A stretch of DNA of 46,178 bases, from IMG/VR virus record IMGVR_UViG_3300042868_005980, positions 1 to 46,178 of that record, one strand, 5' to 3'. Position numbers and translations under genes: made by a program. This stretch comes from a virus. Shown in pieces: positions 1-46,178 of the stretch. Under the pieces are notes generated by a model. The model did no database searches. It worked only from the letters and a program-made list of their open reading frames with translations, and was not told where the DNA came from. Within the stretch, counting starts at the first letter, position 1. Every line of letters begins with the position of its first letter.

Positions 1-3000
1 GCGTCGCGGGTTTGCTGGTCTAGTGCAAAGCGAATGGTGCTTCCTGCGTAGACAACGGGCTTCCCATTCTCAAGGGGGACAACATCAAGCCGGCCAAACC
101 TTGCGCTCCATGCGTAGTATTCAACTCCTTTGGAGTCGCGCACGATGTCCCCGCGCTGCATGTTTGCGGCTTCGTCTGGGGTTATCGGCTGGGCTTCTGG
201 CGCTGGGCCTGCAACTTTCCAGCCTTCCGCCTTGATGGCGTCCATCATGTCCTGATTCTTCAAGACGGGCGACGGAATCATTGCGAACTTGCTGCCGTCT
301 GTGATGAAGTCACGGTCCAACGCATCGTAGACTGACGGGCTGCCATTCGCGGTCTTGATCGACTTGGCGCTCTTGTCGTTCCAAAAGTCTGCGGCTTCGC
401 GCTTGGTATCAAACGTGTCAGCTAGGTAGGTCTGCCGTGCAATCTCCCGATTGCGCTTTTCGGCATTGGCCCTGCGTTCAATCTCGTTGTTGATGTCGTT
501 CTGGGTGTAGTCCGGGAAAAGCTCGCTCGGGTGTGCGATCCGGCCGTCTGGTAGCGTGACGTAATAGCGCACCATCGCGCCGGTAATGTCCGACTTTTCA
601 AACAACTCGGGGGAATGGACGTAGCCGCTGCGCTCATTGCCATCGCGGCCTTGCCCCTTGATTTCGCGGGGTGCGCCCTTGGCTTTGTAGACATCGACCA
701 GCGTTGCAAGTACGGCCTTGCGCTGCTCCTTTGTCAATGACTTGCCGACTTCAAAACGGTCAACGCTATTGGTAGGCTCCGCTGCCGCCCCAAAAATATC
801 CGTCTGCCCACCAGCCGCGCCCACATCAGCGGCCCGGTCACTGCCGGTCAGGGTGAACTCGCCGCGCTCGGAGTCGGCCTTGGCCTTGTCGGCGGCTTCC
901 TTGTCGGCCTTCGCCTCTTCCTTGGCTGCAGCGTCTGCGCGCTCCTGCTGGGCTAGAACATCCTCGCGCGTGGGTGCGCTTAGGGCGAAGCCTTCTCGGC
1001 CGCCTTGATCTTGTCCCGCCGTGCCGACTCTTCCTTCAGCAGCTTGCGCGCCGCCTCCGGCTTCAGCTTCAGCAGGGCTTTGACCGTTTTCAAGGACTGC
1101 GCCCGCTGCTCCAGCGTCAGCGCCTCCAACATCTGTTTGCTCTGCTGTGTCATTGGTCAATTCCTGTTCTGTAAAACCTGCGGCCAGCAGGGCATCTTCC
1201 ATGCTCATTTCGCTCTGCGATACGCCTTGTGGCATATCCAGCATGGCGGCCTCAAAAGCCGCAACGATGGCATCGTATGCAGTATCGTCCGCCTCCTGGG
1301 CCAATGCAAGAGCTTCTTGCTCGGCGTTGAATGCTGCTTCCCGCTCCTGCAGTTCCTTTTCGGCCATCCGCTCGGTGCCTTCTGGCGTGTACTGCGGGTT
1401 GGTCAGGCTGCGTTTGATCAGGTCCATGGCCTGACTATGGCTGGCACCTTCTTGCAGGTAGCCATCTTCCACCAGTTTTTCAGTGGCCTGTTCAATGGTC
1501 ATACCACCTGCAGCCGCAAACAATCGGCGGTTGCCCACCTTGGGGTTGTCGCCCATGCCCATATCGGCCATGACTTCTTTGCTCAGCCCACCGGCTGCGG
1601 CGATCATGCTGTGCGCGGGGATAGGCTCGCCCTTCGGGCTGGTGCGTGGCTGGCTCAGTCGCTTGGCTGCTTTCTCCTGGGCGGCCAGTTGGGCTGGCGT
1701 CTTCTCCACCAGCACATATCCACCTTCAACCCGCTTGACGCGCATAGCCGGCTGGTTCTTGCGGGCTGTGTCGGCGCTGAGCTTGGTCTTGTAGGGCTTG
1801 CCGCCTTCGGACAATGGCACGTTGTTGCGGCCTAGTGGCCCAGCGTCTGCTACTGATTCTGTAGCTAGTTGCGCAGTATTTACGGGGGCTAGAGCCGCAT
1901 TTGTCTTTGTGCCGCGCTTGGATACGGGGATTAGGTTTGGGTCTATTGGCTTCAGCCCATCGGCTGCCAGTGCACCGGCTCCGGCCGTGGCTCGGGCTGC
2001 GGGCTGTCCGCTTGCATCAGGTCGTGCAGCCGCTGGCGCTTGAGCTGGCGCGGCTTGGGTTGTTTCTGGGTTGGTTCGTTGCGCTGGGTTTTGGACACGG
2101 GGTGTCTCCAGTTGTGCGAGAACGTCAGGGGAAGAACGGGTACTGAATAGCACGCCAGAGGGTTGGCCATCGGTGTACTTGACCATGCCCTGTGCATCGG
2201 GGAATGCGGCGCGAATAGCCGCGGGCTCTCCGTTAACCAGTACGGTTCCAGATGCGTTCTTGGTGAATGTGAAATTTAGTGGGCCTGCAGTGTCCACGGC
2301 GGTGCGTACACCAGCGTCAACCACTCCGCTGTTTCCAGATCCTGTTGGGTCGGTTCCCAGTCGTTCTCCAGCATCAACTCCATTTCCCAAGCTCGCAGGG
2401 GCGTCAATGCTCCCAGCTCCACTGCTGGCTGCAACAGGTCGTTGAAGATCAGGCGCTGGGCTGACATCGGCTTTCTCCTGTGCGCGCTGCATGGCAAGCT
2501 GCATCGCTGTGGGCTGGCCGCGCATCCCCGCGCGCTGTGCTTGTAGGTCGTCTTGTGGGTCAGTGATGCCAAGGTCTTGCCACGCTTGCCCGAGCGATGC
2601 TAGGCGTGCGTCCCTTGCGGCGCTGGCTTGTGCACCAGCCCGTTCGATTTCGGCGCGCTGGGCTTCCAGGCTTCCTGTTTGGTTGGGGGCGATGTCTTGC
2701 CAGCCTTGGCCGGCTTGGCGCGCTGCGATGCTGCTGGTTGCACCAGATGCCAAAATGCCCATGTCGCGCCAGGCTTTGCCGGCGTCTTGTATTGCGGTGC
2801 TGGGTGCGGGTTCTGCGTCAGGATCCACCGATTCAGTGGCGGCCGCAATGGCTTCGTCCACTGAGCCCGTCGCCATGACGGACTGCACGGGGTCTGGTTT
2901 GGCAGACCCGCGATTCAGGATTGCATCGCGCGCATCTTTAGAGAATGCGGCCACTTCGGAGGGTGCACCGCCAAGTTCGCCAGCGGCTTCCATCAGGACT

Positions 3001-3953
3001 TGACCCGGCTGGTCTATCCGGCCCTTTGTGGCAATCTGCGCGCCAGCCTCGCCGCCCGCACCCATGCCAGCCTGCACGGCCATTTGGGTCGGCACGTTGA
3101 CTGCCTGGCGGGCGATGCCGCTTTTGAAGGCCGGGGCAAGGGTCTTGCCAGCGATGCGGCCAGATGCCGTATCCAGTGCGCCAATGATTCCCGCGCGCTT
3201 CCCGGCGTAGTTCATTGCCGCGGCTAGGTTCTCCCGGTTGGCAAAGAATGCTTCTACAGCCTTGCGGTCTTTGGTGTCCACGCCAGATTCACGCGCGAAG
3301 TCGGCGATGGAACTACCGGCCTCTGTCACTGCGCTGCTACCGCCCATGGCTGCGGCGCCAGCGGCTGGTCCCATGGCTGCGCCCACGATCAGGGCGGGCA
3401 CGGTGCCGGGTAGGGATGTGGCGGTCACGCCAGCAATCACATCGTATGGGTTTGCCTTGAAAATGTCCCAAGCCTCGCCAAACGTCTTGGCTTCGCCCAT
3501 GGCCGCAACGGCTGGCCGGGTTGTCATGGCCGCGCCGCGCTGGGCATCAGCCTGGGCCTCGGTCATGTCGCCCACCATCCGTGGCATGCGCTTGGCGTAG
3601 AAGTCAGCAGTCTTGCGCAGGCCTTGGGCTTCCGGCGAATCGCCCTCGCCGTAGCTCATGAGTTCGGCCAGGCGGTCGTTCGTCTTCTGGAGTTGCGCAG
3701 CTTGTGCCGCCGTGTTCACCGTTACGGCGGATGCCTTGGTGTTGTCCACACCGGTAAACACCTCGTCACGCAGCCGGCCAAACTCTTCGCCCACTGCGGA
3801 AACACCGGATGCAATCTTCTTGCCGGTGTCGGTAATGGCTTCGCCCCATGTGCGCTTCTTAGGCGGTTCGTCCGCCAGAGGCGCGTCGGCCCACCATTCG
3901 GGTTCTGAGCTACTGTCAACTACTGGCGCATCGGCCCACCATTCTTTTGCCAT
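1..3953 (-). CDS. Giant polyvalent-type virion/ejection protein, N-terminal 1317 residues (cut by left edge)
   Basis: Read by hand from ATG at 3953; the frame is open to base 1, so the C-terminus lies outside. The protein begins with two WWADAP repeats about 20 residues apart. An Ala/Gly-rich hydrophobic stretch follows near residues 150-190 and could be a membrane hairpin. Three short repeats with a W-(Q/R)-D core lie near residues 394, 417 and 460. Long Ala/Pro/Thr linkers and a charged Ala/Glu/Lys helix precede a segment with FTLTGSD and TDIFG near residue 1040. Size, position last in the late operon and linker-rich build fit the giant multidomain proteins of podoviruses that enter the host with the DNA. 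No catalytic motif is visible in this part, so any enzyme domain would be in the missing portion. Confidence 0.85.
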   Translation of the reverse strand, partial: MAKEWWADAPVVDSSSEPEWWADAPLADEPPKKRTWGEAITDTGKKIASGVSAVGEEFGRLRDEVFTGVDNTKASAVTVNTAAQAAQLQKTNDRLAELMSYGEGDSPEAQGLRKTADFYAKRMPRMVGDMTEAQADAQRGAAMTTRPAVAAMGEAKTFGEAWDIFKANPYDVIAGVTATSLPGTVPALIVGAAMGPAAGAAAMGGSSAVTEAGSSIADFARESGVDTKDRKAVEAFFANRENLAAAMNYAGKRAGIIGALDTASGRIAGKTLAPAFKSGIARQAVNVPTQMAVQAGMGAGGEAGAQIATKGRIDQPGQVLMEAAGELGGAPSEVAAFSKDARDAILNRGSAKPDPVQSVMATGSVDEAIAAATESVDPDAEPAPSTAIQDAGKAWRDMGILASGATSSIAARQAGQGWQDIAPNQTGSLEAQRAEIERAGAQASAARDARLASLGQAWQDLGITDPQDDLQAQRAGMRGQPTAMQLAMQRAQEKADVSPAPDLQRPVAASSGAGSIDAPASLGNGVDAGERLGTDPTGSGNSGVVDAGVRTAVDTAGPLNFTFTKNASGTVLVNGEPAAIRAAFPDAQGMVKYTDGQPSGVLFSTRSSPDVLAQLETPRVQNPAQRTNPETTQAAPAQAPAAARPDASGQPAARATAGAGALAADGLKPIDPNLIPVSKRGTKTNAALAPVNTAQLATESVADAGPLGRNNVPLSEGGKPYKTKLSADTARKNQPAMRVKRVEGGYVLVEKTPAQLAAQEKAAKRLSQPRTSPKGEPIPAHSMIAAAGGLSKEVMADMGMGDNPKVGNRRLFAAAGGMTIEQATEKLVEDGYLQEGASHSQAMDLIKRSLTNPQYTPEGTERMAEKELQEREAAFNAEQEALALAQEADDTAYDAIVAAFEAAMLDMPQGVSQSEMSMEDALLAAGFTEQELTNDTAEQTDVGGADAGAAGAVLENGQSPAEAEAGGGAQAAEGRVGTAGQDQGGREGFALSAPTREDVLAQQERADAAAKEEAKADKEAADKAKADSERGEFTLTGSDRAADVGAAGGQTDIFGAAAEPTNSVDRFEVGKSLTKEQRKAVLATLVDVYKAKGAPREIKGQGRDGNERSGYVHSPELFEKSDITGAMVRYYVTLPDGRIAHPSELFPDYTQNDINNEIERRANAEKRNREIARQTYLADTFDTKREAADFWNDKSAKSIKTANGSPSVYDALDRDFITDGSKFAMIPSPVLKNQDMMDAIKAEGWKVAGPAPEAQPITPDEAANMQRGDIVRDSKGVEYYAWSARFGRLDVVPLENGKPVVYAGSTIRFALDQQTRD

Positions 3954-3961
3954 GTCAGCCT

Positions 3962-4996
3962 TTAGGGTTTGCGGCGTTTTGTGCCGTCAGGTGCCGTGAA
4001 AACTGCTCCACTTGGGAGCCTTGCGTACTCTTCCTGTGTGATCGGCTTGTCGGCGGCCTTCTTCTCTGACCGGTCAATAGCCTCTACCAACTCTTTGGCC
4101 TTCGCTGCTGCCTCTGGCGCGCTCAGCATTGAGTCTCTGGCCATCAGGTCGGCTGCAATGCCCTTGATGTCCTTGCTCTTGGTCTGGTTGGCCTTATCCC
4201 ATGCTTCCATCATTGCCGGGTCATTCTTGTTCGCTGCCAGCCATTTCGCCGTTTTCACAGGCGCAGGGTCTTTGTCGTCAGCGCCGCCGCCGCGCTCCAT
4301 GCGCTGCTGGGCAATAGCCTTGTCCAGCTCCAGCTTTTCCTTCTGGTGCGTTTGCAGCCAGTCGGCACGGGCCCTGCGGTCTGCGACTTCGGCATCGCTC
4401 TTCTTCTCGCTCAAGTCGTATTTACGTTCCAAGCTGTCAATCTTGCGATCTTCGCGCTTCGTCTTGCCGATAGTATTTTCGTAAGCCGTGTACCCTGGTA
4501 GATCGTTGATCTTGGCGTCTTCAACGGCCATGTCCAGGGCTTCATCGGCGGTACGCTTGCGGGTCTGGCCCAGAATGCCTGCCTTTGCCGTGGCTGTGTC
4601 GGCCTCGTACTGCTTCTTGATCTGGTCAAGATAGGGCTTCTGGTCCTCTGGTGGCAAGTCTTTTGCCTTGGCTACCATGGCTTCATAGTTGCCGCGCATG
4701 CCGCCCGTCTTCAGGTCTTCGGTTGGGTTGCCGCTCAGCTCTGTAACGGGTGGCGCTTCCAGTTGGACATCCTGGCCGGCAAACTCCTTGGCCTTCTCGC
4801 CAATGCGGTTCAGCGGGGCATCGGCCATGCGCTGCCTGAGCTCCATCAATGTGCGCTCGCGGCGGTCTGCCAACTCAGCGTTGTAGGCGGCCATCGCCTT
4901 TTGTTTGTCCATGGCGGCATTGCTGCGAATCTCGTCGTTCAGCAAATTTGTGGACTGCTCAGCCGCGCCCTGCACGAATCCATCAAAGATACCCAT
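3962..4996 (-). CDS. Charged alpha-helical internal virion protein candidate
   Basis: A protein of 344 residues, rich in Lys, Glu, Asp and Ala, with long predicted helices and almost no hydrophobic segments. It ends in a basic tail (TKRRKP). ATG at 4996 overlaps the upstream stop as TGATG and has AAGGAG about 9 nt ahead; a GTG one codon earlier is less likely. It lies directly before the giant protein in the late operon, where podoviruses place inner-core or ejection proteins. I do not recognise a family; the role is inferred from context. Confidence 0.75.
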   Translation of the reverse strand: MGIFDGFVQGAAEQSTNLLNDEIRSNAAMDKQKAMAAYNAELADRRERTLMELRQRMADAPLNRIGEKAKEFAGQDVQLEAPPVTELSGNPTEDLKTGGMRGNYEAMVAKAKDLPPEDQKPYLDQIKKQYEADTATAKAGILGQTRKRTADEALDMAVEDAKINDLPGYTAYENTIGKTKREDRKIDSLERKYDLSEKKSDAEVADRRARADWLQTHQKEKLELDKAIAQQRMERGGGADDKDPAPVKTAKWLAANKNDPAMMEAWDKANQTKSKDIKGIAADLMARDSMLSAPEAAAKAKELVEAIDRSEKKAADKPITQEEYARLPSGAVFTAPDGTKRRKP

Positions 4997-5412
4997 CACA
5001 TTGCTCCTTGTGCCAAGATCCCGCCTTGCGGGGGTGCGGGCGGCTGGCCCTGTGGTGGCTGTGCACCTTGTTGCGCGCCGGGCCCGTGTGTCAGGTTGGT
5101 TTCTTTCAGCAGCATGCCGATCACCTGTTTCATCTTCTCGGGCGATGCCTTGACTGGGGTTTCGTCTTCCTGCTCACTGGCGGCCTGCGCCATGTCCACT
5201 AGCACCAGATAAGTGTTCACGGCCAGATTGCGCGCCAGTTCGGGCGGTATGGGCTTGGCCTGTTCGATGGCACCCAGCACGGTTTTAACCGCCAGGACTG
5301 CGCCTTGTGGTGATCCCATCATCTTGCGCAGCTTGGAGAAACGGTCGGCGTTGTAGATGATGTCTTTGGCCAGGGCGGTGTATTTCGCCAGCAAATCAAC
5401 GGGTTGGTCCAT
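4996..5412 (-). CDS. Small virion-associated protein with Gly/Gln/Pro tail
   Basis: A protein of 138 residues. The first 100 look helical; the last 35 are low-complexity Gly, Gln and Pro. It lies 2 nt after the previous gene and overlaps the next as TGATG, so it is translated within the internal-protein block. No family recognised. A structural or assembly role is inferred from neighbours only. Confidence 0.7.
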   Translation of the reverse strand: MDQPVDLLAKYTALAKDIIYNADRFSKLRKMMGSPQGAVLAVKTVLGAIEQAKPIPPELARNLAVNTYLVLVDMAQAASEQEDETPVKASPEKMKQVIGMLLKETNLTHGPGAQQGAQPPQGQPPAPPQGGILAQGAM

Positions 5413-5414
5413 GC

Positions 5415-5882
5415 TTATTTCCCTGTCTTCAAATAGTCGATGTGCTTGTCATACATGCCAGCACCAAGGATTCCCAGCTTTGCAGGTTTGGTGTTGATGA
5501 CGGATTGGTTTTTGCGTTCCCACAATTCGGCTTCGTCGGCCTTGCGCTGGGCTCGGTCTTCCAACGTCCACTTGCGGGCCTGCTCGCTTTGTTCGCCGGC
5601 AGCCTTGTTTTTCATCGCTCCGCTTACGCCAGATGTGATGATTGAAAGCAGCCCGGGGTTAGCCTTGGCCCAGGAGCTCACAGAGTCCAGCGCTTTGCCT
5701 CCGGTAGTCCATGCACCCTTCAGGCCCTGCAGCCAGGTGGAATCCACGCCGGTACTGGTGGCCGCTTCGATGTACGGCAACAGGTCCAGTTCGGTCGGGC
5801 CATCGTCCGTCATTTCCTCTATGGGGTTGTTGGCCAGCAACTCTTCATATTCTGGCGATGTGTAGAAATCTTCTTCGTCCAT
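5415..5882 (-). CDS. Small virion-associated protein
   Basis: A protein of 155 residues with an acidic N-terminus (MDEEDFY), a short Gly/Ser/Leu hydrophobic stretch near residues 75-90 and a basic, charged helical middle. ATG at 5882 has AAGGAAG at good spacing. It belongs to the run of five genes before the giant protein. No family recognised; an internal or ejection protein is the best guess. Confidence 0.7.
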   Translation of the reverse strand: MDEEDFYTSPEYEELLANNPIEEMTDDGPTELDLLPYIEAATSTGVDSTWLQGLKGAWTTGGKALDSVSSWAKANPGLLSIITSGVSGAMKNKAAGEQSEQARKWTLEDRAQRKADEAELWERKNQSVINTKPAKLGILGAGMYDKHIDYLKTGK

Positions 5883-5891
5883 GGTGCTTCC

Positions 5892-7274
5892 TTATGCGGA
5901 CCATCCGCCAGTTTTGGTATTCGATGTTTTGGCGACTTTGGCGATTGCCGCGTTTGCTACCTGATCTATCAGGGCCTTTGTTGGGTTCTTGCCCTGCAAC
6001 AGCTTGGAAATAGTTGTGTTAACCATCCGTTGCTGGGCGGGGGAAAGTTTGTCAAAGCCATCGATCTTTCCCGTAATTCCTTGAGCCATGTAATTGCCTG
6101 ACGCACTCACGATCCCATTCAATGCGCCTTTTCTTATTCCGCTCAAAATGCCAGTTCCATCAATGGCACCTTGCGCCCCGCCTTGCGCCGCATTTCCGGC
6201 GAAAGTTGCTATCCCCTTGGTAATATTTGGGTTGAATGTGTCGCCCAGTGCCGATGTGGTGGCATCCCCTACAAACCCGCTGATCGGAGACAAAGCCGCA
6301 GCAGTCACGCCGGACTTGAGCGCGTCGCCAATATTGTTGCCCTGCGCCAGACTCATGCCCGTGTTCAACGCTCCGGCGTTAAGTGCTGTGGCGCCGTAGC
6401 CTGGGCTCATTCCCAATATTCCAGCGACCCCCTTTGCAGTTGTTGCACTGGTTGCTGTGCCGCCGCCGAGAACGGTGCCAGAGCCGATTCCCGCTGAACC
6501 GCCAGTGCCTGCCGCTGCGCCCGCTGAACCTAGAACGCCGTTGAGCGCGCCGACCCCTGCGTACATGGCTGCGCCGGTCGCTATTGGGCGACCAATTTGC
6601 CGCCAAAATTCGCCAAGTCCGCCAAGGTCTTGGCTCTCTGGGTGTGGATTTACGTTATCCCAGGCATCGAAATAAGGATTGGCGTCACGGTACTTGTAGC
6701 CAGTTCCCCAGCCAGAAACATTTTGTTGCGGAGCCGATGGGTCTGCCTGATTGAACTCGTCACCGCCGCCTCTGCCGCCTGTTACAAGCGTTCGCTTTGG
6801 GTCCAGCCAGCGGTCATAGTAGGCTCCAACGTCCTGACCTGCAACCTCTGACGCAGCATTGCCGCCCTTGTCGTCAGCTACAAACGTGGTGCCGTACTTC
6901 TTCAAAAAGTCGTCCCGAGACATCGAGTTACTGTCGGTGTATTCCGCTTGCCCGTTTCCGTACTTGTAAACGTCCTTTATATCCATGTTGTCACCTGCGC
7001 CGCTACGCTCTTGCGTGGGCACGAAGATCGGGCGCAGATAGTTAAAAAATGCTTTTTTGTCAGCCCCCAGCGCATTAGAAACATCTGTGACACTAAGCCC
7101 GTGCTTCTGCATCAGTTCATACACTTTTGCAGGGTCGCCATTGTTCTCGCTCCAGGCCTTTACCATTTCCTCTTTGGTAGGCTTTACAGCAGGCGTAACT
7201 GTTGCAGGTTTTGCAGCCTCGGCCGCCTGCCCTGCCCAGCCACTAGTCCCCTCTTCTTCCCAGAAATTTGCCAT
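5892..7274 (-). CDS. Ala/Gly-rich internal virion protein candidate
   Basis: A protein of 460 residues starting MANFWEEEG. The first third is polar. Residues of roughly 225-400 are very rich in Gly, Ala, Ser and Thr with mild hydrophobicity, as in membrane-active ejection proteins. A TTG nine bases upstream is possible, but the ATG at 7274 is a better start codon; no clear ribosome site precedes either. It shares its build (polar N-terminus, Gly-rich centre) with the next gene upstream. Function inferred from composition and position. Confidence 0.7.
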   Translation of the reverse strand: MANFWEEEGTSGWAGQAAEAAKPATVTPAVKPTKEEMVKAWSENNGDPAKVYELMQKHGLSVTDVSNALGADKKAFFNYLRPIFVPTQERSGAGDNMDIKDVYKYGNGQAEYTDSNSMSRDDFLKKYGTTFVADDKGGNAASEVAGQDVGAYYDRWLDPKRTLVTGGRGGGDEFNQADPSAPQQNVSGWGTGYKYRDANPYFDAWDNVNPHPESQDLGGLGEFWRQIGRPIATGAAMYAGVGALNGVLGSAGAAAGTGGSAGIGSGTVLGGGTATSATTAKGVAGILGMSPGYGATALNAGALNTGMSLAQGNNIGDALKSGVTAAALSPISGFVGDATTSALGDTFNPNITKGIATFAGNAAQGGAQGAIDGTGILSGIRKGALNGIVSASGNYMAQGITGKIDGFDKLSPAQQRMVNTTISKLLQGKNPTKALIDQVANAAIAKVAKTSNTKTGGWSA

Positions 7275-7279
7275 GGTGG

Positions 7280-8647
7280 TCAATCAAAAATGGCGTCAAT
7301 TGCCCGTGCCGCGCTGGTGTGCCAGTCTCCCTGGATCTGGTAGCTGTCGGCAAGGTACTGCTGAATGTTGTTGATCGCTGCGTTTTTGGCTTCGGCGGAA
7401 AGGTCAGATGCCTGAATCGCTGTGATCGTGTTTAGCCCCCAGGTCTGGATTGAACTTGCCGTGGCGGTCTGGTTCGACAAGTTGTTGTACAACTGGGTTG
7501 CCCGTTGCAGTTCGCGCTGTGCAGAAATATTGCTCTGCGTGTTGTCCCGGCTGGTCTGGTTGTTGTTCTGGTTGATGCCCCAGGATGTCTGCAGGCCGGC
7601 ATTTGTCTTGGCGGCATCGGCAAACGTGGCGGCATCTGGTCGGGCAATGTCCAGCGCAACCCGGTAGCTCGCATCGTCTGCCGCTGTGGCTGCAATGCTG
7701 GAATTCACCAGACCACGGGAGTTCATGGCCATGTCAGAGCGTGCGCGCGCTTGTTCGATCAGCGGACTACCACCAGCCAAGATCCCCGCCACACGGCTTT
7801 CAACCGTCTGGTCTGGCGTTACCTGCCAGTTCCCGGGCCCGCTGGTTCCACCACCAGAAGACGAACCGCCTCCGCTTGAAACACCACCTGCCCCGCCAGA
7901 AACTGGGCCGCCCGGCGAAGTAGCACCACCCCCAGCGGGAGGCTGTGAGCCAGCACCGCCGGAATCACCACCCCATCCACCGCCCATGCCAAGTGCGCCC
8001 TTGCCGCTGTCCTGGTAGCTGAACGACTTGCCGTAGTGGATTCCACCTGGTGCGAAGTCGCTGGGCGAAGTGGCTGCCCCTGTATAGGTGCCGGAGCGGA
8101 TCGAGTTTGCAGTCCCTGCGCCCTGGTCGTTCACCCATCCGGCAAAGTCGTTGGCAAATTTTCCGGTGGGGTTGTAGCGCTGGTACTGTTTGAAATACTG
8201 CTGCAGCGCTGCTTCACCGGTTGGCGCATTGCCTGCGATGCCACGGGCTTGTGTGGCGAGCTGGTGTATCTGGTCTGGATCAGTAATTCCGTTGCGCTGC
8301 GCCCATTCGTTCGGGTCGCCACCTTCGGCAAAGAACTTTTGCAGTTCCGCCTTGCCTATGTACTGATTGCCAATTTGCATTCCACCAGTGTTCTGGGATG
8401 GTTGCGAGGCCACAGAAGAAGCCAGCGGGGCTTTGGACAAAGCGCCATTCGCTCCAAAGGTGTAGCCGTTGTTTTGGGCGTAGCCGTCGAGGTCGGCATC
8501 ACTGTAGTTTTTGCCGATCGTGCTGTATGCCTCGCGGATCTGGCCCCTGTTTAACCCCATAGAGGCGGCCTGCTCGGCTACCTGCGCGTCGGTCTTTCCG
8601 GTCATCCAGTTTTTGGTCTGGTCTGCCGTGTAATTGAGGATTCCCAT
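7280..8647 (-). CDS. Gly/Ser-rich internal virion protein candidate
   Basis: A protein of 455 residues. I start it at ATG 8647 (MGILNYTADQ), which has AAGGAAC upstream; the longer open frame begins with Arg/Gln-rich sequence that overlaps the previous gene and is not protein-like. Residues of roughly 240-275 are almost only Gly, Ser, Pro and Ala, forming a flexible linker. The last 180 residues are Asn/Gln/Ala-rich helices, including a repeated NQNNNQTS-type stretch. It lies in the ejection-protein block after the lysis genes. No family recognised. Confidence 0.7.
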   Translation of the reverse strand: MGILNYTADQTKNWMTGKTDAQVAEQAASMGLNRGQIREAYSTIGKNYSDADLDGYAQNNGYTFGANGALSKAPLASSVASQPSQNTGGMQIGNQYIGKAELQKFFAEGGDPNEWAQRNGITDPDQIHQLATQARGIAGNAPTGEAALQQYFKQYQRYNPTGKFANDFAGWVNDQGAGTANSIRSGTYTGAATSPSDFAPGGIHYGKSFSYQDSGKGALGMGGGWGGDSGGAGSQPPAGGGATSPGGPVSGGAGGVSSGGGSSSGGGTSGPGNWQVTPDQTVESRVAGILAGGSPLIEQARARSDMAMNSRGLVNSSIAATAADDASYRVALDIARPDAATFADAAKTNAGLQTSWGINQNNNQTSRDNTQSNISAQRELQRATQLYNNLSNQTATASSIQTWGLNTITAIQASDLSAEAKNAAINNIQQYLADSYQIQGDWHTSAARAIDAIFD

Positions 8648-8655
8648 GGTGTTCC

Positions 8656-8895
8656 TTATGCGTCTTTGAATTTCTTGGCGGCCGGCGCTGCATTGGCCGG
8701 CGCTTTGTCTTTGTTCGGCGCGCACAGCACGATTACGTTCTTGCCTTCAGGCGGGGACTCGGCCAGCACCTTCTCTGTCTGCTTGCAGCGCTCCATGGTC
8801 GTTAGCCCTAACTTGGCCTCGTAGCTGATACCAACGGTGTTGGTGTCCTTGATCGGGGTGAATGTCAGCAGGATGATGATCATCAGGGCGTCCAT
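8656..8895 (-). CDS. Small protein with hydrophobic N-terminus
   Basis: A protein of 79 residues. The N-terminus (MDALMIIILLTF) could be an uncleaved membrane anchor or weak signal peptide; the tail is Ala/Pro/Lys-rich. AAGGAGTGAG precedes the ATG. It follows Rz by 3 nt, so it is cotranscribed with the lysis genes. The DNA has a GGCCGGCGC direct repeat near the 3' end. Function unknown. Confidence 0.65.
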   Translation of the reverse strand: MDALMIIILLTFTPIKDTNTVGISYEAKLGLTTMERCKQTEKVLAESPPEGKNVIVLCAPNKDKAPANAAPAAKKFKDA

Positions 8896-8898
8896 GGC

Positions 8899-9402
8899 TC
8901 ACTCCTTCTTTGTCAGGGTTTCAAACTTGGACCGGGCCGCGTCGTACTGGGCGTAGCAGGCTTTAAGCTGTAGTCGGAGCTCGTCGGCATCGCGTCCGAT
9001 CCGCGTAAGAACTTCGCTATCAGATCGGTATAGCTGCGCTCCAGTGCATCCGCTGGCAGCTTTTCCATCGGCGGGAGTCGTGGGCACACCTGCTCCACCA
9101 GGGCGTTGTGGACGGTTGCGCAACTCGGCACTGATAGCAGCAACGCGAGCATTGAGAGCTTGAATCTGTTCATTTTTGGCCTCGGTGGTTTTTTCAGCCT
9201 GCGCCTGCAGTTCGGCGGTGTCTGCTGCGGTCTTCTCCAGCAGCTTGCGGGATTGGTTGGCCTGCTCCAGGCGTTCGGCGTTCCACTCAGCCCGAATGCT
9301 GGCCTTGCCTGCTGAGTACGATTTCCAGTGACTGGCTGCCAGGGTGACGGCGATGGCTACCGCCGCCCATACGCGCCAGTTCAGGAGCAGGAGAGGGTTC
9401 AC
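8899..9402 (-). CDS. Inner-membrane spanin (Rz-like)
   Basis: A protein of 167 residues with one N-terminal membrane span (about residues 9-24) and a long Ala/Glu/Gln coiled coil (about 35-100). This is the layout of i-spanins, which join an outer-membrane partner to fuse the membranes in the last step of lysis. GTG at 9402 overlaps the endolysin stop (GTGA). The o-spanin partner is encoded inside this gene in another frame. The call rests on topology and position; spanins vary too much in sequence for a motif test. Confidence 0.82.
   Translation of the reverse strand: MNPLLLLNWRVWAAVAIAVTLAASHWKSYSAGKASIRAEWNAERLEQANQSRKLLEKTAADTAELQAQAEKTTEAKNEQIQALNARVAAISAELRNRPQRPGGAGVPTTPADGKAASGCTGAQLYRSDSEVLTRIGRDADELRLQLKACYAQYDAARSKFETLTKKE
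8913..9173 (-). CDS. Outer-membrane lipoprotein spanin (Rz1-like), nested in Rz
   Basis: A protein of 86 residues, entirely inside the Rz-like gene in a different frame. It starts MNRFKLSML, has a hydrophobic signal core and a lipobox-like SVPSC with the lipidated Cys at residue 18. The remainder is Pro/Ser/Thr-rich, as in o-spanins. After export and lipidation it would sit in the outer membrane and meet the Rz periplasmic domain. The nested layout is known from lambda Rz/Rz1. The Pro before the lipobox Ser is slightly unusual. Confidence 0.8.
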   Translation of the reverse strand: MNRFKLSMLALLLSVPSCATVHNALVEQVCPRLPPMEKLPADALERSYTDLIAKFLRGSDAMPTSSDYSLKPATPSTTRPGPSLKP

Positions 9403-9965
9403 TTGGAAAACTCAAAATAGGCCATGGCCAGCTTGCCGTCATAGTCGTTGTCCGCGTAGGCTGGCCCGTTGTACCCAGCAGCAAACCCGGCCCAGTCACG
9501 ACGGCGCAAGGCAGGAGCAAGGCCTGAACCACGCACGAACTTGACGAAAGCCTTCAGTTGCCCGCCCTCGCCTTCCTTCATGGTGGTGACGAAATCCTCT
9601 ACGTTGTCAAAGCCACATACGATGTGGTTAAACCCCATGATCTGGAATCGTCCCCAGCTTGCAGACTTCAATGCAGCTTCGCGGTCCAATGCAATGGCGC
9701 GCTTCAGCCGGTCCTGCTCGGCCTGCCAGTTCCTGCCATAGTGAACCTTTGTCCACTTGGGGTAGCACAGGTCTGGCGCTTCGACGGCATAGGCGCCGTT
9801 GGTGAACTTGAAGAACTTGTGGCCCTCAAACAGAGTGACGGGCGAACCGTCAGGATTGAAGCCACCTCGCGGAGCTTCAACCTTGCAAACTGCCTTGACG
9901 GCTGCAACCTCGCAATTGAGTTCTGCGGCTGCGTCTATGAAATCCTGCTCTGTGAGTGTGCTCAT
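9399..9965 (-). CDS. Endolysin, N-acetylmuramidase family (DUF3380-like)
   Basis: A protein of 188 residues. It degrades peptidoglycan during lysis. The N-terminal part carries KVEAPRGGF with the likely catalytic Glu at residue 30, then FEGHKF at 46-51, then SWGRFQIMG near 115. This order is typical of the N-acetylmuramidase domain found in phage endolysins. There is no signal peptide, so release would depend on a holin. It overlaps the upstream membrane gene (ATGA) and the Rz gene (GTGA), which places it in a standard holin-endolysin-spanin cassette. Confidence 0.88.
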   Translation of the reverse strand: MSTLTEQDFIDAAAELNCEVAAVKAVCKVEAPRGGFNPDGSPVTLFEGHKFFKFTNGAYAVEAPDLCYPKWTKVHYGRNWQAEQDRLKRAIALDREAALKSASWGRFQIMGFNHIVCGFDNVEDFVTTMKEGEGGQLKAFVKFVRGSGLAPALRRRDWAGFAAGYNGPAYADNDYDGKLAMAYFEFSK

Positions 9966-10222
9966 TGGGGTGGCCTGCTATCAAAATAGAATTTCACGGC
10001 GGCTGCCTGGAGCGCCATGTATGGGCCTGTGACGGCGGCGATGATGGCTGCAACTTCCAGCCCGGGCCTGGCCGAGTTCGTGGCGGCAAAAACCATGGCC
10101 CAGTCTGTGAGAATCTTTGTGCCCCACAGAATGCAGATGGTGACGATGTGCTTGTCAATGTCACGCTTATCAATCCAATCCCAGAGCCTGCCAAGCCTGT
10201 GGATCAATTGCTGTTCAGACAT
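9962..10222 (-). CDS. Membrane protein, second holin or holin-accessory candidate
   Basis: A protein of 86 residues starting at ATG 10222 (MSEQQLIHRL), whose A is the last base of the upstream stop (TAATG). The longer open frame upstream is out-of-frame noise over the first holin gene. There are two hydrophobic helices, around residues 27-46 and 53-74, joined by a short loop. Placement between a holin-like gene and the endolysin suggests a second holin or antiholin. No sequence family recognised. Confidence 0.72.
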   Translation of the reverse strand: MSEQQLIHRLGRLWDWIDKRDIDKHIVTICILWGTKILTDWAMVFAATNSARPGLEVAAIIAAVTGPYMALQAAAVKFYFDSRPPQ

Positions 10223-10410
10223 TACTTGTCCGCCTTTGGCTGGGTGCCTTTGATCTTCTTGAAGAACCATTCCCCAATCAGAAGCATCGTGTAGCAGGCG
10301 GCCAAGAATGAAGCAAAATCTCCCCAACTTTGCAGGCCTAGTGCAGCCAGCCAGGCGGTGAAGATTTTGAAAGCCGGCATGGCAACGGTGGTGTGGTCGT
10401 TGTCGTTCAT
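10222..10410 (-). CDS. Holin-like small membrane protein
   Basis: A protein of 62 residues with a polar N-terminus, two hydrophobic segments (about 12-30 and 33-50) and a basic tail (FFKKIKGTQPKADK). This matches small two-span holins that form lysis pores. It overlaps both neighbours (ATGA, TAATG), just upstream of another membrane protein and the endolysin. Which of the two is the effector cannot be told from sequence. Confidence 0.75.
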   Translation of the reverse strand: MNDNDHTTVAMPAFKIFTAWLAALGLQSWGDFASFLAACYTMLLIGEWFFKKIKGTQPKADK

Positions 10411-10949
10411 GTGATCCTCTGGTTCCGCACAAAAGTCAAATCACTGCCCATTTCAAGAGCAGCCTGAACCAGGGCATCAGGGCGGGCCTTGCGCCCCAAA
10501 TCAACGCCGCAGCGCAGTAACAATTCAATCGCAAAGGCTGCACACTGGCTAACCGTACCGGGTGCAAGCTGCACAAAATACGCCTTTATGGCTGCCAATT
10601 TGCTATAGGCCACCCCCATAACCGAGCGCCTGTAATGGCTGGTTGCGTAGGTCCATTTGGATGGTAGTGGCAGGTGGTAGAAGTCGCCAATTGTGGACAG
10701 TGGGACGCGGTGTGTTACCGGCCTCACTGCCTCGCACACGTACACCCGCCCGTCTGTCTTGTCTACTTCGATGACGCCTACATGGGAATAGGTGCTCAGC
10801 GTGAACAAGCGAACCGCCAGAACTTGGATGCCGTTCCATGTTTTCCAATCGCCATGCGATTGCGCAATCAGATCCCCGCTTTTGAAACCAGGGCGGCACC
10901 ACTTGTAGGGGATTGGTGGTGCAGCGCGTTTGGCAGTTCCGAGGCTCAT
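10407..10949 (-). CDS. Permuted papain-fold (YiiX/NlpC-P60-like) enzyme
   Basis: A protein of 180 residues. The motif order is that of permuted papain-fold enzymes: SGDLI near residue 24, a His in YSHVGVIE (H56), an acidic residue in VCEAV (E73), then the nucleophile Cys in SQCAAF (C136). Such enzymes cut peptide or amide bonds. In phages they lie near tail and lysis genes and may act on cell-wall peptides. AAGGGC precedes the ATG. There is no signal peptide. It could be a virion-associated amidase or a lysis helper. Confidence 0.72.
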   Translation of the reverse strand: MSLGTAKRAAPPIPYKWCRPGFKSGDLIAQSHGDWKTWNGIQVLAVRLFTLSTYSHVGVIEVDKTDGRVYVCEAVRPVTHRVPLSTIGDFYHLPLPSKWTYATSHYRRSVMGVAYSKLAAIKAYFVQLAPGTVSQCAAFAIELLLRCGVDLGRKARPDALVQAALEMGSDLTFVRNQRIT

Positions 10950-10952
10950 GGC

Positions 10953-11378
10953 TTAGCCCTTGTACATTTCAGCGTCTTGGATCGGCGCGTCCAGTATTTG
11001 CAGCGCTCGCCCAGCGGCCAGCAAGCCAGCGGTTTCCATGTTGATCACGCCCTGCCTGGTGTCGGGTCGCGTGGGGTCGATGAATGTTGCATCGCGCTGA
11101 TCTGCCAACGAAGCCCGTATGCTTGCGGCCATCATCCGTGCAGGCATGGCCGCCGCCGGGTTGTCTAGCGCAGCAAATTCAATGGTCGCCTTCTCGGTAG
11201 GCGTGAATCGATTGCGGAATCCCAGCTTACTTAGGTACTTGACGGGCGCTGGTGCTGGCTCTGGCTCCACGGGTGCCGTGTACTGCTTTTCCTCTGTAGC
11301 GCCATTTCCGTGGATGATGCGGATCAAGTCCCCGTCTGCTGGCTCTTGGCCGGGTTTGGTCAGGTTGATTATTTGCAT
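10953..11378 (-). CDS. Unknown late protein, tail region
   Basis: A protein of 141 residues from ATG 11378 (MQIINLTKPG), which overlaps the upstream stop as TGATG. A short beta-like start is followed by a Pro/Glu linker (about residues 35-45) and a helical, Ala/Met-rich second half. It lies between tail-protein and lysis genes. Possibly a chaperone or minor tail protein; no family recognised. Confidence 0.68.
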   Translation of the reverse strand: MQIINLTKPGQEPADGDLIRIIHGNGATEEKQYTAPVEPEPAPAPVKYLSKLGFRNRFTPTEKATIEFAALDNPAAAMPARMMAASIRASLADQRDATFIDPTRPDTRQGVINMETAGLLAAGRALQILDAPIQDAEMYKG

Positions 11379-12016
11379 CACAAATCCAATATGTAAGTTG
11401 CGCCGCACTGCTTATCTACTGCGTTCGCAGACAAAAGACTGCACTTAATTTCGACAAGCAGCGATGACTCAAACCTCAGCAATTGATACCCATAAGATAA
11501 AAGCCCCTCTGGGGTCATCAGCGAAATAGCTGTGTTTCCGGTGACTATCTGGTTTAAACCACCAACAGCAGCATTGAGAAATCCGTTGTCAGACCCGCCA
11601 TTTAGAGAAAGAGCTTCAATAGCCCCAACAGATGCGCCGGATGAAGTTGGACCAAGGACCATTCGGCTTGACAACGGCTGTACTGCTGATGGGGCTATGG
11701 TGTACGCCGTTCCGTCTACTGTGATGCGAATAGTTGGCGTGTGAGTCGCGGTGTGTGTAGGAGAAACGCAGTTCGCTAAAAACCCAGAGCCAGAAATATT
11801 TGCAACGGTGACGTAGGTATCAGCAACAGCAATTGAGGTTTGAGCACCCCTAAGAGCCAGCGCGGTAAAAAAACCTGCAAGGCTGGAGCCCACCGCCGTT
11901 CCTGATGCTGTTTTTATATTGACCAGTGTGTTTAAAACACTAACCCGATTCATGTGTTTCGGGTTAGTGATCCAGCGGTTGCCGCCGCCGATCAGTTGTC
12001 TTGCGGTGGCGCTCAT
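11378..12016 (-). CDS. Beta-rich tail-associated protein
   Basis: A protein of 212 residues starting MSATARQL, overlapping the collagen-like gene by ATGA. It is Ser/Thr/Ala-rich with short alternating hydrophobic stretches typical of beta-structured tail or fibre proteins. Its 5' part contains a perfect 10-bp inverted repeat followed by a T run on the coding strand. No family recognised; a tail role is inferred from the collagen-like gene upstream. Confidence 0.7.
   Translation of the reverse strand: MSATARQLIGGGNRWITNPKHMNRVSVLNTLVNIKTASGTAVGSSLAGFFTALALRGAQTSIAVADTYVTVANISGSGFLANCVSPTHTATHTPTIRITVDGTAYTIAPSAVQPLSSRMVLGPTSSGASVGAIEALSLNGGSDNGFLNAAVGGLNQIVTGNTAISLMTPEGLLSYGYQLLRFESSLLVEIKCSLLSANAVDKQCGATYILDL
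11938..11969 (-). repeat. Perfect 10-bp inverted repeat inside a tail gene
   Basis: CACTAACCCG and its exact reverse complement are separated by 12 bp. On the transcribed strand the stem is followed by UUUUAAA. It lies within codons 16-27 of the 11378-12016 gene. It resembles an intragenic terminator or attenuator. Confidence 0.7.
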
Positions 12017-12783
12017 TTAAGCACCCACTTGGAAAGGGTTGACGACCACTTCCAGGTCATGGGGAATGGAGGGTTCATAGTTACGGTTCCTGTCGTTGAT
12101 TGGTCATACCCTTGCGCTGTCGCTGCGCCAAAAAGAATGGTGTTGGTTGTCAGCCCGTTGATTGGGGTAACGCAGAACTCTTCGCTATCAACCGGGGTTG
12201 CATTGGCTGTTACAGCGCAGGCAGGTCCAGTCAGCCAGTAGTCATTCCCAGCGGTAGCCGTCCGGGTTGCGCCGGATTCCTCCACCTTGGTCAAAGACCC
12301 GGATGCGCCCGCTGGCCCAGTGGGTCCGGTAGGGCCTGTGGGTCCGGTAGCACCGGTTGAGCCTGTGCCCGAACTGCCAGCAATATGGAAGTGCCCTGTC
12401 GCCGTTGCGTACCGCATAGAAATCACCGCCCCGGCGTTTATGTCGGTCGCCAGCAATGCCGTGCTGTCCAGGCGGCGAATCGACTTCACGCCCAGACCAT
12501 TCACGTTGATGGTCGCGGCCCCAGTGTTTGCGTAGAGCGGGCTGAAGTTGACCTCAAGGCCATCGACGTACCCGGATGGCGCATAGGGAAGCGCAACGAC
12601 ATAGGCATCCGCCGCCCCCGTATCCACCCCAAAGTTGATGGTCCCGCGCTTGATCTCTACTTCGGTTGGCAGTTTCTCAAACGCAACCGCAATGGCCGCA
12701 TCCAGGTTGTTGAAGTCTGCCGATAGCGCCTTGGTGACGGCTGCAATGTCGGTAGGTGAGCTAAATAGGCCGTTAGTTGCCAT
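12013..12783 (-). CDS. Tail fibre-like protein with collagen-like Gly-X-Y segment
   Basis: A protein of 256 residues. The N-terminal 135 residues are a beta-rich domain, followed by a collagen-like run (GSTGATGPTGPTGPTGPAG core, residues 139-163) and a C-terminal beta domain of about 90 residues. Collagen-like triplets in phages usually build trimeric stalks in tail fibres. AAGGGG precedes the ATG. The gene follows the nozzle gene, so it may attach at the tail tip. Receptor specificity cannot be predicted. Confidence 0.8.
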   Translation of the reverse strand: MATNGLFSSPTDIAAVTKALSADFNNLDAAIAVAFEKLPTEVEIKRGTINFGVDTGAADAYVVALPYAPSGYVDGLEVNFSPLYANTGAATINVNGLGVKSIRRLDSTALLATDINAGAVISMRYATATGHFHIAGSSGTGSTGATGPTGPTGPTGPAGASGSLTKVEESGATRTATAGNDYWLTGPACAVTANATPVDSEEFCVTPINGLTTNTILFGAATAQGYDQSTTGTVTMNPPFPMTWKWSSTLSKWVLK

Positions 12784-12801
12784 GGCCGCCCCTTGTTTGT
12801 T

Positions 12802-14844
12802 TCATCGTGCAAGCCTTCGCGGTGTGTACTGAACGATCATCCCGTCCAGCTTGTGGCCCAGGTCGATGTCAGTTTTGCTGTAGAAGATCAGTGCCATGTT
12901 CTGGCCTGACCCGGTGATATCGAACTCGGGCTGGTTCACCGTGCGGGCGTCCCAATAGAACTGCCCCCAGGTGCTCACATCCCAATAGCCTCCAGTACCC
13001 TGCCCCGTTGCGGTCTGCAGCATGTGCGGCGCAAAGTAGGAGTCCCCATAGTCAAACTCTGGCTGGAAGCGAATGGACGTATAGCCCACCGAGCTCATTT
13101 CCAGCAGTGCTTTGCGGTAGCGCTTGATCGTCCGCGGGCTGCTGGTGTTGTTGAATGGAAGCCTCAGATAGGCCTCAATCTCTTCGCCGTCGAAGCTGGA
13201 GCCCTTGTCGGCCTGGTAGACATAGCCGTTGTCTGCCCCGAAAAACACCACATCTTTACCGGTGGAGTCTTCGCCAGACCATGCGCAGGTCACGTTTACC
13301 GGGTACTGAAACTCCGTGAAGCCCACCACCCGGTCATTCTTCACCGTCATGATGATGCCGCTGCCATCGCTGCCGTACAGGCGGTATTGGCCACGGGCCC
13401 GGTACACGGCCGAAGCCACCACCTTGGTACGCATGGTGTCGATCAGGCGTTGGATCTTCTCGCTGACGGTGCTCTCGTCAAAGTTGCCGAAGTTCTGGCT
13501 TGCGCTGACCCGGCGAATCCCCTGATCGTCCAGCCCGTAGGTGGCGCCCAGGATCTGGATGGTGTTGCTGATTGCCCCAGCGGTTTCGCTCAAGGTGTCC
13601 AGCACAAAGTCACTCACGCTGGAGCCCGTCAACTGGCTGGCCTTGTTGCGCGAGAAAATCTGCAAAGCCCTTGCGCTCGGTGCGTAGCCTGTGATCGTGT
13701 CGCCGATTCCGATTTCACTTGCACCGGTAACGGCGGTCCAGACATAGGGCGAAGTGATCCCGCTGTTCTGGGTTGACCCAAAGAACGACAAAAACAACTG
13801 CTTTTTGTAAGCTGCAATGTTGGTCGGCTTGTCCACCACCATTCCGCTGTTCAGCGGTACAAATACAGTGCCGTCAAATTCAAAGGCCCGGTCTACGCCG
13901 TTGACGCCATACATGCGGGATGTGTCGGTGCTGCCCGTGAAGTTGTGGGTCACGCACTTGTAGGTGCCCAGCGGGGAAAGCGTGATGGCGCTACTGTTTG
14001 CGGCGACGGTGGCCACGTTCAGGCTGGCGCCCACGTTCAGGTTCTCGGCGACAAAGTTCCCGGTCTGGCTGGCAAAGATCAACCGCCCGGCTGCAGTGCC
14101 GGCCGCCCAGGTTCCAGTCTCCAGTACCACACGGGTGATCACTGCTGTGGCGCCGCTGGTTGCCCCGGTTATCGTGTTGCCTTCTGCAATGACTACCGTT
14201 CCGCCACTGGTGAAAGCCATTTCCCGGCCAAGTGCCACCAGAGTCCAGCCGCCCGATGTGGACTTGTACATTTCGCCGGCCGTGCCGCCTGCGTTGTCCT
14301 GAAAGACGTAGTTCACACCCTTGTAGATGTGGCCGCCACGGATTGGCCGGGCCGCGCCGTTCACCTTCAGGATGTCAGCCCGGTACACATCAGCCGCGGC
14401 ATTCAATGCAACCGCATCGTCGTAGCCGCTACGGTGCCCGCCAATGATCGGCGCAGCGGTCAGCGTTCCCTGTGGAGCCGCTGCGACGTTGATGGTTTCG
14501 CCTGATACAAAGGTGCCGGTCAGCTTGGTGATGGTCAGGTAGCCCGTGCCAACCTGCATTACATAGCCCGTGGCGCCGCTGGTCACGCCTGTAATGGTGT
14601 TGCCCACCACAACCGCACCGGTCAGCGTGTACGCCAGGTAGTAATACACGGCAGCCGATGGGCTTGGCCGACCGTCCAGGCGCTCAAAGCCATCGATGCG
14701 CGGATAACCGCCCTCGATGCCGGGCTCGTAGTTCATGGCACTCAAGGCCATTCCCGGATCGATTGACAGCACCGGAGTGTTCAGGTCCAGCCCGCGGGCG
14801 AACTTGATGTAGTCCGTGCTGATCGGGACTTGCGGGATCTTCAT
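12802..14844 (-). CDS. Tail nozzle/tubular protein candidate (gp12-like position)
   Basis: A protein of 680 residues from ATG 14844 (MKIPQVPIST), overlapping the adaptor stop by ATGA; the longer open frame upstream is noise over the adaptor gene. It is beta-rich with two copies of a small module built around GNTITG(V/A)TSGAT (about residues 75-120 and 215-271). The C-terminal half has repeated aromatic/Gly strands like a beta-propeller. Order and size (about 225-aa adaptor followed by about 680-aa protein) match the podovirus adaptor-nozzle pair. Sequence identity to a named nozzle was not established. Confidence 0.72.
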   Translation of the reverse strand: MKIPQVPISTDYIKFARGLDLNTPVLSIDPGMALSAMNYEPGIEGGYPRIDGFERLDGRPSPSAAVYYYLAYTLTGAVVVGNTITGVTSGATGYVMQVGTGYLTITKLTGTFVSGETINVAAAPQGTLTAAPIIGGHRSGYDDAVALNAAADVYRADILKVNGAARPIRGGHIYKGVNYVFQDNAGGTAGEMYKSTSGGWTLVALGREMAFTSGGTVVIAEGNTITGATSGATAVITRVVLETGTWAAGTAAGRLIFASQTGNFVAENLNVGASLNVATVAANSSAITLSPLGTYKCVTHNFTGSTDTSRMYGVNGVDRAFEFDGTVFVPLNSGMVVDKPTNIAAYKKQLFLSFFGSTQNSGITSPYVWTAVTGASEIGIGDTITGYAPSARALQIFSRNKASQLTGSSVSDFVLDTLSETAGAISNTIQILGATYGLDDQGIRRVSASQNFGNFDESTVSEKIQRLIDTMRTKVVASAVYRARGQYRLYGSDGSGIIMTVKNDRVVGFTEFQYPVNVTCAWSGEDSTGKDVVFFGADNGYVYQADKGSSFDGEEIEAYLRLPFNNTSSPRTIKRYRKALLEMSSVGYTSIRFQPEFDYGDSYFAPHMLQTATGQGTGGYWDVSTWGQFYWDARTVNQPEFDITGSGQNMALIFYSKTDIDLGHKLDGMIVQYTPRRLAR

Positions 14845-15518
14845 GCCAGGGACCACCCAAGGGTAAATCCGGGCAACTGGTCTTTCTCCAGCTTCTTCAT
14901 CAGGCGGTTGTAGTTCTGGTCTGCCAGTGCAAACAACTCGGCCGCACCCTGGTCGCCAGCGTAGTAACGCACCGCGCCCCACACCAAGATCATGTGGAAC
15001 TGCGCCGGGATGATGGGCTCGTCCGCGTTGGCCGTCATGGTCTGCGCGCGCTTCCAATACTCGCCCTTGACCGTGTAGATGTCGCCAGGCGTAGGCCACA
15101 GCACCATTGACTTGTCGGGCCGGATGGCAAATTCGCAGGGCTTGCCGGTCTGCACAGTACCAATCAGCCGCACGCCGCGCAGGTAATCCCATGTGCGCTT
15201 TTTCAGGCGGCTTTCGTCAGATACGCCGGTTGCAGTCAGGTAGGCCCGAACGTCCTCCTGCTCCCAGTTTGCCAACTCAGTCAGGCTTACCGCGCTTGGC
15301 AGGTAGGTAGACGTGGCCGCAATCGTCGGATAGGTAAAGTCAAAGCGCAGGAAGTTCCAAGTCGTGTGCTTGTCCTGAACATCCTGGTATGTCGTCAGCA
15401 CCCAGTCAACGATCTTGGCCAACTCGCCAGTCTGAGACAGTACCGACACTGGCCCGGCAGTGCTACGGCTTACGCCAGCCTCCTGTGCCGCGCGCTGGCA
15501 TATCTGCAGAAAGTTCAT
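14841..15518 (-). CDS. Head-tail adaptor protein candidate (gp11-like)
   Basis: A protein of 225 residues starting MNFLQICQRA, overlapping the upstream stop as TGATG. It has N-terminal helices, a central beta region with DYLRGVRLIG and YTVKGEYWKR, and C-terminal helices containing WGAVRYYAGDQG. This helix-beta-helix order with a YW..A motif is typical of podovirus adaptor proteins that sit under the portal. It is followed directly by the nozzle candidate. Confidence 0.72.
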   Translation of the reverse strand: MNFLQICQRAAQEAGVSRSTAGPVSVLSQTGELAKIVDWVLTTYQDVQDKHTTWNFLRFDFTYPTIAATSTYLPSAVSLTELANWEQEDVRAYLTATGVSDESRLKKRTWDYLRGVRLIGTVQTGKPCEFAIRPDKSMVLWPTPGDIYTVKGEYWKRAQTMTANADEPIIPAQFHMILVWGAVRYYAGDQGAAELFALADQNYNRLMKKLEKDQLPGFTLGWSLA

Positions 15519-16036
15519 CAGCCCGCCTCAGCCGCGACCGCACGTTCCCACGATGCACCCAAAGGATTGGGGTCGTGCATGATGGAGTAGTCGTACTTCA
15601 GCGCTGTGTGGGGGATGTGCAGGATGTCCTTCACGCCCTCGGCGTTGACCACTTCCTTCTGGCTGAAGACGGTTTCCTTCAGGCGCAGCAGGCGATCCAC
15701 AAAGTAGCGGGGTACGGTCTTGGTTTCACCACGGCGGAAGAACTCCAGCTTGCCGTTGATGTTGATTTCAAAGCACTGTTCTGCGTTCTTGTCGGTGGTG
15801 GTGCCGATGCGGATAGTCACCGGCTCATTCATGAATGCCAACATGGCCATCTTCTCGCCGTCATACGGCTGCTCATTCAGGCGCGCAATAACAGATGGCT
15901 CCATGGCCTCCGATGCGGCGCCCTGGCTTTTCAGCAGGCGTTCTTCGCCTTGGCCGATTTCCAGATCCTGCGAATCACTCTTGATTGTCTGGAGCACAGG
16001 ATTGTTCTGCGCTGTACGGGGTTCACCTCTTGCCAT
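15518..16036 (-). CDS. Unknown virion or assembly protein
   Basis: A protein of 172 residues. Strong TAAGGAG precedes the ATG. The N-terminus is polar and likely flexible; the middle (VTIRIGTTTDKNAEQ) is beta-like; the C-terminus ends in HDPNPLGASWERA. It starts right after a terminator and leads the tail block (TGATG overlap with the adaptor). No family recognised. Confidence 0.7.
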   Translation of the reverse strand: MARGEPRTAQNNPVLQTIKSDSQDLEIGQGEERLLKSQGAASEAMEPSVIARLNEQPYDGEKMAMLAFMNEPVTIRIGTTTDKNAEQCFEININGKLEFFRRGETKTVPRYFVDRLLRLKETVFSQKEVVNAEGVKDILHIPHTALKYDYSIMHDPNPLGASWERAVAAEAG

Positions 16037-16054
16037 TTGAGACTCCTTAGAAAC

Positions 16055-16076
16055 GAAAAAAGCCCCCGAAGGGGCT
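16055..16076 (-). terminator. Rho-independent terminator with UUCG loop
   Basis: On the minus strand AGCCCC-TTCG-GGGGCT is followed by TTTTTT. It lies between the 174-aa head gene and the 172-aa gene that begins the tail block, so it would reduce tail transcription relative to head genes. Confidence 0.85.
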
Positions 16077-16093
16077 CTGGTTTGGTGCGTGGT

Positions 16094-16618
16094 TTAAGAC
16101 GCTTGCGTGAATGTGATGCCAGCCGCAACCTTGGACCGCGCATAGGCGAACCAGCTTGTGCCGTCCGAGCGCAGTTCAACGAAGTCACCAGGCAAAGACT
16201 GATTGGCGACAAAGCTGATCGTGTCGTCGGCTGTACCAAAGTCACCCGCATCGCCGGCCACGCTGTTTTGCAGGCCCTTGATGACGTTTGCGCTCGATGC
16301 AGTTACCACCGTGTGGTTGCCGGTTGTGTTGGCCAGGATGTTGATGACCTCACAGCGGAAGCCAGCGATTGGCGCGGGCAGTGTGGTGACAAAGCCAGTG
16401 GCGTTGTTGAGCAGGATCTGGCAGTTGTGGTCAGCCGCCGTGATGGTTCCTGTGGTTGTCAGCGTTCGGGTTGCACCAGACGCCAGCAGGGCGGCCGCCA
16501 ATTGCGTGGGGGTCACTTGGCTCTTGACGCCAGTAGAAGCAATAAGGCTGAGCGCTCCGGCTTTGCCGATCGTCAGTTCCTTATCGACCAAAACCTTGGT
16601 GTATTTGCGAGATAACAT
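16094..16618 (-). CDS. Head decoration or fibre candidate
   Basis: A protein of 174 residues, rich in Thr, Ala, Val and Gly, with the beta-strand periodicity seen in capsid decoration and head-fibre proteins. AAAAGGAAAC precedes the ATG. It has its own upstream hairpin and downstream terminator and sits two genes after the major capsid gene. No family recognised; the role is inferred. Confidence 0.68.
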   Translation of the reverse strand: MLSRKYTKVLVDKELTIGKAGALSLIASTGVKSQVTPTQLAAALLASGATRTLTTTGTITAADHNCQILLNNATGFVTTLPAPIAGFRCEVINILANTTGNHTVVTASSANVIKGLQNSVAGDAGDFGTADDTISFVANQSLPGDFVELRSDGTSWFAYARSKVAAGITFTQAS

Positions 16619-16649
16619 GACTGTTTCCTTTTGAAGTTTTTATGCGGAA

Positions 16650-16667
16650 GCAGGGCCGAAGCCCTGC
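16650..16667. other. Perfect 7-bp hairpin with TTCG loop, no U-tract
   Basis: GCAGGGC-CGAA-GCCCTGC on the plus strand (UUCG loop in the minus transcript) lies in the 55-bp gap between two head genes. The next bases are not a T run, so it may be an mRNA-stabilising or processing hairpin rather than a terminator. Confidence 0.65.
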
Positions 16668-16673
16668 AATCAC

Positions 16674-17171
16674 TTACACGATGCGTGGGCGTGCTGGCAG
16701 AACGGAAATGTTCTTTGCCGTGGAGCAAGTAACACCGGTAGCCGTCCAGCTCGATGTGCCTGGCGTGAAGTCCGAAGCGCTCGGTGCGGTGCGGACCAGG
16801 TTGTAGGCAATCGGGCAGAAGTCGTCGGGCAGGTTGGGGAACTGCGGGGCCTTGATGAAAGCGCCTGCAGTTGTGGTCACGCCAACTTCTGTGTCTTCGA
16901 TGCTGCCCTGGCAGAGCTGGATAGCACCGGCCAGATTCACACCCCAGACCAAGACGGTTGCCTTGTTGTCACCCATGGCGACGAAAGCCGCGCCGGTAGC
17001 CGCGTCAGTTGTGGGCGATGCTGTGTTGGTTTGGGCGGTCAAACCCGTACCAAACACACCATCAATCACAGCCGTAGTGGTTGCGGTGGTTGTGTAAGTG
17101 CTGGTGGTGCCCAGTACAAATCCGCAATTCGATTGATTGCGAGTTGCCCCGCGCATATTGAAATGTTCCAT
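16674..17171 (-). CDS. Unknown head protein
   Basis: A protein of 165 residues, Thr/Ala/Ser-rich with no charged clusters. AAGGAAAAC precedes the ATG (MEHFNMRG). It is immediately downstream of the major capsid gene and its terminator. Composition resembles a minor capsid or cement protein; no family recognised. Confidence 0.68.
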   Translation of the reverse strand: MEHFNMRGATRNQSNCGFVLGTTSTYTTTATTTAVIDGVFGTGLTAQTNTASPTTDAATGAAFVAMGDNKATVLVWGVNLAGAIQLCQGSIEDTEVGVTTTAGAFIKAPQFPNLPDDFCPIAYNLVRTAPSASDFTPGTSSWTATGVTCSTAKNISVLPARPRIV

Positions 17172-17197
17172 GATGTTTTCCTTGTGTTTCGTGAATG

Positions 17198-17225
17198 AAA
17201 AAAGCCCGCTTGTTACGGCGGGCTT
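17198..17225 (-). terminator. Rho-independent terminator after the major capsid gene
   Basis: On the minus strand AAGCCCGC, an 8-nt loop and GCGGGCTT are followed by TTTT. It is 8 bp past the capsid stop. Confidence 0.85.
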
Positions 17226-17233
17226 AGTTCAAA

Positions 17234-18268
17234 TTAGGGGTTCAGATTGGTGACGCCGACTTCGATCACGCCGATCCAGCCAGGGTTTGTCACCAAGGCA
17301 GCGGACCAGAACGATGCGCCGACATAGCCGCGCTGACCGAACGGGTCTTCCTTGGTCTTCTGGCTGGCCTTGATGTGCGTGATGTCAAAGTTGGTGTTCA
17401 GGGCAACGTCGAAAACGGCGTCTTCTGCACACACAATCATTGGGTACACGTCCACCAGGGTGCTGGAAGTCACCAGGCCAGTACCGGAGGCGGTTGCGCC
17501 GGCATTGGTGTATGGAGCCAGTTCTTTGGACACGATGAAGCGGAAGCGACCAACCGAGCCCAGCTCGTTCTCATTGATCGGCGAACGGTTGGCATAGCCG
17601 GCCACAGGGATGAAATCCTGCAGTTGGCGAATGTCGTGTTCGCAGTCGGTGTGGCAGAACACCACAAACCCGGCTTCGACAAAGCTGGTGTTGTAGGCTG
17701 GGCCGGGGGCCAAGATCTTGGTCTTCATCTTGCCGCCGTTGGCCATCAGCGTGCGGCTCATCAACGACAGCGCGTTGTAGGTCACAGCCTCGTCCACCGT
17801 GGCGCGAGTGGTGCCGCCGCTGTACTGGACAGTGGTTGCAGCCTTCATCACGCCGTAGCGGATCATTTCGCGCACCAGGGGCATGCGCTCGGCCACTTGT
17901 GCCATCTGATCACCGGGGATGTCGTCTTCGTGGAACAGTTCCACCTTGTCGGTGTAGCTGTACAGGCAGCCGTACTGGGCAATCTGCACGTTCACATCGC
18001 GGTAGCTCAGCGACTCGGGAGTGGGCGTCACGCCTTCCTGCATCTGATGCGCGGCAGCGGTAACGCTCCAGCGGTTCATCGTTGCAGCGGAAGTGGTGGC
18101 TCCACCGGTTGGGATGCGGGCACGGTAGCTGATGTTGTCGCCCTTGTTACGGGGCATTTTCTTCATCGAGCAACCGAGTGCCAGCACTTCGTGCACTTCG
18201 GCGATGGCGAGCATTTCGCCCTTGACTTCATTGATCCGCCCTGCTGGGCTGGTATAGGTATTACCCAT
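17234..18268 (-). CDS. Major capsid protein, N4-gp56 family
   Basis: A protein of 344 residues, the normal size for this HK97-fold family. It starts MGNTYTSPAG and ends with the family's typical region: FGQRGYVGASFWSAAL (about residues 310-325), then NPGWIGVIEVG. The centre contains GGTTRATVDEAVTYN and the FIPVAGYANRSPINENELG region. It forms the icosahedral shell. AAGGAC precedes the ATG, a scaffold-like gene lies upstream and a strong terminator downstream, as expected for the most abundant virion protein. Confidence 0.92.
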   Translation of the reverse strand: MGNTYTSPAGRINEVKGEMLAIAEVHEVLALGCSMKKMPRNKGDNISYRARIPTGGATTSAATMNRWSVTAAAHQMQEGVTPTPESLSYRDVNVQIAQYGCLYSYTDKVELFHEDDIPGDQMAQVAERMPLVREMIRYGVMKAATTVQYSGGTTRATVDEAVTYNALSLMSRTLMANGGKMKTKILAPGPAYNTSFVEAGFVVFCHTDCEHDIRQLQDFIPVAGYANRSPINENELGSVGRFRFIVSKELAPYTNAGATASGTGLVTSSTLVDVYPMIVCAEDAVFDVALNTNFDITHIKASQKTKEDPFGQRGYVGASFWSAALVTNPGWIGVIEVGVTNLNP

Positions 18269-18285
18269 GATGTTTGTCCTTCAAC

Positions 18286-19125
18286 TTATGGACGCTTGCG
18301 GTGCTTGCTGTATCCAGCGGCAAAACCTGCTTCGTCCGGTAACGTGGATGGCTGCGCGCGCTGCTGCATCCCTTGCGGGGCTACTGCTGCTGCGAGCCGG
18401 TTCTTGTTGCGCTCTTGCGCTTTGCGCGATTCCTTGAATTCATCCAGCCCTTTGCTGGCAATGGCGGGGTTCCAAGTGCTGTTGAGCTTTTCTTGGTACG
18501 CGGCCGGCTTTGCAGAAAGCCATTTCTTGAACTCTTCGGATGCGTAGATTTCTCGATAGTCAGGGTGTGAATCTGCTAGAGCTTCGATGTCATCGGCACG
18601 CTTGCGCTCGATCACGGCTTGGGCAATCTTTTCGCCAAAGTCCACCGTGTCAACGGGTTGCGCGCGTGGCTTGTCAGCAGCAATCGCCGCCTTCAATGCC
18701 TTGACCAGTGGCCCGGCCAGTTCGGGATACTCTTCCGCGACGGCCTCTGCATCCTTCAGTGCGGCAGACAGTTCGTTGCTGTCGGGCGCTGCTGGGGTCT
18801 GCAGTTGCTTCAGTGTGCGGTTGATGTTCCCAATCTCGCCATGCATCTTGCGAATGGCGTCCGGTTCACCGGCTGACGATGAAACCTTGGCTTTGAGAGC
18901 TTTCAACTCTTCGGCCAGGTCTTCGACTTTTAACTTCGGTTGTTCCTCAATGGCAGGTGGCGCGTCTACTGGCGTTTCAGCCTGTTCCGCGGGTTGCTCC
19001 GTCTGCTCGGTCGATGGTTCTTGAGCAACTTCGACGGGGGGTTCATCACCGCGCGCCTTGTTGTATCCAGCCATCATCGAAGCCAATTCCTCAGCTTCGG
19101 TTTGAACTTCCTGCTCTAGCGACAT
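18286..19125 (-). CDS. Scaffolding-like protein
   Basis: A protein of 279 residues, strongly acidic at the N-terminus (Glu/Gln/Pro-rich to about residue 65), then helical coiled-coil segments, with a basic C-terminus (SKHRKRP). Acidic, helical proteins with a basic C-terminal tail directly before the major capsid gene are typical capsid scaffolds that bind the shell by the tail. GGAGAG precedes the ATG. The call is from build and position. Confidence 0.75.
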   Translation of the reverse strand: MSLEQEVQTEAEELASMMAGYNKARGDEPPVEVAQEPSTEQTEQPAEQAETPVDAPPAIEEQPKLKVEDLAEELKALKAKVSSSAGEPDAIRKMHGEIGNINRTLKQLQTPAAPDSNELSAALKDAEAVAEEYPELAGPLVKALKAAIAADKPRAQPVDTVDFGEKIAQAVIERKRADDIEALADSHPDYREIYASEEFKKWLSAKPAAYQEKLNSTWNPAIASKGLDEFKESRKAQERNKNRLAAAVAPQGMQQRAQPSTLPDEAGFAAGYSKHRKRP

Positions 19126-19142
19126 ACGCTCTCCATAAATGC

Positions 19143-19163
19143 AAAAACCGCCTCGGGGGCGGT
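19143..19163 (-). terminator. Rho-independent terminator before the scaffold gene
   Basis: On the minus strand ACCGCC, loop CCCGA and GGCGGT are followed by TTTT. It separates the portal block from the scaffold-capsid block. Confidence 0.82.
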
Positions 19164-19191
19164 CTGAATGCGATGGGGGTCAGTCTTTCGA

Positions 19192-19398
19192 CTAAGCGCC
19201 ATCTCCCTTTTTCTGCTCTGGCTCAGCCAGGGCAAGAAAATCTTTGATTGCTTTGATGCGCCAGCAAAGATCCACACGGACCTCGGCGGTAGTCGCTGGG
19301 TTCTCCAGCCTGGCGCGCAGCGTTGCGAGTTGCGGCTCGTAGTAAGCGCAAAGTTTTCCCCATAGAGGGGTTCCGATTTCGGCTTGGTTCAGCTTCAT
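19192..19398 (-). CDS. Small unknown protein between portal and scaffold
   Basis: A protein of 68 residues (MKLNQAEIG) with mixed helix-forming sequence and a charged tail. ATG at 19398 overlaps the previous stop by ATGA; an in-frame ATG at 19413 would add five residues. No family recognised. Small genes here are often head-completion or assembly helpers. Confidence 0.62.
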   Translation of the reverse strand: MKLNQAEIGTPLWGKLCAYYEPQLATLRARLENPATTAEVRVDLCWRIKAIKDFLALAEPEQKKGDGA

Positions 19399-19580
19399 AG
19401 GGTGCGCAGCCATTCGCGGAAGTGGGCGGCCCGCTTCACATCGTTCTCAATGAAGATGGCGCGCACTGCGGGCGGCAGGTCTTGGCTGCAACTGCGTTCG
19501 GCCAGTTCTCTGTCGGCCTTGGCGCACATTTCTTCGCGCTGTCGCTGGTACTCAGCAACCGATTCGTCTAGCTTTTTCAT
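19395..19580 (-). CDS. Small charged protein
   Basis: A protein of 61 residues, Glu/Arg-rich, almost wholly helical with two Cys. It overlaps the portal stop by ATGA, so it is translationally coupled. No family recognised. Confidence 0.62.
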   Translation of the reverse strand: MKKLDESVAEYQRQREEMCAKADRELAERSCSQDLPPAVRAIFIENDVKRAAHFREWLRTL

Positions 19581-21856
19581 TGCACAAACGCCTGGCCTGG
19601 TGCGGCACGGCCGGCAGGCTCAACCGCTGGGGTTGTGACTTGCGCAGACATGCGGCTGTTGTTTGCCATGCGCTCCTGCACCTTCAGGCGCAAAGCGACA
19701 TTGGCCAGCAGAACCTTCTCGCGCTCCAGGGCTACGCGCTCGGTAGATGACAGGTCTTCGCGCTTGAGCTGCGCGTCCACTTCCTTCATCATTGCTTCAA
19801 GCTGGCGGTCTTTCTCCGCCTCTCGGGCCTCAAAGTCCTGGCGGGCTTTCTCAAACTGGGCTTCCGCCATCAGCTTGTCTTCTGCCGCCTTCAGTTCCAT
19901 CTGCTTGCGCTCGGTGGCGCCCTGCTCGCGCATCTGGGCAACCATGACCGGTGGAGGTGGCATCTGTGGCTGTGCCGCCATCTTGGCTTTCTTCTCGTCC
20001 GAGTAGTCGAATGCGGCCGGGTCAAACCTGCGGCTCTTCAAATACTCGTCCATGGCCCGCTCGGGGTCTTTGCCATACGAGGGGTTCAGGCACAACTGCA
20101 GCACGGCAATCATTTCTTGGCTCTGGATGTCACGCTCAACCAGGGCGGTAGACCCGCGGGCAACAATGTTGAAGTCGCCTTTTTCCTCTGGGTCTTCCCC
20201 GTACTGCATTAACCAGGCGTAATACCTGCGGATGTGCGGCTCGGTGATACAGGCATCGAACATGCGGGCAATCCGGCGCAGCACCGAATTGGCGTTGTTA
20301 TTCAGGATCTGCATCCCGCCAACGGTGTCCGGCGCGCTGCCCTGCTGGCCCTGCATCAAGGCGGGCATGCCGGTAACATCCTCGGCCATCTTCATGCCAA
20401 GCTGAATCAGGTTTGTGAGCTCAGTGAGCATCATGGGGATCACCACGGCCGACACCGGCGCCGATGCGTTCCCTGCAGCGTCGTCGTCCTCTTCCCAAAT
20501 CTTCAGCGGCTCAATCTCCCAGACCCCGTTCTGTGGCGATACTCCGCGGCGCACCACGATCTGCGGGCCGGATGCCAGGCCGGCGTTGTCTGCCAGTCGG
20601 CGGGTTGCACCAACCACAATGCGCTGAGGTGTGCGGATCTGCCGGGCCAGTCCCATGCCCCAAGGCATGCCAGGGCGGCGCTTCCATGGCACCAGGTCAT
20701 AGGGAAATTCGCCGTTGTCCAGCGGATTCAGTGCCGCATTGATCACCCGGTCATTCACCAGCGTCAGCTTGGCGGGGTAGAAATCCTTCTTCTCGTCGCC
20801 GCAATCGCAGCCCGAAGCCTCCATCTGCTCGGCGGTGATGTTGCCGTGGAAGTACCAGATGTCATACAGCGTCTTGCTTGAGCGGGCCTGCACATCCATG
20901 CGGGTAGCGGCATCGCTGCCACCCGATGGGCCTTCTGCAATGCACTTGTCAATCTGGCTGTCCAGATACCCGGGCAAGCCCTTCAAGTCCTGCAGCTTGC
21001 GTTCGCTGATCTGGTCGTATTCCCAAATGAATGACCCGTTGTGGATTGATTCGCCACAGGCTGGATAGTCTGGGTATAGGTTCCACGGGTCGATTCGCAT
21101 GGATGCCGGCTTGATTTCCTCCACCAGCACCAGCGCCGATACGCCGTCTTCACCCTGTTGCCACACGGTTGACTTGCGCTTGACGGGCACCGGGCCCTTG
21201 ATCACGCCAGAACCCAGCTTGCCAACGTCATCGAACACCTTGCGCAGCTCAGCGTGATACTGGCACTCTTCCAGCCAGTCATCAATGCGAGACTGGGCCT
21301 TGGCTGCCTTGCGATCAGCCTCAGCCTTGTAGCGCTTGAGCTCAGCCTGGGCTTGAGCCTTGGGGTCCACTGGTTCAGCGGGCGGCGCAGGTGGAGCACC
21401 GGGCGGGCCCGGCTGCACTGGTGGCGCTGGCGGGATAGGCAATGGCTCTGGCCCTTCCAGCATGTCCGGTATCTCGGTTGCCTCAATGGCAAAGTTACGG
21501 TCATCTGTTGGCAGCAGCACATCGCCGATCCGCGCAGACACGGCATCGACCAGCGGCTGTGTGATGTTGGGGAACACCACAGAGCCCTTGCTCCTTACGG
21601 CTGGCTCTGAAGACTGGCCGTTTGCCGTGGGCTTGGATACGGTGTTGACGAACTCATGGCGGTTTGCGTCGTCGTAGCCCTGGTAAAACTCTTCGTCGCC
21701 CGTCCACTCAGACTCAATGCCGCATGCAGCGCGCGCAGCTACAACGTCTCGGCGCTTGGCCGAAAGCGTTTGCCCGAGCGCGTCCAGAATGACCAGGCGC
21801 GCTTCAATCGCCTTTGCTTCATCCTGCTCGCTGGGTTGTGCTGTTAGTTCTTGCAT
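19577..21856 (-). CDS. Portal protein
   Basis: A protein of 759 residues, in the range of large podovirus portals. It forms the dodecameric DNA gate at one vertex. The N-terminal region has the polar helices and FPNITQPLVDAVSARIGD segment common in portals; the middle contains MPWGMGLARQI and the C-terminal 150 residues are a long charged helix (barrel). A proline-rich insert at residues 135-166 lies between two structured regions. It follows the terminase genes but is separated from them by the esterase-tail gene and a terminator. Confidence 0.88.
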   Translation of the reverse strand: MQELTAQPSEQDEAKAIEARLVILDALGQTLSAKRRDVVAARAACGIESEWTGDEEFYQGYDDANRHEFVNTVSKPTANGQSSEPAVRSKGSVVFPNITQPLVDAVSARIGDVLLPTDDRNFAIEATEIPDMLEGPEPLPIPPAPPVQPGPPGAPPAPPAEPVDPKAQAQAELKRYKAEADRKAAKAQSRIDDWLEECQYHAELRKVFDDVGKLGSGVIKGPVPVKRKSTVWQQGEDGVSALVLVEEIKPASMRIDPWNLYPDYPACGESIHNGSFIWEYDQISERKLQDLKGLPGYLDSQIDKCIAEGPSGGSDAATRMDVQARSSKTLYDIWYFHGNITAEQMEASGCDCGDEKKDFYPAKLTLVNDRVINAALNPLDNGEFPYDLVPWKRRPGMPWGMGLARQIRTPQRIVVGATRRLADNAGLASGPQIVVRRGVSPQNGVWEIEPLKIWEEDDDAAGNASAPVSAVVIPMMLTELTNLIQLGMKMAEDVTGMPALMQGQQGSAPDTVGGMQILNNNANSVLRRIARMFDACITEPHIRRYYAWLMQYGEDPEEKGDFNIVARGSTALVERDIQSQEMIAVLQLCLNPSYGKDPERAMDEYLKSRRFDPAAFDYSDEKKAKMAAQPQMPPPPVMVAQMREQGATERKQMELKAAEDKLMAEAQFEKARQDFEAREAEKDRQLEAMMKEVDAQLKREDLSSTERVALEREKVLLANVALRLKVQERMANNSRMSAQVTTPAVEPAGRAAPGQAFVQ

Positions 21857-21868
21857 GTGTTCAGGCGT

Positions 21869-21891
21869 AAAAAAAGCACCCGAAGGTGCTT
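21869..21891 (-). terminator. Rho-independent terminator with UUCG loop
   Basis: On the minus strand AAGCACC-TTCG-GGTGCTT is followed by a T run. It ends the terminase plus esterase-tail block just before the portal gene. Confidence 0.85.
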
Positions 21892-21911
21892 GGTGTTTGG
21901 TGCTGCGCTGG

Positions 21912-24230
21912 TCATGTAACGGTCACTGCTGAAAGTAATGGCTCCACCTCTGTCGCCAGCAAGTCATTGCCGGTGCCAGACTGGTGCGTGCCGTCTGTGC
22001 TGGCGTTGTCTTTCCACTTGGCAAGGTTCACTCCGCGCACAGATTGCGGGTCAATGTTTTGATCTATGAGCCCGTATTTCAGCCACTGAATAGAGGAAAG
22101 GTCAGGGAATGTGGTGGGGTAAGCGCGCACCACTGTTTGTCCGGCTTCAGTTGCGAAGGTGCCTGATGTGCGCGGGAATAGCCCGAGCTTTATCAGCTTG
22201 TCATACCCGTATGTTCCTCTTGCTGTCTTCCAATACGTGAAGAAATCAAGCACTGAATTTGTGTTATTTGTGCCAAACTCGTCCAGCAAAACGCGGCAAT
22301 ACTTGAGGTAAGGCGTCCAGTTGGCAGCGGTAGCTGCGGCTTGTAATTGGCTCTGTCCACCCTGAGACATTTCCAACTTTGGCAACCCGAGATTGCGGCA
22401 TGCCAGGTTGACAAAAGTACCCGTAGTGCCAAGTGAGCCGGTTCCCTCAATGATGGAGTCACCGACAACAAACAAGGTCTTGGGGTCGCCGCTCACAAAC
22501 TTGCCAACCAGAATCGGAACATAGCTCTGTGTCAACTGGCCGGGGTCTGAGCCTGATAGCAACGCAATCGCCCCAGTTCCATCAACGTCAGAGAAGGACG
22601 CGGTAGCCGGGTTATAGATGCGCCCCCAGCCACCAGTTTCTGATTGCCTGCATCCCATGATGATGTGACCAGCCGTTGTCACGGAGCCCTCTATACGCAC
22701 CCAAAATTCCGTGTTTGCCGGAAACTCGGTCAGCCCGGTGAATGCACTTGGCAATATCACATCAGACAAAACCGTGGTGTTTGCGCCGTCTGCAACGGTA
22801 AATGACCGGGAGGCAGACACCGTAACTGGCACTTGCTCTGCAACTCCCGTTACGCGCTCCAGTGCCACCTTGGTGATATTCAGCGCATTGCCTACGGCTA
22901 CGCCAGCCCAACGAATGTTCGGGAAGTCCAATTGCAGCTCGGAACACGCATGTGCGCCCAACTTGACGCGGAACCGGCTCTTAAATGTCAGCGCGGAGCC
23001 TGCGGTAGTGTTGAGACCCGCTGGCAAACGGTTGTCAACGCTCACGGTACGCAAGACGCCAGGAGTGGCGGTAGATGCCGGTGTTGGCGCTGTCAGAGCT
23101 TGCATTTCCGCAACGCTTAGGCGCGTTGGGTAAAAGCGAATACTCTTGATATGCCCCGCGTTTGTCGTGCCGGTGGTGGCAAGCAGTCGAATATCGGATC
23201 CGCTAAAGGTGGGCTGTACGCCTACAGTAGTTGCGCCGCCGTTGTTAACCGTGTCGCTGGTAATGCCGCTCCAAGCTATTGCAGTCTTGCCCCGCACGGT
23301 AGCGCCCAACACTGTGTTTGCGCCACTGCCGATGATGGGGCCGCTCCAGCAGTCATGTTCTACAACAAAGGTGCCTTGCGCGGTTGTCAGCCATGCTGTG
23401 TCATTAAATATCGCAGACTCTGCCGCCTGTGATGCCGTGGCCGCTCCTGTTGCCACATAGCCCACGGGGCCGTTTGTGGTGGTCAGCGATGCGCCAAACA
23501 CTTGAACCCGCTCAGTAGTCACCGCCGTGTAATTGCGTCCGTCCGGTGCTGTGTTGGCTACTACGCCCAAATGAAACTGCTTATTGCCCGTCGCAACCCA
23601 TGTGCCAGTGATGGCGAGCATGTAAACGCCGTCCGACATTTTGCGGTAAGTGAACACGGCGTCCGTCATTGCTGCTGTGTCTTCTACCGGGTAAAAGCCA
23701 TCGTTGCCATCAAGACGGAATGCCACGCGGACGCCGTTGTTATCAAACTCTGCCGCGCACTTCAAGTAAGCCGCGTAGTTTGTAGAGCCAGCATCCAACT
23801 TTGCAAAGATAGACCATGTTTGCCGCACGCCGGAAGTCTGTGAGCCGGGCGTTCTGCGTATGGTGTGGTAATTTGCGGTTGCGGTGGCATCAATCCGGCT
23901 CAACTGAGTAATCACACCCGAAGCTGCATCGCCAGCCACGGCTGTACTCATTCCTGCCAGTGTCCAAGCCGCGTTTGTAAAGTCGTTGCTATAGGTCAGC
24001 AGGTTGGTAAAGCCTGGCTCAATAGCCAAGCCACGGTTTACACCGTCCCACGACTCAAACGCAGGGGTGCCGGTTGCCAATGCAGTGAGCACGCCGCCCG
24101 TAATATAGTTGCGCGTGCCCGACCTGGCGAACGTGATGCTAGACGGCAAAGACGTTGTTAGATCAAGGTTGAGCGTATAAGGCAATGCTGCCCCGCTCCC
24201 CCTATTCCCCACGTAAAAGTTCCGAAGCAT
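21912..24230 (-). CDS. Tail spike/fibre-like protein with C-terminal SGNH esterase domain
   Basis: A protein of 772 residues. The first 570 are Thr/Gly/Ala-rich beta structure, with stretches like a concanavalin/LamG sandwich (FTNLLTYSNDF, KSIRFYPTRLS). The last 190 carry SGNH-hydrolase blocks in order: GDS at 590-592 (Ser592), Gly in GGQSQ near 624, GTNN near 653-656, and DGTH with D746 and H749. Such domains remove acetyl or other ester groups from glycans, so it probably modifies host surface polysaccharide during adsorption. It sits between terminase and portal, away from the other tail genes, and is closed by a terminator. The structural part is inferred; the catalytic motifs are visible. 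Confidence 0.82.
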   Translation of the reverse strand: MLRNFYVGNRGSGAALPYTLNLDLTTSLPSSITFARSGTRNYITGGVLTALATGTPAFESWDGVNRGLAIEPGFTNLLTYSNDFTNAAWTLAGMSTAVAGDAASGVITQLSRIDATATANYHTIRRTPGSQTSGVRQTWSIFAKLDAGSTNYAAYLKCAAEFDNNGVRVAFRLDGNDGFYPVEDTAAMTDAVFTYRKMSDGVYMLAITGTWVATGNKQFHLGVVANTAPDGRNYTAVTTERVQVFGASLTTTNGPVGYVATGAATASQAAESAIFNDTAWLTTAQGTFVVEHDCWSGPIIGSGANTVLGATVRGKTAIAWSGITSDTVNNGGATTVGVQPTFSGSDIRLLATTGTTNAGHIKSIRFYPTRLSVAEMQALTAPTPASTATPGVLRTVSVDNRLPAGLNTTAGSALTFKSRFRVKLGAHACSELQLDFPNIRWAGVAVGNALNITKVALERVTGVAEQVPVTVSASRSFTVADGANTTVLSDVILPSAFTGLTEFPANTEFWVRIEGSVTTAGHIIMGCRQSETGGWGRIYNPATASFSDVDGTGAIALLSGSDPGQLTQSYVPILVGKFVSGDPKTLFVVGDSIIEGTGSLGTTGTFVNLACRNLGLPKLEMSQGGQSQLQAAATAANWTPYLKYCRVLLDEFGTNNTNSVLDFFTYWKTARGTYGYDKLIKLGLFPRTSGTFATEAGQTVVRAYPTTFPDLSSIQWLKYGLIDQNIDPQSVRGVNLAKWKDNASTDGTHQSGTGNDLLATEVEPLLSAVTVT

Positions 24231-24237
24231 TTAGGCG

Positions 24238-24495
24238 TCAGACCTGGTAGAAAACAGTTGCGTCCAGCGTGCCGCCGACTGTGATGGTCAGCCCGCCCCG
24301 GAAATCGCAGGGCATGGGGTAGAACTGGCCTGCGGTCACAGACATTGTGTTGACAATGACCCCGCCTGCGTCTTCCACCTTGATCGTTCCAGAATTGGAA
24401 GATGCAACCAGAATGCCGGTCAGGTTCCCGTCACGCAGCTTGGTCGTCGTCGCTGAGAAATTAAACCGCTTGCCGGCTTCAGTTACTTTGTTCAT
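24238..24495 (-). CDS. Small beta-rich protein linked to the esterase tail gene
   Basis: A protein of 85 residues (MNKVTEAGKRF) with alternating beta-like residues. AAGGAC precedes the ATG. It lies between large terminase and the SGNH tail gene, 7 bp from the latter. It could be a head-completion protein or an adaptor for the spike. No family recognised. Confidence 0.65.
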   Translation of the reverse strand: MNKVTEAGKRFNFSATTTKLRDGNLTGILVASSNSGTIKVEDAGGVIVNTMSVTAGQFYPMPCDFRGGLTITVGGTLDATVFYQV

Positions 24496-24521
24496 GTCAG
24501 TCCTTGATGTTTGGTTGTGGT

Positions 24522-25991
24522 CTACAGGCCTATGCCAGAGTCTTTGGCTGCGTATGTGGCGCCTACTCGCTTGGGCTTGACTGCCTGGTTCTGCACTGCA
24601 AACCGCTTCATCATGTTTGCGTAGCGGGTTGCCGAAAGCAGGTCGTCGTCCATCTTGACGATCTTCCCGTCCTTGCGGTGGTACATGCGGAACTCTTCAA
24701 ACCAGTCATTCAGGTGGTTGAACACCTTGAAACGGCCGGTCTGCATGCGGTCCAGCATGTCCATGATTCCAGCTTCCACCCCGTTGCCGCCCGTGCCTTC
24801 CGGCTGGTTGTCGGCTGGTGGATGCGTTGCCTTGTCCTTCAGCATCTTCAGGCCCTGCGCCTTGTACTGCGATGCCAGCTCTTCGCCCGATCCTTTGTCG
24901 TGCTGCAGGCCATCGTGTGGCCACGCCCATGGCAGCCAGGAGCCCCACGGCTTGACAGATGCAGCGAACAAAACCGGCGTCTGCTCGCGCGCCCGGTGCG
25001 CAGCGGTCACATAAATGATGTCTGCGTCCCTGTCCCATGCCAGCTTTACCGCGGCGCTTGGGTGGTCCCATCCGAAATCCAGCCCGCCGATCTGCACCCA
25101 GTGCTGGGGAATGTCAAACGCCTTGCAGGTAATCAGGCCTTCCTCAACCGGGAAGATCCGGCCACTGCCCAGCGTTGGGATACCCATCGACCGTGCTTCG
25201 CGCTCATGCGCCGGGTAGCTGGCAATGATCGCCGCGCGCTGCTCTGGCGTGTAGTGGCCGGCGTCATGGATCGTCATCGTGACAACCCCCGTACCCACGT
25301 GCTTATCAACCAGGAACCGCTTGACCACATCCGACATGCCTTTGAGCGGCGTGAATGTCACCCAGACAATGCCCTGTGTGGCGTTGGTCCGTGTCAATCC
25401 CTCGATGTAGATGTCTTCTGGTGGCTCTTCATCGAACCACACAAAGTCCAGCGTTTCCCCCTGCCAGCGCGTGCGCCCCTGGTCGTAGGTCTTCAACGTT
25501 ACCCGGCTGACTCCGCCCGATACATGCCTGACCAGGATGGTTTCAACCGCGTCCGCAACCCCGTGGGCGGCCCGCTTAATCTCCAGTATCTTGTCGGCCG
25601 GTATGGCTCCAGTGCCCCAAGCCCCAACCGGGCCCAACAGCAAGCGCTGAACCGTATCCCGCGTGCCCTGGCTGGTTTCAGATGCCGCCCATCCCGTTGT
25701 CGGGTCATCAAATACCGCCCCTTCCCAGTCATCTGGGTAGAGCCCGGTAAGGTGCATGGCGCACTCAAACGATCCCGCAACCGTCTTGCCAAGCTGGTTT
25801 CCAGCAACCAGCAGGCGCTCCCGAATGCTCAGATCCGCGCCCATGCGGTGAAAGTCCCGCTGCTTGGCGTATGGCTGGTAGTCGGCCAGCTTGAACCGGG
25901 CCAATTCAGCCTGGGCTTCAGATAACAGTGCTGCCTGCGCCTCCGGGCTCAAGTCATCGAGCCAGTCCAGGCTATCAGCCGCGCTTTGCAC
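24522..25991 (-). CDS. terL: Terminase large subunit
   Basis: A protein of 489 residues. This packaging motor has an N-terminal ATPase and a C-terminal nuclease. Walker A is VAGNQLGKT (62-70) and Walker B is LDFVWFDEEP (181-190), with the catalytic Glu next to it. The nuclease domain starts at GLDFGWDHP (D305 region) and has a later acidic cluster in MDDDLLSATRY. GTG at 25991 lies inside the small-subunit gene with GAGAGG just upstream. Together with the small subunit and portal it packages DNA into the procapsid. Confidence 0.93.
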   Translation of the reverse strand: MQSAADSLDWLDDLSPEAQAALLSEAQAELARFKLADYQPYAKQRDFHRMGADLSIRERLLVAGNQLGKTVAGSFECAMHLTGLYPDDWEGAVFDDPTTGWAASETSQGTRDTVQRLLLGPVGAWGTGAIPADKILEIKRAAHGVADAVETILVRHVSGGVSRVTLKTYDQGRTRWQGETLDFVWFDEEPPEDIYIEGLTRTNATQGIVWVTFTPLKGMSDVVKRFLVDKHVGTGVVTMTIHDAGHYTPEQRAAIIASYPAHEREARSMGIPTLGSGRIFPVEEGLITCKAFDIPQHWVQIGGLDFGWDHPSAAVKLAWDRDADIIYVTAAHRAREQTPVLFAASVKPWGSWLPWAWPHDGLQHDKGSGEELASQYKAQGLKMLKDKATHPPADNQPEGTGGNGVEAGIMDMLDRMQTGRFKVFNHLNDWFEEFRMYHRKDGKIVKMDDDLLSATRYANMMKRFAVQNQAVKPKRVGATYAAKDSGIGL

Positions 25992-26583
25992 CTAGCCTCT
26001 CAGCGATCAGTTTCAGCGTGTCCCTCGGGATTCCATCGAACGGGCTGCGCTGCTTGTTGTCCTGCTCGTACTGGCCCAAATGCTTCATGGCCTTTTCCAG
26101 AGCTGCATTCTTGTCGGCCAGCTTGTACTTCTTGGTGAAGCCCTTGAATACGCGATCTTGGCCAGAGCCTTCATACTCTTCGGTCACTTCCATGCCGGCC
26201 AGAGCCGCGGCGCTATCGTCGTCCAGTTCGTGGATCGGCTTTGGCGCCCCGTTGTCATAGAAGAACTTGCGCGGGTCGCAATAGGCAAGACGGGCGATTT
26301 CGCGCAGCGTGCGCTCTGTCGTCAACTCCATCTTCTCGATTACAACCTTGCGGCGTTGTTGAAGTGTTAACACAACATCAACATGCTTTAACAGGCGACT
26401 ACCTGCTGCACCTGCTGTCTTTTGGCTGAAACCCGCAGCCACAGCGGCTTGCGAGGCATTTCCACCGTTTGTTAAATATGCTTCAACAAACAGCTTTCGG
26501 CGGTGTTCCGCGTCTTCCTGCGTGTTGCCAGCCTTTACCCGCTTCTTTGTAGGCTTTGCAGCCTTCCCCCCCTTGGTAGCCAC
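25975..26583 (-). CDS. terS: Terminase small subunit
   Basis: A protein of 202 residues with a basic N-terminus. A helix-turn-helix region follows (LFVEAYLTNGGNASQAAVAAGFS, residues of about 31-53), typical of the small-terminase family that recognises the packaging site. Helices follow that would form the ring. GTG at 26583 directly follows the preceding stop, with GGGGGGA as ribosome site. It overlaps the large subunit by 17 nt. A 10-bp palindrome lies inside the gene. Confidence 0.88.
   Translation of the reverse strand: MATKGGKAAKPTKKRVKAGNTQEDAEHRRKLFVEAYLTNGGNASQAAVAAGFSQKTAGAAGSRLLKHVDVVLTLQQRRKVVIEKMELTTERTLREIARLAYCDPRKFFYDNGAPKPIHELDDDSAAALAGMEVTEEYEGSGQDRVFKGFTKKYKLADKNAALEKAMKHLGQYEQDNKQRSPFDGIPRDTLKLIAERLGAKRG
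26361..26382. repeat. Palindrome inside the small terminase gene
   Basis: The perfect 10-bp palindrome GTGTTAACAC (26364-26373) is flanked by TTGAA and AACATCAA, giving an imperfect longer dyad. It is a possible protein-binding or packaging-initiation site, since some phages keep pac inside this gene. Position alone supports this. Confidence 0.35.
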
Positions 26584-26862
26584 TTATCCCCCCAGCACCT
26601 TAGCCGGATTCATCCCAGACCCAGGCCGAGCCTTGGCATACCCTGCCTGCATCTGCTCCATGGCCTGGCCTTCGGATGGCTGGGCGTCACCCTGGATCAG
26701 TTGCATAACCATTTCCATGGCGGCTTCTGGGCTTTCGGCTGGCTTCAGGTAAGAGGTGTCCTCTTCCATTTCCATGCCTTCGCCCATTTCTTCACCTTCG
26801 GGCGGCTCAATGCCAACCATGAGAGAACCGTCATCGCCTACTACTATGCAAATCTTCTTCAT
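26584..26862 (-). CDS. Small acidic protein upstream of terminase
   Basis: A protein of 92 residues (MKKICIVVGDDG), very rich in Glu, Met and Gly, with no Cys-based motif. AAGGA precedes the ATG. It is the first clear gene of the late operon and is joined to the small terminase gene with no gap. Function unknown. Confidence 0.7.
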   Translation of the reverse strand: MKKICIVVGDDGSLMVGIEPPEGEEMGEGMEMEEDTSYLKPAESPEAAMEMVMQLIQGDAQPSEGQAMEQMQAGYAKARPGSGMNPAKVLGG

Positions 26863-27172
26863 TGGGTGTCCTTGTGGTTGTTGCCCATAGGGCTTGCCTT
26901 GCGGCTGGGCTACTGCCTGTCTCGCATCTGCTGATTGCGCGCCCTGCGCGAGGCGCGAGAGTATCCAACCAATTGCCCGTGGCTGGCCGCGTCAGTTTCA
27001 CGGATGACTCGGGTGTGAATAAAGAACCACCGAGATTGCTCAGGGTGGCGAATGACCAGATAGGGAACTGGCCAGGGGGAGATAATCGCCAGCCGCGAGA
27101 ACTGCGCCTCAGTACATTTGTGCGCGTCAGGCGGTTACTCGGGCTGGCAGAAAAGTTGCGGCTCTTATATGC
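26831..27172 (-). other. Stop-free 113-codon frame without a normal start
   Basis: Read by hand. The frame has protein-like composition (Arg/Ser/Thr/Gly-rich, with VKLTRPATGNW and ISRCETGSS) and runs into the next gene in another frame. No ATG occurs; the first GTG (26999-27001) would give 56 residues. A second overlapping frame also looks protein-like, ending at a TAG near 26909. Both frames being open suggests a conserved nucleotide element or an old gene remnant rather than a normal gene. It contains the 6-bp GC hairpin 26938-26957. Confidence 0.4.
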
Positions 27173-27304
27173 TCACCGCCCTTGTCGGGTCCCGTGGTCC
27201 GCGCCAGCATTCGGCTATTGGTGCGCATTCAGTTTCCATGCGCTGGTAAGCTCGATTGAGGGACACCGTGCCAGCCTATCCGAGCGTTTGCCGGGCGGAA
27301 ATGC

Positions 27305-27327
27305 AAAGGCCCCACCGAAGTGAGGCC
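27305..27327 (-). terminator. Terminator between the Q-like gene and the late operon
   Basis: On the minus strand GGCCTCAC-TTCG-GTGGGGCC (one G-U pair) is followed by TTT. It is about 420 nt downstream of the candidate late promoter and 440 nt before the first late gene. This is the place expected of a tR'-type terminator that an antiterminator must override. Confidence 0.72.
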
Positions 27328-27754
27328 TGAAGTCGCTACGCGGGATTGCAACTCCCTTTGCGTAGAGGCCCTATTTCTAGGGACTTAAGCCTGATGCTTT
27401 CGCAGCGCAGGAACTCTTTTTGGTGGCCAGTTGCGATCCTGGCATTGTGTTTTCTGAGCTTCGGTTTTAAGGCTCCCGCGTCCAGCCGCTGATAGAAGCC
27501 CTCGCTAATCTCCGGGTTTGCTGCTGGATCACTACACACACCCGACACGCATCGCCTGCGCATTCACCAAACGGCTGCTGACTGCGCTTGTTGCCCTCCA
27601 GGAACTTGGAACAATGTGGCTATTTCACCCATTGCCCAATCTAGGACTAGACCCACCCAATCAGCATGCGTTTGGCCGATTTCAAAGGCACTTATCCCCT
27701 GAAATCGTCCTCTGCTTTTATTGTCCCGGTCCCCGGAACTTATAAGGTTGCGCG
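27328..27754. other. Non-coding stretch, candidate late leader
   Basis: No convincing gene is seen on either strand. The short open frames have no ribosome site and unlike composition. It would be the untranslated late leader if the promoter at 27755-27783 is real. No tRNA-like T-arm passes inspection. Confidence 0.5.
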
Positions 27755-27783
27755 TTTATATCACATCAAAATGCTTTGCGCAA
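27755..27783 (-). promoter_or_regulatory. Candidate late promoter
   Basis: On the minus strand a -35-like TTGCGC (27778-27783), a 17-bp spacer and a -10-like TATAAA (27755-27760) are seen. It begins about 10 bp after the Q-like stop codon, where lambdoid late promoters lie. The -10 match is good and the -35 weak, as is common for promoters helped by Q. Confidence 0.5.
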
Positions 27784-27793
27784 CACCTTTTGT

Positions 27794-28312
27794 CTATAAA
27801 TCCAAGGACGGCGAAATCAACTCCATCGCAGCCCTACCCGCCAGCGCCTGGTGCTTCGATACCTCATTGCGCAACCACATAGCCACCGCCAGCGTTTCCG
27901 CGCTGAAGTTCGGCGCAAAGGGTCGGCGGCCGGTGCCGTAGCAGTGCCGGCAATCCTGGTCGGACAGATGCGGCTTGGGCTCGATGATGATTTCCTTTCC
28001 AGTTCCGCCACATTCCGTGCACACCCCATGCCGATACCATGCCAAAACCTTCTCGGCCAGTCGCTGGCTTTGGAATGGGGAAATGCGGGCCTTGATCTTG
28101 AAGCTGTGGTCCCTGGCCATCTTCGCCATCAGATCCACGCACTCGCGGGCCTTGCCGTCCACGAACAGGCGTTGCAGGGCGGCGCCCAGGGGGTGGTGCT
28201 TGGCAGCGAGCCCCATTGCAACCAAGCAATCGACATCGCTATAGGTGGTTTCCGTCTTTACGGACAGGTTTGAGCTATTCACTGCGCTTGCATAGCGGTC
28301 TTTGAGGTTCAT
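27794..28312 (-). CDS. Antitermination protein Q-like zinc-finger protein
   Basis: A protein of 172 residues. Two Cys pairs form a DnaJ-like zinc site: CTECGGTG (C98, C101) and CRHCYGTG (C121, C124). Lambdoid Q antiterminators carry a comparable zinc motif and let RNA polymerase pass terminators in the late operon. It is the last gene of the early minus operon and is followed by the gap with a promoter-like site and a terminator, exactly where Q belongs. AAGGAAC precedes the ATG. Zinc binding is well supported; the Q role depends on context. Confidence 0.68.
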   Translation of the reverse strand: MNLKDRYASAVNSSNLSVKTETTYSDVDCLVAMGLAAKHHPLGAALQRLFVDGKARECVDLMAKMARDHSFKIKARISPFQSQRLAEKVLAWYRHGVCTECGGTGKEIIIEPKPHLSDQDCRHCYGTGRRPFAPNFSAETLAVAMWLRNEVSKHQALAGRAAMELISPSLDL

Positions 28313-28363
28313 AAGTTCCTTTTGCTAGTAAGTTGATAGCTGCTTAGTCAATGTTTGCGGGGG

Positions 28364-28537
28364 CTAGAGCCAGAATTGCCACCAGCGTTTGGGGTATGTT
28401 TTGGCAATGCGCTCGTCAGTAAGTCTGTACAGGCGCGCTCGTTCTGCCACCGCAGCGTTTTCCATCCCTTTCCAGAAGTGGTAAGACCGTACCGCCTCCT
28501 GCCGCTCCCGCACCCGGTTGATGATTTTTGATTTCAT
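28364..28537 (-). CDS. Small basic protein
   Basis: A protein of 57 residues from ATG 28537 (MKSKIINRVR), overlapping the upstream stop by ATGA. It is Arg-rich and helical with an aromatic C-terminus (KRWWQFWL). No family recognised. The longer open frame adds Cys/Gly-rich noise. Confidence 0.6.
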   Translation of the reverse strand: MKSKIINRVRERQEAVRSYHFWKGMENAAVAERARLYRLTDERIAKTYPKRWWQFWL

Positions 28538-28878
28538 GCCATCACCCCCATAGCAAACACACTGTTGACCCCAAGCCACTTGGTTCTGATCCGCGCCCGG
28601 CTCTTGCGGGGCTGCTTCTTGTACAGATCCAGCCGCGCCTGGTGCACCTCGCGCCAGTTCGGCACAACTGCAAACACGTTGCAGTTATCTTCGTGTCGGT
28701 TCCCGCGCTTCACGGTCAAGTAGCCCATGCGAACGGCACGCAACAGGCATGCGCTCATGGTGTTGCAATTCGATTCCGGCACCAGCGGAACCACTTCGCG
28801 CACTTTCATTGGGCCCAGCTCTGCCAGCTTTTCAATAGCCAACATGCACTTTGGCCCTGGTGGTGTGAACTCTTTCAT
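28534..28878 (-). CDS. Winged-helix-like small protein
   Basis: A protein of 114 residues. The order of helices followed by a Gly/basic beta turn (MSACLLRAVRMGYLTVKRGNR) resembles a winged helix, so DNA binding is possible. It overlaps both neighbours by 4 nt. No family named with confidence. Confidence 0.62.
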   Translation of the reverse strand: MKEFTPPGPKCMLAIEKLAELGPMKVREVVPLVPESNCNTMSACLLRAVRMGYLTVKRGNRHEDNCNVFAVVPNWREVHQARLDLYKKQPRKSRARIRTKWLGVNSVFAMGVMA

Positions 28879-29192
28879 GCTTGACCTCCGTTTGATGCTT
28901 GTGTTGGTTCTGGTGCGTACTGCTTGCGGATTGCGTTTACCCGCTGCGCGCTCAGCTTGTGAATGGCTGCCAGATCCTTTGCCGGCCGCGTATCTGCTGC
29001 GATGGCCTCGTTTCTGGCCCTAAGTTGCTGGATACGAGACATTGGCGCGCGGCCATGCTTTGACTTTTGGACTTTCCCGATCATCTTGCGCAGCCAGGTA
29101 GCGCCGCCCATTTCGGTCACTATGCGGATTTGCGTGCGGGTCAGGCGGTAAGTCACTGGGAATAGCTGCTCTGGTGGCTTAGGTCTTGGCAT
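28875..29192 (-). CDS. Small basic DNA-binding-like protein
   Basis: A protein of 105 residues, strongly basic. The C-terminal part (DLAAIHKLSAQRVNAIRKQY) fits a helix-turn-helix; the N-terminal part (TYRLTRTQIRIVTEMGG) is beta-helix-like. Function unknown; it lies in the early operon between recombination genes and the Q-like gene. Confidence 0.62.
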   Translation of the reverse strand: MPRPKPPEQLFPVTYRLTRTQIRIVTEMGGATWLRKMIGKVQKSKHGRAPMSRIQQLRARNEAIAADTRPAKDLAAIHKLSAQRVNAIRKQYAPEPTQASNGGQA

Positions 29193-29213
29193 GGTCTATT
29201 GCTTCACTTCTTG

Positions 29214-29495
29214 CTAAGCCGCACCAATTAGCTGGGCCATCAACTTCATGCCCCTTTGCTGGCTTTCGGAGTGTTCAGCCTCCCGCACCACCTGCACACC
29301 GCCCATCAAACGGTTCATCGTGGTTGCAACGGCAACGGCTTCATCTCTGCTGGTGGTAAACCGATACCCAGGCAGAAACCAGCCGCTTACCTGCGCCCAG
29401 GAATAGCCTTTAGTGCCGTAGATCACACGGGCCAAGCCCACGGTGATGTTCTGGGGGTGGTCAAAGGGCTTGGATGGTTGTTGGTCTTGGTGCAT
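29214..29495 (-). CDS. Small unknown early protein
   Basis: A protein of 93 residues (MHQDQQPSKP) with a central aromatic region (YSWAQVSGWFLPGYRF) and a helical C-terminus. GGGGAAAC lies just before the ATG. No family recognised. Confidence 0.62.
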   Translation of the reverse strand: MHQDQQPSKPFDHPQNITVGLARVIYGTKGYSWAQVSGWFLPGYRFTTSRDEAVAVATTMNRLMGGVQVVREAEHSESQQRGMKLMAQLIGAA

Positions 29496-29505
29496 GGTTT
29501 CCCCT

Positions 29506-29973
29506 TTAGTGGTTAATGATTTCCCCGGTGTCCGGGTCTACTTGCGCTGGAAATTCGACGCCCAGCTCTGTGCAGGCGAATGCAGTCACGCGCTCGATCA
29601 GTTGCGCATAGGCCTTCACGCCCAAGTCTTCGGTGGACTTACGCACGCGGCGGCGCGACTTCTTCCCGGTCATGGGATTGGTGCAGGTAACGGACTTGTA
29701 GCCAAGGTACTGATCCCTGAACCACTCTTTCCATACCGCCAGGGGGAATCGCTGGCCGTTCACCTTGGCCTGCTTGGCAATCTCGGCCAGAACTACGCCG
29801 TGGTAATACTTGCGCTGGCCATCTGTCTTGGCGTCCTCTGCCAGCCTGACCTCCAGCGCCAGCCGGTGCCCTGCCGCCAGCATGGACTTGGCCCATGGCC
29901 ATACGCTGTCCGATAGGCTTGCATGGGCCTGCTGCGGGTTGCGCCACTCTTGGTGCAGAACAAGATCGCTCAC
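29506..29973 (-). CDS. ninB: NinB-like recombination protein
   Basis: A protein of 155 residues. Typical NinB features are seen: a W-x-W-A-K segment near the start (VWPWAKSMLAAG), then EDAKTDGQRKYYHGVVLAEIAKQAK, then WKEWFRDQYLG, and DPDTGEI near the end. NinB binds single-stranded DNA and helps recombination by annealing. GTG at 29973 overlaps the 57-aa gene upstream. It sits with nucleases in a replication-recombination block. Confidence 0.85.
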   Translation of the reverse strand: MSDLVLHQEWRNPQQAHASLSDSVWPWAKSMLAAGHRLALEVRLAEDAKTDGQRKYYHGVVLAEIAKQAKVNGQRFPLAVWKEWFRDQYLGYKSVTCTNPMTGKKSRRRVRKSTEDLGVKAYAQLIERVTAFACTELGVEFPAQVDPDTGEIINH

Positions 29974-30143
29974 AGCGACTTCTCCACTTCAGCAATGCGG
30001 TTGATCAGGTCGGCGCGTTGGTCGCAGTAATGCAGATATGTCCACGGGTCGCTCATTGCGTCGAACTTGGACATCCTGCGTTTGATTGACTTCAGTTCCC
30101 GGCGATACAGGTACAGGCGCAGTTTTTTGATCCACGTGGTCAT
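29970..30143 (-). CDS. Small basic early protein (57 aa)
   Basis: Read by hand. A protein of 57 residues (MTTWIKKLRL) with a basic helical start and a short aromatic core (DPWTYLHYCDQRA). Strong AAGGAG precedes the ATG, and the stop overlaps the NinB start, so it is very likely translated. No family recognised. Confidence 0.7.
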   Translation of the reverse strand: MTTWIKKLRLYLYRRELKSIKRRMSKFDAMSDPWTYLHYCDQRADLINRIAEVEKSL

Positions 30144-30153
30144 GATTTACTCC

Positions 30154-30435
30154 TTAGTTCAATTGCTCGATAGTCCAGGCCAGCGCGTCCATTTCCCCAA
30201 CCTGGGCTAACTTCCAAGCCTTGCGCTGTCCGTGTATTCCGTCTGGGCTGCTGTTGGCGTGGTGCCGGTCGCAAAGTGGCACGGTCAAGTAATCGCTGTT
30301 GCGCTGCGCCATGCCCATTCCTTCGCGTAGATGGTGGATCTGCGCCGGCTGGTGGCCGTAGCCCAGCGTGTGGCACAGGTAGCAGCCAAGATTGGCCACG
30401 CGGTCCAGGTACTTTTTCTCTGCTTTGGTTGTCAT
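30154..30435 (-). CDS. HNH nuclease, Ref-like (RecA-dependent nuclease family)
   Basis: A protein of 93 residues. It has CYLC (C18, C21), the IHH pair (H34, H35), then CDRHH (C55, H58, H59) and a further His at 68: a zinc-bound HNH fold. The layout is that of the phage Ref-type nuclease, which cuts DNA at RecA-formed displacement loops. It lies with NinB and a PD-(D/E)XK protein. Assignment to Ref rather than another HNH subfamily is from motif spacing. Confidence 0.78.
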   Translation of the reverse strand: MTTKAEKKYLDRVANLGCYLCHTLGYGHQPAQIHHLREGMGMAQRNSDYLTVPLCDRHHANSSPDGIHGQRKAWKLAQVGEMDALAWTIEQLN

Positions 30436-30438
30436 GCT

Positions 30439-30723
30439 TCAGGCCCTCAGTACCCGCAGTGCACCCAATGCGCCCTGCTCGTCTGTCACCATGACGTAGG
30501 CATGTCCTGCCATGTCTTCCTGCTGCTTGGCGTTCAGACCCTTGCGTCCGTAGGCTGTGGACAGATTCTTCACTTCCATGAACATGAACTTGGCCTTGGT
30601 CGCGTCGGCCCAGACCTTCAGGTCTACGGGTTCGTGGATTACCTCTACCACGGCGCCAGCGGTGCGCAGGGCTTGGACAATGGCTGCCTGGTTGTTGTCG
30701 GTTCGTAGTGCGTAGCGGGTCAT
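30439..30723 (-). CDS. PD-(D/E)XK nuclease, VRR-NUC-like
   Basis: A protein of 94 residues. The expected active-site order is present: D34 in EPVDLKV, E50 and K52 in MEVKN, and Q67 in AKQQE. The size matches small phage VRR-NUC-type nucleases that act on branched DNA. It overlaps the methyltransferase gene by 4 nt. It could be a junction resolvase of the phage. Confidence 0.72.
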   Translation of the reverse strand: MTRYALRTDNNQAAIVQALRTAGAVVEVIHEPVDLKVWADATKAKFMFMEVKNLSTAYGRKGLNAKQQEDMAGHAYVMVTDEQGALGALRVLRA

Positions 30724-32087
30724 GCTGCCTCCATTGCTGCTACGCTATTGATAGCTGCCTGCGCTTTATTTACGAGGGCTACAGCCTCAATTCGCTCACC
30801 CAACCAGCGCACGTTTGGCACGGCCCAGGAGTTGCCCAGGGCTTTGTAGCGGGGGCCGTCGGCGGCGGGTTTGTTGCGGTGGGGGATGGCGGTGTAATCG
30901 TCTGGGAAGCCTTGCAAGCGTTCGCATTCGCGGGGGGTCAGGCGGCGCACGGCCATGGCCGGTTGTGGCTGCACAGCAAACGGGGCTTTTTCAAACGCTC
31001 TCAGGCAGTCGGTGCGGTCTTCACTGATTCCAAGGCTTGAGGCTTCAGTGCCTGACTTGTGCATGTTGAAGGCAATAGCGGTCGGATTTGTGGCCCCCAT
31101 CGATGGCGCAAGATTGACCGTGCTGGCGCATTGGGTTCCCGACATACGTTCTGGAAAGGCAATCGGCATGGCGACATAGCATTGCTGCTTGGCTCCAGTT
31201 TCAGCGGCCAGAGATCCGACCAGTGAACCATCGCCGCCCATCAGACGAACCTCGTCGCGGCTGTTCTGGACGAATGCCACAGGCACCAACGGCGTCCCCC
31301 GGCCCGTGCCATCCTCGCTGGCGTCAAAGCCCTCGCCGCGCAGGCTATGGGTGGCAATAAAGGTCTCGGTCTCGGCATCGATTCGTTGATTCGATGTTGT
31401 CAGCGCGCGGGCCACCGGCACAATCAATTCGTCTTTGCTGTCTCCACTTCGGGCTCCGTGGCCTGCGCCACCATTTGCAGCGCCCGCTCTAATTTTTGGG
31501 GTAATTGTTTGCCCCGCTTGTCGGCTCGGCGCAGGATGCCCCTGCAGGCTGTGGCGCTCAAAAAGTACCGCTGCGGCACTGCGCCAGTCTCCAAGACATC
31601 CGACAACGAACACACGGCGGCGTCGCTGGGCCACTCCGAAGTACTGAGCGTCCAGAACCCGGTAGGCGAACCCATACCCGAGTTGGCCCAGCATCCCGAG
31701 GAAGGCTCCAAAGTCTGCGCCTCCGTTACTCGACAGGACGCCGGGGACGTTCTCCCAAACCAGCCATTGGGGGCGATACTTTGCAGCAATGGCACCAAAG
31801 GTAAGCATGAGGTTGCCACGTGGGTCATCCAGTCCCTTTCGGAGACCTGCGACGCTGAATGATTGGCAGGGGGTTCCTCCGCAAAGAAGGTCAATTGCGT
31901 GTTTGTCATCGGTAGGCCATTCCTTGTATCGGGTCATATCGCCCAGGTTGGGGGTGTCGGGGTAGTGGTGTTTGAGCAGCGCGCAGGGGAATGGCTCAAT
32001 CTCGGCCAGCCATTGGGCTTTCCAGCCCAAGGGGTTCCATGCGACGCTGGCGGCTTCGATTCCAGAGCAAACAGATCCGAATCGCAT
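30720..32087 (-). CDS. DNA cytosine C5-methyltransferase (Dcm family)
   Basis: A protein of 455 residues. It transfers methyl from S-adenosylmethionine to cytosine C5. The N-terminus has the cofactor motif FGSVCSGIEAAS, then GTPCQSFS with the nucleophile C74, ENV at 112-114, and QRRRR at 154-158. The target-recognition region spans about 165-380 and is Gly/Ser-rich. LTPRECERLQGFPDDY and LGNSWAVP close the fold. ATG at 32087 overlaps the upstream stop (TGATG). No cognate restriction enzyme is obvious, so it may protect phage DNA from host cutting. Confidence 0.92.
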   Translation of the reverse strand: MRFGSVCSGIEAASVAWNPLGWKAQWLAEIEPFPCALLKHHYPDTPNLGDMTRYKEWPTDDKHAIDLLCGGTPCQSFSVAGLRKGLDDPRGNLMLTFGAIAAKYRPQWLVWENVPGVLSSNGGADFGAFLGMLGQLGYGFAYRVLDAQYFGVAQRRRRVFVVGCLGDWRSAAAVLFERHSLQGHPAPSRQAGQTITPKIRAGAANGGAGHGARSGDSKDELIVPVARALTTSNQRIDAETETFIATHSLRGEGFDASEDGTGRGTPLVPVAFVQNSRDEVRLMGGDGSLVGSLAAETGAKQQCYVAMPIAFPERMSGTQCASTVNLAPSMGATNPTAIAFNMHKSGTEASSLGISEDRTDCLRAFEKAPFAVQPQPAMAVRRLTPRECERLQGFPDDYTAIPHRNKPAADGPRYKALGNSWAVPNVRWLGERIEAVALVNKAQAAINSVAAMEAA

Positions 32088-32293
32088 CACTTCACCCCCG
32101 CCCGCAAAACCAGCGCAGCAATCACAGCCCGCTTGGCATCCACTTCAGGCCCGCGCCCGCACCAGGCCCGTGATGCTGCGGCGTGTTCGTCTACGGCGGC
32201 CATAATTTCTTTTAGAGTCACCTGGGTTTCCTTGCGGATGGTTCGGCGGTCGATTGGCGGCAATGCCGGCGTGATCACGTCTTCAAAATTCAT
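32087..32293 (-). CDS. Small early protein
   Basis: A protein of 68 residues (MNFEDVITPA), helical, with an Ala-rich middle. It overlaps the upstream gene by ATGA and the methyltransferase by TGATG. No family recognised. Confidence 0.65.
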   Translation of the reverse strand: MNFEDVITPALPPIDRRTIRKETQVTLKEIMAAVDEHAAASRAWCGRGPEVDAKRAVIAALVLRAGVK

Positions 32294-32541
32294 GACGCAT
32301 CCTTTGGAATTAAGTAGCTATAGCCTCGGCGTTTTGCTTCGTCGTAGCTAACCCAGTCAAACCGATAGCCGTTGCTTGTGCGAACCAGCATGTGGCCGTG
32401 CCGCTCATACACTCGGACCTGCTTGCCGTGCTTCTTTGTCTCGCGCAAATCACCAGCCTTCGGCTTCCGCTTGTAAGGCGTGCTGCTAAAACGGATTGAG
32501 GTAATCCGTGGCTTCACCACTTGGACGGGAGCTTCAGCCAC
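32290..32541 (-). CDS. Small basic beta-rich protein
   Basis: A protein of 83 residues. I start it at GTG 32541 (VAEAPVQVV) because AGGGGGAA lies 6 nt ahead and the longer open frame upstream reads as Arg/Pro noise. The C-terminal part (RVYERHGHMLVRTSNGYRFDWVSYDEAKRRGY) looks like a small folded domain. No family recognised. Confidence 0.62.
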   Translation of the reverse strand: MAEAPVQVVKPRITSIRFSSTPYKRKPKAGDLRETKKHGKQVRVYERHGHMLVRTSNGYRFDWVSYDEAKRRGYSYLIPKDAS

Positions 32542-32681
32542 GGGAGATTCCCCCTGCAACGCTGGTAGATCCGCTCTGCTTCTGCTTCGTCCCATTCCTT
32601 GATCCATTGGCAGTGCTCGCGGATGCGAGTGCGTAGGGCCTGGTCGCGGGGTGTGAGGGGTTCGGGTTTTTCTTCCACCAC
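32514..32681 (-). CDS. Hidden small gene overlapping two other frames
   Basis: Read by hand. From GTG 32681 the frame gives 55 residues (VVEEKPEPLTPRDQAL), charged and helical, ending NLPWLKLPSKW. AGAGG precedes the start. A rival frame from GTG 32719 (IAIPVKFKEVPTWWKKN) is protein-like only at its first 20 residues. The two may be parts of one gene joined by a -1 shift at GAAAAAC near 32666-32672, or the region may hold an indel. Confidence 0.55.
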   Translation of the reverse strand: MVEEKPEPLTPRDQALRTRIREHCQWIKEWDEAEAERIYQRCRGNLPWLKLPSKW

Positions 32682-32715
32682 GTTGGCACCTCTTTAAATT
32701 TGACTGGTATTGCAA

Positions 32716-33240
32716 TCACGCCATTTCTCCCAAAAGGTGTTCACGGATCACTTGCTGAACGGTGAGCACTCTGCCGCTAGATTTCAATGTGTTGCGGGAA
32801 ATGCCGTGTGTCTCGCATATCGCTTTGATGAACTTCGCGCTTGGCGAGATTTCCATGGTTTCCTCGTCAAAGTCTTTGAAGCAGTCAGCCCCGGTGATGC
32901 GGTAGATAGTCCAGCCGAGTCGCCCCAGGCGTGCATCGCGCTGGCGGTCCTTCTCTTTGTCAAGGTGGTAGTCGTACCCATCGCACTCGATACCGACCTT
33001 TGCAACGGGATTGGCGAAGTCCAGAAAGCACCCAGCCACTGGGTATTGCGGATAGAGAACGGCATTGGCCTGGCGGATGTCTTGCCAGAACCAGTTCTCG
33101 ATTGGCGTCATGCGGACCAGGCCGGTGTCCCATGCGTAGGCGTCAATCGCCCACTCGTTCTTTACCCCGCGCAGGATTTTTGGGCCAAAGATGTCGTAGA
33201 ACTCTTTGATCAACTGCCAGTTGTTGTTTACTAAGCTCAT
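32716..33240 (-). CDS. DUF559/Vsr-fold endonuclease-like protein
   Basis: A protein of 174 residues from ATG 33240 (MSLVNNNWQL), overlapping the helicase stop. The nuclease core is FLDFANP (D74), then GIECDGYDYH (E85, D87, H92), then RQRDARLGRLGWTIYRITG. This is the pattern of DUF559 and related Vsr-fold PD-(D/E)XK enzymes, which nick or cut DNA. It is separated from the Dcm-type methyltransferase by three small genes. It may serve repair or counter-defence; a restriction partner role is not shown. Confidence 0.78.
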   Translation of the reverse strand: MSLVNNNWQLIKEFYDIFGPKILRGVKNEWAIDAYAWDTGLVRMTPIENWFWQDIRQANAVLYPQYPVAGCFLDFANPVAKVGIECDGYDYHLDKEKDRQRDARLGRLGWTIYRITGADCFKDFDEETMEISPSAKFIKAICETHGISRNTLKSSGRVLTVQQVIREHLLGEMA

Positions 33241-34580
33241 AGCCCACCGCCCCTGTGATTTGTTTCGATTGCTTTTGAAGGTGGCTCTCCGCTCCACTGG
33301 CCGAACTTGGTCTGCTCGCCCACATAGAACAGGTTCACATCGCCAGTTCGGCCTTGGCGGTTCTTGGAAACGCGCAGCAGTGCGTAGTGCTTCCACTGTT
33401 CGCCAATGTCTGGGTTCTGCATGATTGGCCGGTGAATGAACCCGACAACATCAGCGTCTTGCTCGATGGCGCCAGAGTCGCGCAGTTCATGCAGGCCGGG
33501 TGGCGTGTTGCCCTTGTCGGCCGCGCCTCGGTTCACCTGGGCCAAACACATGACCACAATCCCAAGCTCTTTGGCCAGGGTCTTCAGGCCGCGGCTGATT
33601 TCCTCAATCTGGTATGCCCTGGAAACCTTGGAGTCGGTGCCAGACATCAGGCCGATGTAATCCACAATCAGCACATCCAAGCCCTTGCGGCGGCGCAGCG
33701 CCTTTGCTTTGGCCCGTACCTGCAGGATGTTCAGGCCGCCCTGCTCCACCACGTAGAACTTGCGGTATTTGGACTTCTCCACAGCGTCAACCAGGCGGTC
33801 ATACTGCAGGCCACGCTTAGGGCGCTTGATGTCGGATATGGAGATTCCGCCCAAGATTGCGGCTTGTCGATCGCTTACGTCCGATCGGGACATTTCCATG
33901 CTGATGAACCCGACCGAATATTCCTGCGCCATGTGCAGGCCGATCGTCAATCCAAGGGCTGATTTACCCATGGATGGACGGGCTCCAATCACAACCAGAT
34001 TCCCGCGCTGGAAACCACCGTCCAGCAGTTCGTCAAAGTCTCCAATGCCAGAAGCCATGCCAACTATCGACCCGGCTTCGCGCTGCTCGATCAGCTCCAA
34101 ATGCTTGATGGATGCTTCGTGCGCGTCGATCCATTCGCCAAAGTCTTCCTGGTCTTCCAGCTTGGCGAGCTCAACATTTACCGTATCCAAACGCTCTTGA
34201 ATCGGGCTAGTTTCAAACGCCAGATCGGACATCAGGCCGGAAATCTGCAGCAACTGACGCGACTTAAAAACCGTAATCAGCTTGCCAATGTGGGCCTGCA
34301 ATGTGCGCAAACTGGCATGAGATTGGGCGATGGTGTGGAGCTCGGCAACGCTTGCCACCCCGGTCAACTTCTCGGCCAGAGTCACAATGTCGAACGGGCC
34401 TTTGCTGTTCTGGTGCGCCATTTCGACGTACACCGAACGTAGCCAATCGGTCTGGAAATACTCGGGCTTCAGCGATCCGCAGTCGTCAAACGCCTGGGGG
34501 TATGCCATCAGGGTTGTCAGAATCTGGAGCTCGGATTCTTCGGAGCTAGGCAGTAGGTTTTCGGTAGGTTCGCGGGTCAT
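33237..34580 (-). CDS. dnaB: Replicative DNA helicase, DnaB family
   Basis: A protein of 447 residues, the usual length. The N-terminal helical domain (to about residue 150) is joined to a RecA-like motor with Walker A GARPSMGKS (199-207), SMEM near 228 and Walker B LDVLIVDY (301-308), then QVNRGAADKG and the arginine-finger region near the end. It unwinds the phage fork as a hexamer and would be loaded by the DUF1376 protein encoded just upstream (4-nt overlap). Confidence 0.93.
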   Translation of the reverse strand: MTREPTENLLPSSEESELQILTTLMAYPQAFDDCGSLKPEYFQTDWLRSVYVEMAHQNSKGPFDIVTLAEKLTGVASVAELHTIAQSHASLRTLQAHIGKLITVFKSRQLLQISGLMSDLAFETSPIQERLDTVNVELAKLEDQEDFGEWIDAHEASIKHLELIEQREAGSIVGMASGIGDFDELLDGGFQRGNLVVIGARPSMGKSALGLTIGLHMAQEYSVGFISMEMSRSDVSDRQAAILGGISISDIKRPKRGLQYDRLVDAVEKSKYRKFYVVEQGGLNILQVRAKAKALRRRKGLDVLIVDYIGLMSGTDSKVSRAYQIEEISRGLKTLAKELGIVVMCLAQVNRGAADKGNTPPGLHELRDSGAIEQDADVVGFIHRPIMQNPDIGEQWKHYALLRVSKNRQGRTGDVNLFYVGEQTKFGQWSGEPPSKAIETNHRGGGL

Positions 34581-35398
34581 GCTGCAGCCCTGTTGTTTTC
34601 GTAATTGCCCTGCAAAACCTTCTCAAAATTTGCAAGGTTCATCAGCCAAATCAGGTCGCAGCACCAGCCTTTGGATGCGGGGTCTTTTCCCGTCAACCAC
34701 GCCGAATCCGCAACGTAGGCAAAAAAGCGATCGAACCAGGCCAGGCCATCGTCGGTGTCAGTCGCCATCCGGGTTCCGGCGCGCTCGCCTTTTTCGTACT
34801 CGGCGGTCATCACCCAGCGCCAGCGGGCCTTCATCGCAACGCCGTTCTTGCCCTGCTTCCAAAGGCTCTTGCGTGGTTGGGCAAGGGTTGGCAGGTGTTT
34901 GGCGTACAGGTCGATCAGAAGGTCATACGGGCAATCCGAAATCTTTGCTTCCGACAAAGAAGCGTTAGCTTCTTGTATTACTTCTGGGCTATGGGGAGTT
35001 TTTCTGTTTCGATCCTGCTGGGTTGTTTCCAGAAAACCCACTGGGTTATTTGCTTCGTCCCTAGTGGGTTCAATTCTTGGCCTTCCACCCTTCTTCCCAT
35101 TTAACCTAGCGGCTTCTAAAGCAGGGGCCGCAAGATGTAGCTCCTGGGTTGCTCGTTCGTTGCTGCGCAGCCCATCTTCTCCAATCGGGAAATAGCGATC
35201 GGCGACAAATGACACTGCATCCTGCTCTGCCTTATTCATTGCTCGGCAGATGCGGTACAGCTCTGTGTATTCGCCTGGCAGACCAGCTTCGGTGGTGTAA
35301 AGCTCGTCCAGCAGCAGCGTGTATGCGCCATGCTGGGCAAGGGTTAACCGTGAGGTCTTCTTGGCGTAGTCGGCCATGAAGCGCTTGTAGAAATTCAT
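34577..35398 (-). CDS. Replication initiator-like protein, DUF1376 (YdaU) N-terminus
   Basis: A protein of 273 residues from ATG 35398 (MNFYKRFMADY); the longer frame upstream is noise over the previous gene. The first 85 residues (AQHGAYTLLLDELYTTEAGLP) match the DUF1376 pattern of phage primosomal proteins. A Gly/Lys-rich linker (NGKKGGRPR) follows, then a C-terminal helical region. Placed directly before DnaB, it likely recruits the helicase to the origin, as lambda O does. The origin may lie in this gene, but I see no clear iterons. Confidence 0.78.
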   Translation of the reverse strand: MNFYKRFMADYAKKTSRLTLAQHGAYTLLLDELYTTEAGLPGEYTELYRICRAMNKAEQDAVSFVADRYFPIGEDGLRSNERATQELHLAAPALEAARLNGKKGGRPRIEPTRDEANNPVGFLETTQQDRNRKTPHSPEVIQEANASLSEAKISDCPYDLLIDLYAKHLPTLAQPRKSLWKQGKNGVAMKARWRWVMTAEYEKGERAGTRMATDTDDGLAWFDRFFAYVADSAWLTGKDPASKGWCCDLIWLMNLANFEKVLQGNYENNRAAA

Positions 35399-35399
35399 A

Positions 35400-35642
35400 T
35401 CAGTTCGCAATCCACCCCGGCCGCACACTGCCATTACTGGTGGTGCGCGAAAAAAGCACAGTTGAGCGCTTGATGTATCCCGCACGCGCTGCAGCGGCGA
35501 ACACGCCACCCCAGGCGCGTAAATCAGACATACGCACGCCGTGGCGGTCAGCCTGCAGCGTGACTTCCTCGGGGCTAAATGCCTGGCCGCGCTTCTTGGC
35601 TGCGAAACGGATTAGGAATGTGAGTGGGTCTACTGGTTTCAT
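35400..35642 (-). CDS. Small winged-helix-like early protein
   Basis: A protein of 80 residues from ATG 35642 (MKPVDPLTFL), with ATGA overlap. Pattern AFSPEEVTLQADRHGV..MSDLRAWGGVF..AARAGYIKR resembles a winged-helix DNA-binding domain. It lies just before the replication initiator gene. No family name assigned. Confidence 0.65.
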   Translation of the reverse strand: MKPVDPLTFLIRFAAKKRGQAFSPEEVTLQADRHGVRMSDLRAWGGVFAAAARAGYIKRSTVLFSRTTSNGSVRPGWIAN

Positions 35643-35800
35643 ATCGAAGCCCTTTCGATGCGTTGCTGCTTGTCTGGATCTGATTTCGTGCACAGCGGCT
35701 CAAAGCGATTGACGCGGGTGGCGTATTGCTTGATCTGCTTGATGGACTGCTGGCGAATCGGGATGCCTTTTGGCGGGATGGTGAAAGCGTTGGGGGTCAT
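35639..35800 (-). CDS. Small basic early protein (53 aa)
   Basis: Read by hand. A protein of 53 residues (MTPNAFTIPP), basic, Gln-rich, with one Cys. It overlaps both neighbours by 4 nt (ATGA each side), which strongly supports translation. No family recognised. Confidence 0.68.
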   Translation of the reverse strand: MTPNAFTIPPKGIPIRQQSIKQIKQYATRVNRFEPLCTKSDPDKQQRIERASI

Positions 35801-36624
35801 GGAGTCACCAGGCTTTCGTATTGGGTTCCACCCAATGGAATCAGCTTCCCGCCCTCGGTGTGTTCAGGGCTTAGGTACAGGCCCCAAGACATCACAGCCT
35901 TAGCGCCAGAAGCCAGATAGGCCTCGGCCTGCAGCTTCAGATAAGCCATGCGGTATTCGTGCGTGTCAGTAGTCAGGCCAAAGCCTTGGCCCACATACAC
36001 CACATCCCGGCGCGATCCGTCTGCGTTCACATGGCCCTTGGCGTGCAGTCGCTCCACAGAGCAAAGCCATTGGCTCAGCACCATGTTTGTGGACAGGCTG
36101 CAACCGTGCATGTTCTGGTTGGGGTCGATGGTCACGGGATACGGGTCAATGCCGACCACATCCACATCAGGGGCCACAAAGCCATCAGCGAAGATCACAG
36201 AGGGGGTGAAGACGAGAGCAGTCTTGAAACCTGCAGCGCGGGCCAATGTGATGGCTTCTTTCACAAGGGCGTCGTCACGGCCAAGGCATGGGCCGGTCTT
36301 GCACAGGTTCATTTCGTCCACGATGTAAACGTGTGTGACCTTGGAGCCGTACTTCTTTGCCTCTTCGATGATTGCGCGGAAGTTGCGGTTGCGCCATTCA
36401 TCCTGGCCGATCCACAACATGACGTTTCCAGGGTTCATCATTTGCTTGGCGACGAAGGCAACAATGTTGTCGTCGTGGGCTATCGGCTGGATCGTGCTGT
36501 CACAGTTGCGCATTACTTCAATGCGGTCTGACGGTTGCAGGCAGATGTTGATAGGCTTGGCAGAGACTTGACCACCGCAGCCGGATACCAGCAGGGCTAC
36601 TGCAAGGGCTAGGGCGTGCTTCAT
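35797..36624 (-). CDS. Predicted lipoprotein, TIM-barrel-hydrolase-like
   Basis: A protein of 275 residues. The N-terminus is a lipoprotein signal: MKHALALAVALLVSGCGG with the lipobox VSGC, so the mature protein starts at Cys16 and would be membrane-anchored outside the cytoplasm. The rest alternates strands and helices as in a (beta/alpha)8 barrel: YIVDEMN, ALVFTPS, VVGIDPYP, VYVGQGFG and AVMSWGLYLS. The acidic E in DEMN could be catalytic. It resembles glycoside-hydrolase-type barrels, but no family is certain. It lies among replication genes with ATGA overlaps on both sides. Likely a moron acting at the host surface. Confidence 0.72.
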   Translation of the reverse strand: MKHALALAVALLVSGCGGQVSAKPINICLQPSDRIEVMRNCDSTIQPIAHDDNIVAFVAKQMMNPGNVMLWIGQDEWRNRNFRAIIEEAKKYGSKVTHVYIVDEMNLCKTGPCLGRDDALVKEAITLARAAGFKTALVFTPSVIFADGFVAPDVDVVGIDPYPVTIDPNQNMHGCSLSTNMVLSQWLCSVERLHAKGHVNADGSRRDVVYVGQGFGLTTDTHEYRMAYLKLQAEAYLASGAKAVMSWGLYLSPEHTEGGKLIPLGGTQYESLVTP

Positions 36625-36902
36625 ACCGTTGTGCCCCGCAATGTCCCGGCATTACCCATAACGCGCGCCATGTGCTGAGCGTTTAGAGTCCGTACATGCT
36701 CTTCACCCCAAGCCCTAACCCGCAATGTTGTACGGCACAGCTCGGAAATGCTGACCCCGTACTCATTGGCCATCTTGTGCAGTTCAACGAGTGTTTCGCT
36801 GTCAATGCGGATTGCGTTGAGTTCAGCATCCAGCTTGCCAAAGATGTCAGCGGCGGCCGTGCGGGCAAACGATGGACGAAGGTGAAATTCGGTTTCGGGC
36901 AT
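36621..36902 (-). CDS. Ribbon-helix-helix (Arc/CopG-like) regulator
   Basis: A protein of 93 residues from ATG 36902 (MPETEFHLRP), with AGGAG upstream. The centre fits a ribbon-helix-helix: a strand (AIRIDSETL), a helix (VELHKMANEY), a turn with GVS, and a second helix (ISELCRTTLRV). Such dimers bind operators through the strand. It lies directly upstream of the lipoprotein gene (ATGA overlap) and could control early genes. Confidence 0.7.
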   Translation of the reverse strand: MPETEFHLRPSFARTAAADIFGKLDAELNAIRIDSETLVELHKMANEYGVSISELCRTTLRVRAWGEEHVRTLNAQHMARVMGNAGTLRGTTV

Positions 36903-36944
36903 GGTGATTTGCTCCTGTTGATCGAAGTACAGGGGTGGCAGCAT

Positions 36945-37136
36945 TCAGGCGGCTACCGCTTGCTTTGCTTGGGAATAGGACTGGTACGCACCTTTGAAGG
37001 CGTCGTACAAGTGGCTTTCGTGTTCGCTGTGCTTGTCGAAGTGGTTGGCTTCGTCGTGGGGGATGCCGTTTTCCACAGCGGCGCATGCCTGGGCGCAGAT
37101 GTCGTGGATGGTCAGGTTGCGAATGGAGGGGTTCAT
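36945..37136 (-). CDS. Small early protein
   Basis: A protein of 63 residues (MNPSIRNLTI), helical with a His/Asp/Glu-rich middle. It begins at the base after the Cro-like stop (TAA ATG), with GGCGAGGG upstream. No family recognised. Confidence 0.65.
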   Translation of the reverse strand: MNPSIRNLTIHDICAQACAAVENGIPHDEANHFDKHSEHESHLYDAFKGAYQSYSQAKQAVAA

Positions 37137-37337
37137 TTAGGCCCTCGCCTTCTTCGCTTTTGCCTTTGGCTTGGCTGGCTTCTTCAGCCGCGTGCTTGCG
37201 CCGATGACTCGATCAGCAATGGATGGAGACAAAACATCGGGCCACATATAGATGGCCTGAATAGTTTGGTAACCCATTGCGTCCCTTGCTTTGGCGGCGG
37301 TTCCGCCCAGCAATTTGATGGCTTCTGATTTATGCAT
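37137..37337 (-). CDS. Cro/YdaS-like transcriptional regulator
   Basis: A protein of 66 residues: MHKSEAIKLLGG-type start, AAKARDAMGYQTIQAIYMW and a basic Lys/Ala tail. This matches Cro/YdaS-type helix-turn-helix proteins, where the first helix is followed by a recognition helix that meets WP. It is the first gene of the early minus operon, diverges from the repressor gene, and its promoter overlaps the 16-bp operator. The predicted start site lies at or next to the ATG, so the mRNA may be leaderless. Confidence 0.78.
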   Translation of the reverse strand: MHKSEAIKLLGGTAAKARDAMGYQTIQAIYMWPDVLSPSIADRVIGASTRLKKPAKPKAKAKKARA

Positions 37338-37343
37338 GCCCTA

Positions 37344-37372
37344 AATGTAATACACATTACAACGGGATGCAA
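37344..37372 (-). promoter_or_regulatory. Early leftward promoter with 16-bp operator (pR-like)
   Basis: On the minus strand -35 TTGCAT (37367-37372), a 17-bp spacer and -10 TACATT (37344-37349). The palindrome TGTAAT-N4-ATTACA (37346-37361) covers the spacer and -10, so a bound repressor would block the promoter. The same layout recurs at 38927-38955. It drives the Cro-like gene and the operon down to the Q-like gene. Confidence 0.75.
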
Positions 37373-37382
37373 CAAGTATTTC

Positions 37383-37820
37383 ATGTCCAAGAGTAAATTC
37401 ATCGACATGACTTACGGCGCTAGATTGCAGATGGCTTTGGACGCCTCGAAAAAGACGAGGAAACAGTTAGCCGATCACCTGGAAACCAGTCCTCAGAGGA
37501 TTGGCATCATCATTACGTGGGCAGGGGAAGAAGAGCGCAGGCTGACAACGCTGGCCCATTTACGGGCAGCGCAGTACCTGAATGTTGACGCACTATGGCT
37601 GGCGTGCGGGGAAGGCGAAATGCGCCCAGCTCAGCCTAAGACAGACAGTTTGGGGCAGCAGTTGGCAGATCTGTTTGACCAGCTACCGGACGAGAAATCG
37701 ATTCGATCCGAGGTCTTCGTCCAGTGCTACCAGGTTATTGCTCCGGTCGTGCAGCGCATCGGCGCAAAGCCCAGTCATATGCAAGATGTGCATATTCATC
37801 CAAGAAAACTAGGCGTATAG
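37383..37820 (+). CDS. CI-like phage repressor (helix-turn-helix)
   Basis: A protein of 145 residues from ATG 37383 (MSKSKFIDM); a second ATG at 37407 is possible. The N-terminal half is an XRE-type domain: YGARLQMALDASKKTRKQLADHL..SPQRIGIIITW. The C-terminal half is short and helical and lacks the S24 peptidase, so it is not a LexA-like self-cleaving repressor. It lies between the two matching operators and diverges from the Cro-like gene, as CI does. There is no clear ribosome site, so expression may be weak or leaderless. Confidence 0.82.
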   Translation: MSKSKFIDMTYGARLQMALDASKKTRKQLADHLETSPQRIGIIITWAGEEERRLTTLAHLRAAQYLNVDALWLACGEGEMRPAQPKTDSLGQQLADLFDQLPDEKSIRSEVFVQCYQVIAPVVQRIGAKPSHMQDVHIHPRKLGV

Positions 37821-38130
37821 CGCCCTGTTTGGATAACCGGGTTGCATAGTCTTGGAAAACATCGTACTGATCCCGGCGAACTATCAAGCATCCGGGCATC
37901 GCGTCCAGCTTGCCGGGCGGAAGGTCAGGCATTGCAGATGCCAATATCAGCGAGCGATCCAATCGAATCACGCTTGCAGGTGCTGTGTTGGTGGCTCCAA
38001 TCATTTCGCCTCTCAGCGTGTCGAATGCCATGCTGGACAGTGGGCCGCTGTAGTTAGCCTCCACCAGGCCAGTTCTGCGGCATATGACACCGACTTCGCC
38101 GCGCGCCGCGTTGTATCTAAAACTCTTCAT
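37735..38130 (-). CDS. Unknown protein in the rex position
   Basis: A protein of 131 residues from ATG 38130 (MKSFRYNAAR), with AAAGAG close upstream; an ATG at 38196 would add 22 residues. It is convergent with the repressor and overlaps its 3' end by 86 bp. Mixed alpha/beta composition, with no membrane segment and no signal peptide. No family recognised. Lying between the repressor and the second early promoter, it is likely expressed in the lysogen. Confidence 0.62.
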   Translation of the reverse strand: MKSFRYNAARGEVGVICRRTGLVEANYSGPLSSMAFDTLRGEMIGATNTAPASVIRLDRSLILASAMPDLPPGKLDAMPGCLIVRRDQYDVFQDYATRLSKQGAIRLVFLDEYAHLAYDWALRRCAARPEQ

Positions 38131-38264
38131 GTCTCTTTGCTTTATGTCAAAAAACCATTCTCTTGATACACCCGGATACAAACAACCCACAAACATGGGA
38201 TACGACGTTGCGTAAATGGAAATATAGGGCGTATATCAGATCAATTTGTCACAGGGGCGACTAA

Positions 38265-38369
38265 ATGGATAAAGAAAAAAAGGCCGACCGGCTGACTTCC
38301 GAGCTGTTGATATTTGTTCTGGGGGTCTGGGTTGGCGGTACTGTTGTCGCCCTATGGCTTAAAGCGTAA
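38265..38369 (+). CDS. 34-aa single-span membrane peptide
   Basis: Read by hand. A peptide of 34 residues: a charged start (MDKEKKADR) and a hydrophobic stretch (about residues 14-32) ending in Lys-Ala. AGGGG precedes the ATG. The stop is one base before the GTG of the exported nuclease, so the two genes are coupled. It may be a partner or toxin-like peptide for that enzyme. Confidence 0.68.
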   Translation: MDKEKKADRLTSELLIFVLGVWVGGTVVALWLKA

Positions 38370-38370
38370 G

Positions 38371-38820
38371 GTGCACATCGCCATAGTGTTGGCGACCCTC
38401 TGCGCACTGCAGGCCAATGCCCAAACCTGTACCGTGTTTGGTGTCACTGATGGCGACACCATCAAAGTGCGCTGCGGTCACAACCAGGCAGCCATCAGGC
38501 TTGGCGGGATCGATGCGCCCGAAAAGAATCAGCCCTTCGGCCAGCGCAGCAAGCAGGCGCTAAGCGATCTTTGCTATCTGCAAGAAGCCCAAATCACCCC
38601 CAAGACTACAGACCGATACGGCCGCACCATTGCGGATGTGCAGTGCCGCGGGAAAGACGCAGGCGCCGAACAAATAAAGGCCGGCATGGCCTGGGTGTAT
38701 GACCGCTACTCCAAGGGATACGAACCGCTATACCGGGCGCAAGATGCCGCGCGAGCTGAGCGCATAGGCCTTTGGATTGACCCAGACCCAGAGCCGCCCT
38801 GGCAGTGGCGTCGCAAGTAA
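38371..38820 (+). CDS. Exported staphylococcal-nuclease-like enzyme
   Basis: A protein of 149 residues from GTG 38371. An N-terminal signal peptide ends at AQANA|Q-like residues 13-18. The SNase fold follows with all catalytic groups: VTDGDT (D27, D29), IRLGGIDAPE (R43, D48, E51) and DRYGRTIADV with the second Arg. It hydrolyses DNA or RNA with calcium. Export implies periplasmic or extracellular action. It is coupled to a 34-aa membrane peptide and closed by a terminator, between the repressor and the second early promoter, where lambda carries rexAB. Degradation of incoming phage DNA is a reasonable hypothesis. Confidence 0.87.
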   Translation: MHIAIVLATLCALQANAQTCTVFGVTDGDTIKVRCGHNQAAIRLGGIDAPEKNQPFGQRSKQALSDLCYLQEAQITPKTTDRYGRTIADVQCRGKDAGAEQIKAGMAWVYDRYSKGYEPLYRAQDAARAERIGLWIDPDPEPPWQWRRK

Positions 38821-38828
38821 CCAACCCC

Positions 38829-38851
38829 AAACCCGCTACGGCGGGTTTTTT
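38829..38851 (+). terminator. Rho-independent terminator after the nuclease gene
   Basis: AAACCCGC-TACG-GCGGGTTT is followed by TTT on the plus strand. It isolates the repressor-nuclease transcription from the rightward early operon. Confidence 0.92.
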
Positions 38852-38926
38852 GTTGCCCGCTGCTTCGCATGAGGGTTAGTCCTTAGAACTATTTTCGCGG
38901 AATCGCGCAAATAAATGAAATAGTTG

Positions 38927-38955
38927 TTGCATTCAAATGTAATGTCCATTACAGT
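38927..38955 (+). promoter_or_regulatory. Early rightward promoter with 16-bp operator (pL-like)
   Basis: On the plus strand -35 TTGCAT (38927-38932), a 17-bp spacer and -10 TACAGT (38950-38955). The palindrome TGTAAT-N4-ATTACA (38938-38953) overlaps spacer and -10. Relative to transcription it matches the other operator at 14 of 16 positions, with the same 5-bp offset from the -35. Confidence 0.75.
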
Positions 38956-39428
38956 AACCCAAGTCGCAAGCAAACGCGAAACGAGCTGGCAAAGCTGATC
39001 CGAGCGCCAGTAAATCCCGAAAGACGCGGAGGGATGCTCTAGCCACTAGTGGTGATGTGTTTGTAGCGGCGGATTTGAGAGTGCAGATAGGTGTGGCGGC
39101 GTGGATGGACACGCTAAGGCGCGAAGTGAACAGATGGCGGACCGCAGATGGAGAGCCTGAAGAGCTGTCAGTAACTTCGCCAAGCTCCCGCCAAACGCAA
39201 GTATCGGAGTTGCTACCGAAAAAGCGAATGGTTAGCAGGTATCAAGCCCTGCCCACACCTACCTGCCCTCTTGGCAGAGCTACCAAAGCCGAACGAGTAG
39301 CCAACACAAAGGAGCGCGCCATGTGAAGAAGTAACCGCAACAACGGGCCGCTACTTTTCAAGCAATTGGCGGCTTCATTTGATAGCGCATTAGGTGCGCT
39401 GCCAAATGGATTTACAGGAGTGAACGAA
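38956..39428 (+). other. Long leader without a convincing gene
   Basis: About 470 nt between the early promoter and the first clear gene. It contains the palindrome CCACTAGTGG near 39044, a strong AAAGGAG (39308-39314) placed 6 nt before an ATG-TGA start-stop pair (39321-39326), and a nested stem (TTGGC..AGCGC-loop-GCGCT..GCCAA) just before the next ribosome site. A GTG-started frame of 89 codons ends at that same ATG-TGA, but has no ribosome site and odd composition. Confidence 0.5.
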
Positions 39429-39740
39429 ATGACACAAGCAAAGCATACACCGGGACCGTGGGTTGAGCCATGCAACTTTGGCCTAAGCCGATTTGAAGTG
39501 CAAGGCAATGGAAAGCAAATTGCCGTTGTAAACACGATTGAAGATGCGCGACTCATTTCAGCAGCGCCTGAACTTTTAACAGCTCTTCGCTTGGTGATGG
39601 AGTGTTCTGGCGATATTTTTAGCGCCCCTTCCGGCTTGCTTGAAATGGCTTTGGATGACGGCGATGAAGAAACCCGCAATCAAGCAAATGCGTTTTTGGT
39701 CGCTCGCGCTGCCATCGCCAAAGCCACAGGTGCAGCATGA
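39429..39740 (+). CDS. Small phage protein with HTPGPW motif
   Basis: A protein of 103 residues from ATG 39429 (MTQAKHTPGPW), with AGGAG upstream. HTPGPWVEP at the start and ARLISAAPELLTALR in the centre are features of a widespread, uncharacterised phage and prophage protein group. It is the first clear gene of the rightward early operon. Function unknown. Confidence 0.78.
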   Translation: MTQAKHTPGPWVEPCNFGLSRFEVQGNGKQIAVVNTIEDARLISAAPELLTALRLVMECSGDIFSAPSGLLEMALDDGDEETRNQANAFLVARAAIAKATGAA

Positions 39741-39940
39741 ACGCCCACATAGCCCGAGCCCTCGCACCCTTCGCGCCGCCTTCCTCCGAAGTGCACAAGA
39801 TTGTGAGCGAAGCCCAAGCCCAGCGAATTGATGCAGCCATGCACCAGTTCAAGAAATCCAACGGCTACGACCGCAGGGCTGATGCCCAGGCGCTGACGCT
39901 GCAGATTGAGCGGGCTACGCAGACTGGGGTTACAGCATGA
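39737..39940 (+). CDS. Small helical early protein
   Basis: A protein of 67 residues (MNAHIARALA), overlapping both neighbours by 4 nt. Ala/Gln-rich helices with no recognised motif. Confidence 0.68.
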   Translation: MNAHIARALAPFAPPSSEVHKIVSEAQAQRIDAAMHQFKKSNGYDRRADAQALTLQIERATQTGVTA

Positions 39941-40029
39941 CCCACTCTCAACGCGCTATTTACCTTGTTTGCGCCATTGGTTTGTTTGTGGTGGCGCTGG
40001 ATGTGTTTGTTTGGAGGGCATTCGCATGA
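39937..40029 (+). CDS. 30-aa membrane micro-protein
   Basis: Read by hand. A peptide of 30 residues with a single hydrophobic span (AIYLVCAIGLFVVALDVFVW). It overlaps both neighbours by ATGA, so it is translated in the chain. No family recognised. Confidence 0.62.
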   Translation: MTHSQRAIYLVCAIGLFVVALDVFVWRAFA

Positions 40030-40220
40030 CCGCCGCCGAATTATCCGACGCAATCAACCTGGGCATCCTGGTTCTGGCCATCTACGGTGTTTGCTGGTGC
40101 GCAAATATGTGCTGCCCACCTAACCCAAAGGCTGCTGCATGGGATGACGCAGAGCAGGCGCTGGCCCGTGCGAATCGTGATGTTGAGCAACGCGACCGGC
40201 TGCGGCTGGTGAAGGAGTAG
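40026..40220 (+). CDS. Small protein with one membrane span
   Basis: A protein of 64 residues (MTAAELSDAI). One hydrophobic span (about residues 12-28) contains WCANMCC, and a charged helical tail follows. It overlaps the previous gene by ATGA. Topology suggests a membrane anchor with a cytoplasmic tail. Unknown function. Confidence 0.65.
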   Translation: MTAAELSDAINLGILVLAIYGVCWCANMCCPPNPKAAAWDDAEQALARANRDVEQRDRLRLVKE

Positions 40221-40222
40221 TC

Positions 40223-40333
40223 ATGGAAGAAACAAACGAACCCTACACCACGCTCTGCAAATTTGCTTGGCCTGTAGTTCTTTTAGTCGCTGCCCTTATG
40301 GCGGCATTGGTTGGATCTATTTTTTGGAGTTGA
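40223..40333 (+). CDS. 36-aa membrane micro-protein
   Basis: Read by hand. A peptide of 36 residues with a polar start (MEETNEPYTT) and one hydrophobic span. GAAGGAG precedes the ATG. It is the third membrane micro-protein in a row, just before the bet gene. Unknown function. Confidence 0.65.
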   Translation: MEETNEPYTTLCKFAWPVVLLVAALMAALVGSIFWS

Positions 40334-40334
40334 T

Positions 40335-41153
40335 ATGAGTAACCTGATCACCACGCAAATCAACGAGCTGGCCGCTCGATTTGATCTTCCCCAAAGCGAA
40401 GAGCTTTACAACGTCCTCAAGGCCACCGCCTTCAAAGGTGACGTCACAGATGCGCAATTGAGCGCGCTGCTGATCGTTGCCAACCAGTACGGGCTGAACC
40501 CCTGGACAAAGGAAATCTACGCCTTCCCAGACAAGAAAAACGGAATCATCCCAGTCGTTTCAGTAGACGGATGGGCACGGATCATCAATAGCAACCCGGC
40601 ATTTGATGGAATGGATTTCAACTTCTCCACGGAAATGGTTTCCATGGAAGGTGCCAACAGTCCAGCGCCAGCATGGACAGAGTGCGTCATTTATCGCAAG
40701 GACCGATCACACCCAACAGTCATCCGCGAGTATTTGGATGAAGTCTACAAGCCACCATTCAAACCAAAGGATGGCGGGTATGTCGTTGCAGGGCCATGGC
40801 AGTCGCACCCCAAGCGCTTTTCACGCCACAAGGCAATGATCCAGTGCGCCCGGATGGCGTTTGGGTTTGGCGGCATCTATGACGACGACGAAGCTGCGCG
40901 CATTGCAGAAAACGCAACACCTCCAATGAAGGTGATCAACCCAGAAACGGGCGAAATCACGCCCAAGACGTTGCCCGTGTATTCAGACAGCGACTTTGAA
41001 AAGAACCTGCCGGTATGGCGCTCCTACATCGAGGCGCGCAAAAAGACCGCTGAGCAAATCATCGCCATGGTCAGCACCAAGGCCACCCTTACCGAGGATC
41101 AGATCTTCATGATCAGCGCCACGGTTGTTCCAGAAACCCTCGAAGCGGAGTAA
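40335..41153 (+). CDS. bet: Single-strand annealing protein, Bet/RecT type
   Basis: A protein of 272 residues, the usual length for lambda Bet-like proteins. The N-terminal core shows QLSALLIVANQYGLNPWTKEIYAFP, then PVVSVDGWARIIN, typical of this family. It anneals complementary single strands for phage recombination. It lies 6 bp before the YqaJ-type exonuclease, its expected partner. I start at ATG 40335, one base after the upstream stop. Confidence 0.92.
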   Translation: MSNLITTQINELAARFDLPQSEELYNVLKATAFKGDVTDAQLSALLIVANQYGLNPWTKEIYAFPDKKNGIIPVVSVDGWARIINSNPAFDGMDFNFSTEMVSMEGANSPAPAWTECVIYRKDRSHPTVIREYLDEVYKPPFKPKDGGYVVAGPWQSHPKRFSRHKAMIQCARMAFGFGGIYDDDEAARIAENATPPMKVINPETGEITPKTLPVYSDSDFEKNLPVWRSYIEARKKTAEQIIAMVSTKATLTEDQIFMISATVVPETLEAE

Positions 41154-41159
41154 ACCACC

Positions 41160-43052
41160 ATGAACGTTATCCAAGTACAGCAAGGCAGCCAGGAATGGCT
41201 GGACCTGCGCAAGTCATTCTTTACAGCATCCGAGGCACCCGCCGCATTGGGCAAATCAAAGTACCAGAGTCGCACAGACCTATTGAAGCAAAAGGCTACC
41301 GGCCTGACGGAAGAAGTCGGCAACGCAAAGCAGAAGCTGTTCAATCGTGGGCATCAGAGCGAGGCAGACGCGCGGCCCTTCGCTGAAATGATCGTCAAGA
41401 CCGATTTGTACCCAGTCACTGCAACGCTGACGGTGGATGGCGTCAACCTGTTGGCCAGCCTGGACGGTGCGACGATGATGGAAGACGAAATCTTTGAACA
41501 CAAACTGTACTCCGAGGCACTGGCCGTCGATGTTCGCGCCGGTACGCTGGACCCGCATTACACGATTCAGATGGACCAGCAGTTGCTTGTTTCGGGCGCT
41601 AAGCGTTGCCTGTTTATGACCTCTGACGGCACGGATCAAAACATGGCCTGGTGCTGGTACGAATCTAGCCAAGCGAAGTTTGATGCACTGACCGCTGGCT
41701 GGAAACAGTTCGCCCAAGATCTGGCCGCCTATGTCCCGCAGGATGTGACCGTTGCAGCCGTGGCCGCGCCCCAAATGAACCTGCCGGCCGTCAGCATCCA
41801 AGTGACCGGCTCCATCGCCCTGGTAGACAACCTTGAAAAGTTCGGAACCGCGCTGACTGCCTACATCGCCAACTTGAACCGCCAGCCCGAGACTGATCAG
41901 GACTTCGCAAATCTGGAAGATGCCGTCAAGCGCCTGAAGTCTGCCGAGGAACAACTGGACGCCGCCGAGTCCAGCGCACTAGGTCAGGCCGAGAGCATTG
42001 ATTCCATGCGCCGCACCGTTGCCCTGCACCGCGAAACCGCGCGCAGCACTCGACTGGTGATTGACAAGCTGGTCAAAGCCGAGAAGGAAAACCGCCGCAC
42101 CAAGATCCTGAGCGATGCCGTGGCCGCCCTGCATGCGCACCTGAAGGGGCTGCAGGAGCGTACCCGCAACTACATGCCGACGGTGCCCAACCAGTTCCAA
42201 GAAGTCATCAAGGGCTTGAAGAGCCTGGACAGCATGAAGGACAAGCTGGCCGGTGAACTGGCGCGCTGCAAGATCGAAGCAAACGCCATTGCCGACCGGA
42301 TCTCGTTCAATCTGGCCCTGCTGGACGACAACACCGAGTTTGGATTCTTGTTCCCTGACGCTGGGCAAATGGTTCTGAAAGCTGCTGACGACTTCACGGC
42401 GCTGGTCAATAGTCGGATCGCGGCGCATAAGGCCGAGGCCGCGCGCAAGGAAGAAGAAACCCGCGCCCGCATCCAGGCCGAAGAGCAGGCCAAGGCCGAG
42501 AAGGCAGCGCGCGAGAAGCTGGCCGCAGAGCAGGCAGCCACGGCAGCCGCTGAGAAGTTGGCAAAGGATCAAGCCGAAGCTGCAGCCCGTGCATCGGTGG
42601 TGATGTCTGACAAGGCCGCAGCGGACACGATAACCACTCGCGACGGACTTTTGTATCGCAACGAAGCGATCATCGAATTGCCAGAAGCCGACCAAGTAGC
42701 TAGGGCTCATGGCTACGGATGTGCGGAGCAGTTTGTTAAGGCGCTCGCGCCGGTTGTTGATGCAGAAGTAGTGGCCGCGCCCGCCCTGAACCACACCCAA
42801 GTGGTGCAGCAGATGCCCGCCACCGTGCGCCAGGCCATGGCACCGAAGCCGGCCTCTGTTCTTCCAACTATGACCCTCGGCACGATTTCCGAGCGCCTGG
42901 GTGTGAACGTCACCAGCGCATTCCTTGCCACTCTCGGGTTTGAAGCAACCACCGTGCGTGCAGCAAAGATGTACCACGCTGAAGAGTTCCCTGCCATTTG
43001 CCGCGCAATCATCGAGCACATCGAATCGGTGTGCGAGTTGCAGGCCGCCTAA
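41160..43052 (+). CDS. YqaJ-type recombination exonuclease with long coiled-coil extension
   Basis: A protein of 630 residues, about twice the usual YqaJ length. The N-terminal nuclease (about 1-200) has GSQEWLDLRKSFFTASEAP, GHQSE, then D102 (LASLDG), E113-x-K115 (FEHK) and the Gln helix (YTIQMDQQLLVSG). The middle, about 230-500, is a long coiled coil with Ala/Glu/Lys repeats. The C-terminal 100 residues form a small helical domain. The nuclease resects 5' ends to feed the Bet protein encoded just upstream. The fused region resembles single-strand binding or DUF1351-type coiled coils, but I cannot name it surely. Confidence 0.85.
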   Translation: MNVIQVQQGSQEWLDLRKSFFTASEAPAALGKSKYQSRTDLLKQKATGLTEEVGNAKQKLFNRGHQSEADARPFAEMIVKTDLYPVTATLTVDGVNLLASLDGATMMEDEIFEHKLYSEALAVDVRAGTLDPHYTIQMDQQLLVSGAKRCLFMTSDGTDQNMAWCWYESSQAKFDALTAGWKQFAQDLAAYVPQDVTVAAVAAPQMNLPAVSIQVTGSIALVDNLEKFGTALTAYIANLNRQPETDQDFANLEDAVKRLKSAEEQLDAAESSALGQAESIDSMRRTVALHRETARSTRLVIDKLVKAEKENRRTKILSDAVAALHAHLKGLQERTRNYMPTVPNQFQEVIKGLKSLDSMKDKLAGELARCKIEANAIADRISFNLALLDDNTEFGFLFPDAGQMVLKAADDFTALVNSRIAAHKAEAARKEEETRARIQAEEQAKAEKAAREKLAAEQAATAAAEKLAKDQAEAAARASVVMSDKAAADTITTRDGLLYRNEAIIELPEADQVARAHGYGCAEQFVKALAPVVDAEVVAAPALNHTQVVQQMPATVRQAMAPKPASVLPTMTLGTISERLGVNVTSAFLATLGFEATTVRAAKMYHAEEFPAICRAIIEHIESVCELQAA

Positions 43053-43082
43053 CCCCGTTCACCACCAACCAATAGGAACATC

Positions 43083-43760
43083 ATGACCTGCACCAAAGAA
43101 TCATTCCTGCGGGATGTGGCCGACCATGTTGTCGAAGTCATCCGCAATGAGGGAGTGAACCGCCATATTCGGTTTCGCAAACCGGGCACGATGTGCTTCC
43201 ACTTTGACCTGATCACATGGCCTGGCTATCTCTGCTACACGGGCGATATGGGCACCTACGTGTTCAGGCGCTTGGAAGATATGTTCCAGTTCTTCCGCAC
43301 CAAGCCGTATGCCAATCGGGACCCGCTGGACCAGATTGATCGACGCTACTGGGCTGAAAAGTTGGAAGCCACCAACAAGCATGGCGGGCATCTGGAGTTC
43401 GACAAAGACACCTTTCAGCGGGAGATAACCGAGCAACGCCGGAAATTGTTTGTTGAACACGGCAAGGACATGGCCCCGGTGGACCGGCAAGAGTTCTGGA
43501 GTTCCCTGGAGGATGTTAAGCATGCCGCTGACGAAGGGGAGCACCGCACATTCTCCGAGGTGCAGGACTGGTCATTTACCTACTACAAGCCACGGCTACA
43601 CACCACTTCAAAAGAGCCCGTCCGCGTTTATCTGTCAACCGACGAGTTTCCAAGCTGCAAGACCTACACCTATTACTTCCTGTGGTGCTGCTATGCACTG
43701 GCTTGGGGCATCCAACAGTTTGATGCACTCACAACACCAGAACCAGCCCTGGCTGCCTAA
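43083..43760 (+). CDS. Unknown phage protein, alpha/beta
   Basis: A protein of 225 residues (MTCTKESFLR), with TAGGAAC upstream. The start (FRKPGTMCFHFDLITWPGYLCYTGDMGTYVFRR) is a compact aromatic/Gly region seen in uncharacterised phage proteins near recombination genes. The C-terminus ends with an aromatic/Cys-rich helix (YYFLWCCYALAWG). Function unknown. Confidence 0.78.
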   Translation: MTCTKESFLRDVADHVVEVIRNEGVNRHIRFRKPGTMCFHFDLITWPGYLCYTGDMGTYVFRRLEDMFQFFRTKPYANRDPLDQIDRRYWAEKLEATNKHGGHLEFDKDTFQREITEQRRKLFVEHGKDMAPVDRQEFWSSLEDVKHAADEGEHRTFSEVQDWSFTYYKPRLHTTSKEPVRVYLSTDEFPSCKTYTYYFLWCCYALAWGIQQFDALTTPEPALAA

Positions 43761-43762
43761 CC

Positions 43763-44137
43763 ATGAACATCGCCACCACCATCAAAACCCCGCGTCACCA
43801 CGACGCCAACCGCCCCTTTGGAGCCGCCCCCATGGTCAAACAACCCGTCAAGCTCACAGATCCAACCACCCTGGAAATCTGCGATGACCCGCTACCAGCC
43901 GCCCGCGCAAGCTGTGGCAACAAGTATGAACCGCTATTCAAGGCGATGAAGCTAGGCCAGGCTATCAAGTGCCAACCCACTGAAATAGGCCGTCTCGGCG
44001 GGGCTCTGCGCAAGTATGTCCACGTGAACAAGATCAATGCCCATGTGAAGACCATCAAGAACTATGGAGACGGCAAAGGCAGGGTGTGGATGCTGCCTGT
44101 TGAGGTTAAGGCCAAGCTGGCCGCCGTCAGGGGCTGA
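43763..44137 (+). CDS. Small basic early protein
   Basis: A protein of 124 residues (MNIATTIKTP). An internal ATG at 43832 (MVKQPVKL) may be the true start. The second half (QPTEIGRLGGALRKYVHVNKINAHVKTIKNYGDGKGRVW) reads as a small DNA-binding-like wing. No family recognised. Confidence 0.65.
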   Translation: MNIATTIKTPRHHDANRPFGAAPMVKQPVKLTDPTTLEICDDPLPAARASCGNKYEPLFKAMKLGQAIKCQPTEIGRLGGALRKYVHVNKINAHVKTIKNYGDGKGRVWMLPVEVKAKLAAVRG

Positions 44138-44139
44138 CC

Positions 44140-44262
44140 TTGCGAATCCTCCACCTACTAGCCGCCCTAGTCGGCGCTTGCATCATCGCCCTGTGGGGTC
44201 TGGTGTTTATGTGCGTGTGCAGGGTGGTGACTGGTAAGTGGTGGATGACTGATGATATTTGA
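44140..44262 (+). CDS. 40-aa membrane micro-protein
   Basis: Read by hand. From TTG 44140, a peptide of 40 residues: a hydrophobic span (LLAALVGACIIALWGLVFMCV) and a short polar tail. It follows the previous stop by 2 nt. The start codon is not certain. Unknown function. Confidence 0.5.
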   Translation: MRILHLLAALVGACIIALWGLVFMCVCRVVTGKWWMTDDI

Positions 44263-44273
44263 AGGAGATAGAA

Positions 44274-44642
44274 ATGATTTTGACTGCTGATGAAATTTAC
44301 GGGATGTACAGCGAACCAAGCAGCGATGCGGAAATGGTTGAATTTGCCCGAGCCGTCGAAGCCGCCGTAATCGCCAAGCTGGGCACTGTGGAGATGCCGG
44401 AGCCTGATATTCGCCTATCGGTAGACGATCATGGTAAATGGGTAGAAAGCACTGCCGCGAGCGCAGAGCCTGTCTACACCGCCGACCAACTCCGCACCGT
44501 GGCCGCAGCAGCGAGGTTGAAGGCGCTGGAGGAAGCGGCTGTGGTGTGTGATGAAGTTGCTGAAACGATTTCGTCGCTGTCTGTATTAGGTGCAACACGT
44601 TGCGGCATAGCTATCCGCGCATTGAAAGGCACAACGCCATGA
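44274..44642 (+). CDS. Small phage protein
   Basis: A protein of 122 residues from ATG 44274, with GAAGGAG upstream. Acidic N-terminal helix, a linker, then YTADQLR..AAARLKALEEAA and a Cys-containing C-terminus: features of modular, uncharacterised Burkholderiales phage proteins. Function unknown. Confidence 0.72.
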   Translation: MILTADEIYGMYSEPSSDAEMVEFARAVEAAVIAKLGTVEMPEPDIRLSVDDHGKWVESTAASAEPVYTADQLRTVAAAARLKALEEAAVVCDEVAETISSLSVLGATRCGIAIRALKGTTP

Positions 44643-44713
44643 AATACATCATCTACCGCTACCGTCTTGACAGCTACTACTCCCCAACATTTTGCGCATT
44701 GGATTACGAATGA
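44639..44713 (+). CDS. 24-aa coupled micro-ORF
   Basis: Read by hand. A peptide of 24 residues (MKYIIYRYRL), Tyr-rich. It overlaps the previous and next genes by ATGA, so it may serve translational coupling or make a small protein. Confidence 0.45.
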   Translation: MKYIIYRYRLDSYYSPTFCALDYE

Positions 44714-45021
44714 ACACCCTAAAAACCGCAGGCGCTGCGATGGACTCAGCAGACGCGCTGAAAGAGCTGATTGCACGGCAGGCTGTGGAAATTGAGCGGC
44801 TACAGGGCCACATCAAGCACATCGGGAACGATGCTTTGCGAAGTGAGGTTGAGAAGCTGCGCAAGGATGCAGCCCGATACGACTGGTTTGCAGACATAGC
44901 CGTTAGCGGGGATTTTGAAAGAGCAGAAAAAGCGTTTGCTTGTTTTGAGTTTGTCGAAAGCTGCACCAGACAAGAAATTGACGCCGCCATCGACGCCGCA
45001 ATCCAAAAGGAAACACCATGA
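44710..45021 (+). CDS. Small coiled-coil protein
   Basis: A protein of 103 residues (MNTLKTAGAA). Coiled coil near residues 15-60 (KELIARQAVEIERLQGHI), then a charged region and a C-terminal EIDAAIDAAI helix. It overlaps the neighbours by 4 nt. Such proteins are common and uncharacterised in phages. Confidence 0.7.
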   Translation: MNTLKTAGAAMDSADALKELIARQAVEIERLQGHIKHIGNDALRSEVEKLRKDAARYDWFADIAVSGDFERAEKAFACFEFVESCTRQEIDAAIDAAIQKETP

Positions 45022-46178
45022 CCACAGACACACAAGACCTTGCCAACGAACTCGAAGCCGAGTCGGTGGGCAACCGAGTCAGCAACCACAACGCACGCAA
45101 GGCCGCAGCCTTATTGCGCCAACAAGAGGATAAGCTGGCTGCTTTGCAAGCTGAGGTGGAGCGTCGTGGAGTAGTTTTGCTGCTTGCAGGACTATATCCA
45201 GACTGCACAAAGGAAGACGCAAAACAGCATTTTGCAGACTATGAGGCTTTGCAGGCTGAGAACGCGATGCTACGACAGCAAAAGGAGGTAATGCGGGTAG
45301 AGATCAAGGAACTTGAATCGCAGACCGACTGCACCGACTGCACCGACGAAGTGATGAACGGCTTGATGCTTGAGAAAGCACACACCGCCATGAAGGATCA
45401 GCGCGACGCAGCACTTGCGCGGCTGGCTGAAATGGAGAAAAGAAACCAAATAAATCAATCGGCTAGGGTTGCGGTTGATAACCTACTTGCCCAAGCTGGC
45501 TATGCCGAAGATTTTAGTGCTCGGAATCTATTGGGTTGCAGGAACTTTGACGCAGCAGCAGGCGCATCCCCATCTCCACACGGCAGGGTTCTCACAGTTG
45601 TTGGGGTAGGCCTTGAGTACCGTCCGGACGAGCATGAACGTGGAGAGTGGAGGAATGAGCCCGGGATCTGCCTTGAGTACGAGGATGGCTACCGAGACTG
45701 CTTTTATATTTCCGAGTTGCGCACGGCAGGCGCATCCCCTGAACCGTCAGCACTGCAAGCTGAAAACGCAAAGCTGATAACCGCCCTTGCAGCGTGCCGT
45801 GACGCCTTCCCGGTGCCGGATGCAGGCTCAAGGCTGGACGATTGGTATTGCAGTGCAATGGCTGACCCGTTGGAAGTGCCTGAGTATGTGAAGGCTTGTG
45901 TAGGCGCATCCCCGGTGGAGCCAAGCCAAGAGCAGTTCTGCTACTGCAACGACAGCATCAGTTTGCAGTCTGTAAGTGGCGGAGGTAGCGCGGAAGGGTT
46001 GTATGGGTCTGTCCGGCTAAAAGTTGGCGGCGAGTTTGTGCGATACGTCAAGCAGCCAAGCCAAGCGGGGGAGTTGTCGGACGCTGATATATCGAAACTA
46101 GCTGCACCCTACGGCAATTCCAGTATTCAAGGGTTTGATCACATAAAAGCGTACGCCCGAGCCATCATCGCAGCCATC
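45018..46178 (+). CDS. Modular coiled-coil phage protein (cut by right edge)
   Basis: Read by hand from ATG 45018 (ATGA overlap); open for 387 codons to the window end. The N-terminal half is coiled coil and contains a DCTDCTD repeat. Three linkers with a GASP core (AAAGASP, TAGASP, CVGASP) divide the remaining modules: a small beta domain (VGLEYRPDEHERG), a helix starting ALQAENAKL, and a final module with LSDADISKLAAPYG and HIKAYARAIIAA. The same coiled-coil phrase (LQAEN) occurs twice. This looks like a mosaic of exchangeable modules. Function unknown. Confidence 0.78.
   Translation, partial: MTTDTQDLANELEAESVGNRVSNHNARKAAALLRQQEDKLAALQAEVERRGVVLLLAGLYPDCTKEDAKQHFADYEALQAENAMLRQQKEVMRVEIKELESQTDCTDCTDEVMNGLMLEKAHTAMKDQRDAALARLAEMEKRNQINQSARVAVDNLLAQAGYAEDFSARNLLGCRNFDAAAGASPSPHGRVLTVVGVGLEYRPDEHERGEWRNEPGICLEYEDGYRDCFYISELRTAGASPEPSALQAENAKLITALAACRDAFPVPDAGSRLDDWYCSAMADPLEVPEYVKACVGASPVEPSQEQFCYCNDSISLQSVSGGGSAEGLYGSVRLKVGGEFVRYVKQPSQAGELSDADISKLAAPYGNSSIQGFDHIKAYARAIIAAI

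Follow-up and report, generated by a model that had tools for sequence, protein, structure and literature searches.

Layout of the terL–portal slot

The window analysed here is an entire 46,178-base IMG/VR virus record, its gene order read on the minus strand, on which terS and the large terminase gene (terL) are followed by ORFs for proteins of 85 and 772 aa, a terminator, the portal gene and then further head genes (Table 1). Profile searches confirmed the identities of terS, terL and portal, and the gene pair that a preliminary description had placed between the latter two is indeed present. The terminator said to close this cassette is likewise real by shuffle test and conserved, its minus-strand stem (AAGCACC-TTCG-GGTGCTT with a T-run, 21874-21891) finding no match in 100 shuffles. 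GC content is 55.5% in the cassette versus about 61% for terL and portal. As also claimed previously, the cassette stands apart from the tail genes; the nearest recognisable tail-fibre-like gene (12013-12783) lies about 9 kb away, and the nameable genes between them are mostly head genes, such as that for the major head protein. Beyond the cassette, an imperfect 35-base direct repeat occurs in two copies at a spacing of 423 bases (14147-14604), inside a 796-aa ORF.

Table 1. Features of the terL–portal slot and related genes in the window.
Feature	Position	Strand	Basis or remark
Large terminase (terL)	24522..25991	-	Pfam PF03237 (Terminase_6N) and PF17289 (6C); upstream flank of slot
85-aa beta-rich protein, proposed spike base and capsid-side fibre partner	24238..24495	-	
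772-aa putative head spike fibre with predicted C-terminal SGNH esterase module	21912..24230	-	NF048003, Rcc01080 profile, SGNH residues
N-terminal anchor codons (MLRNFYVGNRGSGAA)	24185..24230	-	DNA alignment; fibre part common to the otherwise unrelated protein of L010
GTA head-spike-fibre domain, residues 70-270	23421..24023	-	NCBIfam NF048003
Beta-rich module, residues about 393-580	22491..23054	-	Conserved with SGNH domain in other phage esterases
SGNH hydrolase domain, residues about 583-772	21915..22484	-	Alignment of four distant phage homologues; homologues match Pfam Lipase_GDSL_2
Catalytic codons S592; N655; D746; H749	22455-22457; 22266-22268; 21993-21995; 21984-21986	-	
Intrinsic terminator, downstream edge of exchanged segment	21867..21891	-	Stem-loop identical at same place in L010
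Portal	19577..21856	-	Pfam SU10_portal, PHROG 332/1216; downstream flank of slot
Major head protein	17234..18268		
Separate collagen-like, tail-fibre-like protein outside cassette	12013..12783	-	PHROG tail and tail-fibre matches

Exchange at the slot

Relatives (L numbers) were found through the portal, and their comparison at the terL–portal junction revealed that the content of the slot varies. The same 85-aa and 772-aa pair occupies it in L002 and L007, two other contigs whose shared arrangement rules out an assembly artefact. In L010 the 85-aa gene (80% identity) is instead accompanied by an unrelated 503-aa SGNH protein (Pfam GDSL E 1.9e-9); L004, L005 and L008 carry the 85-aa gene alone, L072 carries it with one further gene, L003 has an unrelated 203-aa gene, and L006 and L009 have eight small genes, several of them beta-rich. 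The slot is empty in the more distant outgroups MW202426 and Pmp11. A fixed gene, the same in all relatives, is ruled out by this variation, and the earlier designation of the pair as an exchangeable cassette is strongly supported by relatives in which the slot is empty, or holds another SGNH protein or unrelated genes.

The edges of the exchanged segment are sharp. The DNA of the window and of L010 agrees as far as codon 15 of the fibre, where similarity reaches GGGGAATAGGGGGAGCGGGGCAGCAT and ends; unrelated sequence follows, and agreement resumes at the terminator. Similarity is also mosaic within the fibre, where alignment columns 1101-1300 of the window match L012, a phage that differs in terminase and portal, at 90-94%, versus 81-86% for the window's own sister, L011.

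The terminases of these relatives display a pattern of their own. Unrelated terL genes upstream of related portals (L004 767-2218, L005 479-1870, L008 1413-3950, L010 795-2312, L009 1116-2636, and window 24522-25991) end alike (RHGADYAPRDTGLGL, RTGAPYTAKDSGIGL, RVGATYAAKDSGIGL), and it seems that the terminase body was swapped while its C-terminal tail stayed with the portal, chimeric assembly being an alternative. Close to its C-terminus, the terL product of L008 also contains an insert resembling an intein (Pfam Intein_splicing E 2.5e-8, slightly short of the curated cut-off), and its terL match is interrupted at residues 451-461.

The SGNH esterase module

The SGNH motifs of the 772-aa protein occur in the order originally reported (GDS 590-592, GTNN 653-656, DGTH 746-749). 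Residues about 393-769 are matched by proteins of Pseudomonas phage Voja-6, Xanthomonas phages Xp15 and XAJ2, and a Manatee Spring phage; the tblastn alignments for the Manatee Spring, Voja-6 and Xp15 proteins start at residues 393-448 and end at 768-769. In alignment with four distant phage homologues the catalytic residues S592, N655, D746 and H749 are all invariant, which rules out a chance ordering of motifs. Direct scanning of the 772-aa protein against Pfam GDSL models gave no match, and of the three homologues scanned Xp15 and Voja-6 scored above the cut-off and XAJ2 just below, such that SGNH/GDSL membership is assigned by transitive homology. The predicted esterase activity is thus well supported by the catalytic residues and the homologues. 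The proposal that the enzyme comprises the C-terminal 190 residues holds for the SGNH domain itself, but the conserved module is larger, taking in residues about 393-769. That this module acts on O-acetylated surface glycans is a reasonable inference.

The want of a direct Pfam GDSL match, together with a block III that reads GTNN where GxND is usual, might alternatively indicate that the SGNH fold is inactive or acts on a target other than host glycans, leaving the fibre as a lectin-like head spike only. We consider this improbable, as distant homologues scoring as GDSL enzymes retain all of the S, N, D and H residues, and the slot of L010 is independently occupied by an unrelated SGNH protein.

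Among these homologues, Xp15 gp04 and the XAJ2 'hemagglutinin-like' protein (PHROG 19495/8480) share with the window protein a homologous C-terminal esterase module whose catalytic residues are identical, and resemble it in gene position, which is either ahead of terL or flanked by head morphogenesis and scaffold genes. They differ in that no spike-fibre domain was found in them, and in identities of 25-33%; their records label them hypothetical or hemagglutinin-like.

A spike-fibre domain in unrelated backbones

Residues 70-270 of the 772-aa protein match NF048003 (E 1.6e-18, 67.8 bits, cut-off 36), identifying an RcGTA-type fibre domain. When a profile of the relatives was searched against the PDB, the best solved relative was the head spike fibre Rcc01080 (E 4.5e-33, residues 30-277), and a tail fibre, a baseplate wedge and a triplex protein were also matched at about 1e-11; as these matches include proteins filed under tail, the domain is indicative of spikes and fibres broadly, and most of all of the RcGTA head spike. 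An AF2 model of the fibre (10 sequences) reached pLDDT 36 and was set aside. By homology, the 772-aa protein is probably of spike type, with a body that probably binds sugar joined to the SGNH esterase module.

Fibre homologues (63-94%) are found in at least four other phage backbones, in each beside head or packaging genes: that of L012 (Terminase_3, SU10 portal, SU10 capsid), that of L013/L014 (Mu-type portal, capsid protein E), that of L016 (Phage_capsid_4) and that of L017 (GpA terminase). The gene immediately before the fibre in L013/L014 encodes an 81-aa member of the RcGTA spike-base family (NF048002 E 2.5e-19), which also matches spike bases of known structure in the PDB. The first 10-20 residues of the fibre vary with the partner gene (MKIGLNISM in L013, MNLAMAMRLG in L017, MLRNFYVGNRGSG in the window). 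Conversely, in L037-L040 an identical or almost identical 81-aa base precedes a 685-aa fibre that is unrelated but carries a similar anchor, MKLGINLGLNIS, and the 503-aa SGNH body of L010 recurs in L073 behind a different anchor. This pattern of anchors and bodies is what a plug-and-body arrangement predicts. An alternating hydrophobic plug is present in L073 and in most fibres behind Rcc01079-family bases (shuffle p 0.003-0.06), and is absent from the window anchor MLRNFYVGNRG (shuffle p 0.33).

Several further genes were observed in these relatives. MW202426, the nearest named portal relative, encodes an RcGTA-family spike base and then a 258-aa fibre-like protein starting MLAGLSLGMGI (L080 2409-3472), a pair which sits in the tail/lysis region, not between terL and portal. 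A beta-rich protein of 494-496 aa that belongs to no known family (L009 4155-5639, L013 2061-3551), possibly a second spike or decoration protein, lies in the terL–portal slot of L006/L009 and one gene before the spike base in L013/L014. Homing-endonuclease-like ORFs, judged by eye, occur in the head clusters of L013 (3548-4054) and L014 (11718-12773), one of them adjoining the spike base, and could help to drive cassette exchange. Scans of bacterial genome contigs for the fibre and the small gene found no relative, and hence gave no host assignment.

Head or tail

The preliminary description named the 772-aa product a tail protein, and PHROG 5939, which it matches, bears that same label. A tail spike or fibre whose gene landed in the head module, with the 85-aa protein as a tail adaptor or chaperone, would also be in keeping with the occurrence of the sugar-binding domain in tail proteins of known structure, and with the known phage SGNH enzymes, those of G7C (gp63.1), Moo19 (gp82) and B2, which are esterase tailspikes assayable with p-nitrophenyl acetate (PMC11654681). 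A virion-associated esterase acting on surface glycans is the very job proposed for the window protein; the tailspikes, however, are mounted on the tail, and it is by proposed function that the window protein is likened to them. The G7C type is encoded in the tail module, whereas the present gene lies between terL and portal, and its close homologues all adjoin terminase, portal or capsid genes in unrelated backbones, giving a head-cluster location in all five. Moreover, the best domain match is to a head-spike-fibre domain, the L013/L014 homologue adjoins a true RcGTA-family spike-base gene, the window encodes a separate tail-fibre-like protein, and the fibre is exchanged across SU10-type and Mu-type phages, which have different tails. 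Together these points make a tail position unlikely, and the name 'tail protein' is probably wrong.

The pair might otherwise be a moron with no role in the virion, for example a secreted modifier of the host surface that excludes other phages; an extra gene with its own terminator, lower GC and patchy distribution is as seen in morons. Spike-fibre homology, the location in head clusters everywhere and pairing with a spike-base gene all argue against this reading, which we regard as very improbable.

The 85-aa partner

The 85-aa gene precedes the cassette fibre in every relative bearing both, and is without a fibre in L004, L005, L008 and L072. Its product did not match the NF048002 spike-base model. 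Its profile gave an hhalign probability of 10-17% against the RcGTA spike-base set, yet none of 200 column shuffles scored as well, and ten other small proteins, run as single sequences against the spike-base profile, did not rise above shuffles. An AF2 model is all-beta (pLDDT 75); Foldseek of this model against the PDB returned nothing below E 0.001, the best matches being nucleoplasmin-like domains, and against predicted viral proteins returned unnamed phage proteins only. A tblastn search of the phage collection with the 85-aa protein yielded nothing useful. These comparisons weakly link the 85-aa protein to the RcGTA base. The small partners in L012 (180 aa), L017 (102 aa), L073 (103 aa) and L003 (203 aa) were also considered as bases and rejected, none exceeding shuffles against the spike-base profile.

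Discussion

We propose, with a probability of roughly two in three, that the cassette encodes an RcGTA-like head spike in which an anchor peptide joins a small base on the capsid to a sugar-binding body that ends in a C-terminal deacetylase. The RcGTA spike consists of a pentameric base mounted on the capsid and a fibre which attaches to that base through its residues 2-10 and itself binds capsule (PMC7296036, PMC10218006). The window resembles this spike (GhsA/Rcc01079 base, GhsB/Rcc01080 fibre) in the homologous fibre domain (window residues 30-277), in the small beta-rich gene immediately upstream of the fibre gene, in a short N-terminal segment apparently separate from the fibre body, and through the L013/L014 homologue that stands behind a true Rcc01079-family base. 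It differs in the length of its fibre (772 residues versus 325) and the added esterase module, in a partner which is not detectably Rcc01079 by HMM, in an anchor without the I/L-x repeat (IALGLGLGL in RcGTA), and in the placement of its genes between terL and portal. As the 85-aa protein has no spike-base match and the anchor no alternating pattern, we describe the cassette as working like the RcGTA head spike and not as a strict member of that family.

From the homology, catalytic residues, exchange with its boundaries, and head-module location in unrelated backbones observed here, we infer a virion position, stoichiometry, substrate and role in infection as follows. By analogy with RcGTA, the 85-aa protein would form an oligomer, presumably a pentamer, on the capsid vertices, into which roughly the first 15 residues of the fibre would plug. 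Residues about 30-277 may then bind a host surface polysaccharide, from which the C-terminal 380 residues (beta-rich module and SGNH hydrolase) would remove esters, probably O-acetyl groups. The particle could thus bind reversibly, trim the coat and arrive at the cell surface ahead of tail engagement. Recombination bounded by the conserved anchor codons on one side and the stop or terminator on the other would exchange the fibre bodies, the anchor staying with its base.

More broadly, the arrangement may exemplify widespread modular head spikes in which an N-terminal peptide serves as the plug, and in which bodies, including two unrelated SGNH esterases, are swapped among SU10-like, Mu-like and other phages across different bases, such that the capsid and not the tail carries a coat-modifying enzyme; we hold this wider proposition to be evenly poised. 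An enzyme-bearing head spike was not found in the open-access literature searched, a result that, with incomplete coverage and few terms, argues weakly for novelty. Studies of phage host range concentrate on tails. If esterases do ride on head spikes, as cassettes that move between unrelated phages, then a second module of host adaptation would have been overlooked, because its genes lie among those for terminase and capsid and are labelled 'tail' or 'hypothetical', and the RcGTA spike would represent a domesticated form of a device general among phages.
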